Assembly: GCF_031598375.1 (NCBI RefSeq)
Contig: NZ_CP123872.1
Coordinates: 186,001 to 250,000, forward strand
Reading direction: 5' to 3'
DNA length: 64,000 nt
From: Temperatibacter marinus
Lineage (GTDB): Bacteria > Pseudomonadota > Alphaproteobacteria > Sphingomonadales > Kordiimonadaceae
Every line of letters begins with the position of its first letter. Within the stretch, counting starts at the first letter, position 1. Below are positions 1 through 64,000 of this stretch, piece by piece. The translations under genes were made by a program, and so were the position numbers. The notes beneath the pieces are model-generated. The model searched no databases. It was not told where the DNA came from and saw only the letters and a list, made by a program, of their open reading frames with translations.

Positions 1-1
1 T

Positions 2-214
2 GCCCTTAAAGCCGGAGACTATCGCCGCGCGCTCATTTCAGATGCTGAACAAGTGATGCAGGCCTTGAAGGCAAAAACACCGGCCCTTGATGCCCGTTTG
101 ATGATGGGAACCGTTTTAAGACTAGAGTATGAGAGTTTGAATACAGACCAAGGGCCGAGCGAGCAAAGTTTAAAGGAACAATTAGATCGTCTGATCCTGG
201 CATTAATCGCGTAA
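2..214 (+). CDS. C-terminal fragment of an unrecognised protein
   Basis: An open frame enters from the left edge and stops with TAA at 212-214, leaving about 70 residues. The visible part is rich in Ala, Leu, Lys and Glu and looks all-helical, with no Cys or obvious catalytic motif. It ends in a helix of the kind seen at the end of TetR-type ligand domains, but that is only an impression. The gap to the next gene is 18 bases, so the two could be co-transcribed. I do not recognise the family. Confidence 0.5.
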   Translation, partial: ALKAGDYRRALISDAEQVMQALKAKTPALDARLMMGTVLRLEYESLNTDQGPSEQSLKEQLDRLILALIA

Positions 215-232
215 ATATTAGAAAGAAGTCTT

Positions 233-1720
233 ATGGTAAAAAATGCTTTAAAAATTACAGGGCTCCTCCTCGGCATAGTGATTACTCTTACTCTCTATAA
301 CTTTTTCACGATTGATACTCCTAAAGTCAGCAGCAAAGCACCTGCCCTTTCCCTTGATGCGTCTCTGGCTCATGAAGTTTTGGCTAGGGCTATTCGTTTC
401 CCTACAGTGAGCTACAATGACCGCACCAAAATGGATCGTAAAACCTTTGCTTCGTATCTTGCCTTTTTATACACAGAGTTTCCCACAGTCTTTTCAGAAC
501 TAGACGTGGATATAGTAGCAGAGATGAGTCTGCTCTTAACTTGGAAAGGCTCTAATGTATCTCTTAAGCCAGCCATGTTCATCGCCCATCATGATGTGGT
601 GCCAATCAATCCAGAAACAGAGGAAGAATGGAAATACCCACCCTTTAGCGGGACCATAGCTGATGGATACATTTGGGGGCGCGGTGCTATAGATGATAAA
701 GGCAACATGATTGCCCTGCTCTATGCCTTAGAAGAGCTTGTTAAAACAGGCTTCGAACCAGAACGCAGTTTATATTTTGGCTTTGGCCATGATGAAGAAA
801 TCGGCGGCAAAAAAGGGGCTGGATCCATTGCTGCACTACTCAAAAAGCGCGGCAAGAAAATGGCCTTCATACTAGATGAAGGCGGGGCAGTCGCTGATCC
901 TGACTTGTTAAAAGAATTAGGCGTAAAAGTGCCTACTGCAATGGTCGCCATTGCTGAGAAGGGATATTTAGATGTGCTGGTGGAAGCAAGAGGACCTGCA
1001 GGTCATAGCTCAAAACCTAAACCAGACACTTCTCTCGTTAAACTTTCTCGGGCACTCCTAAAGTTGGAAGATAATCAGCCGCCGCTTGATAACCGTTACG
1101 TTATCGGAACAATAGAACCTTTACTGCCCTATATGACCAAAGGCAATCAATATCTTCTCTCAAATATCTGGCTCTTTGGTCCTTTGGTTAATCAACAGCT
1201 TGCTCAGTCCGCTGAGATGGCTGCAAGCATGCATAGAACAGTCGTACCAACCATCGCTCGTGCAGGAATTAAAAGCAATGTCATCCCACCCCTTGCTCGT
1301 GCTACTGTCAATCTAAGACTGTTTCCTGGTGAAACACCTGAACAGGTACTCAAAGATCTTGTCACCATTATTGACGACCCTGATGTCAGTATTTCCATAC
1401 TCAGAGGACATGTAGCCAGCCCAATTAAACCAGCAAGCGGTAAAGAGTGGGATCTCTTGTATCAATCAATCAAAGAGATGGATCCCGCCCTTCCGATCAC
1501 AAGTTTTCTTGACTTTGGCGGGACAGACCTCAAAAACTATTATGATGTTTCAGACCGCCAATTTCGGTTTGCTTTCCACCCTCTCAACAGAGACATCCTT
1601 GATGGTATGCACGGTGTGAACGAGAAAATGCCCGTAAAAAGCTATGCAAAAAATGTAGAGTTTTTCTATAGAATACTATCTAATGCAGCAGAGGCGAATT
1701 GGCTGTCTGAAATTGAGTGA
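233..1720 (+). CDS. M20 family metallopeptidase (PM20D1/carboxypeptidase S-like)
   Basis: A zinc-dependent M20 amidohydrolase that would hydrolyse an N-acyl or C-terminal peptide bond. Residues 5-24 form a hydrophobic segment, so the enzyme is probably anchored in or exported across the inner membrane. Visible metal-site motifs are HHDVVP (H119-D121), GRGAIDDKG (149-157, bridging Asp 154 or 155) and GHDEEIGG (185-192, catalytic and metal Glu 188/189). A GHSSKP segment near 260 fits the dimerisation (lid) domain. The 495-residue length and membrane segment match the PM20D1/carboxypeptidase S branch better than soluble DapE or ArgE. The ribosome site is weak. The gene is 30 bases upstream of the TPP enzyme and may be part of the same unit. 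The substrate is not predictable from sequence. Confidence 0.85.
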   Translation: MVKNALKITGLLLGIVITLTLYNFFTIDTPKVSSKAPALSLDASLAHEVLARAIRFPTVSYNDRTKMDRKTFASYLAFLYTEFPTVFSELDVDIVAEMSLLLTWKGSNVSLKPAMFIAHHDVVPINPETEEEWKYPPFSGTIADGYIWGRGAIDDKGNMIALLYALEELVKTGFEPERSLYFGFGHDEEIGGKKGAGSIAALLKKRGKKMAFILDEGGAVADPDLLKELGVKVPTAMVAIAEKGYLDVLVEARGPAGHSSKPKPDTSLVKLSRALLKLEDNQPPLDNRYVIGTIEPLLPYMTKGNQYLLSNIWLFGPLVNQQLAQSAEMAASMHRTVVPTIARAGIKSNVIPPLARATVNLRLFPGETPEQVLKDLVTIIDDPDVSISILRGHVASPIKPASGKEWDLLYQSIKEMDPALPITSFLDFGGTDLKNYYDVSDRQFRFAFHPLNRDILDGMHGVNEKMPVKSYAKNVEFFYRILSNAAEANWLSEIE

Positions 1721-1750
1721 TATATAAAGACCTATTCTGGGGAGAATAAC

Positions 1751-3481
1751 ATGAAAAAAACTGGTGCTTGGCTTGTCCGCTATGCTCTTGAACAAATTGG
1801 CGCACGGCACACTTTTGGTATCCCCGGTGTACACACCACCGAGATCTATGATGAGCTGAACAACAGCAATCAAATCAAGCCGATGCTGGTTACCCATGAA
1901 GCGGGTGCCTCCTTTATGGCTGATGCGATCTCTAGAACTTCTGATAGTGTAGGGGTTTGCGTTGTTGTGCCAGCTGCAGGGCTTACTCACGCTATGAGCG
2001 GCATCGGAGAAGCTTATTTAGATGGCATCCCGATGATTGTTATCTCTGGTGGCACGCGTACCGATACAGGGCATGAATATCAATTACATCAAATGGATCA
2101 GCAGGCCTTAATGGCTCCCTTGACGAAAGGCACTTTCAGAGCAGAAACTCAAGATGAAATTGTTCCTAAAATTTTTGAAGCCTATGACTTATCTATTTCA
2201 GGAGAACCAGGCCCTGTCTATGTGGAAATCCCGGTAAATCTGCAACTCTTGAAGGGGGAAGTTTCCGCTCTTCCTGAATATAGTAAACTAGAACGCCTAG
2301 GGGCTGCCGTTGATAAATCCTCAATTGAAGCTGCCGCAGAAAAATTAGCGCAAGCGAAGAAACCCGGTATTTTTCTCGGATGGGGCGCAAAGACAGCCCG
2401 CGAAACAATCATGGAAATTTCTGAGCAATTGAATGCGCCCGTTTGTAGCAGTTTACAAGGCCTGGGGGTTTATCCTCACTCTCATAAAAATTGGGCTGGC
2501 ATGGGCTTTGGGCCTGCAGCTGTCCCTGCTGCTCGTGATGCTTTTGAAGACTGCGACGTGATGCTAGCCATTGGTGTACGTTTTGGAGAAATCGCCACAG
2601 GGTCATTCAGTTCTATCCCACCTGAAGACCTCATTCACATTGATATCAATCCAGACGCAATTGGGGCAAATTATCCCGCGACAATTGGTATTGAAGGAGA
2701 CAGCGCTGAAGCAGCTCCCCTATTACTGGCAGCGCTAAAAGATAAAAAAATTACAAACCAAACATCACCCTCGGCCACTATCCATGCCGGAAGAGAAAAA
2801 TATCGAGCTGCTTGGGCCAAACATGACAGCAAAGATCGCGTTAATCCTCAGGTTTTCTTTGATGCCCTCGATACTCATTTGCAAAAGGACGGCATGGTCG
2901 TTGTTGATGACGGGAACCATACTTTCCTCACTGCTGAGCTGATGCCCATCAGGGATGAGCGACGCTTTATTAGTCCGACAGATTTCAATTGCATGGGATA
3001 TTGTGTGCCTGCGACAAATGCTGCTAAGCTTGAAAACCGAGAAAAACAAGTTGTTGGTATCGTAGGCGACGGAGCCTTCCTGATGACGGGTATGGAAGCT
3101 CTGACCGCCACAGCAAACGGCCTTGGAGTTGTCTATTTTATTTTTGCCGACGGTGAATTGTCGCAAATTGCTCAGGCTCAAGAAATTCCTTACAATAGAA
3201 AAACATGCACGGTTCTACCTGAACTAAATCACGAGGGTATGGCTCTGGCAGTGCATGCAGGATATGTGGCAATCGATTGTAATGACGACTGCGATAAAGG
3301 CATTCTAAAAGCCTTAGAAATTGCTGCTGGAGACAGACCTGTACTTGTTCGAGTTAATATTGACTATAGCAAACGAACAGCCTTTACAGAAGGCGCTGTC
3401 AAAGCCAATATCGACCGTTTTGACACCATGACGAAATTACGAATGGTTGGGCGTGCTGTAGGCCGCAAAATTACAGGATAG
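1751..3481 (+). CDS. Thiamine-pyrophosphate-dependent decarboxylase/acetolactate synthase-like enzyme
   Basis: A three-domain TPP enzyme of acetolactate-synthase size (576 residues). The N-terminal pyrimidine-binding domain opens with FGIPGVHT (22-29) and carries the invariant Glu (E50, in THEAGASFMADA). The central domain is about 190-335. The C-terminal diphosphate domain has GDG at 439-441. The closing Asn-Asn of the usual GDG-N24-27-NN metal motif is replaced by Ala466-Asp467 (FADGEL), which is unusual. The FGIPGVHT start resembles 5-guanidino-2-oxopentanoate decarboxylase-type proteins rather than biosynthetic IlvB, and no small regulatory subunit is adjacent. A GGGGAG-type ribosome site precedes the ATG. 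The aconitase-X pair follows after 13 bases, so the enzyme probably acts in the same catabolic route on a 2-oxo acid. The substrate is unknown. Confidence 0.85.
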   Translation: MKKTGAWLVRYALEQIGARHTFGIPGVHTTEIYDELNNSNQIKPMLVTHEAGASFMADAISRTSDSVGVCVVVPAAGLTHAMSGIGEAYLDGIPMIVISGGTRTDTGHEYQLHQMDQQALMAPLTKGTFRAETQDEIVPKIFEAYDLSISGEPGPVYVEIPVNLQLLKGEVSALPEYSKLERLGAAVDKSSIEAAAEKLAQAKKPGIFLGWGAKTARETIMEISEQLNAPVCSSLQGLGVYPHSHKNWAGMGFGPAAVPAARDAFEDCDVMLAIGVRFGEIATGSFSSIPPEDLIHIDINPDAIGANYPATIGIEGDSAEAAPLLLAALKDKKITNQTSPSATIHAGREKYRAAWAKHDSKDRVNPQVFFDALDTHLQKDGMVVVDDGNHTFLTAELMPIRDERRFISPTDFNCMGYCVPATNAAKLENREKQVVGIVGDGAFLMTGMEALTATANGLGVVYFIFADGELSQIAQAQEIPYNRKTCTVLPELNHEGMALAVHAGYVAIDCNDDCDKGILKALEIAAGDRPVLVRVNIDYSKRTAFTEGAVKANIDRFDTMTKLRMVGRAVGRKITG

Positions 3482-3494
3482 GGTCATCAAGATA

Positions 3495-4673
3495 ATGGAT
3501 TTAACCGTAGAACAGCAAAAGATTCTTTCTGGCGGTGAAGGGCCTGTCTTAGCGAAATGTCTTCAAACATTAGTGACCTATGGGCGCGCCTTTAATGCTG
3601 CCCGGCTTGTCCCAATAAAAAGTGCTCACTTAACAGGCTCTTTCAGGATCAGCAGTTTTAATGGCTACTATCAATTATTAGAAAAAATAGCAGACGCTGG
3701 ACTTAAGGTGAAAGTACCAACGACCTTAAATCCACATCCAGGGTTTGATTTCGCTCTCCAGAATAGGCTTGTCTTCAAAGGGCAGAAACATCATGAAACT
3801 CTCATGGATCGGATTGGGGTCACCCCAAATTATAGCTGTGTCTGTTATTTTGATGCCAACGTTCCAGATTTTGGCGACACTCTTGGCTGGGCAGAATCGT
3901 CCGCAATTATCTATGCGAACAGCGTTATTGGGGCGCGAAGCAATCGCAACTCTGTCATGGTAGATATCTGTTTAGCTTTGACGGGCGTTGCCCCAGAATT
4001 TGGCTTTTTGCTTCAGGAGAACAGGGGCGGCGATCTTTTGATCCATTTAGACATCGAAACAATGGATGCGCCTGCCTTAGGATATCTTCTTGGAAAAGTC
4101 TGCGTTGAACGCACTCCAGTCATCGATAGTACATATAAATTTTCAGCCATCGAATTAAAAAATATGGGCGCAGCTATGGCCTCGAGTGGCGGAGTTAGTC
4201 TCTTTCATATTGTCGGCCAAACACCAGAAGCCCCAACTTTAGAAGCGGCCTTTCAAGCGCAGGAGCCTCGTGAAATACTCACCATTACACAAAATGACAT
4301 CAACGAAGTACGGGCTTCTCATCGGGTTCAAAAAGAAAGTAAAGCCGTCGCCTTTGGCTGTCCCCAAATGACCTTAGAAGAAGCTAATCATGTGGCTGAA
4401 TATTTTGTAGGAAAGAAAGTTAAAAAAGCGACGCTCTTTCATCTTATGCCTGACGCCTATGATCGCTTTGCGCAGTCCTATCTCGGAATAGAAGTGAAGA
4501 AAGCAGGAGTGAAAATTTACAACCACTGCCCCCTTGCTGGCATGAGTCTTAGAATTGGCATTGGGAAACAGCAAGTTCTGACCAATAGTGCGAAATTATA
4601 CTATTATCTCGACGGAACGAAATACGGAGATCTAGACGATCTTCTCAAAATCTGCGGGGTGGTAGACAGATGA
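3495..4673 (+). CDS. Aconitase X catalytic (large) subunit, DUF521 family
   Basis: Large subunit of a split aconitase-X enzyme, a dehydratase family that includes archaeal phosphomevalonate dehydratase and bacterial cis-3-hydroxy-L-proline dehydratase. The family hallmark is clear: a GWAESSAIIYANSVIGAR block at 131-148 followed by SNRNS (family TNREG). Candidate Fe-S ligands are C115 (in SCVCYF, matching the family TCxPY motif) and C345 (in NHCPLAG). The C-terminal TNSAKLYYYL segment matches the family end. The 392-residue length fits the large subunit of two-gene forms. Its stop overlaps the small-subunit start by four bases. Context with a TPP enzyme suggests dehydration of a hydroxy acid feeding a 2-oxo-acid step. 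The exact substrate is not inferable. Confidence 0.88.
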   Translation: MDLTVEQQKILSGGEGPVLAKCLQTLVTYGRAFNAARLVPIKSAHLTGSFRISSFNGYYQLLEKIADAGLKVKVPTTLNPHPGFDFALQNRLVFKGQKHHETLMDRIGVTPNYSCVCYFDANVPDFGDTLGWAESSAIIYANSVIGARSNRNSVMVDICLALTGVAPEFGFLLQENRGGDLLIHLDIETMDAPALGYLLGKVCVERTPVIDSTYKFSAIELKNMGAAMASSGGVSLFHIVGQTPEAPTLEAAFQAQEPREILTITQNDINEVRASHRVQKESKAVAFGCPQMTLEEANHVAEYFVGKKVKKATLFHLMPDAYDRFAQSYLGIEVKKAGVKIYNHCPLAGMSLRIGIGKQQVLTNSAKLYYYLDGTKYGDLDDLLKICGVVDR

Positions 4674-5122
4674 CAACTCTTCCTGGAAAAATAATTATCA
4701 ATGGCAGCGCTTCTGGGAAAGCCATCGTCACCCAGCAGCCAATAAATTTTACAGGCGCAATGTGCAACGCACAAAATTTACTCCCGGGCAAAAAGGCTGT
4801 CATCTACGATCAGCACCACGACCTTTACAAGGCCTCAACTGAAGGTAAAATTCTTGTTTTTCCAAGCTGCATAGGGTCAACCCACACAGGCCTTGTTCTT
4901 CTGGATCTTGTGAGCGAGGGCATCGGGCCTGCGGGCATGATTGTACAAAGCGCAGATAGCCTGCTTGTCTCGGGCATTGTTCTCGCTGACGTTTGGTTTG
5001 AGAAAACAATCCCAATCATCGAATATTCTGGAAGTGATTTATTTGACCATATTCAATCAGGCCAGCGCTTGACTCTTGAGGATAAAACCGGAAACATCCT
5101 CATAGACAATTCTATTCTATAG
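4670..5122 (+). CDS. Aconitase X swivel-domain (small) subunit, DUF126 family
   Basis: Small partner of the preceding gene, supplying the mobile swivel domain. GKILVFPSCIGSTHTG at 59-74 corresponds to the family GKxxxxPxxxGSssgs signature, with S70 at the position of the conserved catalytic Ser. The following Ser-Thr run is here Thr-His-Thr, a departure from the usual serine-rich turn. GPAGMIVQSADSLLVSG and the C-terminal ADVWFEKTIPII also follow the family pattern. The ATGA overlap with the large subunit indicates translational coupling and a fixed 1:1 ratio. It is 150 residues, normal for stand-alone DUF126. No T-rich terminator follows, only a 7-bp inverted repeat (TTCTGAA/TTCAGAA, 5142-5148 and 5161-5167). 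Confidence 0.88.
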   Translation: MTTLPGKIIINGSASGKAIVTQQPINFTGAMCNAQNLLPGKKAVIYDQHHDLYKASTEGKILVFPSCIGSTHTGLVLLDLVSEGIGPAGMIVQSADSLLVSGIVLADVWFEKTIPIIEYSGSDLFDHIQSGQRLTLEDKTGNILIDNSIL

Positions 5123-5213
5123 CAACGTTGACTTCTTACCATTCTGAAAGTCAGCACCTCTTCAGAAACTCAAAGGCTTGACTTATTCTTCTTTATTGTG
5201 AAACGTCACCATA

Positions 5214-5230
5214 GATAACGGGGGGTTATC
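5214..5230. promoter_or_regulatory. Short inverted repeat upstream of the serine hydrolase
   Basis: GATAAC-GGGGG-GTTATC, a perfect 6-bp inverted repeat with a G5 spacer, lies 110 bases before the next start codon in a 218-base gap. It could be an operator for the serine hydrolase gene or a small hairpin. A TTGACT at about 5178 could be a -35 box but no convincing -10 follows. Confidence 0.3.
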
Positions 5231-5340
5231 AAATTAAATTATTCTACAAATTATAGCATGAGGAATTTATTTCGCTCAGTGTGTAATATTTTCTAAATGA
5301 CTAAGACTAATGAGGTACAAATCGACAGGAGGAGTTTGAA

Positions 5341-7731
5341 ATGACTTCAATAAAATGGAAATGTAAAAACAATATACTACTCAACCTTTTAATCGCTTCC
5401 CTGCTGCTACTGATCTCAGTCGGTACGCAAGCTGCAGATGATATGGAAGGCCGATTAAATGCTCTTTCAGAGGCTTTAGAAAGAAAACGACAAGAACTTC
5501 ACATACCAGGGATGGCGCTTGCTATTATCAAAGATGACAAAATAATCCTTGCAAAAGGATTTGGTTACAGAGATCTGGCTGGTAAGGTCGCAGTGACACC
5601 TGATACAAATTTTGCAATAGGCTCAACCAGTAAGGCTTTCGCCTCAACCCTTGTTGCCCTTCTCGCAGATGAAGGAAAAATGGGATGGGACGAGAAAGTC
5701 TCAACCTATATGGAGTGGTTTAAGCCAAACCTAAACGAAGCAACTGGCGAACTTACACTACGTGATATGCTTTCCCATCGAAGTGGCCTTTCTCGTAATG
5801 ATATCTTATGGGCGAGTGGGGTTGTGGGCCGTGAAGCAATCCTAAGAGAGTCTTTGGATGCAGAACCCCTTGATGAATTTAGAAAAAAATTCAACTATAA
5901 CAATGTATTATACTTAGCGGCTGGCGTAGCTTCTGCAAAAGCGTCCGGTGAAAAAGACTGGGACAGCCTTTTAGAAAAACGCCTATTAAAGCCACTTCAC
6001 ATGAAAAGCTCTACATCTCGAAATGCGGAAGCCTCTAATATGTCGAAAGGCTATCGCTGGATTGCTGCGACGAAAACATTCGAAGCTTTAGAGAAGAAAA
6101 ATCTCGATAACATTTCACCCGCAGGAGGCATTCATTCTAATGTTTTGGATATGGCTAACTGGGTTAGATTTAACCTAGGGAAAGGCAAATTTGATGGAAA
6201 ACAGCTTCTCTCGTCTAAACAGTTTGATGACCTTTGGGGGGCCGCCATTTCGATGGCGCCAGGCATGGATTATGGCTTAGGATGGTTCATCCGTGATTGG
6301 CAAGGGAAGAAAGTCATCGAGCATGGTGGTAACATTCAAGGCTATGCTGCACAAGTCGCACTTATGCCTGAAGAAAACCTTGGTTTTGTCTTATTAACGA
6401 ATGTAACAGCAACACCTCTTCAGCAGGGATCAATGGAAATTGTATGGGATGGTCTCTTTAGTGAAGAGAAGACCCAAGAGGAAGAAGGAAAAGTTGACTA
6501 CACCCCATATATTGGCGACTATATCGCGAACTTTGGGCCTTTCAGAGATGCTACATTCGCTGTACAAGTCACTCCCGAAGGTGCCCTTGCCGTTGATGTT
6601 CCGGGCCAACGTTTATATGCTCTAAAAGATCCTGACGCCAAAGGAAAATGGTATTTCCAACTCACAAACACAATTGCTGTTTCCTTTAGTGAAGTGGAAA
6701 AGGGTAAGGCCAAGATGATGCGCATGCATCAAGGCGGCATGGACTTTGAAATTCCGCGCAAAGGAGTCTCTGCAAAAGCAGAAGTGGATCTCGCAGAATT
6801 TTCTCCGCTCCTCGGAGATTACAAGCATCCTGCCTTACCAAGACCAATCAAAGCCCTAATCAAAAACAATCGCTTAGCCATCGATGTTCCTGGCGAGATG
6901 GTTTATGAATTGCATCTACCAGATGACAAAGGCCACCGCGCTTTTAGAATTAATAAGATGCTCTCTGCTAAATTCGACACCGACGAACAGGGGGCTGGCA
7001 AAACTTTAAGCATTTATCGAGGAGATAATAAAGCACTCTCAGCAGAAGTCGATCGCTCAACGCAGCAAAAAAGCGACCCTCTTCCATCAAAGGAAGACAT
7101 TTTAGCCCTGATGAAGACGAAAGAAAAAATTGCCGCCTTCAAAAAGGCAGGAAGCACTTCAATCACAGCAAATGTTATGATGAAGCAAGCTGGCGTAAAA
7201 GGCGAAATGCTGATGAAAGTAGAGGGCGATAGTCGCTATCATCAAAGTCTTAATTTTGGGCAATATGGACAAATTACAACAGTCCTAAATGGTGATTTTG
7301 CAGCAACCAAAGGTCTTCAGCCTTATACAGAATTTAATGGAAACCTTTTAGAACAAGCTAAAAATGAACACCCATATGCGGGTATTGATTTAGTCGCGAG
7401 TTATGACAGCTTTAAAGTTAAAGAAAAAAGAGAGATGGATGGTAAAGCCGTCTATTTAGTTGAATTGACTGAAGAGGGATTGCCTGCAACCACCATAGCC
7501 GTGGATGTTGAAACTGGCGATATTGTTAAGCGCCGAGGCGGTATGATCCTTGAGAACATCGGCATTATTCCAATCGTTACTACATACAGCGATTTCAGAG
7601 AGGTTAATGGATATCGTCAACCATACAAGGTGAATGTTTTTAATCCAATGAGTGGCAATATGCTGATCGAGATTACTTCGATGAAAACCAATCAAACCTT
7701 TGATAAATCACTCTTTACACTCTCACAATAG
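5341..7731 (+). CDS. Exported serine hydrolase, beta-lactamase class C/S12 fold, with long C-terminal extension
   Basis: Residues 1-31 form a signal peptide ending near TQAAD. Residues about 40-370 are a penicillin-binding/class C beta-lactamase fold with all three active-site elements: SxxK (S95-TSK98), YxN (Y186-N-N188) and the HGG box (H328-G330). Such proteins are usually D-aminopeptidases or esterases rather than resistance enzymes. The remaining 420 residues hold two beta-rich repeats (about 385-460 and 485-560, each starting LGDY/IGDY-like), then a domain at about 600-796 resembling outer-membrane-lipoprotein-sorting or MucB-like folds. The total of 796 residues is about twice that of the simple family. 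A strong AGGAGG ribosome site sits at 5328-5333. The gene stands alone and ends at a strong terminator. The substrate is unknown. Confidence 0.85.
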   Translation: MTSIKWKCKNNILLNLLIASLLLLISVGTQAADDMEGRLNALSEALERKRQELHIPGMALAIIKDDKIILAKGFGYRDLAGKVAVTPDTNFAIGSTSKAFASTLVALLADEGKMGWDEKVSTYMEWFKPNLNEATGELTLRDMLSHRSGLSRNDILWASGVVGREAILRESLDAEPLDEFRKKFNYNNVLYLAAGVASAKASGEKDWDSLLEKRLLKPLHMKSSTSRNAEASNMSKGYRWIAATKTFEALEKKNLDNISPAGGIHSNVLDMANWVRFNLGKGKFDGKQLLSSKQFDDLWGAAISMAPGMDYGLGWFIRDWQGKKVIEHGGNIQGYAAQVALMPEENLGFVLLTNVTATPLQQGSMEIVWDGLFSEEKTQEEEGKVDYTPYIGDYIANFGPFRDATFAVQVTPEGALAVDVPGQRLYALKDPDAKGKWYFQLTNTIAVSFSEVEKGKAKMMRMHQGGMDFEIPRKGVSAKAEVDLAEFSPLLGDYKHPALPRPIKALIKNNRLAIDVPGEMVYELHLPDDKGHRAFRINKMLSAKFDTDEQGAGKTLSIYRGDNKALSAEVDRSTQQKSDPLPSKEDILALMKTKEKIAAFKKAGSTSITANVMMKQAGVKGEMLMKVEGDSRYHQSLNFGQYGQITTVLNGDFAATKGLQPYTEFNGNLLEQAKNEHPYAGIDLVASYDSFKVKEKREMDGKAVYLVELTEEGLPATTIAVDVETGDIVKRRGGMILENIGIIPIVTTYSDFREVNGYRQPYKVNVFNPMSGNMLIEITSMKTNQTFDKSLFTLSQ

Positions 7732-7753
7732 TTTTGTAGAGAAATCTTAAGGT

Positions 7754-8419
7754 CTAAAGAGGTGCTTCGGCGCCTCTTTTTTTTATAGAAAAAGCCGCCC
7801 TATGCCTTACAAATAACTGACCGATATAGTTCAGCATAACTTGCTCTGCATCTGTCCTGTTTTTCTGTGTTCCAATTAACACATTCAGCCATAAACCATC
7901 GGCTAAAGCTGTTAAAGTATCAGCAATGCCTTTCGCTTCCATATTTTCATACTCACCCTTAACAATGAGGTCTTCAATAAGGGAAACAAGGAGTGCTGTG
8001 CGCTCTTCCATTTTCTCACGGCAAATTTTTTGATAGGTAGGTCTCGCTTTCACTTCCCCCCAAAATCCAAACCAAACGGCCATTTTATCACGGCTCATGA
8101 TATGAGGGAGATAATCCGCCCTAATCAGGGCAGCCAATCTTTGTGCCGGTTCGTTCACCGACTTCTCTAGCGCTTCTCGCCAAGCACATTCATATTCATC
8201 TTGTATATAGAGAAGTGTTTCTCGCAGTAAATTATCCTTCGTTTCAAAATGAAGATTAATTAAGCCCTGACTCAGCCCAGCAAGCGTTGCAACGTCCGAA
8301 AGAGTGGTATCATTCAGCCCTTTTTTTGCAATGCATGTGATGGTCGCTTCGATCAATTGACGTCTACGATATCCTTTTGACGCTCTCCGTCTTATTCTAG
8401 CTTTATTGTCTTCAGACAT
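7754..8419 (-). CDS. TetR family regulator, BetI-like
   Basis: A 221-residue repressor. The frame is open further upstream, but ATG at 8417-8419 is chosen because AAGAGGTG lies just before it and the protein then begins with a short basic tail ahead of the helix-turn-helix. The HTH is in the segment TLSDVATLAGLSQGLINLHF, close to the BetI/TetR signature. The C-terminal domain (AVWFGFWGE, then ADGLWLNVL) matches the BetI-type ligand domain, whose founding member senses choline. The gene diverges from an oxidoreductase/demethylase operon, which it most likely controls. A perfect inverted repeat at 8485-8512 is the likely operator. Its final codons lie within the terminator of the convergent gene. 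Confidence 0.88.
   Translation of the reverse strand: MSEDNKARIRRRASKGYRRRQLIEATITCIAKKGLNDTTLSDVATLAGLSQGLINLHFETKDNLLRETLLYIQDEYECAWREALEKSVNEPAQRLAALIRADYLPHIMSRDKMAVWFGFWGEVKARPTYQKICREKMEERTALLVSLIEDLIVKGEYENMEAKGIADTLTALADGLWLNVLIGTQKNRTDAEQVMLNYIGQLFVRHRAAFSIKKRGAEAPL
7756..7784 (+). terminator. Rho-independent terminator inside the 3' end of the TetR gene
   Basis: AAAGAGGTGC-TTCG-GCGCCTCTTT forms a 10-bp stem (one G-U pair) closed by a UUCG tetraloop, followed by a run of eight T (7777-7784). It terminates the serine hydrolase transcript. The same bases encode the last residues of the convergent TetR protein on the other strand. Confidence 0.9.
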
Positions 8420-8484
8420 AATCACCTCTTGCTCAACCAATAGATAAAAATCATTGTAAAGTATAGAGTTAAATATATTTACTG

Positions 8485-8512
8485 AATGTCTATTCATTAA
8501 AAAGTAGACATT
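8485..8512. promoter_or_regulatory. Probable TetR operator in the divergent intergenic region
   Basis: AATGTCTA (8485-8492) and its exact complement TAGACATT (8505-8512), separated by 12 bases, lie between the TetR gene and the flavoprotein operon. Symmetry, centre-to-centre spacing of 20 bp (about two helical turns) and location fit a dimeric TetR-type operator acting on both promoters. A TATAAA at 8539-8544 just downstream could be the -10 of the rightward promoter. Confidence 0.55.
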
Positions 8513-8612
8513 GCATGCTGTTATTGGCATCTTTCCACTATAAAGAAGCGAGTCTTTGATTCATTTAACTCAGCAAGTTAGAGACCGTGAGCGATAATAG
8601 GAATAGTAAGTC

Positions 8613-10244
8613 ATGAAAAAGTATGATGCCATCGTTATAGGGGCTGGGCATAACGGCCTCACCAATGCAGCTTTCCTCGCAAAAGCTGGCCTTGATGTCC
8701 TGATGCTCGAGAAAAATGATTATATCGGCGGTGCTGCTGTCAGTCGCAATTTGCACGAAGACTGGGTCTATTCAAACTGTTCTTATGTTTGTTCTCTCTT
8801 TCGGCCGGAAATTTACCGTGCCCTAGACCTAGGGCGTCACGGCCTTCAAATTATCAACATCGGCGGCGGAGCAACATTGATGGAAAATGGCGACTTTCTA
8901 GGAGCCTACGAAGATCATGAAGTATTCCGCCGTGAAATTGCGCGTCATAGTCCAAATGATGTAGATGCTTATGACCGTTTTAATGTGGACATGGCTAAAT
9001 GGTGTCGTTTTATTCGTCCTTTTCTTTTGAGAACGCCTCCAGACCCGACAAGTTTCAGACCCCGCGATATTCAGGAACTAGTTTATTTGGCAAAACAGTT
9101 TTATGGCTTAGGTGAAAAAGATTGTCATGATTTTATGCGATTTTTCACCATCTCTGTAGCAGACTACCTGGATCAATATTTTGAAAGCGATGTTCTAAAA
9201 GCACATATCGCAGGATCGGGGATTATTGGGACTGGACTAGGTCCAAAATCTCCAGGTTCAGCATATGTCATGCTACATCATTATATGGGTGATATGGACG
9301 GCAGTGTAGGATCATGGGGTTTTGCACGTGGTGGAATGGGGTCCATATCAAAAGCTCTTGCGAGCAGTTTTCAGTCTCACGGCGGAGAAATGCGCACGAA
9401 AGCAGGCGTTAATCAGATCCTTGTAAAGAATAATAAAGTTAAGGGCGTCGTCCTAGACAGTGGGGAAGAAATATATGCGGATAAAGTTGTCTCTAACTTG
9501 GATGCGAAACGCACTTTTCTCACTTTGATGGATCCAAAAGATGCCGGTGAAAAAGTTGTTCGTTATGCAGAGAATTTTAAGATAAGAGGCTCTAGCGGAA
9601 AGCTTAACATTGCCCTTGATGGCCCTATCAAATTTGACGCTTTACCAGAAAATAGCCCTTTGGTGAATGGATTTGTCCATGTGACAGACAGTATGGATAG
9701 AATGGAGCGAGCCTACGATGATTGGAAAAACGGATCATGGTCGCGGGATCCTTATCTCGATATGCTTTTACCGACTTTCGCTGATCCTACCATGGCCCCT
9801 CCTGGTAAACACTTCATGAGTGTTTTTGTCCAATATTGCCCCCCTCACCTATTAGATGATCAAGACCAGGAAGTCGAATGGTGTGATAATAAGGTGAGTG
9901 AATTTGGTGACTGTGTCCTCAATCAAATTAGCAAATATTCTTCGAATTTTCGGGATTTGGTTCGCCATGTGGAAGTCCGCACGCCTCGGGAAATCGAAAA
10001 TGAAATCGGCTTAACTCAAGGGAATATTTTTCAGGGGGAATTGACCTTGGACCAGCTCCTCTTCAACCGGCCTTTTCCTGGTTATGCTCAATATCGTGGT
10101 CCTGTCAAAGGCATGTATATGTGTGGTTCTTCAACACACCCAGGCGGAGGGGTGATGGCAGCGCCTGGTGCGAATGCTGCACGAGAAATCCTAAGAGACA
10201 TGAAAGCACAAAATACTGTACCTTTAGATGACGGTGACGATTAA
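8613..10244 (+). CDS. FAD-dependent oxidoreductase, PYROXD2/phytoene desaturase-like (first of two)
   Basis: A 543-residue flavin amine-oxidase/CrtI-fold enzyme. The N-terminal Rossmann motif is IGAGHNGLTNAAFLAKAG (G10-x-G12-xx-G15) followed by E33 for the FAD ribose and GGAAVSR, the pattern of the PYROXD2 group. The C-terminal FAD motif is MYMCGSSTHPGGGVMAAPG near 500-520. No membrane segment is seen, so it is cytoplasmic. It is the first gene of a tight operon of four (gaps of 12, overlap 4, then 18 bases) with a second paralogue, a GcvT-like and a Rieske protein. It probably oxidises an amine or N-heterocycle intermediate. Its two neighbours make carotenoid synthesis unlikely. The substrate is unknown. 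Confidence 0.85.
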   Translation: MKKYDAIVIGAGHNGLTNAAFLAKAGLDVLMLEKNDYIGGAAVSRNLHEDWVYSNCSYVCSLFRPEIYRALDLGRHGLQIINIGGGATLMENGDFLGAYEDHEVFRREIARHSPNDVDAYDRFNVDMAKWCRFIRPFLLRTPPDPTSFRPRDIQELVYLAKQFYGLGEKDCHDFMRFFTISVADYLDQYFESDVLKAHIAGSGIIGTGLGPKSPGSAYVMLHHYMGDMDGSVGSWGFARGGMGSISKALASSFQSHGGEMRTKAGVNQILVKNNKVKGVVLDSGEEIYADKVVSNLDAKRTFLTLMDPKDAGEKVVRYAENFKIRGSSGKLNIALDGPIKFDALPENSPLVNGFVHVTDSMDRMERAYDDWKNGSWSRDPYLDMLLPTFADPTMAPPGKHFMSVFVQYCPPHLLDDQDQEVEWCDNKVSEFGDCVLNQISKYSSNFRDLVRHVEVRTPREIENEIGLTQGNIFQGELTLDQLLFNRPFPGYAQYRGPVKGMYMCGSSTHPGGGVMAAPGANAAREILRDMKAQNTVPLDDGDD

Positions 10245-10256
10245 AAACTGGAATGG

Positions 10257-11822
10257 ATGATGACAGAACAACAAACATATGATGCCATTCTAATTGGCGC
10301 AGGACACAATGGTCTTATCTGCGCGAGCTATTTGGCAAAAGCTGGCAAAAAGGTCCTTGTTCTTGAAGCTCAAGAGCAAGTTGGCGGTGCCGCCAGAAGT
10401 GAAAAATTGAATGGGCAATACACCCTCTCGCCATGTGCTCAATTCCTCGGTCCCTTAGAGCCCAAAATAGAAAAAGATTTTGGTCTTTCGATGAACAAGA
10501 ACCGCACGGTTCACGATAGTCTATTCATGACGGAAAATGCTGATCCAATCTCCATCAGAGATGGAAATCTTTCTGGGGATTTAAGCGCAAAAGACCTAAA
10601 AGAATGGCCAGCCTATCACAAGCAAGTTTGTGAATATGCTTCTGTCTTAAAAGTTTTATTAACTCATGCCCCTATAGATTTATTCAACGCTGATTGGGAA
10701 GATAAAAAAACTGCCTTAAAACTAGGATGGAAACTTAGGTTCGGTCTTGGTAAAGACGGAATGCGTGAATTCCTTCGGATTGCTGGCATGAACATATATG
10801 ATTGGCTTGATGAGCGCTTTGAAAGCCCCGAGTTGAAAGGCGCAATCGCCTTCGATGCCTGTCTTGGTCACTTCGCGGCTCCTCGCTCGATTGGCACCGT
10901 CTATACCTATCTTTACCGACAAGCCACGACTGCGTCAATTGGCACATTGAAGGGGGGAATGAACCGCTTCTTCACTCTGCTTTCAGAGCAATCAAAAAAG
11001 CTTGGTGTTGACATTCAAACAAAGAGTGCTGTGTCTAATGTCATAGTGGAAAAGGCTAAAGCGAAAGGCGTGACTCTTGTGGACGGGCGACAGTTCTTCG
11101 CGCCAGTGATCATCTCCAACGCGGACCCAAAGACGACCGTATTGGATATTGTGGGACCGCGTCATTTTGAGGCTGACTTTGTCAAGGGAATTGATAACAT
11201 CAGAATGCAAGGCACTACAGCGAAATTACACCTTCTTTTGGAAAATTGCCCTGACTTTAACGGGCTAGATCAGTCATCCTTAACCAACAGACTGGTCCTA
11301 ACAGATACGATCCGGAATGTAGAAAGAGCCTTTGATCCTATTAAATATGGGTCAATAGCAAAAAAGCCATTAATGGAAGTCCATATACCAACTTTAAGTG
11401 ACCCTTCTCTAGCGCCCAAAGGGCATCATATCTTAAGTGCTACCATTTCTTATGTTCCCTATAAGCTGAAAGGGGGATGGCATGCAGAGGCAAAAATGAA
11501 TCTTCGAAAAGCATGCATCGACCATCTGGCCCTCTACGCCCCAGACATTCATCGCTCAATAATTCATGCAGAGCTATATACGCCTGTTGATATTGAGAAA
11601 AAATTCGGCTTAAAAGGAGGGCACTGGCATCACGGAGAGATGGCTTTGGATCAACTCATGATGATGCGCCCCACTCCAGGTGCAGCTCAATATAGCCTTC
11701 CTCTTGATGGTCTATATCTTTGTGGAGCAGGCGCACATCCTGGCGGTAGCATCACAGGATTGCCTGGAAAATTAGCCGCAGAAGTGGTTCTATCAGACCT
11801 TTCAAAAGGAGAGTTGTCATGA
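10257..11822 (+). CDS. FAD-dependent oxidoreductase, PYROXD2-like (second of two)
   Basis: A 521-residue paralogue of the preceding gene. The FAD motif is IGAGHNGLICASYLAKAG (G14-x-G16-xx-G19), followed by E37 and GGAARS. The C-terminal motif is LYLCGAGAHPGGSITGLPG. The two proteins align over their whole length but are clearly diverged, so this is an old duplication and they may form a heteromeric enzyme or catalyse successive steps. Two ATG codons (10257, 10260) are possible starts. The stop overlaps the next start by four bases (ATGA), indicating translational coupling to the GcvT-like gene. Confidence 0.85.
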   Translation: MMTEQQTYDAILIGAGHNGLICASYLAKAGKKVLVLEAQEQVGGAARSEKLNGQYTLSPCAQFLGPLEPKIEKDFGLSMNKNRTVHDSLFMTENADPISIRDGNLSGDLSAKDLKEWPAYHKQVCEYASVLKVLLTHAPIDLFNADWEDKKTALKLGWKLRFGLGKDGMREFLRIAGMNIYDWLDERFESPELKGAIAFDACLGHFAAPRSIGTVYTYLYRQATTASIGTLKGGMNRFFTLLSEQSKKLGVDIQTKSAVSNVIVEKAKAKGVTLVDGRQFFAPVIISNADPKTTVLDIVGPRHFEADFVKGIDNIRMQGTTAKLHLLLENCPDFNGLDQSSLTNRLVLTDTIRNVERAFDPIKYGSIAKKPLMEVHIPTLSDPSLAPKGHHILSATISYVPYKLKGGWHAEAKMNLRKACIDHLALYAPDIHRSIIHAELYTPVDIEKKFGLKGGHWHHGEMALDQLMMMRPTPGAAQYSLPLDGLYLCGAGAHPGGSITGLPGKLAAEVVLSDLSKGELS

Positions 11823-13024
11823 CCCTTCCCGTCTCAAAAAATCATTATAAAGAAGGTGCCCGCAAAACCCCTTTTTATGACCGACAAAAAGAATGGGATC
11901 GTGTGAACAAATGGCACCGTTGGGCTGATTATACAGTCCCTGATTATCTTGAAAGTGTCTCCAAAGAATATTTTTCCATACGCAATAGTGCGAGCCTCTT
12001 TGACCTCACACCAATGGCAAAATATTCCATTAAAGGGCCTGATGCTCTTGACTTCTTAAACCGCATGATGGTCCGGGATATGACTAAGATTAAAACAGGG
12101 CGGGTTGCTTATTCTGTCTGGTGTGATGATCAAGGACAGGTAATAGACGATGGAACTATTTTTCGGTTTGCTGAAGATCACTATCTCCTTTGTGCTCAAG
12201 AGAGGCAACTAGAAGTATTAAAGCGAAATGCAATTGGTTTTGATGTCACTTTTCAAGAAGAAACCGATGCAATTGCCGCCCTTGCCTTTCAAGGACCTGT
12301 CACTTGTCGAATTCTTAAAAATATGGGCCTTGCTGATATCGAAACATTAAAACCCTTTGATCTAAGGTTCTTCGATTTTGGCGGTGAACAGTTGATGATT
12401 AGCAGAACAGGCTATACTGGTGAACTTGGTTATGAAATGATGATTACGCCGCAGAAAGCCCTTGCCCTTTGGGATGCCATCATGACAGCCGGTAAAGACT
12501 ATACCGTCCGCCCAATAGGCACAGATGCGCTAGAAATTGCCCGTGTTGAAGCAGGCTTTCTTATGGCAGGCGTTGACTTTGCATGTGCCCATGAGACAAT
12601 CCGTCCTGGCCATACGCGCAGCCCCTATGAGTTAGATCTTGGTTGGCTTGTGAACCTAGATAAAGAAGCTGTCTTCAATGGCCGTAGAGCCTTGATGAGA
12701 GAGAAAAAAGAAGGCAGTCGATATAGATTTGTCAAACTTGATGTTGAGGGCAATAAAACCGCGTGCAACGCCTATCTCTTTGACAAGCTGGATGGCAAAA
12801 CAATCGGCGCCGTGAGCAGTACAACTTGGGGACCAAGCGCGAAAAAGAATATTGCTTTTGGGTATGTAGACATGCCTTACGGCAAGGCTGGAGACACCAT
12901 TTGGGCGGAAATTTTTTATCAAAAAGAGCTAAAGTGGAACCGCGTTTGGGCCAAATGTGAAGTCGTGGACAAACCTTTTTGGGATCCCGCGCGACGGCGC
13001 CAAACACCTCCTGCAGATTGGTGA
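11819..13024 (+). CDS. GcvT-fold aminomethyltransferase/demethylase family protein
   Basis: A 401-residue protein with the folate-binding GcvT fold: the RTGYTGELGYE block (196-206), GTDALEIARVEAGF at about 238-251, the D110-D111 pair at the position of the conserved folate-contacting Asp, and a C-terminal barrel domain ending in YFDMPYGKAG-like sequence. Relatives act as glycine cleavage T protein, as the dimethylsulfoniopropionate demethylase DmdA, or as O-demethylases. No gcvH or gcvP is nearby, so a role as canonical GcvT is unlikely. The ribosome site AAAGGAGAG overlaps the upstream gene. In this operon it probably transfers a methyl or C1 group from the substrate to tetrahydrofolate. Which methylated compound is used cannot be read from the sequence. 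Confidence 0.85.
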   Translation: MTLPVSKNHYKEGARKTPFYDRQKEWDRVNKWHRWADYTVPDYLESVSKEYFSIRNSASLFDLTPMAKYSIKGPDALDFLNRMMVRDMTKIKTGRVAYSVWCDDQGQVIDDGTIFRFAEDHYLLCAQERQLEVLKRNAIGFDVTFQEETDAIAALAFQGPVTCRILKNMGLADIETLKPFDLRFFDFGGEQLMISRTGYTGELGYEMMITPQKALALWDAIMTAGKDYTVRPIGTDALEIARVEAGFLMAGVDFACAHETIRPGHTRSPYELDLGWLVNLDKEAVFNGRRALMREKKEGSRYRFVKLDVEGNKTACNAYLFDKLDGKTIGAVSSTTWGPSAKKNIAFGYVDMPYGKAGDTIWAEIFYQKELKWNRVWAKCEVVDKPFWDPARRRQTPPADW

Positions 13025-13042
13025 GGAAACAAAGAGTATAAA

Positions 13043-14275
13043 ATGAAGGTCCAGGAAAAACGAGCATCAATGGGGGATTATGCGTCTCGTCCCCGCAGGG
13101 CAGATGGCAGCCAACCTGGCTGGTCACTACCCCGTCGTGCCTATAAAGACCCTGCGATCTATGAACAAGAAAAAGAAGCAATATTTTACAATAGTTGGAT
13201 CTTTGCAGGTCATGTGAATGACATCCCAGGGGTGGGCGATTATTTTCTTTATACCCTTCTTGACGAAACAGCCATCATTGTCCGTAGCAGCGAAAATGTC
13301 ATTGAAGCCTTTTACAATGTTTGCCGGCACAGAGGGTCAATTCTCTGCAAAGAAAGTAAGGGTTCAGTAAAAGGATTCACCTGTCCCTATCATGCCTGGA
13401 CTTACAAGCTTGACGGCAAGCTCATGACAAAACGGAGCATGGGGCAAGACTTTTCCCCTGAAGATTTTTCGCTTCATCCCTGTGCAATTGAAATCATTGA
13501 TGGCCTTATATTTGTTAATTTCAGTCCCACACCCAACAAGCTAGACCGTGCTAGAGAGGAATTAAAAGGCCCTCTCACACTCTTTGACTTTGAAGCAACA
13601 AAAGTCGCAGTTCATCGGAGCTATCCTATCGCAGCGAATTGGAAAGTAACGCTAGAAAATTATCAAGAATGTTACCACTGTACTCCGTCGCACCCTGAAT
13701 ATGCCCAGATGCATACACTGACTGTTCCTGAGCATCAGTTCGACAACTATCAACAACCCATGTTAGACAAAATGGCAGCTTGTGGTTTGAAACACTATGA
13801 AATTGATCAGCAATGGGATCACCAAGAAACTGGGCAAGAGCAATATGGCTACTCGCGTTATGCACTCTTTGAAACTCATCAAACTGGCAGCCAGAGCGGA
13901 GAGCCCATAGCCCCTCTTCTCGGCTCCTTAAAAGGTTTTGACCATGGTGCCTCAGATTTAAATATCGGTCCCTTTACCTATTTCCTTATCTATAATGATC
14001 ATGCTGTAATTTACGTTTTTACACCAACGGGACCTGACACTAGTCAATGTGATATTTACTGGTTAGTTCGGTCAGATGCGGAAGAAGGCTTTGATTACAA
14101 AATCGATGAGCTTACATGGCTCTGGCATGAAACTACCTTGGCCGACGAGCGTATTATTGTAGATAATCAGAAGGGGATTAACAGCCGCCTCTATAAACCA
14201 GGCCCGCTTTCTAAAATGGAATATTTAGTGGATCGTTTTTCTCATTGGTATCTGGATCAACTCCATAAAGATTAG
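13043..14275 (+). CDS. Rieske non-haem iron oxygenase, alpha subunit (GbcA/carnitine oxygenase-like)
   Basis: A 410-residue oxygenase. The Rieske [2Fe-2S] site is CRH (C94, H96) and CPYH (C114, H117). The mononuclear iron site is ENYQECYHCTPSHPEY with ligands H212 and H217, and an acidic third ligand expected in the C-terminal part. The NYQECYHC form is typical of the group acting on quaternary amines (glycine betaine, stachydrine, carnitine), where the enzyme removes a methyl as formaldehyde. That specificity is inferred. No reductase gene is adjacent, so electrons must come from a partner elsewhere. It is last in the four-gene operon; an AT-only stem (14282-14300) follows the stop. Confidence 0.85.
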   Translation: MKVQEKRASMGDYASRPRRADGSQPGWSLPRRAYKDPAIYEQEKEAIFYNSWIFAGHVNDIPGVGDYFLYTLLDETAIIVRSSENVIEAFYNVCRHRGSILCKESKGSVKGFTCPYHAWTYKLDGKLMTKRSMGQDFSPEDFSLHPCAIEIIDGLIFVNFSPTPNKLDRAREELKGPLTLFDFEATKVAVHRSYPIAANWKVTLENYQECYHCTPSHPEYAQMHTLTVPEHQFDNYQQPMLDKMAACGLKHYEIDQQWDHQETGQEQYGYSRYALFETHQTGSQSGEPIAPLLGSLKGFDHGASDLNIGPFTYFLIYNDHAVIYVFTPTGPDTSQCDIYWLVRSDAEEGFDYKIDELTWLWHETTLADERIIVDNQKGINSRLYKPGPLSKMEYLVDRFSHWYLDQLHKD

Positions 14276-14407
14276 GAAATATTTTTTCGTGTGCGAAAAA
14301 TTCATTTCACTCATTGACGCATATCATGGGCCTGCCGTATTGGGCCTTTTATAAGGTGCAGCATACAACTGTGCTCGCACTACACTCGTGCCACAATAAA
14401 AAGCGCT

Positions 14408-14449
14408 GACAAAATTAGGGACAAAATTAGGGACAAAATTGGGGACAAG
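14408..14449 (+). repeat. 12-bp tandem repeat carrying the ribosome-binding site
   Basis: GACAAAATTAGG occurs twice in tandem, a third time as GACAAAATTGGG, then a partial GACAAG. The last unit provides GGGGA about seven bases before the ATG at 14453, so copies of a ribosome-site-like unit are stacked upstream. Copy-number slippage would shift the distance between promoter and start in 12-bp steps. Confidence 0.75.
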
Positions 14450-14452
14450 CAG

Positions 14453-15655
14453 ATGAAACTATTACAATCATTGGCTCTTGCATTGACGTGTATAACGCTA
14501 CCTGTAGGCGGAGTTGAGACAAATGACCACACCATTTCAGGGCAACTCGGGGGGTTTTATGACTTCAAACTCATTCATACGGACGGCGGCAAAGCAGATC
14601 CCAAAGAAATGTCCATAGCGAATGCAGCTGAAAAATTGAAGGACTATGATGTGATTTTCTTCGGAGAAAACCACAGACATCCAGGTAATCATCTAGCCCA
14701 AGCTCTGCTGTTCGAAGCCCTCTATCGTCAAAACCAAAATCTCACCCTCTCTATGGAACAGTTTAACCGTGACAAGCAGCCTGTTGTCGACGCTTACTTA
14801 AAGGGGGAAATTGGTGAATGGACTCTGAGAACAAAAGGAGAGGCTTGGGATAATTATTTAACCAGCTACAGGCCGTTGGTCGAATTCGCTAAAGAAAATA
14901 AATTACCGGTGATCGCTGCTGAAGTCCCAATTCCCATAGTTGTCTGTGTAGGCAAGGAAGGGCTTGAAATTCTTGATACACTCCCACAACCAGATCGCGG
15001 CTGGGCAGCTAAGACCCTTAACCTACAAACGGGGAGCGCTTATTTTAATAAATACATGAAATTCGCAATGGGCAGCAGCACCCACGGTAAACCCAAACAC
15101 GGGAAGACGAGCCACGGAAAGATGGACCAAGGAGAAAAAAGCTCCAGTTCTGCAGTAGTTCATACACCACGAAAGCCTCATTCTACAGGATCATCACAGG
15201 CGAACTCCAAAACTCCCCGCAAGGCTAAAATAGGGAGCAAGGCTAAAATAGGTGGCAAGGCAAAATCTGCTTTTACTCGGGTAATGAATAGTTATGCAGG
15301 TCAAGTCTTAAGAGATGACACAATGGCAGAAAGTATTGCTCTGCACTTAAAAGAGAATGAGGGTAGACAAGTGATGCATCTGGATGGTGCCTTTCATTCT
15401 GATGACTTCATGGGCACGGTGGAACGGTTAAAACTTAGGATGCCTGAGCTTAAAATAGCAGTGATCGCCCCAAAGCAAATGAAAGATAAGATGTCTCTTA
15501 CTCTAAACGAAAATGATGTAAAAGCTGGCACATTCATCCTCATGATCAACAGCACACCAAAAGGGACTTTAAAACCAGAGAATGAAAAAGCTTTTGTGAG
15601 CAGTGTCATAGCAAAAAGAAAGTCAAACCAGTGCCCTTATGGCAAGACAGACTAA
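14453..15655 (+). CDS. ChaN-like (haem-binding uptake/TIKI-fold) exported protein with basic insertion
   Basis: Residues 1-23 form a signal peptide. The core matches the ChaN/DUF399 family: DYDVIFFGENHRHPGNHLAQ (64-83) with E72, H74 and H80, then LSMEQFNRD, the conserved acid-aromatic block, and a C-terminal AFHSDDF segment with the late conserved His. ChaN proteins are small iron-regulated lipoproteins that bind haem. At 400 residues this one is longer, because about 80 residues of low-complexity Lys/His/Gly/Ser sequence (about 203-283, with HGKPKHGK-type units) are inserted before the last third. The signal peptide shows no lipobox Cys. It stands alone; no haem transporter is adjacent. Confidence 0.75.
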   Translation: MKLLQSLALALTCITLPVGGVETNDHTISGQLGGFYDFKLIHTDGGKADPKEMSIANAAEKLKDYDVIFFGENHRHPGNHLAQALLFEALYRQNQNLTLSMEQFNRDKQPVVDAYLKGEIGEWTLRTKGEAWDNYLTSYRPLVEFAKENKLPVIAAEVPIPIVVCVGKEGLEILDTLPQPDRGWAAKTLNLQTGSAYFNKYMKFAMGSSTHGKPKHGKTSHGKMDQGEKSSSSAVVHTPRKPHSTGSSQANSKTPRKAKIGSKAKIGGKAKSAFTRVMNSYAGQVLRDDTMAESIALHLKENEGRQVMHLDGAFHSDDFMGTVERLKLRMPELKIAVIAPKQMKDKMSLTLNENDVKAGTFILMINSTPKGTLKPENEKAFVSSVIAKRKSNQCPYGKTD

Positions 15656-15672
15656 GAGACCCAAGAATCATT

Positions 15673-15698
15673 GAGAGGCATTGAAAAGATTGCCTCTC
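15673..15698. terminator. Hairpin between the convergent ChaN and M50-HlyD genes
   Basis: GAGAGGCA and TGCCTCTC form a perfect 8-bp stem with a 10-base loop, placed after the ChaN stop and after the end of the leftward export operon. No clear T-run follows on either strand, so termination is likely but not certain. Confidence 0.45.
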
Positions 15699-15773
15699 TG
15701 TATCCATTTTCAAGAACAGCGAGATCCTAGTCAGTTTAGATTTCCTTTGAACTTTCTTTGTCAAAAGAAGCCA

Positions 15774-17858
15774 TTAAAATTCAAATTCATTGTTAAGCAT
15801 AACTATGAAAGAACGTATGAAGCCTTCTAAATAGCTATAGGGGTCTACATTGACGACCGCAGTGCCCACAATGGTATCATGTAACTGTTGCCCCATTCTA
15901 TCCCCTTCCAAAGAAAACTCAACACGGTATACAGCACTATGATGCTGATAAAGCCCATCAACGTCCCGAACGGGTAGTACGCCCCCGGCGTCAGAGGCAA
16001 GTACGATCTCTTCCAAAATATCAGATGTAGAAATTCCCCGAGCGCTAACTGTGCCCTTCAGGACCGGGAAAGTCATGTTATCAGGATAAAAGAGCATCGA
16101 TGCGGCCTTAGATATTTTGCTAAAATCAGTTTCATGAACATAACCAACAATTTTACTCCCTTTCTTACCAGAGATTACCCCAAGAGGCGTGTCTTTCTTG
16201 ATCGCTTGTCCCTCTTTAATTATAGTCGGCCAATCCCTTACGTACCCAGTTATAGGCGCCGCAATTATTAGCCGGTCTAAAGCTTCTTTTATTATGCGCC
16301 TATTGGCATATAGTCGCCCCAATTTTTCTGTGATACTTTTCCTTTCAGCCTTAGCGTCTTCATCGTAAGCTATTGTTATTAATTGAGCTTTGATAGCCTT
16401 TTCTTCTGCAAAATTTGACTCTAGCTCAGCCTCCAAGTCATTGGATTTTATCCGAAGTAAAACATCCCCAGCCTCGACGGATTGTCCGTTCACCGCCGTT
16501 ACAGCGATGACCTCACCGCTAGATGTGGCGTATATTCTACTCTCTTCAACAGCAATCAAAACAGCTGGAACATCGACTGTTGTTCTAAGAGGCAAGAGCA
16601 AAACACAGAGTAGCATCACTAGACAGAGTATTCCCTTCACTTTGGAAGAGTTTTTAAACTCCTGTCTCCTCTCATGCCAAACTGATATTTCCTTCCACAC
16701 AGGCATACCGATAAACCAAGCCAATTCAACAACCGCGAGAAAGGTACCGATAATTTTTGGAAAAAGAAAATAAACAAGGATGGCAATTCCTAAAAAAAGG
16801 AAAAACCTATAAACCCATGTACCAAGCCCAAATACGATCAAAGCTTTTGACTTTTTCTGTTTAATTTCAACCAGACCTATAGCTCCTCGAAGCCAAGAAC
16901 GTGCGGCTGCGAAAGACCGATCCTGAAGGTTGAGTGTATTCGTTGCATCTGCCAACAAATAATAGCCATCAAAGCGCATAAAAGGATTGAGGTTAATGAG
17001 TAAAGTCATCGCCAAAGCAAGCGTTGCTTGAATGAAAAAAGCACTACGCAGAGGGCCATCATCCAAGAGAAGCCAAAAAGAAATACTCACGATAGCCAAA
17101 AGGGCTTCTGCAAGGACTCCCCCTGCACTAATCATAAGTCTTTTGTGATGAGATTTTAATCGCCAAATTTCTCCTAGATCTGTGAAGAGAACAGGCCAGA
17201 GCACAATAAAGGCAACCCCAGTACTAGAAACTCTAAGTCCAAAGTGCTTAGCCGTCAGTCCATGACCAATCTCATGACAAATTTTGCTAAATCCCAAAGC
17301 TAGAAAACTCAAGACGAGACCTTCGGTGGTAAATAAATAGCTAAATGTTGCTGAGAAGCTATCCCACTGTCTGCTAAGACCTATTAAAGAGATACATCCA
17401 GTAAGGCATGCTATGAGAAGAAAAAATGGTGAGTAAAGAAAGGCTAATTTCCGATGCAAGGCTGAATATAATGCATCGGGAGAATATAAATGAATGCGTA
17501 GAAATAGATAATTGTGCAGAGCCCAATTGAGTTTACTTTTTTTAGGGGGCGCAAGCGATTTTAGATGACTGACTTCTTCATATGTCTGTGTCTTAATTAA
17601 TTGATTTGTCGTGATGAACTCTATCATTTCTTCAATATCATCCATTTCTAGGGAAAGAGCAGCCCTGCCAGATACTTTTTCAAGCAATTGTTCTGGTGTC
17701 ATTCGGCCCCAAAAGCGGAGCAAATTATATTCTACCCACCCTATCTGGAAAAATCGGTTTCGAATGGGATCATGTAACCGCCATTGAGGTGCGCCCATTG
17801 TATCGTAGCCAGCGTCAACTAAATCAATATTCTCCCGGATTTCAGGGAGGAATGCCAT
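15774..17858 (-). CDS. Site-2 protease (M50) fused to HlyD-type adaptor, with PqqD-like N terminus
   Basis: About 694 residues from ATG 17856-17858. The frame extends to a TTG at 17900, but that would overlap the upstream gene by 28 bases; a GTG at 17868-17870 is a third option. Order: a PqqD-like winged-helix region (about 23-96, with HDPIRNRFFQIG), then several membrane segments carrying the M50 zinc motif HEIGH (195-199) and the NPFMRFDG box (291-298, third ligand Asp297), then a last membrane helix near 415-430 and a periplasmic HlyD/biotinyl-lipoyl adaptor with a coiled-coil insert to the C terminus. All metal ligands are intact. It is last in the operon with a giant surface protein, a TolC-type protein and two more HlyD adaptors but no ABC transporter. 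I infer that it is the inner-membrane component for export or processing of the giant protein. Confidence 0.85.
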   Translation of the reverse strand: MAFLPEIRENIDLVDAGYDTMGAPQWRLHDPIRNRFFQIGWVEYNLLRFWGRMTPEQLLEKVSGRAALSLEMDDIEEMIEFITTNQLIKTQTYEEVSHLKSLAPPKKSKLNWALHNYLFLRIHLYSPDALYSALHRKLAFLYSPFFLLIACLTGCISLIGLSRQWDSFSATFSYLFTTEGLVLSFLALGFSKICHEIGHGLTAKHFGLRVSSTGVAFIVLWPVLFTDLGEIWRLKSHHKRLMISAGGVLAEALLAIVSISFWLLLDDGPLRSAFFIQATLALAMTLLINLNPFMRFDGYYLLADATNTLNLQDRSFAAARSWLRGAIGLVEIKQKKSKALIVFGLGTWVYRFFLFLGIAILVYFLFPKIIGTFLAVVELAWFIGMPVWKEISVWHERRQEFKNSSKVKGILCLVMLLCVLLLPLRTTVDVPAVLIAVEESRIYATSSGEVIAVTAVNGQSVEAGDVLLRIKSNDLEAELESNFAEEKAIKAQLITIAYDEDAKAERKSITEKLGRLYANRRIIKEALDRLIIAAPITGYVRDWPTIIKEGQAIKKDTPLGVISGKKGSKIVGYVHETDFSKISKAASMLFYPDNMTFPVLKGTVSARGISTSDILEEIVLASDAGGVLPVRDVDGLYQHHSAVYRVEFSLEGDRMGQQLHDTIVGTAVVNVDPYSYLEGFIRSFIVMLNNEFEF

Positions 17859-17872
17859 AGTTTGCAACACGT

Positions 17873-19240
17873 CTATAACGCAAGTTTCTGCCGGACCCAA
17901 TAAAGAGGGCGGCGCATAGCTTGATATAAGAGAGGCATTCGATCACCATATAATCGCGCTGACCCTTTTAATCCCAATCGGGGCTGCAATTGTTGTTCTG
18001 CCTCAGACTTGCCAACAAAATCGGCTTTCAGTCGATAAGCAGCTATGCCATCTGGGGAGATCTCTGCTTGATAAGCGGCTGTTGCGAGCCTTGCCTGATA
18101 AGAATTCAACGGCGAAATGTGCAGCGTTAAGGAAAGATCAGCTCCCTTCTTTAGGGTGATGGCATCAGCAGCAGGCAACCAGGCGATCAATTCTACTTTA
18201 TTGGGATTTGAGAGGAGCATTACCTGCTCACCAACAACCACAGGCTTGCCAAGCAAATCTTGAGGACTCGGAAATAGTACAACTCCATCGTGCGGTGCGC
18301 GCACTGTTAAATCTGTAAGTATCTGTTCAACATGATCAATTTCTGCTTCGTGCTGCAAGATCTTGGCTTCTAAACTCTTAATTTCGGCGCGGGATCTCTC
18401 ATCAAAAAAACCCTGCTGCCTGACCCGCAGTAGATCAGCCTTTGTCACCTCAAGCGTCTTTACAAGAACGTTGTAACGGCTTGTATGCCGCGCCTCATCT
18501 AGAATGAATAATATATCATTTTTTTTAACGACCTGATTTGGAAAGACCTTTATCTCGCCGATCGGCACATCAGCCGTCGCTGTTATCGCTGTTGGATTGA
18601 TCGCGCCAACTTCTGCAGAGACCACCACAGACTGACGAAAAGGAAAGAGAAGAATGATAAAAAATGCCACACAAGCCGTTACGACTTTCTTTGACTGCAA
18701 TAGTTTCTTTAGAGTCATTTTTTGTGACACTTTTCGTTGTTGAAAAGCCCACAAGCAATGTCCATAAGATTGTATCAAGAGATCCAATAGCGCTCTTTCA
18801 TGGTCACGCCAGTCTTTATCCCTAGTAAGGGTCAATATCCCAAGACACAGACCATCGCGGTCACATAATGGTAACAACAGAATATTGGGCGACAACCATT
18901 CCTTTGCTCTTTCCTGTAAAGTTTCTGGCAAGCTCTCACGCTCAAGACCAAAAGATGTTCCCGTGAGCAAATCTTCTTTAATGGTTAAAATATAATCATG
19001 CACAGCCGTCATAAACTGTAAAAAGGGCGTATTTTCTTCGATGTTTACAACACCTGAAGCACTTGCAAGACGAACCCCTTTCATAGGATCATTCAACCAA
19101 AGCATCCCGAGGGAATATGGCGACACCTCAAAAGTGCGATTTGTTATAACAAATCCAAGTGCTTCTATACTATCCGCTGCACGTGCTTCCTGCTCAATCA
19201 CAACAAGAGAGGCAAGAATATTTTCAGACTTCTTCTGCAC
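17873..19240 (-). CDS. GAF domain-HlyD fusion, membrane-fusion adaptor
   Basis: A 455-residue protein starting with GTG at 19238-19240, preceded by AGGAAGGAATAGAG; the start lies two bases after the upstream stop. Residues about 20-175 form a cytoplasmic GAF-like domain (LLPLCDRDGLCLGILTLTR is the typical final strand pair). Residues about 188-206 are a single membrane helix. The rest is an HlyD-type periplasmic adaptor with a coiled coil (about 270-320) and a barrel including TVRAPHDGVVLFPS. A ligand-sensing domain on the cytoplasmic side of an export adaptor is uncommon and suggests gating or regulation of secretion. It is co-transcribed with the M50-HlyD gene downstream. Confidence 0.82.
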   Translation of the reverse strand: MQKKSENILASLVVIEQEARAADSIEALGFVITNRTFEVSPYSLGMLWLNDPMKGVRLASASGVVNIEENTPFLQFMTAVHDYILTIKEDLLTGTSFGLERESLPETLQERAKEWLSPNILLLPLCDRDGLCLGILTLTRDKDWRDHERALLDLLIQSYGHCLWAFQQRKVSQKMTLKKLLQSKKVVTACVAFFIILLFPFRQSVVVSAEVGAINPTAITATADVPIGEIKVFPNQVVKKNDILFILDEARHTSRYNVLVKTLEVTKADLLRVRQQGFFDERSRAEIKSLEAKILQHEAEIDHVEQILTDLTVRAPHDGVVLFPSPQDLLGKPVVVGEQVMLLSNPNKVELIAWLPAADAITLKKGADLSLTLHISPLNSYQARLATAAYQAEISPDGIAAYRLKADFVGKSEAEQQLQPRLGLKGSARLYGDRMPLLYQAMRRPLYWVRQKLAL

Positions 19241-19242
19241 CT

Positions 19243-20097
19243 CTATTCCTTCCTATTTGCTGGCATTACCTTTAAAACACCACTCATTCCTGAAACGAGT
19301 GCTTTTGGAGGGTGAAGGATCTTCGCCCGAATTTCAAACGTTTGGCTGGCTGGGTCAATATAAGGATTTTTATACTGCAACCGTGCCTGAAACAGGCCCT
19401 CAATTTCATCAAGTTGAATGAAGACATCCATGCCGATGGATGCTTTTGTAAATAAATGAGACGGTAGAAAGGCTTTTATAAACAATTTAGAATTATTCAC
19501 GAGGTCTAGCAAAGGGTCGCCGGGACTTGCCGTCTGAAAACGCCGAGAATATCTCTTAATGATCTGACCTGAAAAAGGTGCTTGTATGGAGCAATCCTTA
19601 ACACGTAATTGACTTAATTCATACTGCCCTTCTGCCTGAGTAAGAGCTGCTTCAGCTAGCTGAATATTATACTCACTTCCAGAATCATACTCTAATAATT
19701 CCTGCTCTGTCTTAAGAGTTGCACGAGCAGAATCCCGCTCGCCTTTAGATATTTGAAGGCTCGCTAAAGGTTCCTCACATGAAAAAACAACAAGCGGATC
19801 CCCTTTCTTAAAGGGGGTTCCTAATTCTGAGGGATAGTGAACTATCGTCCCAGCATATTTTGATGAGAGTGTCGCTGATTGAGCTGCTTCAACGAGCGCC
19901 CTGACCGTATGATCTTGGGCTTGGGCTCCTGTCATGGGTAGAACAAGAAATCCCAAAAAAGAGCAAAAAAGAAGCTGCTGAAGACGCCCATTGATCAGAA
20001 TATTCACTAAGATGGAAATAGGCCTTCTCTCTTCCAAGTCACTCAAATATCCACTACAGGTCTTTCGATTGCAGCGATGGGGGACTTTCAAAACCAT
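19243..20097 (-). CDS. Small periplasmic adaptor, HlyD/RND membrane-fusion type
   Basis: 284 residues from ATG 20095-20097, chosen because AAGAGAGG precedes it; an upstream GTG at 20118 lacks a ribosome site. A long basic N-terminal tail leads into a hydrophobic signal (about residues 39-60, ending GAQAQ). The mature part has two lipoyl half-motifs, a short coiled coil (about 110-160) and a barrel (KDCSIQAPFSGQIIKR; later SGMSGVLKV). It is short compared with typical HlyD or AcrA (about 380-470) and lacks a clear membrane-proximal domain. It is the second of three HlyD-type modules in this operon, lying between the TolC-like and GAF-HlyD genes. Confidence 0.8.
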   Translation of the reverse strand: MVLKVPHRCNRKTCSGYLSDLEERRPISILVNILINGRLQQLLFCSFLGFLVLPMTGAQAQDHTVRALVEAAQSATLSSKYAGTIVHYPSELGTPFKKGDPLVVFSCEEPLASLQISKGERDSARATLKTEQELLEYDSGSEYNIQLAEAALTQAEGQYELSQLRVKDCSIQAPFSGQIIKRYSRRFQTASPGDPLLDLVNNSKLFIKAFLPSHLFTKASIGMDVFIQLDEIEGLFQARLQYKNPYIDPASQTFEIRAKILHPPKALVSGMSGVLKVMPANRKE

Positions 20098-20209
20098 AAA
20101 ACCTCTCTTACTAAGCACATCTCAGTTCATTTGATAGCTAAACTCTTACCTTGTTAAAGCCATTAAGGACCAGCCAAAATACGTCAGACTGATCCTTTGT
20201 TGTTTAGTT

Positions 20210-21733
20210 TCACCGGCTAGCGGATTGTCTTACTTTTATTGGTGCAAGATCCTCTTGAGGCTTATCCAACATTTCACCGATTTGACTAGAAAGCGTAGTG
20301 AGATCATGCCCTAGTCCTTGCAGCTTATATCCTTCTCCAGATGAGATTTTCAATCGACTGTAGGCAGCGAGCATTTTTGAGTAAGCTTGATCACGCTTAA
20401 TATTCGCTAGCAGATTATGTAATTGCGTTCTGATTACTGCCAACCCTGTGGACCTTGAAGCCAGCTTCATGCCCAGCTCATGATGTCTAATTTTGTTATT
20501 AACGTCAGCTATCTCAGCAGAAAGGATATAATCAGATTTTTTTATCTCAAATTGCTGAAGAGAAATATGCAGCTTGGCTAAACTTGCCATTGAGAGGCTT
20601 TGACGGCGAAGATTATCGACCTTCTCTTGAAGCTCCTTTGTCTCTTGTATGCTTCCTATCGAGAATAAATTCATGATATTGTATGAGAGATTGACCCCTG
20701 CTTGCAGCCAAGTATCATTGTAGAGATATTTATTGGAATTATAGCTCACTGAGCTATTCAACTTCAAGCTAGGGAACAGCTTTAATAGCCGTTGACGTGC
20801 CATCAATCGATTATTTTCAGCAATATAATCCTCTTCTCGCAATTCAGGTAAATTTAGAAGCGCTTGCATTTCTAATTCCTCTATGGTCTCCGATAATGTA
20901 GGAATTGGTATATCCATCTCCTCATCTTCTAGCGTGAATTCCAGTCCTGGCCGTAAATTCATGCGTGCTGCCAGAATGGTTTTCTTCTCTTTGAGGTCAT
21001 GGCGAACAGACTTCAACTCTTGTATTGTGAGTAAGATACCTTGTTGATAATTTAGGTTATCAAGAGTATTGGACAATGTCTTCCTCTCAACCTTCTGAGC
21101 CGTTTTTAGAGCTTGCTCAGCTGTAATTAAAAGCTCATCAATTTTTGCCAACCACCGCTGTGTGGCTACAGCGGCCCAATAAGCTTCTGTGATTTCTGTA
21201 ATGATGTTGTTAAAGACCTTGCGCTTTCTCTCCTGAGCAATCAGCACATCATTAGCAGATTGTTTGGCGCGTAAATAAGAAACACCAAAATCCAAGGCAT
21301 CCCAGGAAAAAGTCAATCCAGATGATAATATATCTCGCTCTTGGGAAATGCTATTTGATGACCCAATACTGCCTGTGGTTAAATTTTCAGACACCCCGCC
21401 AGGATTGTTATTTCTCAATGTGTAGCCTGCATTCGACATCAACTGAGGTAACATTTCCTTTTTAACCAAGCCTAACTGGCCATGTGCTAAGGCTTTCTCC
21501 ATCAACTTCAACTGATGATCAAGATTATATTTAAAGGCTCTCGCTATGACATCTTCCAACCGCAGAGGCCCTGTAATTTCCTCTTGTTGACTAAAAATAT
21601 AGTGCAAATCAAAATCGACCCGCTTTTGAATGTCTGCCATTTTATTCGGCTCGGGTGAAACCGCACATGCAGACAGAAGAAAAAGTCCTGCAAGTGCCCC
21701 AAACTGTTTTAATTTCTTAATATTACACACCAT
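20210..21733 (-). CDS. TolC-type outer-membrane efflux lipoprotein
   Basis: About 507 residues from the ATG at 21731-21733. Upstream in-frame starts exist, but AGGAG lies eight bases before this one. The signal peptide ends in a lipobox LLSAC, so the protein would be lipidated and inserted in the outer membrane. The remainder is long alpha-helical coiled coil with two repeats (about 60-280 and 290-490), as in TolC/OprM outer-membrane factors. It lies 67 bases downstream of the giant surface protein and upstream of the HlyD adaptors, the order expected for an export channel and its cargo. Confidence 0.82.
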   Translation of the reverse strand: MVCNIKKLKQFGALAGLFLLSACAVSPEPNKMADIQKRVDFDLHYIFSQQEEITGPLRLEDVIARAFKYNLDHQLKLMEKALAHGQLGLVKKEMLPQLMSNAGYTLRNNNPGGVSENLTTGSIGSSNSISQERDILSSGLTFSWDALDFGVSYLRAKQSANDVLIAQERKRKVFNNIITEITEAYWAAVATQRWLAKIDELLITAEQALKTAQKVERKTLSNTLDNLNYQQGILLTIQELKSVRHDLKEKKTILAARMNLRPGLEFTLEDEEMDIPIPTLSETIEELEMQALLNLPELREEDYIAENNRLMARQRLLKLFPSLKLNSSVSYNSNKYLYNDTWLQAGVNLSYNIMNLFSIGSIQETKELQEKVDNLRRQSLSMASLAKLHISLQQFEIKKSDYILSAEIADVNNKIRHHELGMKLASRSTGLAVIRTQLHNLLANIKRDQAYSKMLAAYSRLKISSGEGYKLQGLGHDLTTLSSQIGEMLDKPQEDLAPIKVRQSASR

Positions 21734-21800
21734 GTGCATACTCCTAACTCGTAACAATAATTTAAAAAAAGCTCCCCAAAGCTTCTGCAGTTAAACAACC

Positions 21801-24800
21801 CTAGGCAACCTCTCGCTGATTTTTGTCCAGGATTAAATCGCGTTTGAACTCAAACTGGTTTGAACTCTGTAAAATTTGATCTGAGAATTTTAATCTTTCC
21901 CCTTGTAGAGTAACTAGCTCTTCTTGAGGGAAGATACTTTCTCTTTTGGTTTGGTCTTCAATTGTAGCCGTTGCGATAGCAACAATATGATCAACCTTTT
22001 GGAGATGACTGCTCTCCTGCTGTCGTAAAGCACCAGATAAAACATCAGATGTTTGACCTGCATCTTCCTCCAATCGCTTTTCCTTCATGCCAAGATAGAC
22101 ATCCCCATCTATTGTCGTGATTTTAATTTCTAGACGGTAGTTTTTCTCAGAAATCAGGTCCATTTGACCTTCAAATTTCACTTGTTGGATAATTTTTTCA
22201 TAATCAGTGAGGCTCGCAACCCCGACGATAGAGAGAAGGCCTGTTTCCTGATCAAACGTGACTTCTATCCCGTCTGGGACATTCTCTATTATGAGCGCAC
22301 CGACACGCCCGCCTCCATCAACGGAAAGCATGACTTCTGCTTTAATCAGGTCAACGGATTTGACCATATCGATTTTGTCGAACTGAATATCCGCAATTAA
22401 AAAGCGAGACAGCGAAGAAGGCTTATCCTCTTGATCAAATTGAATTTCAATCAGACCATTTTGAGCCAATTGATTTCCATAGCCATTGCTCTCTTGAACT
22501 AGTGAGAGATCGCTATGAAGGCTCTCAAGGTTAGCAGAATCGTGGTGCCAAAGATATGCTGACCGGTCTATAGGAGGAAGGTCATTCCACTTACTATAAT
22601 CCTCGTAAAGATAGGTGTGCTCTTCTGCATCGACAGAATAACCATCACTGGATGTCTCTTCAATTAGATTGCCTAGAGCATCTTCAACTGAACCCGCAGC
22701 TATTGTGAGCTTACTATTTTGCTGCACTTCTTTCGGTTCGGGCGATAAAGTTGCCGTAAAGACATTTGGGTCATCAGTAGCCTTCAAATCACTTAAAGAT
22801 CCTCCCTCAGTGTGAATATCGTCAAGAGAAAAGCCATAGGGGCGCTCATCAAAAGTAAAGGTAACCCGCGACTGATCCCCCTCTTTCAAATCAGTTTTTT
22901 CAAGAGCAATGACAACTGAAGGGCCTTGAGTATCAATAACAATATTATCTTGATGATGACTGCTGTTTCCAGCCTCATCAATTGCAGTCACATCAACAGC
23001 ACAAGATCCGTCATCAAGTGAATGTTCTTCAGGTAAATCAACAGACCACCCACCTTCTTCATCTACAGTAACCTCACCTTCCTTTGAAGAATAGGTGATT
23101 CCATCAATGACTACATTCACATCGGTACCAATAGGTGCTTTGCCTGTCACAATAGGCGAGCGGTCTCTAGTGATTAACTCATCAACAGAGGGGTCGTTTG
23201 GTGCTGTGGTGTCTACTTTTATCTGCCCCTTAACAGCCGCTTCATTTCCGACTTTATCACGAGCAATCAGCTCAATTGAATGAACCCCATCCGATAACTT
23301 CTGATCTTCAGGGAGACGTAATCGCCAATTTCCATCTTTATCAATCACAACATCACCGTCAACAGAATGGTAGCTTTCCCCTTTGATCCTTATTGAAACT
23401 TCAGATCCAATTTCTGTCTTTCCGGTAATTAAAGGTGTGTTGTCGTTTGTCAATTGGTCAACAATTTCTAGACCTTCTGGAGGAATAGTATCCACCAGAT
23501 ATGTCAGGCTTTGAGCAACGTCATTATCATTTCCTGCCTGATCAAACACAGCGCCTTCTCTAACAAGAATTATCCCTTCACTTTCTTGAACATCTTGATC
23601 AGGCGTAAAACTCGCGTGATACACCAAAGGATTTAAGGGATCCTGAACAAGATTAGACAAAGACCCATGCTCTACAATTATGTCCGACAGTTCAAAGCCT
23701 GAAACAACTTCGTCGAAAGTAAAGGTTATCTCAGAGGTCTCCCCTTTTCCGATCAAATCATTCTCTACAGCGATTAAAACTGTAGGCTTTATGGAATCCA
23801 CAATGAACGACTCTTGAGTGGTTTCTCGATTGCCTGCTTGATCAATTGCAGTGATATAAGTTGGAATAGTCCCGTCCGGTAATGCATGTTCTTCAGGAAT
23901 AGTCAAAGACCAATTACCTAGATTATCAATCACAACCTGACCTGACTGTGACGTATAAGTCTTGCCGTCTACGGTTATGGACAAGGCTGTGCCTGGCTCT
24001 GTTGTGCCTGTTATAAGAGGGGTTGGGTCCTGTGTTATTTCCGTTTCCATTCGGGGTGCTGTCGGATCAAGCGTATCAATTGAATAGGTAGGGCCAAAAG
24101 AGTTACCATTTTGATTATTATTAGCATCCCAGACTGATCCTGCCTTCAACATGATCAGGTTGTCCGTCTCTTCCCTATGATTGTCCGGTGTAAAGATTGC
24201 AGTATAGACACGAGAATTTATCGGATCTTGTTGCAGGTTACTTAAGACGCCATTTTCAGCCAGCAAATCCTCAAGTGTAAGTCCCGTTACTTCTTCATCA
24301 AATGAAATAGTTACGATAGAACGTTCCCCAGAAGACAAACTCACATCGTCCATTGTAATCATCACACCAGGCCGGTCAGTGTCAATAGCATAAGACGCAC
24401 TCGTCGCCTGAGCGTTGGTATTCCCCGAGGCATCTGTGACACTACTGGCCGCAACAGTGATGACATTAGACGTGTCTTCAACAGAGGCCGTCGGCGTCAA
24501 TGTGGCTGTATACACCAGTGGGTTAGAGCCGTCCTGCACAAGGTTGGAGAGCGTGCCATTCTCGGCACTCACATCTGCGAGGGTGAAGCCAGTCACCGCT
24601 TCATCAAAGGTGAAGGTCACTGTTGTCGTCTCACCAATACTCAGAGATGTATCGTCCACCGTGATGGTTACACCAGGCCGGTCAGTGTCAACCGCATAAG
24701 ACACACTCGTCGCCTGAGCGTTGGTATTCCCCGAGGCATCTGTGACACTACTGGCCGCAACAGTGATGACATTAGACGTGTCTTCAACAGAGGCCGTCGG

Positions 24801-27800
24801 CGTTAATGTGGCTGTATACACCAGTGGGTTAGAGCCGTCCTGCACAAGGTTGGAGAGCGTGCCATTCTCGGCACTCACATCTGCGAGGGTGAAGCCAGTC
24901 ACCGCTTCATCAAAGGTGAAGGTCACTGTTGTCGTCTCACCAATACTCAGGGCAGTATCGTCCACCGTGATGGTTACACCAGGCCGGTCAGTGTCAATAG
25001 CATAAGACGCACTTGTCGCCTGAGCGTTGGTATTCCCCGAGGCATCTGTAACACTACTGGCCGCAACAGTGATGACATTAGACGTGTCTTCAACAGAGGC
25101 CGTCGGCGTTAATGTGGCTGTATACACCAGTGGGTTAGAGCCGTCCTGCACAAGGTTGGAGAGCGCACCATTCTCGGCACTCACATCTGCGAGGGTGAAG
25201 CCAGTCACCGCTTCATCAAAGGTGAAGGTCACTGTTGTCGTCTCACCAATACTCAGGGCAGTATCGTCCACCGTGATGGTTACATCAGGCCGGTCAGTGT
25301 CAACCGCATAAGACGCACTTGTCGCCTGAGCGTTGGTATTCCCCGAGGCATCTGTGACACTACTGGCCGCAACAGTGATGACATTAGACGTGTCTTCAAC
25401 AGAGGCCGTCGGCGTTAATGTGGCTGTATACACCAGTGGGTTAGAGCCGTCCTGCACAAGGTTGGAGAGCGCACCATTCTCGGCACTCACATCTGCGAGG
25501 GTGAAGCCAGTCACCGCTTCATCAAAGGTGAAGGTCACTGTTGTCGTCTCACCAATACTCAGGGCAGTATCGTCCACCGTGATGGTTACATCAGGCCGGT
25601 CAGTGTCAACCGCATAAGACGCACTTGTCGCCTGAGCGTTGGTATTCCCCGAGGCATCTGTGACACTACTGGCCGCAACAGTGATGACATTAGACGTGTC
25701 TTCAACAGAGGCCGTCGGCGTCAATGTGGCTGTATACACCAGTGGGTTAGAGCCGTCCTGCACAAGGTTGGAGAGCGTGCCATTCTCGGCACTCACATCT
25801 GCGAGGGTGAAGCCAGTCACCGCTTCATCAAAGGTGAAGGTCACTGTTGTCGTCTCACCAATACTCAGAGATGTATCGTCCACCGTGATGGTTACACCAG
25901 GCCGGTCAGTGTCAACCGCATAAGACGCACTTGTCGCCTGAGCGTTGGCATTGCCCGAGGCATCTGTGACACTACTGGCCGCAACAGTGATGACATTAGA
26001 CGTGTCTTCAACAGAGGCCGTCGGCGTTAATGTGGCTGTATACACCAGTGGGTTAGAGCCGTCCTGCACAAGGTTGGAGAGCGTGCCATTCTCGGCACTC
26101 ACATCTGCGAGGGTGAAGCCAGTCACCGCTTCATCAAAGGTGAAGGTCACTGTTGTCGTCTCACCAATACTCAGAGATGTATCGTCCACCGTGATGGTTA
26201 CACCAGGCCGGTCAGTGTCAACCGCATAAGACGCACTTGTCGCCTGAGCGTTGGCATTGCCCGAGGCATCTGTGACACTACTGGCCGCAACAGTGATGAC
26301 ATTAGACGTGTCTTCAACAGAGGCCGTCGGCGTTAATGTGGCTGTATACACCAGTGGGTTAGAGCCGTCCTGCACAAGGTTGGAGAGCGTTCCATTCTCG
26401 GCACTCACATCTGCGAGGGTGAAGCCGCTCACCGCTTCATCAAAGGTGAAGGTCACTGTTGTCGTCTCACCAATACTCAGAGATGTATCGTCCACCGTGA
26501 TGGTTACACCAGGCCGGTCAGTGTCAACCGCATAAGACACACTCGTCGCCTGAGCGTTGGTATTCCCCGAGGCATCTGTAACACTACTGGCCGCAACAGT
26601 GATGACATTAGACGTGTCTTCAACAGAGGCCGTCGGCGTCAATGTGGCTGTATACACCAGTGGGTTAGATCCGTCCTGCACAAGGTTGGAGAGCGTGCCA
26701 TTCTCGGCTGAGATGTCCCCTAGACTAAAGCCAGTCACCGCTTCATCAAAGGTGAAGGTCACCGTGGCTGTCTCACCGTCAGTAAGGGATGTATCGTCCA
26801 CCGTGATGGTTACACCAGGCCGGTCAGTGTCAATAGCATAAGACGCACTCGTCGCCTGAGCGTTGGCATTGCCCGAGGCATCTGTAACACTACTGGCAGC
26901 AACAGTGATGACATTAGACGTGTCTTCAACAGAGGCCGTCGGCGTCAATGTGGCTGTATACACCAGTGGGTTAGAGCCGTCCTGCACAAGGTTGGAGAGC
27001 GTGCCATTCTCGGCTGAGATGTCCCCTAGACTAAAGCCAGTCACCGCTTCATCAAAGGTGAAGGTCACTGTGGCTGTCTCACCAATACTCAGGGCCGTAT
27101 CGTCCACCGTGATGGTTACATCAGGCCGGTCAGTGTCAATAGCATAAGACGCACTTGTCGACTGAGCGTTTGTATTCCCCGAGGCATCTGTGACACTACT
27201 GGCCGCAACAGTGATCACGTTCGAGCTATCCTCTACCGATGCATTCGGTGTTAATGTGGCTGTATACACCAGTGGGTTAGAGCCATCCTGCACAAGGTTG
27301 GAGAGCGTGCCATTCTCGGCACTCACATCTGCGAGGGTGAAGCCAGTCACCGCTTCATCAAAGGTGAAGGTCACTGTGGCTGTCTCACCAATACTCAGGG
27401 CCGTATCGTCCACCGTGATGGTTACATCTGGAATGGATGTAGCAACCGTATAATTGTCACCAGAGGTTGCTTTATTGCCAATACCATCTTGATCCAGCAC
27501 ACCGCCTTCAGCAAGGGTAATCACATTACTACTATCATCTACATCCACATCTGGCGTAAAAGTAGCCGTATAAACCAGTGGATTTGATCCATCTTGCACC
27601 AAGTTAGACAGTGTTCCATTCTCTGCTGTTAGATCCCCCAGGAGAAAACCAGATATGGATTTATCAAAAGTGAAAGTGACCGTTGCAGTCTCTCCGGCCA
27701 AAAGGTTTTGGTCACTCATAGAGATGACCACTTTGGGTGTATTAATAACTTTAACTGTTGCAATCGCAGTATTTGAAACAGGCGTATCGCTGCTGTTCAA

Positions 27801-29402
27801 AAGAGTCACTGCAAAAGTCCGATCCCCTGAGGTGGGTTTAAAATTAGACTCAGGCTCATACTCTAACCGTTCGATCAGGGCACGAAGACCAGCTTCATCA
27901 AATTTATTCCCATCTACACGGACGATTGTTATACCTTCACTACCATCGTACTCAACCCGGTAGTCTACTCCATTATAACTGACAGTTCTTGAGGTTGCGA
28001 CCTGAAGATCCGCGGGCATTTTGGAATCAAAAATATAAAGGCTTGGTCGACTTTGCCCTGCATTATAATCCGTGATCCCAGTGGTCTTGATGTCGACTTT
28101 GTAAATATCATGTTCCAAATTGAGTGAATATCCATCATCGGGATCTATCAGCGACACAGCTTCTCGGTCCACAGAGTTGGTTTCATAGTGCCCCGCAAAG
28201 TCAAGCATAGAAGTCCCTGCATCAAAATCTAACAGGCTAGACACTTCACGGAAATCATACTCATTTTGATCATTCTCAACAGTGGGAATAACACCAGGCG
28301 ACTGACCATCATTTACATTATAGCCATCATTGATATCGGAGCCTTCATAAGTATCACGCAGTCCATCTCCGTCTGTGTCAGTCCACCCATGCGTTAGGGA
28401 AAGGCCTCCCTCAACACGATCCCCAATGCCATCCTCATCGCTATCCCCGTCCAAATAATCCGAAGACCCTCTACCATCTGTGTCATGCAATGTCGGGGGT
28501 GTAACAAGTATATGAGCATAGGCATCATCAAGACCGTCACCATCTGCATCAACTCCGCTCGGCGCAATATATCCCGCTGTGGACTGCCACTCTATATTAT
28601 CTGTGATACCGTCATTATCACTGTCTAAGTCCAACGAGTTAATAACACCATCGAGATCATTATCGTCCGTGCCCTCAGTCACATCAAGGATACCGTCATT
28701 GTCATCGTCAATATCGACTGAATCTAAGACACCGTCTCCATCTGTATCAATACCTAAGGCAAATTGAGCCGTCACAGTAACTTGGTTTGAATTCCCATCA
28801 GCATCTGACACGGCCCCTGCAGGTACGGCAATAGTAAAGCCCGGTGAAGATACTTGTTGAGCACCAACACTCAACGGTGCAGCATTCGATGCTGTAAAGA
28901 CCGCTCTATAGAGTAATGGATTATCTGGGTCTTGTTCTAAATCCGCGATTATCCCATTAGACACTTGAATATCCTCAATAGTAAATCCTGTAACAGGTTC
29001 ATCAAAGGCGAAAGTAACCACTGTACTTTCTCCATAAGCTAAATCTGTTTTCTCAAGGGAAATAACCAGAGTTGGAACGCCTGTGTCGATGGTTTGCGAA
29101 GCGGCATTGCTCCTTTCAATTCCAGTATTGCTGTCCTCTTCTGTCACCTCTTGTGCCATCGCTTTCGTATGAGTGAGAAGAGCCGGTTCTGAAACTTTTC
29201 CACGCGCAGCATTTGGGAAAGAACTCATTTCCTCAAGAGCGACTGTTTGATGGGGTTCAACATACTCATCAACCGTGGCTGCCATAGCCCCGTCAAACAT
29301 CAGGCGGGGCTCGAGGGCAATTTTTGATGATTCAGATTTTAACCTAGATTTCTTATTTTCGACAACAGACTTGCAATTATTTAACGTGACGGATTGGCTC
29401 AC
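21801..29402 (-). CDS. Giant repetitive surface protein with LEPR-type N terminus, calcium-binding repeats and Ig-like repeats
   Basis: 2533 residues starting with GTG (29400-29402) after TAGGAG. The N terminus has no standard signal peptide but carries [10 protein letters not shown] (30-39), a motif seen at the N terminus of very large exported proteins. Then: an Ig-like domain (about 108-215), an Asp-rich thrombospondin type 3-like calcium-binding region (about 218-385), a linker domain (to about 560), a diverged Ig-like repeat, ten 102-residue Ig-like repeats of Big_12 type that are nearly identical, a diverged copy, alternating Ig-like units ([10 protein letters not shown] type) and further Big_12-like units, and a unique C-terminal domain (about 2230-2533). 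No RTX nonapeptide or typical C-terminal type I signal is seen. It is the presumed adhesin cargo of the export proteins downstream. Confidence 0.9.
24370..27430 (-). repeat. Array of ten near-identical 306-bp repeats within the giant gene
   Basis: Ten consecutive units of 306 bases each encode a 102-residue Ig-like domain starting VTITVDD and ending DTDRP. Units differ at only a few positions (Ala/Ser at SLS/ALS, ETTT/ETAT, Thr/Ala near SGNxNAQ), and silent changes are also few. Diverged relatives flank both ends. Such DNA-level identity means recent tandem duplication or gene conversion, and copy number probably varies between strains. The repeats are also a likely place for assembly collapse. 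Confidence 0.95.
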
Positions 29403-29845
29403 AGATCGCTCCTATATACTCAAAACACTCATGGTTGAAACTATCTACACTCGCGACCCCATCACTAGACAGTTCAATAAATTCAGATCACTTCTTATAC
29501 CTCATTTTAGATATTTAGGTTTTAACAACGCTACCTTCAAGTTATTTTATACAATCAATAAGTGAAATATATATACTAATTTGAATCTTCATAATTAATC
29601 ATCGAATTTCACTTATTAAATTATACCTATGGTATTATTTTTCTGATATAGTTTGTCAGTAAAACATAATAACTTCCAACTTCTTTTAGGGTTTAAGAGT
29701 TAAGACTTTATTACTATAAAATAATAAATTTATTATATAACAATGATTTAAACTATATTGGGGTTTTTGAGGATTTTAGAAAAACTCCTTAAGAGGGAAT
29801 TACCTCTTTTGAAGGGCTTGCAAGTTTTTACACTTATAACGATAT
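29403..29845. other. AT-rich intergenic region upstream of the giant protein gene
   Basis: 443 bases without a convincing gene. It must hold the promoter of the leftward export operon. Visible elements are a 12-bp perfect inverted repeat (see 29557-29617) and a weak hairpin AAGAGG/CCTCTT (29791-29808) downstream of the LysR gene with a T-run offset by six bases. I could not assign a trustworthy -35/-10 pair in such AT-rich sequence. Confidence 0.6.
29557..29617. repeat. 12-bp perfect inverted repeat upstream of the giant protein gene
   Basis: AATAAGTGAAAT (29557-29568) and ATTTCACTTATT (29606-29617) are exact complements separated by 37 bases, about 155-215 bases before the giant gene start. 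They could be paired regulator sites or the arms of a long hairpin in the leader RNA. Chance is not excluded given the AT content, but a perfect 12-mer is notable. Confidence 0.6.
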
Positions 29846-30787
29846 TTATTCATATCCTCTAAACCAATTCATGAAGGTTCTAATACGATTTGATTGCGCT
29901 AGTTCTTTTCTGCAAATAAAGCCCCACCCGCCTTGACAAAGGGTTGCATGGGAAACAGGCTGCACAAGAGCGCCCTTTTTCATGTCTTCACTCACAAATG
30001 GGCCATTCACTAAAGCGATTCCCTGGCCATCAATCGCCATCTCCAAGGCGACGGCCAATGTATCAACCTTCAAGTACATAGATTGCGTTTGAAACTCAAC
30101 ACCTGCACTCTCAAACCAAAGGTTCCAAGATTGATCCTCAGTCGATAATGAGATTAATGGAAACCCTTGCAGAGTATGAGGGGTTATTCCATGCCCCATT
30201 TGACTACGGAAGATAGGGCTACAAACCGGAAATAAAGTGCAATCAAAAAGAGGCACCCACTCATACTTCTTATGATCTAACGGCTTATCCAAATAGATGA
30301 GGCCCACATCAGCGGAAAGTTCGTTAAAAACATTATTATGGCCTGAGGTCGATAAATTTATTGGAATATCAGGATATTCCCTTAAAAATTTAGGCAAGCG
30401 CCGCGCAAGCCAACGAAGAGAGGCCGTAACATCGCTTTGTAAGACAAGGGGGCGCGCATGGGAATGCTGCTCTACAGCATGAACCCCTTCAATGAGGGAA
30501 TCGAAGGCTGCGCGAACATAAGGGTAAAAAAGCCGACCTTCATCCGTAGAGATGATATTTCGGCCTTCCTGAGCAAAAAGGGACAGCCCTAGACCTTCCT
30601 CTATTTGTTTAATTTGATGACTAATAGCAGGATGTGTCAAACAGAGCTCTTCGGCTGCGTCTTTTACACTTTGGTGGCGAGTTGCGGCTTCAAAGCCTCT
30701 CAGTGCCTTTAGGGGGGGGATTTTCTTATGATTGATAATCTTCTGCATGAGCGGTCCAAACAAATTCGTAATATTCAATTTTTGCAT
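29846..30787 (-). CDS. LysR family regulator, GcvA-like
   Basis: A 313-residue LysR-type regulator. The winged HTH spans about 24-82 (PPLKALRGFEAATRH, then LTHPAISHQIKQIEEGLG), which is the GcvA/AmpR-type start. The effector domain follows (about 110-305), with a typical GQGIALVNGPF motif. A later ATG (30748) is an alternative start with the HTH still complete; neither has a good ribosome site. It lies between the giant-protein operon and an acyltransferase, all on the same strand, so its target is unclear. A 9-bp inverted repeat just upstream (30824-30852) may be an autoregulatory site. Confidence 0.85.
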   Translation of the reverse strand: MQKLNITNLFGPLMQKIINHKKIPPLKALRGFEAATRHQSVKDAAEELCLTHPAISHQIKQIEEGLGLSLFAQEGRNIISTDEGRLFYPYVRAAFDSLIEGVHAVEQHSHARPLVLQSDVTASLRWLARRLPKFLREYPDIPINLSTSGHNNVFNELSADVGLIYLDKPLDHKKYEWVPLFDCTLFPVCSPIFRSQMGHGITPHTLQGFPLISLSTEDQSWNLWFESAGVEFQTQSMYLKVDTLAVALEMAIDGQGIALVNGPFVSEDMKKGALVQPVSHATLCQGGWGFICRKELAQSNRIRTFMNWFRGYE

Positions 30788-30823
30788 TCAGAGAATTTAC
30801 TATATCCATTTGATAGGCGAACC

Positions 30824-30852
30824 ACTAATCCGCGTCAAATTCACGGATTAGT
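30824..30852. promoter_or_regulatory. Inverted repeat upstream of the LysR gene
   Basis: ACTAATCCG (30824-30832) and CGGATTAGT (30844-30852) are perfect 9-bp arms around an 11-base spacer, 37 bases before the LysR start. LysR proteins usually bind a dyad of similar size near their own promoter, so this is a reasonable autoregulatory site. Confidence 0.45.
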
Positions 30853-30889
30853 TACATTTGATTTATCATTTTTCAGGCTATAAATGCAT

Positions 30890-30916
30890 AAAGGGACAGG
30901 CGAAACCTATCCCTTT
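30890..30916. terminator. Terminator hairpin after the acyltransferase gene
   Basis: AAAGGGACAGG and CCTATCCCTTT form an 11-bp stem with one mismatch and a five-base loop (CGAAA). On the minus strand it follows the acyltransferase stop and is followed by only three T. On the plus strand five T follow but no upstream plus-strand gene needs it. Confidence 0.55.
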
Positions 30917-30949
30917 TTATGAGCTAAGACGATCTTCCTCACTCTAACG

Positions 30950-32137
30950 TTAGGCGCTTCTAGTCCGCTTCCGGCCATTCAAGAATTTACCAAGTGCGGT
31001 ATACCTAACAAGATAGTGGTAACTTAAGAACATAAGCGGTGTTGAGATGAGCAAAATCAGGATCACTTTTAATTCTGCCGCCAAGCTCCAGTGATAAAGT
31101 GCCACTTGTAAGGCCATAACAATGGGCAAATGAATGATATAGACCCAATAAGAAGCGTCAGCGATATAACGACGAACAGCGCTCTCTTTCTGCCAGAATT
31201 TTAAGGCAGCTCCAATCAGCGCAAAAGTCCAGAACCAAATTGACAGCGCATAACAGATCACATAGATCATTTTTTCTTGCTCAGGTAGCGGTGTTCCCCA
31301 TGACGGTTGAACCCCGACAATCGAAAGCGCATACCCACTTAAGACTATAGCAATTGCGCCGTTTATCATCCAAACTTTCTCAAGCTTGAAAACGAGATTT
31401 GGGATTCTGTGCATATTCCAACCCACTAAGATTGCAGAGCCATAAGCAATCAAGGCCGTCGTGTTAGGGAACAGGCCATAATCTGGTGTTGGAATTCCAA
31501 ACCAAGGAGCCCAATGCTGATGCGCCATAAAAGCAAGGCCAGTTGGGACTGCAAGAATGAAAGGCATGAAAGGGGTCGCAAGTAATCTGCCTTGAATTGC
31601 ATCATATATGGCTGATAATGGGCGGCTAAGACCAACTAAATTCAAAAGAGCCCGCATACCAACCAAACCTGCATACAATAGGATTAACAAGTATAAAAAC
31701 CACAAATGAGTCAGAGGAACATTATGAACAGAAAGTGGGGGCGGGGGCGGTGCATCGGCTGGAATTTCACCCCCATTCTGAACTGCAAAGCCCCACAGGA
31801 ATATAGATATCACTGCTAAGAAGATGATCCACCAAAAAGCGCCGAATGGGACAACAATCCGCATCACTCTATTTTTAGCAAAGCCCTTCAGGCCTTCTCT
31901 TTCCATCAGCATTCGCCCAAAATACCCTGCTAACAAGAAAAAGAGGGTCATTCTGAAGATATGTAAAAACCATCCAGTGCCTGCTAAAAATTCACTTCGG
32001 CTTGGATCCATGATGAACCAAAATGGTTGATCTCCAGGCATGAAGGTTAAAATTGCATGGAAGACGACACCTAAGAGTAAAGCGGTACCTCTAAGGCCAT
32101 CTAAAGCATGAATTCGTTGGGTCTCTATAGTAGACAT
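30950..32137 (-). CDS. Acyltransferase family 3 membrane protein (OpgC/MdoC-like)
   Basis: 395 residues from ATG 32135-32137, preceded by GAGGATAAATACG; an earlier ATG at 32158 has no ribosome site. It begins with the family hallmark RIHALDGLRGTALLLGVVFHA (about 8-28, conserved His27) and has roughly ten membrane segments. Acyltransferase 3 proteins O-acylate carbohydrates at the inner membrane; the layout resembles OpgC, which succinylates periplasmic glucans. The acceptor here is not known. It diverges from a GMC dehydrogenase operon across about 300 bases. Confidence 0.82.
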   Translation of the reverse strand: MSTIETQRIHALDGLRGTALLLGVVFHAILTFMPGDQPFWFIMDPSRSEFLAGTGWFLHIFRMTLFFLLAGYFGRMLMEREGLKGFAKNRVMRIVVPFGAFWWIIFLAVISIFLWGFAVQNGGEIPADAPPPPPLSVHNVPLTHLWFLYLLILLYAGLVGMRALLNLVGLSRPLSAIYDAIQGRLLATPFMPFILAVPTGLAFMAHQHWAPWFGIPTPDYGLFPNTTALIAYGSAILVGWNMHRIPNLVFKLEKVWMINGAIAIVLSGYALSIVGVQPSWGTPLPEQEKMIYVICYALSIWFWTFALIGAALKFWQKESAVRRYIADASYWVYIIHLPIVMALQVALYHWSLAAELKVILILLISTPLMFLSYHYLVRYTALGKFLNGRKRTRSA

Positions 32138-32442
32138 CGTATTTATCCTCGCTGTCATAATTGTTAGTATTTTCTATGGCCTCGTTATCATTTTTTTTGC
32201 ATTTAAGGCCTCGGACACAGATGACTTTCTGTGTCTTTCGAATCATATATACCAAAACTAGTTTAAAAAGTAAACTTGTTTGATGCTTCCAATTTCAGCC
32301 CTATTCACTCTTAGGGCTACTCTTCAAATAAGCTCCTCAACTAAGCCCTTCAATTTTTTAACTAGCCATCTGAAAAGGAGCGGCTTATAGTTTTCAGCAG
32401 GGAAACACCCTTCGCTCACACTGCGAAGAGAGGGAGAAAATT
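32138..32442. other. Divergent intergenic region
   Basis: About 305 bases between the acyltransferase and the Tat-exported small subunit. It must contain promoters for both. The only clear element is a pair of near-identical 10-bp palindromes at 32255-32281; no small gene is apparent. Confidence 0.5.
32255..32281. promoter_or_regulatory. Paired palindromes, candidate operator
   Basis: AAACTAGTTT (32255-32264) and AAACTTGTTT (32272-32281) are spaced 17 bp start to start, and together contain the inverted repeat AGTTTA-N5-TAAACT. The arrangement suits two dimers of a TetR, LacI or GntR-type regulator controlling the 3-keto-sugar genes to the right. No cognate regulator is adjacent. Confidence 0.4.
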
Positions 32443-33036
32443 ATGACATCAAGATCACCAAATAACAGGTCAGACTTAGACCGAAGACAATTTTTGAGTA
32501 GGCTAACATTTGCCCTTGGCGGTGCCGTTTCCATGTCGCTCACTTCGGCTGTTTCTGCAGGTATGTTCACAGCAACAAACTTAGATCCTGGTAAACTTCA
32601 TATTTTCACCAAAGATCAACTAACCCTATTTGGAGATATGGCCCAGACCCTTATCCCAAGAACAGAGACACCAGGGGCGAGAGATGTGAATGCTCACTTT
32701 TTAGCTGATGAGCTCGTCGCAAACTGGATGACGAAAGAAGAGAGCGTACGCTTCATTTCTGCCTTTCAGCAACTCATGGACAGCATTCATAAGAAGTACG
32801 GCAAAACATTCTCTGCTTTATCTCAAAAGGATAAAACTACTGTCTTAGATCATCTCGGCAAAGAAATGAAAAAGAACAAAGGCTACCATGTTTATAGCGA
32901 TATTCGCGAAATGACGATTTTTGGATATTACACCTCTGAGATTGGCGCCAGCGAAGAGTTAATCTTCGACCCAGTACCAGGGCCTTATCAAGGATGCGTG
33001 GATCTTTCCACCGTCGGCAAAACATACGCGCTATAA
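32443..33036 (+). CDS. Gluconate 2-dehydrogenase subunit 3 family protein (Tat-exported small subunit)
   Basis: 197 residues with a twin-arginine signal (DRRQFLSRL at about 13-21, hydrophobic to about 40). The rest matches the small subunit of membrane-associated FAD dehydrogenases (gluconate 2-dehydrogenase, glucoside 3-dehydrogenase), with the family-typical LTLFGDMAQTLIPRTETPGA block early in the mature protein. In that family the small subunit carries the Tat signal and takes the folded flavoprotein across the membrane with it. GGGAG precedes the ATG. The gene is 12 bases upstream of the GMC subunit, so they form one enzyme. The cytochrome c third subunit of some relatives is not adjacent. 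Confidence 0.85.
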   Translation: MTSRSPNNRSDLDRRQFLSRLTFALGGAVSMSLTSAVSAGMFTATNLDPGKLHIFTKDQLTLFGDMAQTLIPRTETPGARDVNAHFLADELVANWMTKEESVRFISAFQQLMDSIHKKYGKTFSALSQKDKTTVLDHLGKEMKKNKGYHVYSDIREMTIFGYYTSEIGASEELIFDPVPGPYQGCVDLSTVGKTYAL

Positions 33037-33048
33037 GGGGAAAATAAC

Positions 33049-34752
33049 ATGACAACAGAATTTGATGCAATTGTAGTAGGGTCTGGCATCTCCGGTGGTT
33101 GGGCCGCTAAAGAGTTGACAGAGAAAGGACTAAAAGTTCTTCTTCTTGACCGTGGCCGACATGTGAAACATAGCGAAGATTACCCCACTGAAGGTAAAGC
33201 GCCGTGGGAAATGCCCATGCGAGGACGGCTTTCTAAAGAAACTCTAGACAAAGACTATGAAATTCAGAAACAAACTTGGCTCAGCGAGGAAAACAAACAT
33301 TTCTGGGTCAAGGATAGTGAGCATCCTTATGTGCAGGATAATGACAAGCGGTTTAACTGGCACCGCGGCTATCATCTTGGGGGGCGCTCATTAATCTGGG
33401 GAAAGCAGTGCTATCGTCTTTCCGATTTAGACTTTGAAGCCAACAAGAACGACGGACACGGAAGTGATTGGCCGATACGGTATAAAGACTTGTCTCCTTG
33501 GTATGATCATGTTGAACGCTTTGCCGGAATAAGTGGCTCAATGGAAGGATTGTCGCACTTACCAGACGGCGTTTTCCAGCCTCCGATGGACCTGAACTGT
33601 GCTGAAAAATTTGTTAAAGCTAACCTTGAAGAGGCTTATCCAGACCGAAAATTAATTATCGGCCGTGCCGCTCATCTGACGGAACCGACAGAAGAACAGA
33701 TGGAACTGGGACGGGGACAATGTCAAAGTCGCAATCAGTGCGGACGTGGCTGTTCTTTTGGGGCCTATTTTTCTTCTCAATCTGCAACGCTGCCAGCGGC
33801 TCAACGTACGAACAATTTAACAATTGTTACGGATGCGATAGGACATAGCGTTATCTATGATCCTAAAACAAAAAAAGCATCTGGCGTGCGCGTGATTGAC
33901 GCCAACACAAAGCAGGGCAGAGAGTATAGAGGCAAGCTTGTCTTCTTATGCGCTTCTGCTATTGGATCCACGCAAATCATGCTGAACTCTGTATCAGAAA
34001 CCTTTCAAAATGGGATTGCGAATGGCAGTGGCGTGCTGGGTCATTATTTAATGGACCATGTTTTTCGGGCGGGTGCAGGGGGTCGTGTGCCTGGGTTTTT
34101 AGAAAAATATTATGTAGGGCGTCGTCCGAACGGAACCTATATTCCCCGCTTTAGAAATTTAGGATCAGATGACCAGTCAGATAAATTCCTAAGGGGTTAT
34201 GGCTATCAAGGCGGTGCAGGCCGTGGTGGATGGTCTCGGGCTAATGACAGCACAGAAGTGGGCGTGGACCTTAAAAATAAACTGCAGCAACCAGGTGACT
34301 GGTGGTATGGCATGACCGGGTTTGGAGAAATGCTCCCAAGATATGAGAACCACATGCGGATTGATCGGAAAAACCTCGATCAGTGGGGCATGCCCATGGT
34401 GCATATTTCTTGTGAATTTAGCGAGAATGAACGCAATATGCTTGTTGATATGCGCGATGCCGGCATCGAAATGCTGAAAGCTGCAGGCCTTAAGGAAGTG
34501 CATGGCTGGATTGCAGATGACGTTGTTCCAGGACAGTGTATCCATGAAATGGGTACTGCGCGTATGGGGCATGATCCAAAAGACAGCATATTGAATGGCT
34601 TTAACCAAGCTCATGAGGTCTCTAATCTCTTTGTAACGGACGGGGCGAGTATGGCTTCTGCAGCCTGCCAAAATCCATCGCTCACCTATATGGCACTAAC
34701 CGCCAGAGCCGCAGATTATGCAGTGACCCAATTGAAAGCAGGGAAGATTTAA
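33049..34752 (+). CDS. GMC family dehydrogenase, large FAD subunit (glucoside 3-dehydrogenase-like)
   Basis: A 567-residue GMC flavoprotein: FAD-binding GSGISGG (11-17), an HLGGRSLIWG block near 110-120, and the C-terminal catalytic pair His499 (IHEMGTARMG) and Asn542 (QNPSL). It has no signal of its own and presumably rides with the Tat small subunit encoded upstream. Relatives oxidise sugar hydroxyls at C-2 or C-3 and pass electrons to cytochrome c or quinone. The neighbouring sugar-type MFS carrier and DUF1080 hydrolase favour C-3 oxidation of a glycoside, but this is inference. A strong bidirectional terminator follows. Confidence 0.87.
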   Translation: MTTEFDAIVVGSGISGGWAAKELTEKGLKVLLLDRGRHVKHSEDYPTEGKAPWEMPMRGRLSKETLDKDYEIQKQTWLSEENKHFWVKDSEHPYVQDNDKRFNWHRGYHLGGRSLIWGKQCYRLSDLDFEANKNDGHGSDWPIRYKDLSPWYDHVERFAGISGSMEGLSHLPDGVFQPPMDLNCAEKFVKANLEEAYPDRKLIIGRAAHLTEPTEEQMELGRGQCQSRNQCGRGCSFGAYFSSQSATLPAAQRTNNLTIVTDAIGHSVIYDPKTKKASGVRVIDANTKQGREYRGKLVFLCASAIGSTQIMLNSVSETFQNGIANGSGVLGHYLMDHVFRAGAGGRVPGFLEKYYVGRRPNGTYIPRFRNLGSDDQSDKFLRGYGYQGGAGRGGWSRANDSTEVGVDLKNKLQQPGDWWYGMTGFGEMLPRYENHMRIDRKNLDQWGMPMVHISCEFSENERNMLVDMRDAGIEMLKAAGLKEVHGWIADDVVPGQCIHEMGTARMGHDPKDSILNGFNQAHEVSNLFVTDGASMASAACQNPSLTYMALTARAADYAVTQLKAGKI

Positions 34753-34770
34753 CTCTAAAAGACACATAAT

Positions 34771-34800
34771 AAAAAAGGAGGCTTTTGCCTCCTTTTTTTT
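34771..34800. terminator. Bidirectional Rho-independent terminator
   Basis: AAAAAAGGAGGC-TTTT-GCCTCCTTTTTT is a perfect 12-bp stem with a four-base loop, with a T-run on the plus strand (34793-34800) and an A-run on the other side that gives a T-run in the leftward direction. It separates the convergent GMC and DUF1080 genes. Confidence 0.92.
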
Positions 34801-34814
34801 ACTGTGAAACTCTG

Positions 34815-35573
34815 CTATTCGGCGAGGGGACGAACCCATATATTTCGATAACTCACCTTATTGCTGTGATCCTGCAGCATAAGAGAGGCAGCGCCGTGAG
34901 CCTTATAGAAGGGCGCCCCAATATAGACCGTCTCACCTTTTATTTCAGTGTGATTTTGAACCAGAACATTGTTATGCATCACTGTAACAAAGGCTGATGT
35001 TTTCAAAGACCCATCTTCATGAAACCGCGGAGCGGTATAGAAAATGTCATACACATTCCACTCTCCTGTTTTTGCGGTCGCATTCGCTAGAGGTATGGTT
35101 TGCTTATACACACTAGCCGCTTGACCATTTGAATAGGTACGGTTTTTATAGCTATTCAAAACTTGAACTTCATAGCGCTCTTGTAAAAAGACTCCACTAT
35201 TGCCTTTATCTTGGCCCGTTCGATGATCTTCTCCCTCAGGGGATCGCCATTCGATATGAAGCTGTACGTCTTTGAACTTTAATTTTGTTTTGATGTCACC
35301 AGCCCCAGGACGAACAGTCATTACACCCTTCTCTATTGTCCAAGAAGCTGCGCTCCCGTCTGCTTTTGAAACCCATTGAGAGAGCGACTTGCCATCAAAC
35401 AGAAGAATAGCGTCCGATGGGGGACTGCGATCAAGGGAACCCGACACTCGTTTTGGCTCCCCTTCCCAAACCTCAGTGTCTTCAGGTTTCATGTCTTGAG
35501 CACCATCCTCAAGCGCCACAGAAAGGGTTGCACTTAGACTGATTAATAACGTTCCAATAGTGAGTATTTTCAT
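34815..35573 (-). CDS. DUF1080 / 3-keto-disaccharide hydrolase-like exported protein
   Basis: 252 residues with a signal peptide (1-20). The mature protein is a concanavalin-like jellyroll of the DUF1080 family: LFDGKSLSQWVS (about 58-69), GNSGVFLQERYEVQVLNS (about 122-139), GEWNVYDIFYTAPRF, and the terminal LMLQDHSNKVSYRNIWVRPL. Members of this family hydrolyse 3-keto-glycosides in the periplasm; others are uncharacterised. It lies 11 bases downstream of the MFS gene and is co-transcribed with it. It converges on the GMC dehydrogenase operon, whose product would supply the 3-keto substrate. Confidence 0.85.
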   Translation of the reverse strand: MKILTIGTLLISLSATLSVALEDGAQDMKPEDTEVWEGEPKRVSGSLDRSPPSDAILLFDGKSLSQWVSKADGSAASWTIEKGVMTVRPGAGDIKTKLKFKDVQLHIEWRSPEGEDHRTGQDKGNSGVFLQERYEVQVLNSYKNRTYSNGQAASVYKQTIPLANATAKTGEWNVYDIFYTAPRFHEDGSLKTSAFVTVMHNNVLVQNHTEIKGETVYIGAPFYKAHGAASLMLQDHSNKVSYRNIWVRPLAE

Positions 35574-35584
35574 ATTTTTACCTC

Positions 35585-36871
35585 TTAGTCCTCAGACTTT
35601 TTACGATCAAAATAGAAGATTAATCCAAAAACAGGCAAGAGCAAAAGCGGAACAATTGCAACAGACTGGAATGATTCCACTGAAGCAAATCGGATAACCG
35701 ATTCAAGCTCTGCTCCTGAAAGGCCTGCTAATTTATCGATACCGCCAGCTGCTTCTGCTTTAGCGCTGTCAAAAATTGCCCCCATCTTTGGTAAGACGAA
35801 CTGAATTGAAAGGCCGCCTGCAAAACCAGTGAGGCCAAGGGCCAAAGCCCCGCCTTTAGGAAAGCGTTCTGCCACAATCCCTAGCATTGTAGGCCACATG
35901 TAACACACACCAATTCCCCAGATAGTTGCAGCAGCAAAACCAGTGAAGGGCGTTGTCGCAATGGAGAGAAGATACAGACCAAGCCCTGCAAGAAGGCAAC
36001 TTATAAACATAAGCCCAACAGACGATATTTTCTCGACCACTGGCCCTGCAAAATGTCGCATTACAAACATTAGCCCACTCACATAGACTAATAGTAGAAT
36101 ACCTTGCATACCGACGATATTGGAAAGTGTAATATTAACCCAAGAGCCGGGTGCAAGTTCTGCAGCAGCTGTTAAGAACATACAGGCCCAAAAGACCCAA
36201 AACAAAGGCCGCTTAAGCAATTCACTAAACATATCCCCATAACTCGCGCCAGAGGCGACGCGTTCTGTTACAGGAAAGGCTGATGTTGCAACCATCCATG
36301 CCAAAACAAGTGCCGGCATGACGAGAATGATCATGTTCAATTCCCATGGCAATTCAAAGTAGGAGATGGCAACACCGAGAAGTCCTCCAATGACAATCCC
36401 AGCAGGCCACCATGCATGGAGAATATTGAGACGATGGGTTTTCTCTTCAGGATAGAGAGCGGCAACCATCGGGTTAGAGGCAGCTTCAACCGCACCCCAT
36501 CCAAGGCCCGTCAAGAGTAGACTAATTAAAACGACAGTATCTGCACCGCCGTCGTAAGGCATCATTGTCGCTGCAAACAATCCGACTGCACTAAGGATAT
36601 AGGCGAGCGCAGACAAAAGAAGCATTCGTTTCATGCCAACCATGTCCACAAGGGCACTCCCTAACAATAAGGTTAAAGCAAAGCCTGTGAAGGTTGCGCC
36701 CATGGCGCTCCCTACGGCTGCAGCCGATGAAGCCAAATCAATCTTATCATAAATATCAGCCTGTAAATTCGGGGCAATATTAGCCCGAATTGCAAAGCCC
36801 AAGCCAATCATCAAGATTGATAAATTACCTACATAATATAATTTTTTTCTATTGATCACATCATCAGACAT
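35585..36871 (-). CDS. MFS sugar-type transporter
   Basis: A 428-residue permease with about twelve membrane helices. Motif-A-like sequence (DMVGMKRM) follows helix 2, and GLGWGAVEAASNPMVAALYPEEKTHRLNILHAWWPAG in helices 4-5 is split by the typical EExxxR-like loop of the FucP/sugar branch. It belongs to the MFS group often found with DUF1080 and GMC or Gfo/Idh genes in sugar catabolic clusters. It would import the product of periplasmic 3-keto-glycoside cleavage. It is first gene of a two-gene leftward operon with the DUF1080 hydrolase. Confidence 0.82.
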   Translation of the reverse strand: MSDDVINRKKLYYVGNLSILMIGLGFAIRANIAPNLQADIYDKIDLASSAAAVGSAMGATFTGFALTLLLGSALVDMVGMKRMLLLSALAYILSAVGLFAATMMPYDGGADTVVLISLLLTGLGWGAVEAASNPMVAALYPEEKTHRLNILHAWWPAGIVIGGLLGVAISYFELPWELNMIILVMPALVLAWMVATSAFPVTERVASGASYGDMFSELLKRPLFWVFWACMFLTAAAELAPGSWVNITLSNIVGMQGILLLVYVSGLMFVMRHFAGPVVEKISSVGLMFISCLLAGLGLYLLSIATTPFTGFAAATIWGIGVCYMWPTMLGIVAERFPKGGALALGLTGFAGGLSIQFVLPKMGAIFDSAKAEAAGGIDKLAGLSGAELESVIRFASVESFQSVAIVPLLLLPVFGLIFYFDRKKSED

Positions 36872-37096
36872 GTTGATCTCCCTCTTGCATGCGCCGTTTT
36901 AGACGCTTTGATCATAAGAAATGCCCAGACAGAAATGCTTCAGCCCTAGGATCTTCTCATCACATCAAGCAAAACGCTCCCCCGCTTGCTTTCCTTAGGA
37001 TAAGAGCATATGTTTTTTAGAGATCTTGTCTAGTTCTAAAATTCTACGCCCTGTTTTGCCCCTCTGTTAGACGTATTCGAAGAAGAAAGCGACTTT

Positions 37097-37876
37097 ATGG
37101 CTGATAAATATCCCCAACACCACACAATGCGGCAGAAAATAAAGCTGAAGATAAATACATGCATAAAGGCACGCATTTCAGCAAGCATTCTCTGCCTTGT
37201 GAGTGTTCTCTCCACTGTCAGCTATGCAGGTGATCCTTCTCTCCTTGAAAAAACAACAGACGATAAGGTCGTCTATCTCACATACGACGATGGACCTGAG
37301 AGTCTCTACACGCCTCATTTATTAGACGTCCTTAAAAAACACCAGGTCAAAGCAACCTTTTTTGTCACAGGGTTAAATGTTGAAACCTATCCCGATGTCG
37401 TCAAAAGAGCCTTTCAAGAAGGCCACATCATTGCCAATCATAGCTATGCACATAAATCTGCAAGGGATATGACAGGCGCTGAATTTAAACTGTCCATAGA
37501 GAAAACGGACAGTTTAATCCGTCACCTGACAGCTCAAAAGGATATTCTGTTTCGTGCCCCCTATCTTCATATTGCCGACTCGAATAAAAGCTATCTTTGC
37601 AAAAACAAGAGAAACAGCATGGATGCAACCATGGTTGGCAAGGACTGGGAAACCCAAGACCCTGATCAGATCATCGACAATCTCATGAAAGACCTTAAAC
37701 CCGAGGCCGTTATTCTTTTACATGATGATGGCGGCGGCCCCAATGGCACCCGGATGGGAACTGTGGCTGCGACAGATAAATTAATCCCCCTTCTACGAGC
37801 AAAAGGGTATCGCTTTGGCACTGCTGAAACCATTACTCACTGGCAACTTAAAGCCTTGGACTGTCCCGAGAAATAG
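37097..37876 (+). CDS. Polysaccharide deacetylase, NodB domain
   Basis: 259 residues with an N-terminal signal-anchor (about 25-44, ending SYAGD). The NodB catalytic elements are all present: TYDDG (62-66, catalytic D64 and metal D65), HSYAH (115-119, metal His pair), RAPY near 155, and late ILLHDDGG with the catalytic His. It would N- or O-deacetylate an extracellular or periplasmic polysaccharide or peptidoglycan using a divalent metal. It stands alone between the MFS gene and a convergent thioesterase. A second ATG at 37127 is possible but has no better ribosome site. Confidence 0.88.
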   Translation: MADKYPQHHTMRQKIKLKINTCIKARISASILCLVSVLSTVSYAGDPSLLEKTTDDKVVYLTYDDGPESLYTPHLLDVLKKHQVKATFFVTGLNVETYPDVVKRAFQEGHIIANHSYAHKSARDMTGAEFKLSIEKTDSLIRHLTAQKDILFRAPYLHIADSNKSYLCKNKRNSMDATMVGKDWETQDPDQIIDNLMKDLKPEAVILLHDDGGGPNGTRMGTVAATDKLIPLLRAKGYRFGTAETITHWQLKALDCPEK

Positions 37877-37896
37877 AAATTATATTTCGCGTAGAC

Positions 37897-38310
37897 CTAC
37901 TGATAGCCTTGTGCTTGGTTGCGCATCTCATCGGTTAGAGCGATCGCTTTTCTATTTTTAGTATCAAAGAACACACAAACACTCTCAAGAGTAGCGACTA
38001 CAGCTTCAGTAGATTGGTTAATCATTTCATAACGCGTCGTTAACGATTTACCGCCTACTTTTATAAGTGAGGCTCTAATCTCTAGAAGGGTCCCTGCTGC
38101 TGCTTCGTCTTGATATTCGATTGTGTGCTTTACATCAACAAAACCAACCCCCTCTTTCTCGGCCTGTTCCCCATTCCAACTAAATAGTTTATTGAGCCAA
38201 AAATAAGATGCATCATCAAAGAAAGCCACATAGTGACGGGTTGTAAGATGTCCCATAACGTCACAGAGCCACGGATGAACTACTGCATTGAAAACAGGCG
38301 TTACCTTCAT
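37897..38310 (-). CDS. Hotdog-fold acyl-CoA thioesterase, CdhB (betainyl-CoA thioesterase)-like
   Basis: A 137-residue single hotdog domain of the 4HBT type. [23 protein letters not shown] (13-35) contains the conserved D17 and H21. It overlaps the upstream BKACE gene by four bases (ATGA), so the two are translated together. In pseudomonad carnitine catabolism this same pairing occurs: CdhC (BKACE) makes betainyl-CoA and CdhB hydrolyses it to glycine betaine. Operon position rather than sequence detail supports the specific function; the general thioesterase call is firm. A carnitine dehydrogenase (cdhA) is not present in the window. Confidence 0.8.
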
Positions 38311-39224
38311 GCTGACTTCCTCAATTCTGTGGATTTATCAGCCCCACGCAAATCAAATGTATTTCTCGCCTCAGCAGCACTCTGTACACGAGCGCCCATA
38401 TGCTCCAAAAGGCTATGAGCCTTTTCAACTAGCTGTGCATTGGACGCAAAAACGCCGCGCTCAAGGTATAAATTATCTTCAAGGCCAACTCTCACATTGC
38501 CGCCTAATAAAGCGGATTGGGCTACCATCGGCATTTCCATTGACCCAAGGGCAAAGGCTGACCAATTGCATCCAGAAGGCAGTTGATCGACCATGGTTTG
38601 GAAACTACGCGTATTTGCTTCCGCTGCCCATTTCACGCCTAAACATATCTGAAATAACGGTGGGCTATCAAGAAGTCCTCGGTCAAGCATATGCTTTGCG
38701 TAGGCAATATGGCCTAAGTCAAAAGTTTCAAGCTCAGGCTTCACACCAATTTCTTGTAATCTTTTAGCACCGATGTCTAACATATTCGGCGTAGAGACAT
38801 AGACATAATCGCCTTCGGCATAATTGAACGAGCCACAATCTAGTGAACAAATCTCAGGCAAAAGGTCTTCCACATGTTCCATTCGGGCTAATTGACCTAC
38901 AAGATCTGTATCCTCAGTGAATTTCAACGGGTCTTCTTCTGGACCTAAGTAGAGATCTCCGCCCATGCCAGTTGTTAAATTGATTATCACATCAGTATCG
39001 CTAGAGCGAATTCGATCCACAACTTCACGATAAAGCTCTAACTTTCTGCTTGCAGCCCCAGTTTCTGGGTCTCTTACATGGATATGAGCAATGGCCGCCC
39101 CCGCTTTTGCAGCTTCAATAGAGGCCTCTGCAATTTGCTTTGGTGTAATTGGTAGGTCTGGATGTTTTTCAGCGGTGTTTCCTGATCCTGTAACAGCACA
39201 ACTAATAACGACATCTCTATTCAT
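38307..39224 (-). CDS. cdhC: Beta-keto acid cleavage enzyme (BKACE/DUF849), 3-dehydrocarnitine cleavage-like
   Basis: 305 residues from ATG 39222-39224, preceded by GGAGAGG; the open frame runs on upstream without a ribosome site. It is a TIM-barrel BKACE enzyme: [10 protein letters not shown] (47-56, zinc ligands H47 and H49), [18 protein letters not shown], and the late [17 protein letters not shown] with the third zinc ligand Glu. BKACE enzymes cleave a beta-keto acid with acetyl-CoA to acetoacetate and an acyl-CoA. The [15 protein letters not shown] start and [14 protein letters not shown] region look like the 3-dehydrocarnitine-specific CdhC, and the coupled thioesterase supports it. Confidence is high for BKACE and moderate for the carnitine substrate. 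Confidence 0.8.
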
Positions 39225-39275
39225 TGAAAACCTCTCCAGCGATATGGGAACGACAAGACGATATCTGAAAAAGAC

Positions 39276-39291
39276 CCTGATGAATATCAGG
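39276..39291. promoter_or_regulatory. Short dyad upstream of the cdhC-like gene
   Basis: CCTGAT-GAAT-ATCAGG is a perfect 6-bp inverted repeat with a four-base centre. It could be an operator or a leader hairpin for the carnitine-type operon. No cognate regulator is identified. Confidence 0.3.
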
Positions 39292-39540
39292 CCCAGCAAG
39301 AAGCAGAAACAATAGAATGAAGATTGCAGATGCGATAAGCTAAGGTGAAAACTTTTAAAAGGATATCAGCGCTTAAATTTTCCTTCCCAGCCGGCTTATT
39401 TATTTAAGCAAGCGTCGTATCGCAATAATGATTAATAACACCTCTAGCATAACGAATGCTCTTAAAAAATCAAGGTTTCACAATGTAAATATCAAATTTC
39501 AGCCTCATCCCACAAAAAGACCAAAGACTTATGAGAAAGA

Positions 39541-39562
39541 CGTGGGCAAGCCCACGCCCTTT
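39541..39562. terminator. Hairpin after the Glyoxalase_8-type gene
   Basis: CGTGGG-CAAG-CCCACG (39541-39556) is a perfect GC-rich 6-bp stem with a tetraloop, lying just beyond the stop of the leftward 147-residue gene. A six-T run follows on the plus strand only, so on the relevant strand it may terminate weakly. Confidence 0.45.
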
Positions 39563-39580
39563 TTTGCTGTCCTCACTCGG

Positions 39581-40024
39581 TCAAGCTTTAGGTGCTTCAA
39601 CACGGCGGATGATTAGATGTGGTATTTTATCAGATGTATGCTCAATACCGACACCGTCCTTGGTCACAAGAGCTGTAACTCGCTGTCGATGAGAAGAGAA
39701 ACTGTCAAACTGAACCACATCGACTGACTCATCGAATAGAAGAGTGATTTTATAGTGATTGTGGGCCATTTCATTCATAGCAATAATTGTCCCCGTAAAG
39801 GCTTGGCTTAAATAGTCCCCGGAGACACGAGACCCCTCAGAAAAGACAGGGCAGCTATCCTGCCTTTGACAAAAAGCAGATAAGCCATTCCAATCTTTAT
39901 AGCCATTTTCGTGGGCAATGAGCTCAAGACATTGACTATGTGTAATGTCTGGATTTGTTATTATTAATTTTTGACGCAAGGCTTTTGCTTGCGCTTTGAA
40001 AGAGTGAAGAGTGTAAGTAGACAT
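39581..40024 (-). CDS. Small protein with Glyoxalase_8-type N-terminal domain
   Basis: 147 residues. The first about 48 (HSFKAQAKALRQKL, then SHSQCLELIAHENGYKDWNGLSA) match a short conserved domain found at the start of glyoxalase-superfamily-annotated proteins and of many small proteins of unknown role. The remainder (about 65-147) is predicted beta-rich (FTGTIIAMNEMAHNHYKITLLFD) and I do not recognise it; no vicinal-oxygen-chelate metal ligands are evident, so enzyme activity should not be assumed. It is transcribed alone, leftward. No function is assigned. Confidence 0.65.
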   Translation of the reverse strand: MSTYTLHSFKAQAKALRQKLIITNPDITHSQCLELIAHENGYKDWNGLSAFCQRQDSCPVFSEGSRVSGDYLSQAFTGTIIAMNEMAHNHYKITLLFDESVDVVQFDSFSSHRQRVTALVTKDGVGIEHTSDKIPHLIIRRVEAPKA

Positions 40025-40363
40025 ATTTTACCTCATGATGTCTCATGCAGGTTAAAAAACGGGGCTTGCATTCCGCTCACTGCATGGTCGTCATTCAGTA
40101 AACATTCAATTCAAGAAGATCTTCACCATAGCCTAAGCTTGCAAGCGGCAGGAGTCTTTTCCTATGGCCAAGCAGATACCCTTATTTTATGCACCTGTCA
40201 ACTTTCTAAGGTGAACATAATTTCATCAAACCATTGACCTAACATTTGCTTCTAAAGATCATAATGAAACGTGGTTAGCAAAAACATACTATCGAATGCG
40301 TGTTGAATCGACTACACTAGATAAAGGCTTAAGAGGGCCGCAATCATAGGCGATAAAACAACC
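40025..40363. other. Divergent intergenic region before the AraC gene
   Basis: 339 bases between the leftward 147-residue gene and the rightward AraC gene. I see no convincing gene, RNA or strong dyad here; promoters for both neighbours are expected. A long antisense-like open frame (39971-40237) lacks a ribosome site and overlaps the start of the small gene. Confidence 0.5.
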
Positions 40364-41164
40364 ATGAAAAACACCGATTGGATCCATCTACACTCAGGAG
40401 ATATTCCTAGAATGGAAGCTTGCTTTTCTGGTCAAGCCTATGCACCTCATCGTCATGATAATTATACGATTGCCTTGACAACTCACGGCGTGCAAAGTTT
40501 CAATTATCGACAGGAAAAAAGACACTCCATGGCCGGGGATGCCGTGATCCTCCATCCTGATGAAAAACATGACGGCATGGCTGGAACGGACACCTCTTTT
40601 GGATATAGAGCCCTTACGATAGACCCCGAAATGCTGCAAGATGCTCTAGATGGCCGCCCCTTACCCTTCATTCAAGAAGGCGTTGTCCGCAAGGGGGCAA
40701 TCTTAGACATCACCCGTAACCTTTTAGGCGACCTAGAGCATGGCCTTTCTGTTCTAGAATTTGAAGGATTTGTATACGAGTTAGCGCAAGCCCTTGAGAA
40801 ACAAGGGGATAAGAGCTCGCAAAAACATACGCCAAATATCCAAGCCCTAAAAATCATCAAAGACTATCTCGAAACGCACTTTTTAGAGGAGTTAACACTT
40901 GATCATATCGCTCAAGTCGCAGGCTATTCTAAATGGCATCTTGTGAGAGATTTTAAAACGCTCTTTGGCTCTAGTCCTTATCAATATATTGTTTATCTAA
41001 GATTATGCCTATCAAAAGAGCTTTTGCTCAAAGGTCAAAAGTTAGTCGATACTGCATTAGACTGTAAGTTTTCAGATCAAAGTCATTTTACAAAAAAATT
41101 CAAACAACGTTTTGGATTGACACCAAAACAATGGCTCACATTAATTCAACACCCTTCAGAGTAA
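40364..41164 (+). CDS. AraC family regulator with cupin sensing domain
   Basis: 266 residues. Residues about 20-95 form an AraC-binding cupin (PHRHDNYTIALTTHG, then GDAVILHPDEKHDG) and about 168-262 the two-HTH AraC DNA-binding domain (LTLDHIAQVAGYSKWHLVRDFK, then ALDCKFSDQSHFTKKFKQRFGLTPKQW). The type is close to those that sense small molecules in the cytoplasm. It converges on and overlaps a small cupin gene by nine bases. Its target cannot be stated; exporters or the neighbouring cupin are common partners. Confidence 0.87.
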   Translation: MKNTDWIHLHSGDIPRMEACFSGQAYAPHRHDNYTIALTTHGVQSFNYRQEKRHSMAGDAVILHPDEKHDGMAGTDTSFGYRALTIDPEMLQDALDGRPLPFIQEGVVRKGAILDITRNLLGDLEHGLSVLEFEGFVYELAQALEKQGDKSSQKHTPNIQALKIIKDYLETHFLEELTLDHIAQVAGYSKWHLVRDFKTLFGSSPYQYIVYLRLCLSKELLLKGQKLVDTALDCKFSDQSHFTKKFKQRFGLTPKQWLTLIQHPSE

Positions 41165-41551
41165 AAGGTCTTCAACATTAGGGAAGTCATGCTTAGTAAT
41201 CGGCGCAAGTGTTGCCCCTGTATGCTTAAAGTTTTTCGCTTCTATGAGAAGAACTAACGACAAATTAGGCGACGTTACTCTATGCTCAACACCGCGAGGG
41301 ACTTTAAAGAGTTCTCCCTGATGAACAGCGACCTTTTTGTCACGAAAGTGAATGTAGATTTGGCCGCTGAAAACGATGAAAAGTTCATCCTCTGTATCAT
41401 GACTGTGCCAAGGCACCTCTTGACCTTTTAGCTTAACAAGCATCACACGACTATCATTCACATCTGTCAAAATATGAGGGGCGTATAACTCTTTAATTAG
41501 GCTAAAACTCGCAGTTAAATTTTGGACAATATCCATAAGGCTCACTTTCAT
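41156..41551 (-). CDS. Single-domain cupin protein
   Basis: 131 residues with both cupin motifs: GQEVPWHSHDTEDELFIVF (44-62), with the two His and the Glu of the metal site, and GELFKVPRGVEHRV (about 80-93), with the third His. Such proteins bind a metal and range from isomerases to dioxygenases and storage-like proteins; no activity can be assigned. An internal ATG (residue 6) has a better ribosome site (AAAGTGAG) than the first. The 3' end overlaps the convergent AraC gene by nine bases. Confidence 0.8.
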   Translation of the reverse strand: MKVSLMDIVQNLTASFSLIKELYAPHILTDVNDSRVMLVKLKGQEVPWHSHDTEDELFIVFSGQIYIHFRDKKVAVHQGELFKVPRGVEHRVTSPNLSLVLLIEAKNFKHTGATLAPITKHDFPNVEDLLL

Positions 41552-41741
41552 ATATCGGTAAAGGAACTCTATCGACTATCTTGATATAGGTTTAGAACTA
41601 AATTGCTAACCCTCAAGATGCCATAATGACTGTTAGCAATTCCTTACTATTCTCGCCCCAATAAACCTTCTAATGTCGGCCAGAAATGAAGACATACACA
41701 TCTATAAAAATCAGACAGCTCTTCAAAAAGGGAATAGTATC

Positions 41742-42536
41742 ATGGTCACTTTCAAACAATGGGTTACGCGAAACCCTTTTCTAACGAGCAGCCTCTTAAC
41801 CCTCGCTTCGGTCTTTCTTCTTTTCTTGGTAAAATTTGCCCTGCCTCAGGAGGGAACTTTATTTAATTGGCCTAGGCTTATTGTGTTGAATAGCATCTCT
41901 GTGGCTGTGGTCTACCTGCTCGCCCGGTTCGATTGGCTCCATGTATCCGGCTTAATGGAGCCCGTGAATAAATGGCACCCTCGGTGGCTTCTTCTCCCCC
42001 TACCCCTTCTTGCACTGGCACTATTAAGCCTAACAAGCGCCCAACTATCCCTTGCGGACTATAGTCCCATCAGGATAACAGCATGGCTGCTATCAAATTT
42101 CTCTACGGGCTTTTTTGAAGAAGTCTTACTCAGAGGCTTTGCTTTTCTTCTTCTCTGGAAAGCCTGGGGTCAGACTAAGAAAGGAATCTACAAGGCCGCT
42201 TTTGTACAAGCCCTTGTTTTTGGCCTAGCACATCTTGGTAATTTATATGACATGCCGGTCATAGATGTGATGGCCCAAGTGGTCTTTTCTACCTTAATTG
42301 GTTTTGGCTTTGCTGGATTAACATATCTGACCCGCTCACTTTGGCCTGCGATCATCATCCATATGCTTATAAATTGCGCTGGAACATTCAATGACTTTTT
42401 CCTTTCTAGACCACCTGAGCCTTTCAGCCCGGGGATCGCAGGCTATGCGGTTATCATTGTTTTGTTTATTCTTTTTGCTGCCCTTCCTGGTGTTGTCTAT
42501 TTGAAAAGAGCCAAGATCCGAGTGAGTGGATCATGA
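41742..42536 (+). CDS. CPBP family intramembrane metalloprotease
   Basis: 264 residues from ATG 41742-41744, which has AGGGAA upstream; the frame extends to 41673 without a ribosome site. About eight membrane helices carry the three CPBP/Abi motifs: FEEVLLRG (E126, E127, R131), FGLAHLGN (H164) and IIHMLINCAG (H207, N211). The family includes Rce1-type CAAX proteases, bacteriocin-immunity proteins and regulators; a CAAX substrate is not expected in bacteria. No bacteriocin or partner gene is adjacent. Confidence 0.82.
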   Translation: MVTFKQWVTRNPFLTSSLLTLASVFLLFLVKFALPQEGTLFNWPRLIVLNSISVAVVYLLARFDWLHVSGLMEPVNKWHPRWLLLPLPLLALALLSLTSAQLSLADYSPIRITAWLLSNFSTGFFEEVLLRGFAFLLLWKAWGQTKKGIYKAAFVQALVFGLAHLGNLYDMPVIDVMAQVVFSTLIGFGFAGLTYLTRSLWPAIIIHMLINCAGTFNDFFLSRPPEPFSPGIAGYAVIIVLFILFAALPGVVYLKRAKIRVSGS

Positions 42537-42610
42537 CCAGATTATCCCGACAACGCCCAAGGTAGCGATTGAGTAGTCCTATGAGAATTTAAACTATATC
42601 ATATATATTT

Positions 42611-42634
42611 CAATATGTTATCAGGATCATATTG
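42611..42634. promoter_or_regulatory. Inverted repeat upstream of the 67-residue membrane protein
   Basis: CAATATG (42611-42617) and CATATTG (42628-42634) are perfect 7-bp arms around ten bases, about 75 bases before the small gene start. It may be an operator for this gene, but the AT-rich content makes chance plausible. Confidence 0.3.
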
Positions 42635-42707
42635 TTATATCTCCCCTGAAGTGTAAGATAAAGCCACTGTACACGACTAACTTTAGAAAAACTCAAAGGA
42701 TAAAATC

Positions 42708-42911
42708 ATGACCGATGAAAAACCAGTGTCAGAGGAAACTCCAAAGACGGAAAAAGAAGAAATCAACGTTAAATATATTGGACTAGGCCTTGTTGCGGGG
42801 GTCGTCTTTGGCAGCCTGCAAGGAAATGTTGGTTTGTGGATTGCGATCGGAATAAGTATCGGCGCAGCTCTCGCAGTAACTTACAAAAAAAAGTCGAGTA
42901 GTGAAGACTAG
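42708..42911 (+). CDS. Small two-helix membrane protein of unknown function
   Basis: 67 residues: an acidic Glu/Lys-rich head (1-20), two short glycine-rich hydrophobic helices (about 23-40 and 44-58, GLGLVAGVVFGSLQG, then GLWIAIGISIGAALAV) forming a likely hairpin, and a basic tail KKKSSSED. AAAGGA lies at suitable distance from the ATG and the codon usage looks genuine. No named family is recognised. It converges on the LytTR regulator with a shared hairpin. Confidence 0.6.
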   Translation: MTDEKPVSEETPKTEKEEINVKYIGLGLVAGVVFGSLQGNVGLWIAIGISIGAALAVTYKKKSSSED

Positions 42912-42944
42912 ATGTGGGGAACCAAATCTAAGATTTAGTCTTTT
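42904..42944. terminator. Long-loop hairpin between convergent genes
   Basis: AAGACTAGA (42904-42912) pairs with TTTAGTCTT (42934-42942), nine pairs with one G-U, a 21-base loop and a short T-run after it. It overlaps the stop codons of both the 67-residue gene and the LytTR gene, so it could serve both directions, weakly. Confidence 0.4.
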
Positions 42945-44473
42945 ATAAGTTCTTTTCGCACATTAGGCATGATCCGCCGGCTAACCGGCACCTTTGTTTT
43001 ATCTTTAAGGGTCAAAACACCTGAGCCCGACGGATCGCGGATCAATTTATCGATAGCGTGTCTGTTAACGATCCAAGAGCGGTGCACTCTAATAAACAAG
43101 CTCCCTAACTCTTCGTGTAGGCCCGATATTGATTTTGATGCTAAAACGGTAGGCGCCCCTGACCGATATATTTCGGTATAATCGCTGGCTGCTTTACAGT
43201 GATTGATATGGGAAACTTGGATGATCACCACTTTCCCTTCTTGTGGGATTTGAATGTGAGCCGGTGCCTGCTGCTCTCTTTCTTCTTCAAGGGCCTGTTG
43301 TAAGTCAACAGCGCGTTGCTTATCTTCTTGGATCTGACGTTTTAATCGCTGTATTTTTTTTGTCTCTAAAACGAATAAAATCAAAATCAACGCCGAGACC
43401 AAATAAAAATAATAGATATCCAAAATTTTATAGGGCATCCCCAACACTGCGACAGCGAACAAGCAAAGCCCCCCCGCCATAATGCGTGCTGAAGCGTGTT
43501 GTCGAACTACCGGCATGCAAAAAAGCACGCCTAAACCACAAGCCGTTACAAAAACCATGAACGATTTATTATCAAAACCAGGCACAAAACCTATTGGCAC
43601 TAAGAGAATAAAGAATGAGACTAAAGAAAAGAGTTTAATGCGCGCTGGCCAATATTCTTTTATCACATAGGAGATCAGGCTGAAGGCTGCAGCAAACCCG
43701 AAAAGTTGCACCAAAATTAGCCGCAAATCATGGTATATCCAGTCGTAATTTAAAATGCCCCGCGAAACTTCTGCAACCAAATGCCCCAATGCAAAAAGAG
43801 CAACAAGCGGTATAAATATTGATTTGGGCACGCCTTTTTCCGTCGCAGTTATCAGGCCAAAAAAGAGAACGCCTACCAATAAAACGCCGAGCGGAAGTAA
43901 AGCTGCTAAATGCCTACGCAGAAGAAAGTCAGAGGGATCACGCAAGCTACCAATGGCAATAAATTGAAGAGGTCGTTTCAATTCAAGAAGAGTTGCATGC
44001 GCTGATAAATCCATGATCAGCCTATTCTTCCCGGCTTTTAACCATTCATTTTTCAAATAAAATACTGCATCAATTTTTCCGGGCACTTCTCCCTGTGGGG
44101 TCGAAGATGGTCTGCCCGATTGTCCAACCAATTGATCTTCTATATAAAAACGCCCACTGGCTTTTCCTGAAAAAAACAATCCTATTGGCTCGACTCGATC
44201 AAGAAACTCTCGAGGAATGTTGATTGTGGTTTGCACCCATATACGTCGATTTTGAGGATTAATTTCTCCCCCAAAGACTTGACGACAGGTTGTTGAATTG
44301 AAATCGACTGCCTGAGCTGCCTCACCGCTGCCCTTACAGACCGTGACATCTTGATAGTCAATGAAATAGAGCGCGTCATTATAGCTCTGTCCTTCTACTT
44401 GAGCCAGCAAACCTTCACAGATCATCCCCAAAGAACTCAGCAGCGCAGCCATATATAGTATAAATCTAATCAT
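42935..44473 (-). CDS. Membrane-bound LytTR transcription regulator
   Basis: 512 residues from ATG 44471-44473; an upstream TTG (44509) gives a longer but less likely form. A signal peptide (1-23) leads to a periplasmic beta-rich region (about 25-180, NRLIMDLSAH type, resembling 7TMR extracellular domains), then seven membrane helices (about 190-380), a short coiled coil (about 385-410) and a C-terminal LytTR DNA-binding domain (about 415-512; HRSWIVNRHAID, then SRRIMP). It is a one-component sensor-regulator with no kinase or receiver domain. A direct repeat fitting a LytTR site lies 37 bases upstream of its start, consistent with autoregulation and control of the divergent hydrolase gene. 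Confidence 0.85.
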   Translation of the reverse strand: MIRFILYMAALLSSLGMICEGLLAQVEGQSYNDALYFIDYQDVTVCKGSGEAAQAVDFNSTTCRQVFGGEINPQNRRIWVQTTINIPREFLDRVEPIGLFFSGKASGRFYIEDQLVGQSGRPSSTPQGEVPGKIDAVFYLKNEWLKAGKNRLIMDLSAHATLLELKRPLQFIAIGSLRDPSDFLLRRHLAALLPLGVLLVGVLFFGLITATEKGVPKSIFIPLVALFALGHLVAEVSRGILNYDWIYHDLRLILVQLFGFAAAFSLISYVIKEYWPARIKLFSLVSFFILLVPIGFVPGFDNKSFMVFVTACGLGVLFCMPVVRQHASARIMAGGLCLFAVAVLGMPYKILDIYYFYLVSALILILFVLETKKIQRLKRQIQEDKQRAVDLQQALEEEREQQAPAHIQIPQEGKVVIIQVSHINHCKAASDYTEIYRSGAPTVLASKSISGLHEELGSLFIRVHRSWIVNRHAIDKLIRDPSGSGVLTLKDKTKVPVSRRIMPNVRKELIKD

Positions 44474-44509
44474 GGAAATAAACCTAGCATTTTCAAAGTC
44501 TTCAAACAA

Positions 44510-44541
44510 CTACCGTTCACCGGACAAAGCCTACCGCTTAC
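44510..44541. promoter_or_regulatory. Probable LytTR binding site (direct repeat)
   Basis: CTACCGTTCAC (44510-44520) and CTACCGCTTAC (44531-44541) form a direct repeat with a 21-bp period, that is two helical turns. Known LytTR sites (AgrA, AlgR type) are direct repeats of ACCGTT-like 9-mers with the same spacing. The site lies between the LytTR gene and the divergent alpha/beta-hydrolase gene, so it can control both. Confidence 0.65.
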
Positions 44542-44615
44542 AGAATACGGAGGGATTCAATCAACGTGTTATGCGATTAAGAGGTGATCTTGACGACAGA
44601 CATAGGAGATAAAAA

Positions 44616-46058
44616 ATGAAAACCATCATGCTAACCATCAGTTTGAGTTTGGGGCTTCAGCTAACTGCGATAGCGGAAGAAACCGTACCGAGTGAAACCG
44701 CGTTCGACTTTATCGCATCAGATGGCACCACGGCCCCTGCTTTTAAAGGTGAAATCTGGGTACCAGAGAATAGAACCGTGCCCAACAGCACTAAAATTCC
44801 TGTAAGATATATTCGATTTCCAGCCACTGGAGACACGAAAGGAAGTCCAATATTTTACTTAGCCGGGGGTCCAGGAGGATCCGGGATTCGCACAGTAAAA
44901 CACCGCAGAACCAAAATGTTTATGGCCCTAAGAGCCTATGGGGATGTTATTGCAATCGATCAACGCGGTGCAGGGCGCTCTAAAGTGCATTCAGAATGCC
45001 AATCATCTATTACACTCCCCATTGATAAACGCCTTTCTGATCATGACTTCATTGGGTTCCATCAAAATGCCCTGAGGGAATGCATCGCACAGTGGCAAGA
45101 TAAGAAAATTGATATCGCTGGATATAATACAATAGAAAATGCTGATGATTTAAACGATTTGAGGCGTCACTTTGGCGCGAAAAAAATGATCCTATGGGGC
45201 ACATCTTATGGCAGTCACTTAGCCTTCGCTGCGCTAAAAAAATATGATGATGTTATAGAAAAAGTGATATTGTCTAGCGCCGAAGGACCAGATCAAACAG
45301 TGAAACGTCCGGCCGCAACCAATGCATGGTTTGATCGTCTTCAGACGGCAATTAATAGCCAGCCTGCAAGTAAAAAACTCTGGCCTGATGTGAAAGGACT
45401 TGTCACTCGGGTGCACCAAAAATTAGAAACCAATCCGTTGAACTTGACTTTGAAAATGAGGGATGGTTCTAAGTTCGACTATCTCTTTCAAAAAAGAGAC
45501 ATACAACAAATTGCCTCCTTTTTCATTTCCGATCCAACTTGGACAAGAAATTTGCTTGGCCTTTATTCAGACCTTGATCAAGGAAATGGGGAGAAAAGTG
45601 GTGAAATCATTGCTCGATTTTTTAATCCTGGGCGCCCGCTTAAGTTGGACTTAATGTCTACAATGATGGATATAGCCTCTGGCATTTCAATAGAGAGAAA
45701 GGCACGCATCAAAAAAGAACTCGAAACAGCCATTCTTGGCAGTTGGATGAATTTTTCGTGGCATTACGATGCTCTTTATCCTGAGTATGACCTTGGAAAA
45801 CAGTTTAGAATGCCAACACAATCACGAACGCCTCTCCTATTGTTTAGCGGGACTTTAGATGGCAGAACTTATTTACAGCAACAACAGTCTACACTTGCTG
45901 AGATGCCCAACGCTGTCTCCATTATTGTAGAGAATGCAGGCCATAATCTTTTCATGTCTTCTCCGGAAATTCAAAAGACAATCAATTTGTTTTTGGAGAA
46001 TAAACCAATAAAGAAAAAGACTATAACGATACCTTTGGTGTCCTTAACCTCACCGTAA
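44616..46058 (+). CDS. Exported alpha/beta hydrolase, S33/TAP-like peptidase family
   Basis: 480 residues with a signal peptide (1-20, ending AIAEE). The fold shows the oxyanion motif GGPGGSG (84-90), nucleophile elbow GTSYGS (195-200, S197), a lid region, and a C-terminal TAP-like segment with LLFSGTLDGRT (the likely acid) and ENAGHNLF (the His). Relatives are proline iminopeptidases and tripeptidyl aminopeptidases. TAGGAG precedes the ATG. It is divergent from the LytTR regulator and probably under its control. It is followed by a perfect stem-loop. The peptide substrate is unknown. Confidence 0.86.
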   Translation: MKTIMLTISLSLGLQLTAIAEETVPSETAFDFIASDGTTAPAFKGEIWVPENRTVPNSTKIPVRYIRFPATGDTKGSPIFYLAGGPGGSGIRTVKHRRTKMFMALRAYGDVIAIDQRGAGRSKVHSECQSSITLPIDKRLSDHDFIGFHQNALRECIAQWQDKKIDIAGYNTIENADDLNDLRRHFGAKKMILWGTSYGSHLAFAALKKYDDVIEKVILSSAEGPDQTVKRPAATNAWFDRLQTAINSQPASKKLWPDVKGLVTRVHQKLETNPLNLTLKMRDGSKFDYLFQKRDIQQIASFFISDPTWTRNLLGLYSDLDQGNGEKSGEIIARFFNPGRPLKLDLMSTMMDIASGISIERKARIKKELETAILGSWMNFSWHYDALYPEYDLGKQFRMPTQSRTPLLLFSGTLDGRTYLQQQQSTLAEMPNAVSIIVENAGHNLFMSSPEIQKTINLFLENKPIKKKTITIPLVSLTSP

Positions 46059-46083
46059 GTAAAGTGATCACACTTTCAGACGA

Positions 46084-46112
46084 TCATGCAAGACTAAAGC
46101 AGTCTTGCATGA
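46084..46112 (+). terminator. Stem-loop after the alpha/beta hydrolase gene
   Basis: TCATGCAAGACT and AGTCTTGCATGA form a perfect 12-bp stem with a five-base loop (AAAGC), 25 bases after the hydrolase stop. The tail is CTTTCCTCT rather than a pure T-run, so it may stall or protect the 3' end rather than terminate fully. Confidence 0.6.
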
Positions 46113-46221
46113 CTTTCCTCTCTAGCATGCAAATACTTTATTCGCCCCCCTCTACTTGCCCAGTACACCAGCCAAATGCATCAACAGTGTATCAGCCCAC
46201 AGTGCATGAATAGTGCATCAA

Positions 46222-46239
46222 CAGTGCGCCGGCGCACTG
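46222..46239. repeat. 18-bp perfect GC-rich palindrome
   Basis: CAGTGCGCCGGCGCACTG is fully self-complementary with no spacer. It overlaps one copy of the TGCATCAACAGTG direct repeat and stands out from the AT-rich surroundings. It could be a protein site or a piece of a dispersed repeat family. Confidence 0.7.
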
Positions 46240-46519
46240 CCATTGATCTACTCTCTTTTCTCAGATGGAATTCACCTCCTTCTCGATATGCCCTTGAGGC
46301 CGTTTTTCAGACACCGGGCATTAAACTCTAAAACAATGTTCACTATTCTTCCTCTCTGTCTTATTTTTTATTCCATTATTTCCCCATGCTTTAGTTCTTC
46401 ATCTTTCTCTTTTCAAAATGAGAAACATCGGAGGAGTTCACATTTTCTGTAACCTTTTGTTAAGGATCTTATGGTTAATTGAAATAGTTAAGACTACTGA
46501 TCTGGGGGTTGGTATTAGA

Positions 46520-46542
46520 AAACTGTGTAATGAACACAGTTT
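46520..46542. repeat. Hairpin AAACTGTGT/ACACAGTTT
   Basis: Perfect 9-bp arms with a five-base loop (AATGA). There is no T-run after it on either strand, so it is more likely an RNA structure or regulator site than a terminator. Confidence 0.55.
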
Positions 46543-46574
46543 GGATAGGTAAAGAATACCATTTTGAGCCACGT

Positions 46575-46610
46575 GCTCAGAATGACATAACTCCGTGTTA
46601 TGTTATGAGC
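46575..46610. repeat. Composite hairpin upstream of the YfiR-like/TonB operon
   Basis: ACATAAC (46585-46591) and GTTATGT (46597-46603) form a perfect 7-bp stem with a five-base loop, extended across an internal bulge by GCTCA (46575-46579) and TGAGC (46606-46610). Adjacent GAGC-CACGT-GCTC could form an alternative pairing, the kind of competition seen in RNA switches. Confidence 0.45.
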
Positions 46611-46824
46611 TGTACACCCCTGAGAGTCGTATAACCAGCGAACAGGACAGATAAAAATATGAGAAAGCAAGTCTTTTCTCAAGCATTGATATCTTACGTA
46701 CAGACTTTGAAACATGCATAAAGTTACACTGAACTTAAAAACTCTTATGAGTTTAATATATTATTCGTCGTGGTTAACAAATAGCCCCGCCAATAAAAAA
46801 TGACAGAAACAAAAGGAAAGAGAT

Positions 46825-47352
46825 ATGCGAAATCTTCTAATGCTAAGCTTAGTTGTCCCTATATTAGCAACGCTCAGTTTTAATGCCGCTTATGCAGAAC
46901 TATCGGAAAAGCATGTACAGGTTGCTCTTAGATCAATTAAATTTATCACACCTAAAATTGGCTCTGGCGCTTCTGTTGCTGTTGTATACGCGGACGGCGA
47001 TGCCGCTTCAAAGGCTACTGCCGAAAGCATAGCAGCCTTTATCAATTCTGGAAAAGCGGTCAGGAAAATTAAACTAAACGCAAAAGCTGTTTCTTCTTCT
47101 GGAGATTTATCAGGTACGCGCATCACCCTTTTCACAGATGGGGCAATGGCACAAGTTGATAGTGTTTCAGCTGCAGCTAAATCAAATAATTCTATTGGCG
47201 TTGCTTCTGACACGGCCTGCACACAAAGTGGTAAGTGTGTCTTAAGCATCCAAACAAAACCAAAAGTTCAAATCTTTCTTAATGCCGCAGCAGCAGGTGA
47301 AACAGGTGTAAGTTTTTCTAACGCCTTCATGATGCTCGTGAAGAAGCATTAA
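46825..47352 (+). CDS. Small periplasmic protein, weakly YfiR/HmsC-like
   Basis: 175 residues with a clean signal peptide (1-24, ending AYAEL). The mature part alternates strands and helices; its end (KCVLSIQTKPKVQIFLNAAAAGETG, then SNAFMMLVK) resembles the end of the YfiR/DUF4154 family, which pairs with signalling or TonB systems, but the N-terminal half does not convincingly match. Two Cys (in TACTQSGKC) could form a disulphide. AAAGGAAAGAG precedes the ATG. The TonB receptor follows after 33 bases, so the two are probably one operon and may act together in uptake. Family assignment is tentative. Confidence 0.6.
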   Translation: MRNLLMLSLVVPILATLSFNAAYAELSEKHVQVALRSIKFITPKIGSGASVAVVYADGDAASKATAESIAAFINSGKAVRKIKLNAKAVSSSGDLSGTRITLFTDGAMAQVDSVSAAAKSNNSIGVASDTACTQSGKCVLSIQTKPKVQIFLNAAAAGETGVSFSNAFMMLVKKH

Positions 47353-47385
47353 TTTAATACTATTTTATCGGTTACAAAGGACAAT

Positions 47386-49500
47386 ATGATGACAATCCTA
47401 AAGAAAAAAATGCTTATCTCTAGCGCAAGCGCTGTGGCAATTTGCATAGCTACAGCAGCTCCTGCAGCAGCTCAAGACATAGACTATGGAACACTTGAAG
47501 AAATGTTTGGTCAGGCAGTGACCTTAGGGGCCACTGGCACACCTAAACTGGCTTCAGATGTGCCCGTAAACATGACAATCATCTCCGCTGAAGAAATTCG
47601 CCGCAGTGGTGCGCGCGATGTGCCGACAGTGCTGCGTCGTTATGCTGGCATTGATGTCCAAATGCTTGGGCCAACAGGCTCGATGGTCTCCATCCGCGGC
47701 AGAAACAATGATGGAATGCGCCTCCGTGTTTTAATTAATGGTCGCGACACATTCCGTCCTTATGAAGGCTCTACTCTTTGGTCATCTCTTCCTGTCTCAA
47801 TGGAAGAAATTCGTCAAATTGAAGTAGGTCGAGGACCTTCTACATCACTCTACGGTGCGAATGCGGTGGCTGGCGTAATTAATATCATTACCTTTAGCCC
47901 CTTGCATGATAGCAAGAATGTTGCCACTGCACGTATCGGCGATAAAGGCGTGAAAGAGCTTTCAGCAGTAAGTACGATAAGTCTTGGTGATATGGGCGGC
48001 ATCCGCTTATCAGGAGGCTATGCAGAATTGGATCGTTTTAATGGTCCTCTGAATGCATCAGAACAGCTGACCCGTCCTGAGACATTTGAGAACAAGCGGT
48101 TTTCTGGAGATGCCCTCTTTAACGTGACAGATACACTTAAAGTTGGTTTCGAAGCCACTTACTATGAAGGTGATGTCCTTGCTCAAACACCGCAAGGAGG
48201 ATCTGTCGATGGATCAACAGAAGACAGTTCCTTCAAGCTTTATATGGCATTAGATAGTGACTTTGGTCGCTGGACATCAAGTGCTTTTAAAAACAGCAAC
48301 ACGGAAACTCGCGATTCTGTGATTGATATTGGTACAGGTCCTTTCGTCTTCTCTCAAGAGATCGAGGCCGAAACAAAATATTTTGATATCACGAATAGCC
48401 AATCGGTTGGCTCCAATACGACCCTGCGCTTCTCGGTAGGATACCGCGAAGATTCTGTAACACAGTTTGGCGGTAGTGCCATTGATAGGACTGGTGAGGT
48501 GGGTTATAAAACCACTTTTGCTTCAGCTCTAGCAGAACATGCTCTGTCTGATGCTACGACGATCACAGGCTCTCTCCGATACGACAGCCTTGATAGTTAT
48601 AGCACTGCCAATAATTTTGCACTCACAAATTTCACGAATAGTGATTTTGGGACACTCAATGAAATTAGTGTCAATATTGGTGTGACCCACAAATTCTCTG
48701 AAACAGACACTGTGAAACTTATGTATGCTCGTGGATTTCAGTCCCCCAACTTATTTGAGCTTGGCGGTCAGGTGATTGACGTGGGGAATAGTGGTGTCTT
48801 TACAGGCATTGGGGCCCTAGGCGGACAACCTAATCTGAACTCTACAATTGATACGCAGTATGAAATTCAATATCTAAAATCTTTAGAGTCGCTGAATGGT
48901 AAGTTGAATGTTTCAGTCTTCTTGCGGGATGAAAAGGATCTAATTGGTGCTGCAATCACTGGAGAACTTTACTCGACGAATGAGCCAACTGTGCCTTTTT
49001 ACGCCGGCACAACAAATGTTGGTGACGCAGAGACTTGGGGCCTAGAGATTGACCTTTCTGGAGAGACTGACAACGGCATCAGATGGGCGGCACGCTATGG
49101 CTATGCCAGCACAAGTGAAGATCTTGAGCAAACAGGCTTGGTTCTTTCTTCCCTCTATCCCTTTGTACCTCTTGGCTATGAGGATCGCAGCTCCAAGCAT
49201 ATTCTCACAGGCTTGATTGGCTATGAGAAAGACGCGTTCACAATTGATGCGATTGTCCAGTATAAGTCTGGCTTCACTTCGATTAAGGACTTTATCAACT
49301 TGCCTGCTTTTGGCCTTGACCCTTATGGATCAGTTGACGGTTTCTGGACAGCCAATTTGTCTGCGCGCTACCAGATCAATGAGAGTGTAAGCGTCTTTGC
49401 TTCAGGCGAGAACCTGCTGGAAAAAAGACATAACCAATCTGTAAATTCCACCATGATTGCAGAGCGTCGTGTCTGGGCAGGATTGACCATCGACTTTTAA
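47386..49500 (+). CDS. TonB-dependent outer-membrane receptor (BtuB/vitamin or siderophore type)
   Basis: 704 residues with a signal peptide (about 1-28, ending PAAAQD). The plug domain (about 55-175) has the usual blocks: VPVNMTIISAEEIRRSG, VSIRGRNNDGMRLRVLING and IEVGRGPSTSLYGANAVAGVINIIT. The 22-strand barrel follows, with the typical YARGFQSPNLFELGG, the FASGENLLEKRH near the end, and a final aromatic residue (IDF). The ligand cannot be told from sequence. AAAGGA lies before the ATG pair. A strong terminator follows. The small periplasmic protein upstream is the likely partner. Confidence 0.9.
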   Translation: MMTILKKKMLISSASAVAICIATAAPAAAQDIDYGTLEEMFGQAVTLGATGTPKLASDVPVNMTIISAEEIRRSGARDVPTVLRRYAGIDVQMLGPTGSMVSIRGRNNDGMRLRVLINGRDTFRPYEGSTLWSSLPVSMEEIRQIEVGRGPSTSLYGANAVAGVINIITFSPLHDSKNVATARIGDKGVKELSAVSTISLGDMGGIRLSGGYAELDRFNGPLNASEQLTRPETFENKRFSGDALFNVTDTLKVGFEATYYEGDVLAQTPQGGSVDGSTEDSSFKLYMALDSDFGRWTSSAFKNSNTETRDSVIDIGTGPFVFSQEIEAETKYFDITNSQSVGSNTTLRFSVGYREDSVTQFGGSAIDRTGEVGYKTTFASALAEHALSDATTITGSLRYDSLDSYSTANNFALTNFTNSDFGTLNEISVNIGVTHKFSETDTVKLMYARGFQSPNLFELGGQVIDVGNSGVFTGIGALGGQPNLNSTIDTQYEIQYLKSLESLNGKLNVSVFLRDEKDLIGAAITGELYSTNEPTVPFYAGTTNVGDAETWGLEIDLSGETDNGIRWAARYGYASTSEDLEQTGLVLSSLYPFVPLGYEDRSSKHILTGLIGYEKDAFTIDAIVQYKSGFTSIKDFINLPAFGLDPYGSVDGFWTANLSARYQINESVSVFASGENLLEKRHNQSVNSTMIAERRVWAGLTIDF

Positions 49501-49523
49501 GCCTTAGCGCACACAAAATAATG

Positions 49524-49554
49524 AAAGCCAGTTCTTTTGAGCTGGCTTTTTTTT
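49524..49554 (+). terminator. Rho-independent terminator after the TonB receptor
   Basis: AAAGCCAGTTC-TTTT-GAGCTGGCTTT gives an 11-bp stem (one G-U) with a four-base loop and an eight-T tail (49547-49554). Confidence 0.9.
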
Positions 49555-49680
49555 ATTAAGCCCCTAACCACTCTTTCAGAAAATATAGGGGGTGCTCATA
49601 CAAAACCAACTCTTTGGGCTGGCTGAGAAAGGTAAAGCCTTCAAATGAGCGCAGGGCTAATTTTGAACAGAAGGGCCTAT

Positions 49681-50235
49681 TTATAACTCCGCCACATACA
49701 CAAGCGAAGGTTTATAAAATCCAATTCTAGAGTCAGCTTTTATAAGCACATCATAACGTGAGGCTCTTTCGATCATATGTCCAATCGTGTATTTTCTATC
49801 CTCTCGAGGCCCTTTTATGGGCAACATAAGTGTTTCAACATCTACAACTTTTCCATCAGGATAGTGAAGATAATATCGAACGAGGGCAGCACAGGCATTA
49901 TCGTGAATTAGTTTTTGCACTTTCTCCACAAGGTCCATGACATCTACTGCATATTTTTCATATGGGTCTTCGTGGACCAGATCAATCTCAAGAACAGAAT
50001 TTAAGTCCGATCCACTTAATCTGAAATTTACTCGTCCAGAGGGCAAATATTCGCAGACGCGAATTTTAGGGACTTCTTCACCAAGGTCTCTGAGGCCAAT
50101 TTTTCTTCTCTCAGGCCAGTCTAAATTTTCATCAGAATATAGTTTAGTCCAGACATCCAGTAGCTTTTGATGCGACTTCATAAGCCTCTTATCGCCGAGA
50201 GAAAACCTTCCATCAATTTCAACAACCTGCTTCAT
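49681..50235 (-). CDS. PAS-like domain protein (PAS_5 type)
   Basis: 184 residues, soluble. It begins with HQKLLDVWTKLYSDENLDWPERRKIGLRDLG, the start of the PAS_5-type sensor-like family common in alphaproteobacteria, followed by VCEYLPSGRVNFRLSGSDLNSVL and a strand-rich half. No output domain is attached. It is the last gene of the leftward operon with an acyl-CoA ligase, MFS and DsbA/HCCA-type protein, and it overlaps the preceding stop by one base. The role is unknown. Confidence 0.7.
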   Translation of the reverse strand: MKQVVEIDGRFSLGDKRLMKSHQKLLDVWTKLYSDENLDWPERRKIGLRDLGEEVPKIRVCEYLPSGRVNFRLSGSDLNSVLEIDLVHEDPYEKYAVDVMDLVEKVQKLIHDNACAALVRYYLHYPDGKVVDVETLMLPIKGPREDRKYTIGHMIERASRYDVLIKADSRIGFYKPSLVYVAEL

Positions 50236-50897
50236 TAAAGGGTTTCTTCCTCTGTCTCTGTGCGGAGAGAGTCCTTTTCAAGTTGAAAGCAGAGGCTATC
50301 AAGACGGTCCTGACCGAAAAATGGCTCCCCTTTATAGACAAATGTTGGGACGCCGCTATGGCCGCAAGCGTTGTGATCCTGATGATTATGAGATAATTCT
50401 GCCTCGTATAAAGATGTCTCTTTGACCGCCTTTTCCATAGCATAATAATCCAAACCGCTTTTAACTGTAGCAAGGGCCAACTTCCCTCCCTGATGCCAAT
50501 CCTTAGTCCCCCCCCATATGAGAGACGACACTTCTTTTGCAAATTCAAGGCCTTTTCTTTGACGATTTGCTTCAATCCCTAGATAGATAAGGGTGTAGAT
50601 ATAGGGTTGCTCAGTCGCGATCTCAAAAGTTTCCATATTTTGGACAACAGGGTCAGGTGATGGCCATGCGTGTGGCATGTTCAATAACTCTGCTCGGCGT
50701 GTCCAATCCATAAGAATATAGTCAACCTTCTCACGATTAGCTGCTTTGAAAAAAGCTGGGTTTCTTAGCGCTTGAGGCAACACGGGGCGAAAATTAATAT
50801 CCACATTATATCTGTTCTGAATTTCAATCGCACCTGGAACCGCTAGATAACTATAGGGGCTTCGAAATGAAAAATAAAAATCTATTACCTCAGGCAT
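50235..50897 (-). CDS. DsbA-fold 2-hydroxychromene-2-carboxylate isomerase family protein
   Basis: 220 residues with a thioredoxin-like fold of the HCCA isomerase/kappa-GST group. IDFYFSFRSPYSYLA (5-19) is the family start with the SP motif near Ser13 that contacts glutathione in relatives. A CXXC site is absent, so it is not a thiol oxidase. The C-terminal HSGVPTFVYKGEPFFGQDRL block is also typical. In aromatic catabolism such enzymes isomerise ring-cleavage products; other members have unknown substrates. Here it sits with an acyl-CoA ligase and transporters, suggesting catabolism of an imported organic acid. Confidence 0.82.
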   Translation of the reverse strand: MPEVIDFYFSFRSPYSYLAVPGAIEIQNRYNVDINFRPVLPQALRNPAFFKAANREKVDYILMDWTRRAELLNMPHAWPSPDPVVQNMETFEIATEQPYIYTLIYLGIEANRQRKGLEFAKEVSSLIWGGTKDWHQGGKLALATVKSGLDYYAMEKAVKETSLYEAELSHNHQDHNACGHSGVPTFVYKGEPFFGQDRLDSLCFQLEKDSLRTETEEETL

Positions 50898-50921
50898 CCT
50901 ATTCTCCTCTTAATGCTCAGA

Positions 50922-52262
50922 TCACATATTCTTGGCGGCTAGGTCAGAAAAATCCTTCCGGCCATAAGCAAGAATGAATGCCGCTATAGGGCTAATAACC
51001 AAGGCGAGCAAAGCCATTGACTTTCCTATGGCCATATCGTCTTGAAAGAGGCCATCTGTGAACAACCCTATCAGTACTGGACCTAAGCCATATCCAAGAA
51101 GGTTTGCTGCTAAGACGGCAACAGCAGCGACCTGCCCCCTTAGGTGACTTGGGGTGATAATCTGTAGCCCGGCATAACAAACACCAATAGGCAAATTCAA
51201 GAATATGACTTGTGCACTAAGCATGAACCACATCAGCGAAATATTATCGGTCAGCGGAAAAATAAGTGACGGGATAAAGCTAAACAATAAAGCCAATAAA
51301 ATGACAAGGATCGGCGCGTCCTTCCGACCACGTTTCCATAATTTATCAGAGGCCCATCCCCCAAGAAATAAACCCAATACGCCACCAACCAAGGTAATCC
51401 CCCCAAAGGTTTTACCGACTGTGCCAGGATCAATCTCATGAATTCTTCCCATAAATATCGCCAGAAACACGATCACGCCAAAACTAATTGCTAGCATCAA
51501 TGAGGTGCCAATGATGATGGCATTATATGCCTTTGGTGCCTTTTTATACTGCTGTATCAAATCAGAAAAATTTAGTGTCTTCTTTGCTTTTTCTTGGACA
51601 GCGCCCTTTCGTAAAGGCTCTCTCAGTGCTGCCACCAAAAATGCGAGGAGGATCCCCGGCACCCCAACCATAAAGAATGCTTTTTGCCAGGCCTCTGCAA
51701 CACTGAAACCCATAAAAGAAATCTCAGGCAGAGTATGTGCTAGATCGATAACATGCCCTCCTAAGATAAAAGCAAGGCCAGACCCTACAGGCAAACCCAT
51801 TGAATAAACTGAGAGGGCCATGGATAATCTTTCACGTGGAAAGCTATCTGCTATCAAACTATTCGCTGCAGGTGCAAGCGTCGCTTCACCAACTCCCACG
51901 CCTATTCGGAATAAAAACAACTGCAAAAAGCTTTTAGAAAAAGCTGTTAAAGCTGTCATAATACTCCAGACGAACAATCCAAAAGCAATCAACCATTTCC
52001 GACTTTTTGTGTCAGCTATTTTTGCGAAAAACAACCCGAACGCCGCATAGAATAAAGCAAATGCATAGCCTGTAACCAATCCGAACTGGGTATCAGAAAT
52101 AGCGAATGTCTGTTTTACTTCATTTCCAAGCAACCCAAGAATTTGGCGGTCTATGAAAGAAAATGTATACACTACCAACAATAGCGCAACAGTATACCAA
52201 GCATATGAAGCTTTCGGATAGCCGGAGGATAAATTATCAGATTTCTTTGGTTCCATTGTCAT
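50922..52262 (-). CDS. MFS transporter, spinster-like branch
   Basis: 446 residues from ATG 52260-52262, which has AAGGA upstream; a longer form to 52316 would overlap the ligase gene by 31 bases. Twelve membrane helices; motif A (FFAKIADTKSRKW) and the TFSFIDRQILGLLGNEVKQTF start are typical of the spinster-like MFS group found with TonB receptors and acyl-CoA enzymes. It probably imports the compound brought across the outer membrane by the TonB receptor at the head of the operon. The ligand is unknown. Confidence 0.85.
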   Translation of the reverse strand: MTMEPKKSDNLSSGYPKASYAWYTVALLLVVYTFSFIDRQILGLLGNEVKQTFAISDTQFGLVTGYAFALFYAAFGLFFAKIADTKSRKWLIAFGLFVWSIMTALTAFSKSFLQLFLFRIGVGVGEATLAPAANSLIADSFPRERLSMALSVYSMGLPVGSGLAFILGGHVIDLAHTLPEISFMGFSVAEAWQKAFFMVGVPGILLAFLVAALREPLRKGAVQEKAKKTLNFSDLIQQYKKAPKAYNAIIIGTSLMLAISFGVIVFLAIFMGRIHEIDPGTVGKTFGGITLVGGVLGLFLGGWASDKLWKRGRKDAPILVILLALLFSFIPSLIFPLTDNISLMWFMLSAQVIFLNLPIGVCYAGLQIITPSHLRGQVAAVAVLAANLLGYGLGPVLIGLFTDGLFQDDMAIGKSMALLALVISPIAAFILAYGRKDFSDLAAKNM

Positions 52263-52285
52263 AAACTTCGCGTCCTTATGGCTTG

Positions 52286-53851
52286 TTAATTCACCATTTT
52301 CTCGTGATTTTTCCAATATGGCTCTCTGATTGTCACCTTTAAGACCTTGCCAGCAGAGGAGAGAGGAAATGCTTCTGTTCTATACTCAATAGACTTGGGG
52401 CATTTATATCCAGCAATTTTCTCTTTACAGAATTCTTGAAGCTCTTTTTCATCTACTTTTTGATCAGGAGACAGAATAACGATAGCATGCACTTGTTCAC
52501 CCCATTGTTCATTGGGTATGCCGATCACAACAACATCATTCACTGCTGGATGAAGGGATAGGATACTTTCAACCTCAGAAGAAAATACATTCTCTCCGCC
52601 AGTAATGATCATATCTTTCACACGGTCCACTAAGAAAAGATATCCGCCCTCATCTAGATAGCCAGCATCGCCTGTTTTAACATACCCATCTATCAAAGTT
52701 TCTTGTGTGATTTCCGGCTTATTCAAATAGCCTAACATGACGTTGGGCCCTGAAACTTCCACTTCTCCCACTTGTCCTACATGAGCCAATTGACCGTTCT
52801 CTAGCCGAATGCGCACATTGGTACAAAACGTTGCCCGTCCTGCAGACCGCATACGTGGGTTTCCAATCTCATGATCTGACGGCATTGAGACTGTCGCGAT
52901 AGGAGAAAGTTCCGTTTGCCCATAAGCCTGATATAGCTTGGTGTGCGGAAGACCTTCTATGGTCTTTAGGGCCACACTTTCTTGCATGGGCGATGCACCA
53001 TAAATAAGCTTTTTTAAACTGCTCAAGTCGGCTTGATGAAAATCAGTATGCTCAATCATCATTTTAATCATCGTTGGCACTAAAATCGTGAATGTAACAT
53101 TAGAATTCTGGATAGTATTTAAGACGGCAGCTGGGGTAAACGAGGGCACGAAGGTTTGAGCCGCACCAACAATTGTCGCCGCCATGCCAACGCCGCAGTC
53201 CGCCACATGAAACATCGGCGCTGCGTGCATAAAAATATCTGTGCTTTCAAGCTTTAGGTCCATGGCGATTGACATGCTACTGACAAAAAATCCATTATGA
53301 GACTGCATTACACCTTTAGGAAGCCCCGTCGTTCCTCCCGTATACATGATGTAAGCGACATCCTCTCCTCCTGTAGGGGTAGAGGGAATTGCCTCAAATT
53401 CTGACCATAATTTGATATAGGGCACAGCCCATTCTGGACACTCTTTTTGACCTATATGAATAAAATTTTTAATGTGTGGGCATTTATCTTTAAGAGCCCC
53501 AGCAATTTCAATAAAGGCATCATCAAAAACAAGTACTGTCGCATCACTATCTTCAAGTGCATACATATTCTCACTCAAAGACCACCGTATATTTAGCGGG
53601 ACACAAATTGCCCCTAGCCAAGCTGGAATATACAGAAATTCAAAATAACAATCTGAATTCAACCCAAGGAGAGCTATTTTATCATTCTTTTGTACGCCCA
53701 TGCGTCCCAGGCCTGCTGCTGCAGACGCGATACGGTCCTGAGTCTGTTGCCATGTTCTAGTTTCATGTTCACAGATTATTGCAGGTGAGTGCCCAAATGT
53801 TTGTGCATTTCTCTCAATAATGCGGCTAAGGCCAGTATATGTACTGTTCAC
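52286..53851 (-). CDS. Acyl-CoA ligase (AMP-forming, fatty-acid/aryl-CoA synthetase type)
   Basis: 521 residues. The adenylate-forming motifs are complete: YTGGTTGLPKG (P-loop), YGQTELSP, GYVKTGDAGYLDEGGYL, VDRVKDMIITGGENVFSSEVE, and the C-terminal catalytic Lys502 in SSAGKVLK. It activates a carboxylate to an acyl-CoA. The substrate (fatty, aryl or steroid side chain) cannot be predicted. It lies downstream of the TonB receptor with a hairpin between them, and 23 bases upstream of the MFS gene. Confidence 0.87.
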   Translation of the reverse strand: MNSTYTGLSRIIERNAQTFGHSPAIICEHETRTWQQTQDRIASAAAGLGRMGVQKNDKIALLGLNSDCYFEFLYIPAWLGAICVPLNIRWSLSENMYALEDSDATVLVFDDAFIEIAGALKDKCPHIKNFIHIGQKECPEWAVPYIKLWSEFEAIPSTPTGGEDVAYIMYTGGTTGLPKGVMQSHNGFFVSSMSIAMDLKLESTDIFMHAAPMFHVADCGVGMAATIVGAAQTFVPSFTPAAVLNTIQNSNVTFTILVPTMIKMMIEHTDFHQADLSSLKKLIYGASPMQESVALKTIEGLPHTKLYQAYGQTELSPIATVSMPSDHEIGNPRMRSAGRATFCTNVRIRLENGQLAHVGQVGEVEVSGPNVMLGYLNKPEITQETLIDGYVKTGDAGYLDEGGYLFLVDRVKDMIITGGENVFSSEVESILSLHPAVNDVVVIGIPNEQWGEQVHAIVILSPDQKVDEKELQEFCKEKIAGYKCPKSIEYRTEAFPLSSAGKVLKVTIREPYWKNHEKMVN

Positions 53852-53944
53852 TTTAAATATCCTATTGTCAGAACTTTTTTATGAATTGCACAACAAACTC
53901 TCAAAACTGAACAGAGATGTTGGTGATGGTATCAACGCTTAAAT

Positions 53945-53979
53945 GAAGGCCGGCAAATCTTTTTCACATGCCGACCTTC
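53945..53979 (-). terminator. Hairpin between the TonB receptor and the acyl-CoA ligase
   Basis: In the leftward direction GAAGGTCGGCA pairs with TGCCGGCCTTC (11 bp, one G-U) across a 13-base loop, followed by ATTTAAG. The short T-run suggests partial termination, so the ligase genes could be expressed below the receptor. Confidence 0.55.
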
Positions 53980-53984
53980 CTCAC

Positions 53985-56354
53985 TTAGAATTGAATTTTT
54001 GCCTGAAGCGTAATTGTGCGAGGCCGCATTACATTCGCTGTTCTAGACGGCGCTCCAAAACTTGAAAACGCAAGAGGCTGGTTAGCAGAATAGGTCACAA
54101 TTGTCTCATTCTTGAGGTTTTTACCAAGAAGGAAAATACTCCATCCGTCATCAACATTTTCGATGCCAATTCGTGCATCAATGAGTTGATTAGACGGCTG
54201 AATCATACCACTATCCTGTGTGGCAGCTGGGTTAAAGCCACTTGTATGATTGATGTCCGCAGAAAGACTAAATTCTAGAGAATCTGAAATCATATCTCTA
54301 TATTCTAAGCCAATATTTCCTTGGAATTTAGAATGGAATTGAGAGCGCAAACCTGAATAATCACATAACCCTGGGAAATCCCCTTCAGGGAGACCTTCTG
54401 GATTATCAAAAGAGCACTGTCCTGTGTGATAGTCCCCATATTTGAAATCATTATAGGCTGCTGCATAACGAGCTGTAATGGTTTCTGTCAGCGCAAGGCG
54501 GCCATCGACTTCAATCCCTTTTGAACTCGCGGTAGCCGCATTACCAACGTTAAATCCAAGTGTCCCATCATAAACTGACACTTGAAGATTTTCAAATGAC
54601 TGATCATAGATCGCAAAATTGAGTTCGGCACGGCCATCCCAAAATCCAACCTTACCGCCAATTTCGTAGTTTTCAGCTTTTTCCGCCTCAAAATCAAAGG
54701 ACTCTTCCATGGTATCATAATACCCTTGGTTATTCCCTCTAAAGTCAAAACCAGCTGATTTATACCCTATGGACCACGATGTATAAAGCAGCACATCATC
54801 GCTAGCATTCCATAATAATTTAACATCAGGACTAAACTTGCCCTCTGACAGCTCTCCGGCAACTTCATGTTCGATGACCTTAAAACCACCTGCATATACT
54901 AGATTGGCGATATTTCCAGCTGCTAGCTCTGACCCATCTGCATTTTGAACATCAAGCGTTCTTGCCCCTGTTTTTGATTCCTTCGTATAGCGACCACCAA
55001 CCATCAACTGCACAGAATCAGAAAGCGTCCATGTTCCTTGGGCAAATACTGACCAACTATCTGTCTCAGTAGACGCCTCTCTGTGAGCACGTGTATCTGC
55101 TAAGAAAGCTCTAGCGCCACCCAAGGCAACCAGTAGCGAATCTGCTGTCACATTGATGTTATCATAAAAATCCAAATCACTTGTTTGATAAAACCCACCA
55201 ATTACATAATCAAAATCTTCGCCCAACGGAGATTGGAAGCGAACTTCTTGGCTTAATTGATTATAGCGCTCATGCAGATCAAAACTAAAGATATCTACAC
55301 TGGTAAAGTCGCAATCACATAATTCATCACTGCGGCTGTCTACATAGCCAGTTGTCGCCGTGAAAGTCCCTGCCTCTGTAGAATAAACTGCATTTAAGAC
55401 ATAACTATTCACAGAGTTGGCATCATATTCCTCACCTGTACTCATGACGTAATTTAATTGGTTATCAATATTTTCGCCGCCTGGTAATCCATATATCCCT
55501 GTCAAAACACCCAAGATTTGATTAAACCGCAATCCTGATCCAGCAAAAGAGCCTGCTCGGGCAGGCTCTTGCCCAACACTTTCATAAGGTTTACCGTCGC
55601 TATCAAATTCGCTGTGCTCAACTTTTAGGCCCACCACTAGATCATCAGAAACATCCCATTCCAGCTTGCCGCGAATTGAAAATTCATCTTTATTTCCAAG
55701 ATCTTTATCTAAGAAATCATTATAAACATACCCACCTTCATCATTATACTTTACAGCCACACGTGCTCGCATCGTATCCGAAAGAGGCCCCGATAAAACT
55801 GCCGTAATAGCCTTAGAGCTGAATTCCATCTCATAATCGACAGCCACAAACCCTTCAACTTCGTCGGTTGGGGCAGCAGTCGTGATATTCAGCGCTCCTG
55901 CAATAGAATTTTTCCCAAATAAAATCGACTGTGGCCCCTTAAGCACTTCGACACGCTCTAAGTCATAAAAAGGTGCTTTTGACATCGGACCGCGACCAGT
56001 GTGAATGTTATCAACATACGTACCCACAGACTGCTCAAACCCTTGGTTTTGACCAGAATAAATCCCTCTCATTTGGATTGTATTAGCTGTACCCGCTTGA
56101 GTTATTTTGAAATTAGGCGTGTAGGATGACATTGAAACTAAATCTGTAATCCCCTTCTCTACCATCATTTTACTTGTGAGGGCAGATATTGAAATTGGAA
56201 CATCTTGAAGGCCTTGCTCACGCTTTTGAGCAGTAATAACAATTTCCTCAAGCATTATCAGATCATCGTCTTGAGCTGACACTGCTGAAGCTTGCATACA
56301 TAGCGCAACGCTCACTCCAGACATGAATAACATTTTCTTCCGCGAATTTAACAT
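53985..56354 (-). CDS. TonB-dependent receptor (alphaproteobacterial organic-nutrient type)
   Basis: 789 residues from ATG 56352-56354, with GGGAAG upstream; an earlier ATG (56381) has no ribosome site. Signal peptide 1-27 (ending AVSAQD), then the TonB-box/plug start EEIVITAQKREQGLQDVPISISAL, YVDNIHTGRGPM and ERVEVLKGPQSILFGKNSIAGALNITT, then a long barrel ending in TLQAKIQF with a terminal aromatic. This plug style is typical of sphingomonad-like and marine alphaproteobacterial receptors for organic nutrients. A Crp-type palindrome is centred 142 bases upstream of the start. Confidence 0.9.
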   Translation of the reverse strand: MLNSRKKMLFMSGVSVALCMQASAVSAQDDDLIMLEEIVITAQKREQGLQDVPISISALTSKMMVEKGITDLVSMSSYTPNFKITQAGTANTIQMRGIYSGQNQGFEQSVGTYVDNIHTGRGPMSKAPFYDLERVEVLKGPQSILFGKNSIAGALNITTAAPTDEVEGFVAVDYEMEFSSKAITAVLSGPLSDTMRARVAVKYNDEGGYVYNDFLDKDLGNKDEFSIRGKLEWDVSDDLVVGLKVEHSEFDSDGKPYESVGQEPARAGSFAGSGLRFNQILGVLTGIYGLPGGENIDNQLNYVMSTGEEYDANSVNSYVLNAVYSTEAGTFTATTGYVDSRSDELCDCDFTSVDIFSFDLHERYNQLSQEVRFQSPLGEDFDYVIGGFYQTSDLDFYDNINVTADSLLVALGGARAFLADTRAHREASTETDSWSVFAQGTWTLSDSVQLMVGGRYTKESKTGARTLDVQNADGSELAAGNIANLVYAGGFKVIEHEVAGELSEGKFSPDVKLLWNASDDVLLYTSWSIGYKSAGFDFRGNNQGYYDTMEESFDFEAEKAENYEIGGKVGFWDGRAELNFAIYDQSFENLQVSVYDGTLGFNVGNAATASSKGIEVDGRLALTETITARYAAAYNDFKYGDYHTGQCSFDNPEGLPEGDFPGLCDYSGLRSQFHSKFQGNIGLEYRDMISDSLEFSLSADINHTSGFNPAATQDSGMIQPSNQLIDARIGIENVDDGWSIFLLGKNLKNETIVTYSANQPLAFSSFGAPSRTANVMRPRTITLQAKIQF

Positions 56355-56488
56355 TTGAAATCTTCCCACTTTCCATTTCAAGATATATTTTCAAATCCAC
56401 CAGAAACCCCACTTTCTAGTTTCAGGATTGAAAAACCGTCCCCATAACAGCTTATTCTTAAAACGTATCACTGATCACCTCGCTCAAA

Positions 56489-56504
56489 AGTCAACAAGTT
56501 GACA
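56489..56504. promoter_or_regulatory. Crp/Fnr-type palindrome upstream of the TonB receptor
   Basis: AGTCAACAAGTTGACA fits TGTCA-N6-TGACA with one mismatch in the left arm. The centre is 142.5 bases from the TonB receptor start, the same distance as the site at 63059 from korA. It lies downstream of the Crp-type regulator gene. Confidence 0.6.
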
Positions 56505-56562
56505 GGGGCGCAGTAAATACAAGGAAGTTTAATAAAATTATTAAATATCAATGAGTTAGATT

Positions 56563-57288
56563 CTAATAATTATTGAATCTAGTTAAAATTTCGACATCCT
56601 TTACATAGAGATGTCCACCTTTTGTAAAAATAGCCCCTTCTTTTTTTAGAGTTGAGAGCAACTTATTTGTACTTTGTCTTGAGACACCAATCATTCCCCC
56701 TAAAAACTCTTGATCTGTTTTAAAGTTTATCTTTATCCCAAGATCTGTTTCGACGCCAAACACATCCATTAAAGAGAGCAATCGACCGGCTAATCTCGCT
56801 TTCGGAGACTTAACGGCATATTCTTCAACATTTGAGAGGACAAGGCGTAAATACCCACATAGAACACGTACAACTTCAAGAGAATAATCAGGTTCTCTCT
56901 CCAGAGCTGTTCTGGCAACTTTTCCTTGCATCACAAGTAACCTTGTTGGTCCAACAGTTACCATATCATGAGGACTTTTCTTACCATCAAAAACACCAAG
57001 CAACCCAATGGCATTTCCTGGCACAAGCAGGGTAACTACATTTGACTTACCCTCAGCGCTTACTGAACATATTTTTACGATGCCTTCCAATATATAATAA
57101 ATATTGTCGACAGGGTCATTTTGATGGACAAATTTGTGATCATTTTCCAGGTTCACTACATTACTATTTCTGAGTATCAACATTAAGCTTTTCTCAGGCA
57201 GACCGACAAAGGCGTTGTTTAAGGCGCGCATCCGTTTCTCTATTTCTACTTTTGTAGGAATAGAATTATTCATAATACTTTCCATCAT
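56563..57288 (-). CDS. Crp/Fnr family transcription regulator
   Basis: 241 residues. A cyclic-nucleotide-binding-fold sensor domain (about 45-150) is followed by a long dimer helix and a winged HTH (about 165-235). The recognition helix reads VSRQSTNKLLSTL with Arg204 and Gln205. In Crp the equivalent pair is Arg-Glu and the site is TGTGA; in CooA it is Arg-Gln and the site is TGTCA. This matches the TGTCA-type palindromes found nearby. There is no Cys cluster of the FNR kind at the N terminus. AAGGAG precedes the ATG pair. It is divergent from the FrdA-like gene and the shared intergenic region contains a perfect palindrome, implying autoregulation. Confidence 0.87.
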   Translation of the reverse strand: MMESIMNNSIPTKVEIEKRMRALNNAFVGLPEKSLMLILRNSNVVNLENDHKFVHQNDPVDNIYYILEGIVKICSVSAEGKSNVVTLLVPGNAIGLLGVFDGKKSPHDMVTVGPTRLLVMQGKVARTALEREPDYSLEVVRVLCGYLRLVLSNVEEYAVKSPKARLAGRLLSLMDVFGVETDLGIKINFKTDQEFLGGMIGVSRQSTNKLLSTLKKEGAIFTKGGHLYVKDVEILTRFNNY

Positions 57289-57333
57289 TTGATACTCCTT
57301 CTTAACTTAGTATACTTAATCTTAGTGTTGTTT

Positions 57334-57349
57334 TGTCAACTAATTGACA
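57334..57349. promoter_or_regulatory. Perfect Crp/Fnr-type palindrome between the regulator and the FrdA-like gene
   Basis: TGTCAACTAATTGACA is a perfect TGTCA-N6-TGACA dyad, centred 53 bases from the regulator start and 79 bases from the FrdA-like start. Its right half TTGACA, read toward the regulator gene, is also a good -35 with TATACT 19 bases on, so binding here could repress the regulator. Confidence 0.7.
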
Positions 57350-57420
57350 TATTTCCCAAAAAAACCACGCCACCTTATGAAAATATGAAAAGGGTCGATT
57401 TTACTTAAGGTAGGAAAACT

Positions 57421-59286
57421 ATGACACTTCAGAGACTGCATTATGATGTTATCGTTGTCGGTTCAGGCATGGCTGGCGCTGCAGCAGCTAATCAAGCGAT
57501 GAAAGAAGGCGCCCGCGTTTTGGTCGTCAGTAAAGACCCTCTGATTTGCTCAGATACAAAAATTTCTGAAGGTATTATTACTGTTAGAGAAAGTGGTTCA
57601 GAAAAAGACACCGTTGAAGAGCTTGCTAATAATATGCAAACTGGGGGAAGCGAGATAGGGGATACTAGCTTATCGCAAATCTTTGCTGAAAATTCTCAAG
57701 ACGCGCACAAATGGTTATCAGATAACGGCCTCAGATCTAGAACGGATCCCAAAACTGGGAAGCCCATTGCTCTGGGAGTTCCCATGGGTGGTCATAGTCT
57801 TCCAAGATCTGTAGATCACGAAAATGGAGGACTTGACCATGCGCAAGCATTGCTCCACGCGCTTATCGCTGAAGGAAAGATTGATACTATTGAGGATGCG
57901 TGGTTTCTCGATCTCTACATAAGCAACCAGAAGAATAAGTCTATCTGTGGAGGACTTCTCTATCATGCCACAAAAGGAACTTTTATTTCTATTGTCGCGC
58001 CTTCAGTCATCATTGCCTGTGGGGGATTAAGCACTCTTTATTATCCTCATACAGATACGATGCGCGGTAACACAGGCGATTCTTTTGCCCTTGCTGCCCG
58101 GGCCGGAGCTCAACTTGTGGATATGGAGCATATTCAATTTATTCCCTTTGCCATAGCAACACCAGGTTCTTATCAAGGTCTTGTCATCGGGGAACCTGTC
58201 ACCACAGGAATTTTAGGTGTCCTCAAAGATAAGGACGGTAATGAGATAGCAAACAATTTGATGACAATGACGAGAGCAGAAGCCAGTGCCATTATTGCCC
58301 AAGCTGTCGCCGCGGGGAAAGGTACAGAAAATGAGGGCTGTTACCTTGATCTAACTCCAAACATGATTGGTCAATCTGGGGCTCTCTTTAAACGAATTTA
58401 CTCTGAAAAATTCCCGACTGTCTTAAAAACGGTTAAAAAAGCCCTTGGCCCGAAGGCTGCACGGATTGCAGAAGCATGGGAGGTAAGTCCCTCTGCTCAT
58501 TATTGCATGGGGGGCATTAGGGTCACAAGCAGTACTGAAGTTTTAGACTCTGAACAAAAGGTTATCGAAGGTCTTTATGCAGCCGGTCAGGCTCTAGGTG
58601 GACTTCATGGGAGCAACCGGCTTGGCTCTACGTCCCTTTCAGAAGGAGCAATATTTGGTCAAATCTCAGGAAAGCGTGCTGCGCAACATCACCGCTCTTC
58701 TACTTCTAATGAGGATATCGATCAGCTTGAGAAAAAACATTATGATTTTTACTCCAGTAAATTAGGCCAACAGGGCGACACCGCTCCCATCCATGTTCAG
58801 CGTAACCTGCAAAGCCTTGCATGGACGGGCATTGGTCCTGCACGGGATAGTGCAAGCCTTAACAAGGTCCTTTCAGGACTAGAGACTGTCCGCGTATCAA
58901 ATGAAAACTCTTCAATTCCGACTGATCATGTATGGAACCAATCTTTCATAGATTATGTTGAAACTCGCAATCTCAGTCTGTGTGCAGAAGTGATTGCATC
59001 CTCTGCTCTCGTCAGGACTAAATCAACTGGCGCCCATGTAAGGTTAGATGAGGATTCGTTTCCCTCTGATCCTATGAATTATGCCGTGACTAGCTTTTAC
59101 CTTGACGGGAAAGTCTTCACGGCAAAGCTAGAGAGAGCTCTAAATCAAAGCGATTTCAAAGAAGCTCAAAGTCAATTGCACAATCAAAAAAGAGATCGAC
59201 ACTCACAGATTGCGCGGATGCCGCTTGAACAACAAGATCCTTTACTCTGCGATGTCTATAATAGCTTTTTAGGAGATGCACCATGA
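57421..59286 (+). CDS. FrdA/SdhA-like flavoprotein subunit, soluble
   Basis: 621 residues of the FAD_binding_2 fumarate reductase/succinate dehydrogenase flavoprotein type. FAD motif VVGSGMAGAAAA (12-23), GGHSLPR (123-129), MTRAEAS with R285, SPSAHYCMGGI (His360) and HGSNRLGSTSLSEG (396-409). The His that carries covalent FAD in SdhA/FrdA (SHT block) is absent; the region reads CSDTKISEG, so the flavin is probably non-covalent. It overlaps the Fe-S subunit gene by four bases. No membrane anchor genes (sdhC/D) are present, so electrons must leave by another carrier. The substrate could be succinate/fumarate or another dehydrogenated acid. Confidence 0.85.
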   Translation: MTLQRLHYDVIVVGSGMAGAAAANQAMKEGARVLVVSKDPLICSDTKISEGIITVRESGSEKDTVEELANNMQTGGSEIGDTSLSQIFAENSQDAHKWLSDNGLRSRTDPKTGKPIALGVPMGGHSLPRSVDHENGGLDHAQALLHALIAEGKIDTIEDAWFLDLYISNQKNKSICGGLLYHATKGTFISIVAPSVIIACGGLSTLYYPHTDTMRGNTGDSFALAARAGAQLVDMEHIQFIPFAIATPGSYQGLVIGEPVTTGILGVLKDKDGNEIANNLMTMTRAEASAIIAQAVAAGKGTENEGCYLDLTPNMIGQSGALFKRIYSEKFPTVLKTVKKALGPKAARIAEAWEVSPSAHYCMGGIRVTSSTEVLDSEQKVIEGLYAAGQALGGLHGSNRLGSTSLSEGAIFGQISGKRAAQHHRSSTSNEDIDQLEKKHYDFYSSKLGQQGDTAPIHVQRNLQSLAWTGIGPARDSASLNKVLSGLETVRVSNENSSIPTDHVWNQSFIDYVETRNLSLCAEVIASSALVRTKSTGAHVRLDEDSFPSDPMNYAVTSFYLDGKVFTAKLERALNQSDFKEAQSQLHNQKRDRHSQIARMPLEQQDPLLCDVYNSFLGDAP

Positions 59287-59978
59287 AGTTTACAATCACC
59301 AGAATAGATCCAAACAAGGATAGCCTTGACTATGAAGTTGATTTTTCTCCGCTTTCTCCAGATACAAAGCCGACGGCATTAGATGTCTTATTACAGGTTC
59401 AAGAAAACATATTCCCTGATCTCGCTTACCGGTATGGGTGTCGAAATGCCCTATGCGGTGTTTGCACCATCGAGGTTAACGGCAAACCCAAGTTAGCCTG
59501 CAAACATAAACTCCGAGAAAATGATCATATCACATCATTTTCGAGCTTGCCGACAATCCGCGATTTTGTCGTAAGACGGGATCTTGTCAACAAGCAGCTT
59601 CAGGGCCATCTTGAAAAAGACCAAGACAATGGCATAGTAAGCTCAGATCCAGCAGCAGTAGAAAAATTTGATTCTCTTAATCAATGTATAGAATGTTATG
59701 CTTGCTTGGATGGGTGTCCTCTCCATGAAAAAAATGAAGAAGGTGGTCATACAGAAGCGCTCCCTTATGGTAATCCGTATGCTTTCTTGAAAGCTCAGCA
59801 AGCCATTGTTGACCCTCAAGCCACATCCAAAAGCAAAGAGAAGGCACTTTCTTTTGCTACAGATCTAGGTCTCAATACCTGTATTGACTGTGACGGCTGC
59901 AAATGCGGCGTTGGAATTAATCTGATGCGTGAGGTGATTAATCCTTTGCTGGACGCTAAATCAGCTCAAGAAAAATAA
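59283..59978 (+). CDS. FrdB/SdhB-like iron-sulphur subunit
   Basis: 231 residues. An N-terminal plant-type [2Fe-2S] domain has C53, C58, C61 and C73 (YGCRNALCGVC, then LAC). The C-terminal ferredoxin-like part has C135-x2-C138-x2-C141-x3-C145-P and a late cluster C200-x2-C203-x2-C206-x-C208 (CIDCDGCKC). SdhB/FrdB normally complete their 4Fe and 3Fe clusters with differently spaced Cys, so the last group is atypical and may hold a different cluster. Coupled translation with the flavoprotein gene indicates a two-subunit enzyme. No membrane anchor subunit follows; a terminator does. Confidence 0.85.
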   Translation: MKFTITRIDPNKDSLDYEVDFSPLSPDTKPTALDVLLQVQENIFPDLAYRYGCRNALCGVCTIEVNGKPKLACKHKLRENDHITSFSSLPTIRDFVVRRDLVNKQLQGHLEKDQDNGIVSSDPAAVEKFDSLNQCIECYACLDGCPLHEKNEEGGHTEALPYGNPYAFLKAQQAIVDPQATSKSKEKALSFATDLGLNTCIDCDGCKCGVGINLMREVINPLLDAKSAQEK

Positions 59979-59990
59979 CATCATTTTTTC

Positions 59991-60035
59991 TAGGGGGCAT
60001 CGAGCACCAAACACAAGCCCCCTATATATTTTTTT
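59991..60035 (+). terminator. Terminator after the FrdAB-like operon
   Basis: TAGGGGGC (59991-59998) pairs perfectly with GCCCCCTA (60017-60024) across an 18-base loop, followed by a seven-T run (60029-60035). It also lies at the end of the convergent korB gene, where no T-run follows. Confidence 0.75.
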
Positions 60036-60037
60036 GT

Positions 60038-61057
60038 TTATTTGACATGCCAGGTTTGTCCGCCGAGGACGATGTCTTTAATAGATCTTTTCTTTTTCTG
60101 CCTTGCGTGGTCGATTTGGGCGTGGACAGCACGCTCATAAGAAAGGTCGACGCTTTCTTGATACAAGACGCCCATAGCCACAGGCTCTCCGTCTCCCGCT
60201 CCGAGTTCTGCCAGCAAGCGTGCGATCCCTATATGGCTTTCATCGTGGGTTAAAACATCCTCTTGTGTGATATTATTTTCGCCGATGGTGACCACTTTCA
60301 GGCTGAAGCTATCCATATCAAAGACAATGCCTTTGTTCCCTTCTTTCCCGAAGATCATCTTTTCCCCATGCTCCAGAAGCAACTGTTTGTCTTGGGCGGT
60401 TTTCTTATCCGTAATATCGGACCATGCATCATCATTATAGACGATACAATTTTGCAAGATCTCAACAAAAGCAGCGCCTTTATATTGGTGTGCGGCTTTG
60501 AAGACACCAGGCATATGTTTTTGGGCTGTATCCACTGTCCGTGCGACAAACTTAGCCCCGCAGCCAAGCGCAAAGTTAATCGGATTAAGGCTGGGATCCA
60601 CAGACCCCATAGGAGTAGACGGGGTCTTAATCCCAACTTCTGAGGTGGGACTATATTGTCCTTTGGTCAGGCCATAAATCTTGTTGTTAAACAACAGAAT
60701 ATTCAGGTCCACATTCCGCCGCAGCGCATGCAGTGTATGGTTCCCCCCAATGGAAAGACCATCCCCGTCGCCTGTGATCAACCAAACATCAAGATCTGGA
60801 TTTGCCAACTTAAGCCCGGTCGCTACCGCGGGGGCTCGACCATGAATGGTATGGAACCCATAGGTGTTCATATAGTAAGGGAACCGGCTCGAACAGCCAA
60901 TGCCAGAGACAAAGACTGTATTCTCGAGCGTCGCGCCCATCTCAGGCAAGGTTCTCTGCATACATTTTAAAATCGCATAGTCTCCGCAACCCGGACACCA
61001 TCTGACTTCTTGATCACTGGTAAAATCTTTAATGGTTAGTGGTGATTGATCTGTCAT
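60038..61057 (-). CDS. korB: 2-oxoacid:ferredoxin oxidoreductase, beta subunit
   Basis: 339 residues of the KorB/OorB type that binds TPP and a [4Fe-4S] cluster. CPGCG (21-25), the TPP motif GDGDG (96-100) with NNKIYG (124-129) and LTKGQYSPTS, and the HGRAPAVATGLK block are all present. The subunit lacks an extra ferredoxin domain. With the alpha subunit (13-base gap) it forms a 2-oxoglutarate or 2-oxoacid ferredoxin oxidoreductase; 2-oxoglutarate is the usual substrate of this branch. A strong GGGGAGGGGAG ribosome site precedes the start. Ferredoxin is not encoded here. Confidence 0.9.
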   Translation of the reverse strand: MTDQSPLTIKDFTSDQEVRWCPGCGDYAILKCMQRTLPEMGATLENTVFVSGIGCSSRFPYYMNTYGFHTIHGRAPAVATGLKLANPDLDVWLITGDGDGLSIGGNHTLHALRRNVDLNILLFNNKIYGLTKGQYSPTSEVGIKTPSTPMGSVDPSLNPINFALGCGAKFVARTVDTAQKHMPGVFKAAHQYKGAAFVEILQNCIVYNDDAWSDITDKKTAQDKQLLLEHGEKMIFGKEGNKGIVFDMDSFSLKVVTIGENNITQEDVLTHDESHIGIARLLAELGAGDGEPVAMGVLYQESVDLSYERAVHAQIDHARQKKKRSIKDIVLGGQTWHVK

Positions 61058-61070
61058 CGTCTCCCCTCCC

Positions 61071-62924
61071 CTATGCCTTCTCTGAGGCGAGATCGCGAAT
61101 AGCGTTCAGCACTTCAGTAATTTTAAATGGTTGGCCCGATACCTTATTCAACGGCTGGGCATCAATAAAGAAACGATCGCGGATCACTGTTTTCAGTTGA
61201 CCCGTATTCATTTCAGGGATCAGAACATGATCAAAGGATTTCAATAAAGCATCCGTATTCGACGGCATCGGATTCAGATGACGGAAGTGTACATGGCTCA
61301 CATCCACTCCTTCTGACCGAGCAATCTTCACCGCTTCCTCAATCGGACCAAAGGTCGATCCCCATCCCACAACACCTATCCGAGCACCCGCGCTGCCCGT
61401 CGAAGGCTCTAAAGGCGGAATTTCCCGCGCAATACCCGCAACTTTCGCCGCTCTGACATCCGTCATCTTCTGGTGGTTCGCAGGGTCGTAAGAGATATGA
61501 CCCGTATCATAGCTTTTCTCAATCCCGCCAATTCTGTGCATACATCCTGGCGTCCCCGGCTTCGCCCAGTTCCGTGCTAGCGAAAGATCATCCCGCTGAT
61601 AAGGGTTAAACTCCCCGTCCTCTGGGGCCGACGCAAACGCCACCTCAAATGGCTCAAGCGCTTCCATATCCGGTAACTTCCAAGGCTCCGCAGCATTCGC
61701 AATAAAGCCATCCGACAGTAAAATAACCGGCGTCATATATTTGAGCGCAATCCGACATGCCTCAATGGCTGTCTCAAAGCAATCCGCAGGAGAGCGGGTC
61801 GCGAGCACCGGCAAAGGCGCATCCCCGTTCCGGCCGTATATGGCTTGGTACAAGTCAGACTGTTCCGTCTTGGTCGGTAACCCCGTTGATGGACCTCCGC
61901 GCTGGACATTCACAACAACCAAAGGCAATTCCGTAGAAATCGCTAACCCAAGCGCTTCCCCCTTAAGAGCAATCCCAGGGCCTGACGAAGATGTCACCCC
62001 CAGAGCCCCGCCAAAAGCAGCCCCCAAGGCCGCACAGACTGCCGCAATCTCATCCTCCGCCTGGAACGTCAGAATGCCAAGGTCTTTCAACGACGAAAGC
62101 GTATGTAAAACGGGAGAGGCCGGCGTAATCGGGTAAGACCCAAGAACAATATCCAATCCAGACAATTCTCCGCCCGCTGCCAAGCCCCAAGACAAAGCCT
62201 CAGAACCCGTCACCGTCTTATAAAGACCCGGCTCTTGCTTCACTGCACCAATGTGATACCGCTTTATACTGGTGGATAACTCAGCCGTTTCTCCATAAGC
62301 ATGCCCCGCATTCAATGCCGCAATATTCGCTGCCGCAATCTCAGGCTTTTTAGCGAACTTCTTCTCAAGCCAATCCGTAACCGGCGCTCTGCTGCGGTCA
62401 AACATCCAAAGCATCAACCCCAGCATATACATATTCTTTGAACGCAGCGCATCCTTGTTCCCAAGGCCAAACTCTTTCACTGATTCAACCGTCTGCTTAG
62501 ACGCATCCAACGTGATCAGCTGATAATCTTCAAGACAACCATCCTCAAGGGGATTCGTCTCATAACCCGCTTTTTGAAGATTCCTCTTGGTGAAACTGCC
62601 CGCATCAACAACCAACAAACCACCCCGCCGAAGATTATCCAAAGAGACCTTCAACGCCGCAGGGTTCATCGCAACCAAAACATCAGGCTCATCACCTATC
62701 GTCTTAATCGATTTAGCACCAAAATTAATTTGAAACGCAGACACCCCAAACGTCGTCCCAACAGGGGCGCGGATTTCCGCAGGGAAATCTGGAAATGTCG
62801 CTAAGTCTGAGCCCGAAAGCGCAGTAGAGTTCGTAAATTGGCTGCCGGTCAGCTGCATTCCGTCACCAGAATCACCTGCAAACCGAACCACCGCAGATTC
62901 TAAAATCTGGACGTCCGTTGTCAT
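61071..62924 (-). CDS. korA: 2-oxoacid:ferredoxin oxidoreductase, alpha subunit (fused gamma-alpha)
   Basis: 617 residues. The N-terminal gamma domain (about 10-200, VVRFAGDSGDGMQLTG) is fused to the alpha pyrimidine-binding and C-terminal domains (about 230-610): YPITPASPVLH, EDEIAAVCAALGAAFGG, SSSGPGIALKGEALG and QRGGPSTGLPTKTEQSDL, the typical KorA set. The coding sequence is visibly richer in G and C than its neighbours, as is korB. AAGGAAA precedes the ATG. A Crp-type palindrome is centred 142 bases upstream. The enzyme oxidatively decarboxylates a 2-oxo acid with CoA and reduces ferredoxin. Confidence 0.9.
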   Translation of the reverse strand: MTTDVQILESAVVRFAGDSGDGMQLTGSQFTNSTALSGSDLATFPDFPAEIRAPVGTTFGVSAFQINFGAKSIKTIGDEPDVLVAMNPAALKVSLDNLRRGGLLVVDAGSFTKRNLQKAGYETNPLEDGCLEDYQLITLDASKQTVESVKEFGLGNKDALRSKNMYMLGLMLWMFDRSRAPVTDWLEKKFAKKPEIAAANIAALNAGHAYGETAELSTSIKRYHIGAVKQEPGLYKTVTGSEALSWGLAAGGELSGLDIVLGSYPITPASPVLHTLSSLKDLGILTFQAEDEIAAVCAALGAAFGGALGVTSSSGPGIALKGEALGLAISTELPLVVVNVQRGGPSTGLPTKTEQSDLYQAIYGRNGDAPLPVLATRSPADCFETAIEACRIALKYMTPVILLSDGFIANAAEPWKLPDMEALEPFEVAFASAPEDGEFNPYQRDDLSLARNWAKPGTPGCMHRIGGIEKSYDTGHISYDPANHQKMTDVRAAKVAGIAREIPPLEPSTGSAGARIGVVGWGSTFGPIEEAVKIARSEGVDVSHVHFRHLNPMPSNTDALLKSFDHVLIPEMNTGQLKTVIRDRFFIDAQPLNKVSGQPFKITEVLNAIRDLASEKA

Positions 62925-63329
62925 AGTATTTTCCTTGTCATACCTTTTTGGGTCATGTGAATAAACACAATGCCCGAGAGGCCTTTACAGAACCAGGCAA
63001 CCTGTCCCGATCCCTTATTAAAGTTAAATTGACTGTGACCTGTGCTTGAATATAATTCTGTCAACTAGTTTACACCTCATATCCCCTCTTACCGTCACTG
63101 CTCAAGTGAGGCCATCAACAATGAAGGCGTCAAGAGGCCGAACATCTTTCACAGCAAAAACATCATCGAATATAGCCATAGAAGGACAGTATCCATCCTA
63201 AAAAATAAACATTCTTGAATTTAAAATAGACGATGCTTAGAAATATATGCATATATAATTCAAGCAGTTATTGAGAGTATTTTGTACATTTACGGGCTAT
63301 CCACTTGGGATTAATTTTAGAAAGATTGT
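62925..63329. other. Intergenic region between korA and the glycosyltransferase
   Basis: 405 bases with no credible gene. It holds the korA promoter region, with a Crp-type palindrome at 63059-63074, and the presumed promoter of the rightward glycosyltransferase in AT-rich sequence after about 63200. A short open frame at 63271 is out of frame with the glycosyltransferase and lacks support. Confidence 0.55.
63059..63074. promoter_or_regulatory. Crp/Fnr-type palindrome upstream of korA
   Basis: TGTCAACTAGTTTACA fits TGTCA-N6-TGACA with one mismatch in the right arm. The centre is 142.5 bases from the korA start, identical to the spacing of the site upstream of the TonB receptor. Confidence 0.55.
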
Positions 63330-64000
63330 ATGTTTACTGTTGTCATTAATGTCTACAATAGAGCCTCTCTCATTGAAGAAACCCTCCATTCAATTTTTAA
63401 TCAAACACAGCCCGCGCAAGAAATTGTCGTTGTTAACGATGGATCAACTGACAATTCATTAGAGATCCTTGAAAAATATTCGGACAGAATAAAACTGTTT
63501 ACAATTGAGAATGTGGGGTGTGGGACTTCGCGGAAAAAAGCCATTGAATATAGTGACCCTTCAATTCCCTGGATCACTTTTTGTGATAGTGATGATTTAT
63601 GGAAACCAAATCACCTAGAGACCATAGCAGCCTTGATCACCGATACACCTGAAGCCAGCGTCGTCGCAACAGATTTTGATACATTTGGTAAGGACGAGAA
63701 TAGAGGATATTTCCACCTACGATCCATCCCCAAAAAATGGTGGGCAGGCTATGCCTCGATGATTAAAGAAGATGTTTATCTTTTACCAGCGCCTTTTCTA
63801 CCTCTTTTAGAGCATAATCCGCTTGTGATCACCACGATGGCTATAAAAAGGGACATCTATGAGAAATGCGGTGGCATTAATGAAAGCTTTTCGAGGTATC
63901 AAGCAGAAGATTCAGACCTAACGCGGCGCCTAGCCCTCGCCAATCACCCCTTTGTCCTTTCCCTAGCTCATACGGTTCGCCTCAGAAGAGACGGCAGCAA
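63330..64000 (+). CDS. Family 2 glycosyltransferase, N-terminal part (runs off the window)
   Basis: About 223 residues from ATG 63330-63332, continuing past the right edge. It shows the GT-A fold start FTVVINVYNRASLIEETLHS, then EIVVVNDGSTDNS and the DSDDLW motif (DXD metal site), and a later AEDSDLTRRLA block with the catalytic-region acid. This is a GT2 enzyme that transfers a sugar from a nucleotide donor, commonly to surface polysaccharides or lipids. The ribosome site (GAAAG) is weak. Nothing to the right can be seen to define its pathway. Confidence 0.85.
   Translation, partial: MFTVVINVYNRASLIEETLHSIFNQTQPAQEIVVVNDGSTDNSLEILEKYSDRIKLFTIENVGCGTSRKKAIEYSDPSIPWITFCDSDDLWKPNHLETIAALITDTPEASVVATDFDTFGKDENRGYFHLRSIPKKWWAGYASMIKEDVYLLPAPFLPLLEHNPLVITTMAIKRDIYEKCGGINESFSRYQAEDSDLTRRLALANHPFVLSLAHTVRLRRDGS

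Follow-up and report, generated by a model that had tools for sequence, protein, structure and literature searches.

We describe an operon at positions 8613 to 14275 of the window (the whole stretch of DNA analysed, 64,000 nucleotides) in which two flavoproteins, OxA and OxB, and a GcvT-fold protein are a conserved module of their own and the real unit of the operon. The fourth gene encodes a Rieske oxygenase. On balance we lean towards an operon that strips methyl groups one by one from a quaternary ammonium (betaine-like) nutrient. In our preferred reading the two flavin enzymes, which are unusual, supply the oxidase half of a folate-linked demethylase split over separate genes; they may represent a novel type of demethylase.

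Genes of the operon and its regulator

The open reading frame list and Pfam place four tightly spaced, co-directional genes on the + strand; position and gene content agree with an earlier note on this DNA. In operon order, the first two genes are 12 bp apart, the next pair overlaps by 4 bp (ATGA) and the last pair is 18 bp apart. OxA (8613 to 10244, 543 residues) is a CrtI/PYROXD2-type FAD flavoprotein. OxB (10257 to 11822, 521 residues) is a second flavoprotein with the OxA fold and is more variable: identity to counterparts in six other loci carrying the OxA–OxB–GcvT trio is 58–80% for OxA and 37–47% for OxB. PF01593 is found in both (43.2 bits in OxA and 64.7 in OxB, cut-off 19.8), and a DAO match is limited to residues 5–47 of OxA and 9–45 of OxB. 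The best profile for both is CrtO (275.5 and 226.2 bits, cut-off 1000), with the crtI family profile also below its cut-off (125.7 and 110.6 of 238.1). Structure models (pLDDT 91.1 for OxA and 91.4 for OxB) have 4rep as their closest fold, with Z 33.8 and rmsd 3.0 over 477 residues for OxA and Z 33.6 and rmsd 3.2 over 467 residues for OxB; the best fold is of the CrtI/CrtD kind, and both models are nearer to the carotenoid desaturase than to amine oxidases (Z 22–26). Both proteins may be PYROXD2-like; no chain named PYROXD2 occurs among the 13 PDB matches of OxA or the 50 fold matches listed, which excludes nothing.

The GcvT-fold protein (11819 to 13024, + strand, 401 residues) is, judged by its sequence, a likely folate-dependent C1 acceptor. 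It carries the folate-binding domain (GCV_T, PF01571, 206.3 bits, cut-off 25.6) and PF08669 (40.8 bits). Its best profile is TMAO demethylase, matched over positions 383–760 of 763 with 242.9 bits against a cut-off of 1100; it also falls below the glycine cleavage T-protein cut-offs (NF001567, 229.7 of 300; TIGR00528, 197.7 of 235.85). Its solved relatives are GcvT, TMAO demethylase, sarcosine oxidase alpha and DMGDH, and by sequence it matches 5l46, 1pj5 and 1vrq. A stronger GCV_T protein is encoded elsewhere in the genome, at 2968205 (263.6 bits). The frames of the genome's other two GCV_T proteins have only 383 and 276 residues (GcvT-sized and YgfZ-sized) and are therefore too short for DMGDH or SoxA; the GCV_T search of the genome found no second folate-linked protein of that type. 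The earlier note had called the two extra flavoproteins foreign to the known glycine betaine route, and this still holds.

The Rieske oxygenase (13043 to 14275, + strand, 410 residues) is of the GbcA/Stc2/CntA kind, with Rieske (54.4 bits, cut-off 20.3) and Ring_hydroxyl_A (109 bits, cut-off 24.9) domains. The cluster ligands C94, H96, C114 and H117 and the iron ligands H212 and H217 are in place; the third iron ligand is probably D368, assigned by visual inspection of the alignment with 3vca. Glu-209 occupies the bridging place, presumably as in CntA. The best profile is GbcA (NF058607, 293.4 bits), below the equivalog cut-off of 670. Solved relatives include 3vca and 4qup, which we take to be proline betaine demethylases. 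The enzyme is the sole PF00848 protein of the genome. No GbcB-type (PF00175) reductase adjoins its gene, and the only PF00175 reductase genome-wide is PaaE (TIGR02160, 421.5 against a cut-off of 420.8), in a row that by eye looks like paa genes. The electron partner may be of a non-PF00175 kind; in a bolder step, since no dedicated reductase was found, flavoprotein electrons might feed the Rieske oxygenase.

Outside the operon span lies a divergent TetR-family regulator with a BetI-type C-terminal domain (7754 to 8419, − strand, 221 residues from the likely start). The mechanical open reading frame is 7754 to 8530; the start at 8419 is likelier, with AGAGGTG upstream of it. The BetI-type repressor of the earlier note stands at the domain level (PF13977, 62.4 bits, cut-off 27; PF00440, 41.3 bits) and falls short of BetI itself, as both equivalog models score below cut-off (NF001978, 116 of 118; TIGR03384, 112.9 of 201.3). 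A related TetR is present in 14 of 22 trio loci. The gap between regulator and operon holds an inverted repeat, AATGTCTA-12-TAGACATT (8485 to 8512), a possible but weak operator: shuffling equalled the length of its 8-bp arms in 47 of 500 cases, and it does not recur in the 12 related upstream regions inspected. Promoter-like sites are scarcer than in shuffles (9 against 12.0), and a search of the window against Rfam at the gathering threshold gives no family.

A terminator-like site (7756 to 7779) separates the upstream genes from the regulator end and follows a beta-lactamase-like gene. Further upstream is an AcnX pair (3495 to 5122), distantly like hydroxyproline dehydratase. Several neighbours were considered as pathway members and rejected on comparison with the 80 Rieske loci L008–L087. 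The AcnX pair and a ChaN-like gene have no match there; the rest match weakly and sporadically, the beta-lactamase-like gene, with the terminator-like site after it, at 65 bits in L065 alone, an upstream TPP enzyme at 67–178 bits in L075, L082 and L084, and an upstream M20 peptidase at 32–33 bits in L082 and L086.

Conservation of the trio and its partners

All 36 OxA matches outside this genome (27, plus nine new from a second search) were examined with 1.5-kb flanks. OxB adjoins OxA in all 26 close relatives (at least 538 bits), which were found without the Rieske gene, as against one of ten distant ones (397–459 bits). The gene order is thus non-random, and an OxA-like gene alone does not imply the trio, since nine of the ten distant matches lack OxB. 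With wide flanks, which cover 26 of the 36 matches, OxA, OxB and GcvT occur together in 22 of 26 loci, a figure flattered by six of the ten left-out matches being of the distant kind and to which one genome (G128) supplies three loci and another (G073) two. The OxB query matched the OxA frame in five of 35 trio loci (L031, L036, L125, L134 and L135), where gap lengths are meaningless and were left out; locus comparison indicates that the trio genes share a strand there too.

An OxA relative accompanies 20 of the 56 nearer Rieske loci (55 contigs, as L008 and L009 overlap on the same contig) and none of the 24 farther ones, 14 of which are outside Pseudomonadota; with controls inside Pseudomonadota only, the comparison is 0 of 10 against 20 of 56 (P 0.026). 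Within the retrieved sequence, a Rieske gene accompanies the trio at only four of 22 loci. The nearest relatives of the window's OxA are in L047, whose Rieske enzyme belongs to another clade than the window's, and in L160, from a genome (G005) that keeps the trio among genes not obviously related and where a search at E ≤ 1e-60 returned no Rieske relative; the trio may therefore not be tied to one substrate.

The Rieske tree, from which four of 59 rows (below 350 residues) were dropped and the L022 enzyme, split over two frames, was left out, groups the window's protein with L008, L009, L010 and L088 (support 100/100). The L088 row consists of AptA (668, cut-off 500), a CoA-acylating MMSDH (692, cut-off 448.5), the Rieske gene and an MFS gene. 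MMSDH also precedes the L022 Rieske gene, whose product is 60% identical to the window's; L009, of the same clade, has an acyl-CoA dehydrogenase and an acyl-CoA ligase in place of MMSDH. AptA (642) and MMSDH (646) are both encoded elsewhere in the present genome. Both are common enzymes.

Other genes recur around the trio. Of 22 trio loci, 12 have a class-III aminotransferase within the sequence retrieved, in eight of 16 genera (trio genera counted by hand), with about 0.044 expected per 20 kb; the other ten loci have none there. The types vary by cluster (GntE-like, PRK07036, AptA), so the substrates may differ. Polyamine-type ABC parts occur in eight of 22 loci, that of L161 being a weak ATPase match (124 bits); PotF-like binding proteins, in L120 (424 bits) and L009 (351 bits), score below the cut-off of 636. 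Glutamine-synthetase-like ligases, which fall below the cut-offs of gamma-glutamylputrescine synthetase and other glutamine-synthetase models, lie beside the trio in L135 and about 5 kb away in L120. L162 has an amine oxidase and some clusters have OYE-type flavoenzymes. PurU (formyl-tetrahydrofolate deformylase) is directly beside the trio once, in L091 (312 bits, cut-off 286), and is also present in this genome (320). Parasedimentitalea marina, Rhizobium sp. SL42 and Fuscovulum ytuae have the fuller annotated clusters; L132–L134 and L139 have the trio with no other recognised partner. The window's operon itself contains no aminotransferase or transporter. The analysis supports the earlier note's proposal that the operon removes methyl groups, with a Rieske enzyme of demethylase type and a GcvT-fold protein.

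Proposed route and alternatives

A quaternary nitrogen should be beyond attack by a flavin amine oxidase. The Rieske monooxygenase would hydroxylate one of its N-methyl groups, giving formaldehyde and a tertiary amine. OxA and OxB, perhaps dividing the work between them, would oxidise the remaining N-methyls to the iminium, and their GcvT-fold partner would move the methylene to tetrahydrofolate; the trio would thus correspond to dimethylglycine/sarcosine dehydrogenase, but with three genes. The C1 unit could exit as formate via enzymes such as PurU, and the primary amine would pass to a class-III aminotransferase. The TetR regulator would repress the operon until substrate or product binds. 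Our leading but tentative guess at the window's substrate is beta-alanine betaine, because its Rieske clade also sits in the AptA–MMSDH–MFS operon; beta-alanine would be converted by AptA to malonate semialdehyde and by MMSDH to acetyl-CoA. Among the open-access matches listed (titles and abstract starts) nothing was on point for bacterial degradation of beta-alanine betaine, a weak indication that none has been published.

One alternative is that glycine betaine is broken down to glycine by a substitute enzyme set, with the Rieske protein as a divergent GbcA and with OxA, OxB and GcvT taking the roles of DgcAB and sarcosine oxidase; in our view this is unlikely. GbcA as top Rieske profile, the BetI-type domain of the regulator, two BCCT carriers in the genome and the lack there of a SoxA/DMGDH-sized GCV_T protein speak for it. 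The GbcA score is however far from its cut-off, PaaE is the only PF00175 reductase, the same-clade Rieske row carries AptA and MMSDH, and a pathway that stops at glycine has no use for the class-III aminotransferases that often accompany the trio. Slightly less probable again is the same chemistry on an N-methylated polyamine or N-methyllysine, for which diatom silica polyamines or algal laminine might be the source. The PotF-like proteins, the glutamine-synthetase-like ligases and the amine oxidase of other clusters fit such a substrate, as does the reported link of the human PYROXD2 locus to N6-methyl- and dimethyllysine (PMC8109053). None of those bacterial genes is in the window's operon, however, their PotF and ligase cut-offs are all missed, and the window's Rieske clade is tied to AptA and MMSDH in L088.

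If OxA and OxB worked as desaturases or ketolases of the carotenoid type, with GcvT and Rieske genes next to them by coincidence, this would explain CrtO as best profile and CrtD as best fold. We consider this very improbable: the CrtO cut-off is not approached, the linkage of OxA, OxB and the folate-fold protein is strict, and the neighbours profiled are amine, C1 and transport genes, with no carotenoid gene among them. The earlier note had offered an N-methyl heterocycle as one of two guesses, and homarine, trigonelline, N-methylproline or proline betaine could be suggested by the presumed proline betaine demethylases among the solved Rieske relatives, the upstream AcnX pair and the OYE-type flavoenzymes. 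This guess now looks improbable. The recurring partners (class-III aminotransferases, the polyamine-type importer and the beta-alanine breakdown pair) fit an acyclic amine ending as a primary amine, and ring products suit the aminotransferases poorly; the AcnX pair is unmatched in the 80 Rieske loci L008–L087 and the terminator-like site parts the upstream genes from the regulator end. Homarine, moreover, reportedly runs through Mgd (PMC13390433).

Known systems and human PYROXD2

By analogy with DMGDH, DMGO and SoxA, whose flavin half oxidises the N-methyl and whose GcvT-fold half carries its carbon to tetrahydrofolate, the trio may work in the same manner; it differs in having three separate genes and a flavin half that is of CrtI/amine-oxidase fold, present twice, and not a fused DAO-type domain. 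The GcvT-fold protein scores best against TMAO demethylase (Tdm), over the GcvT-like C-terminal half of that enzyme, but lacks any counterpart of the N-terminal half. The Rieske enzyme shares architecture, ligands, closest profile and solved relatives with GbcA, Stc2 and CntA, and presumably the bridging glutamate with CntA, but misses the GbcA cut-off and has no adjoining GbcB/CntB-type reductase. OxA and OxB resemble CrtO, CrtI and CrtD in fold and FAD-binding layout (4rep); unlike them, they score far below the profile cut-offs and are tied to GcvT and amine genes.

Preferring serial demethylation, we make a wider and speculative proposal. The trio would form a heteromeric N-methylamine dehydrogenase, folate-linked and not described before, with flavoproteins of the CrtI/PYROXD2 type at its core; it would have converged with dimethylglycine/sarcosine dehydrogenase and be paired with different Rieske demethylases for different betaines, and human PYROXD2 would be a relative that acts likewise on N-methyllysines and methylamines. 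The open-access matches listed (titles and abstract starts) held no published link on point between PYROXD2 and a demethylase, again weak evidence of absence. If the demethylase reading is true, OxA and OxB could hint at the role of the unexplained human protein, and a bacterial route from methylated nitrogen compounds to ammonia and C1 units would be added; the trio offers a compact, expressible test. The human protein, which the earlier note had named as kin and which may be so, is mitochondrial, unlike the bacterial pair. The published associations of its locus are reported to be mainly with N-methyllysines and methylamines, and also with syringoylglycerol and N-acetyl-isoputreanine.

The operon and its putative regulator

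The window covers positions 186001-250000 of the 3.18-Mb, single-contig genome of Temperatibacter marinus. Four of its ORFs, at 8613-14275, share one direction; 12 bp separate the first two, the second and third overlap by 4 bp, and 18 bp separate the third from the fourth. They encode two flavoproteins of the CrtI/amine-oxidase type (OxA, then OxB), a GcvT-fold protein and a Rieske oxygenase. The TetR regulator, with a BetI-type C-terminal domain, runs in the opposite direction; its start is likely 8419 and not 8530, giving an intergenic region of 193 bp. The operon seen in the earlier note is confirmed. All five proteins fall short of the NCBIfam cut-off for the name each best resembles: the Rieske protein scores 293 bits against GbcA (cut-off 670), the GcvT-fold protein 243 of 1100 for TMAO demethylase and 229.7 of 300 for GcvT, OxA and OxB 275.5 and 226.2 for CrtO (cut-off 1000), and the regulator 116 of 118 and 112.9 of 201.3 for two BetI models. 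A 12-bp tandem repeat of 3.4 copies (GACAAAATTAGG) lies at 14408-14448, between the Rieske gene and a ChaN-like gene.

A conserved three-gene module

An OxA profile (E<=1e-150) matched 25 genomes out of 385 from the class and 11 out of 398 from the phylum, T. marinus being included in both counts; 36 matches remain outside it. Within 1.5-kb flanks, OxB adjoins OxA in all 26 matches scoring at least 538 bits against the window OxA and in 1 of 10 scoring 397-459 bits. Wider flanks, taken for 26 of the 36 matches, show OxA, OxB and GcvT together in 22 loci. One of the other four is truncated at a contig end and three are distant OxA-like genes with neither OxB nor GcvT. When OxA-profile loci, Rieske-found loci and plasmid records are pooled, the trio shares one strand in all 35 loci; OxA-OxB spacing is -14 to 62 bp and OxB-GcvT spacing at most 177 bp (the 30 loci with valid gaps). 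Over six comparisons OxA is conservative (58-80% identity) and OxB variable (37-47%). Given this linkage, one-strand order and tight spacing, the preferred reading of the operon is a three-gene module to which a Rieske gene has been added, not a chance row of four.

Rieske-found loci hold an OxA relative in 20 of 56 nearer and 0 of 24 farther cases (Fisher P 0.0004), a loose control in that 14 of the 24 lie outside Pseudomonadota; limited to the 10 farther loci within that phylum, P is 0.026. In the class, 384 genomes other than T. marinus were compared: 24 have OxA, 12 have the nearer Rieske type and 4 have both (0.75 expected, P 0.004). Seven loci (L021 8299-9900, L028 8296-9870, L089 7603-9192, L042, L027, L020 and L090) carry just one OxA relative, less similar (345-394 bits), which lacks an OxB and is transcribed divergently from a Rieske gene; here the two protein kinds are paired in a second, simpler way.

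A class-III aminotransferase is present in the fetched stretch of 12 of 22 trio loci (8 of 16 genera). Seven such genes in the T. marinus genome give an expectation of 0.044 per 20 kb, hence P about 1e-7 by genus; the model is crude, taking no account of clustering or of kinship above genus. TetR relatives (score at least 90) occur in 14 of the 22, polyamine-type ABC parts in 8 and a Rieske gene in 4. The annotated cluster of Parasedimentitalea marina comprises TetR, OxA, OxB, an aminomethyltransferase family protein, an aminotransferase, an FAD-dependent oxidoreductase, a solute-binding protein, an ABC transporter and at least two Rieske genes. Rhizobium sp. SL42 has a similar set (one Rieske gene within the stretch shown), and Fuscovulum ytuae has in one row an aminotransferase, the trio, two Rieske genes and a polyamine-type importer. 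PurU adjoins GcvT in one locus (L091). Two loci without OxB (L111 and L112, genomes G282 and G179) hold distant OxA-like genes (430-439 bits) directly 3′ of polyamine-type ABC transporter genes (PotH 138, PotG 261 bits), so the link to amines may extend past the trio. In clusters of the Rhodobacteraceae type (L036, L031, L033, L123 and others) a SAM-methyltransferase-like ORF lies beside the Rieske gene or close to it, which is odd for a demethylation pathway.

Proposed chemistry and substrate

GbcA, Stc2, CntA and Rieske enzymes like them act on the nitrogen substituents of quaternary substrates; for the GbcA and Stc2 families, removal of the methyl group as formaldehyde is established. The window enzyme retains its cluster ligands (C94, H96, C114, H117) and iron ligands H212 and H217, with D368 assigned by eye from an alignment with 3vca; E209 occupies the bridging place. 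We infer all reactions of the operon enzymes. The Rieske enzyme would act first, converting a quaternary substrate to a tertiary amine, which would then be open to flavin oxidation by OxA/OxB, the methylene passing to folate via the GcvT-fold protein. OxA and OxB could each serve one of the two remaining methyl groups or form one heteromer. Dimethylglycine and sarcosine dehydrogenases hand methylene to folate through their own GcvT-fold half, whereas in the operon this half is encoded by its own gene and coupled to two flavoproteins that have a different fold; this split, CrtI/PYROXD2-type oxidase module sets it apart from known betaine routes. For the OxA and OxB models (pLDDT 91.1 and 91.4), the best structural match is gamma-carotenoid desaturase 4rep (Z 33.8 and 33.6), followed by two uncharacterised archaeal oxidoreductases; Z is about 22-26 for renalase, putrescine oxidase and monoamine oxidases. 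Serial N-demethylation with folate is the likely class of function; the interpretation in the earlier note, demethylation of an N-methylated compound, is partly supported and sharpened to the conserved trio, the substrate still being a guess.

The window Rieske protein clades with those of L008, L009, L010 and L088 (support 100/100). The L088 row holds AptA (668 of 500), a CoA-acylating MMSDH (692 of 448.5), the Rieske gene and an MFS carrier; in L022 a 60% identical Rieske gene, split over two frames, comes after MMSDH, and in L010 an ORF that by eye is carrier-like, and that the contig end cuts short, lies ahead of the Rieske gene. Since AptA and MMSDH form the classical route from beta-alanine to acetyl-CoA, our tentative first guess is beta-alanine betaine. 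Against it counts L009, where a Rieske protein of this clade is accompanied by a GntE-like aminotransferase, an acyl-CoA dehydrogenase and an acyl-CoA ligase, and the glutamine-synthetase-like ligases and PotF-like proteins of other clusters speak for a polyamine-like substrate instead. The closest relatives of the window OxA are in L047 and L160; the L047 Rieske falls in another clade, and a Rieske search of G005, the genome of L160, found none at E<=1e-60. One trio seems to be combined with different Rieske types. The Kordiimonadaceae cluster also carries an APH-fold kinase like the N-terminal part of PRK06148 (L009 11220-12356) and a longer related ORF (L008 2494-4830); the kinase could act on a hydroxylated amine.

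The T. marinus genome has AptA-type omega-aminotransferase (642, cut-off 500), one MMSDH (646, cut-off 448.5), PurU above its cut-off, two BCCT carriers and one PF00848 protein. Its single PF00175 reductase is PaaE, in a row that by eye looks like paa genes and counted among five Fer2 matches. Besides the window's, GCV_T proteins lie at 2968205 (383-aa frame, a stronger match than the window's) and 159410 (276-aa frame, weak); this survey of three proteins therefore found no dimethylglycine/sarcosine oxidase with a GcvT half. A row at 2466000-2480000 (L167) combines two glutamine-synthetase-like ORFs (by eye), a DAO-like oxidase and class-III aminotransferase PRK07480 (663 of 510), and looks like a gamma-glutamyl putrescine pathway.

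A possible link to human PYROXD2, and other features of the window

Human PYROXD2 is putative kin of OxA/OxB, following the label in the earlier note; all three would belong to one CrtI-like group. N-methyl amines would be its expected substrates if it works like OxA/OxB. The metabolites with published associations to it are mostly N-methyl amines; syringoylglycerol, N-acetyl-isoputreanine and one unnamed metabolite, also associated, are not known as such. According to another paper, what exactly the protein does is poorly understood (PMC8777681).

An AcnX (aconitase X) pair of two genes lies at 3495-5122, downstream of genes for a TPP enzyme and an M20 peptidase; its score of 179 bits is far under the 700 required for hydroxyproline dehydratase. 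A 306-bp tandem repeat (24364-27426; ten copies, 95% matching) sits inside an ORF of 2533 aa at 21801-29402 on the minus strand. The product resembles a large surface protein built of repeats, perhaps with its own exporter, given the membrane-fusion-adaptor-like gene at 19243-20118.
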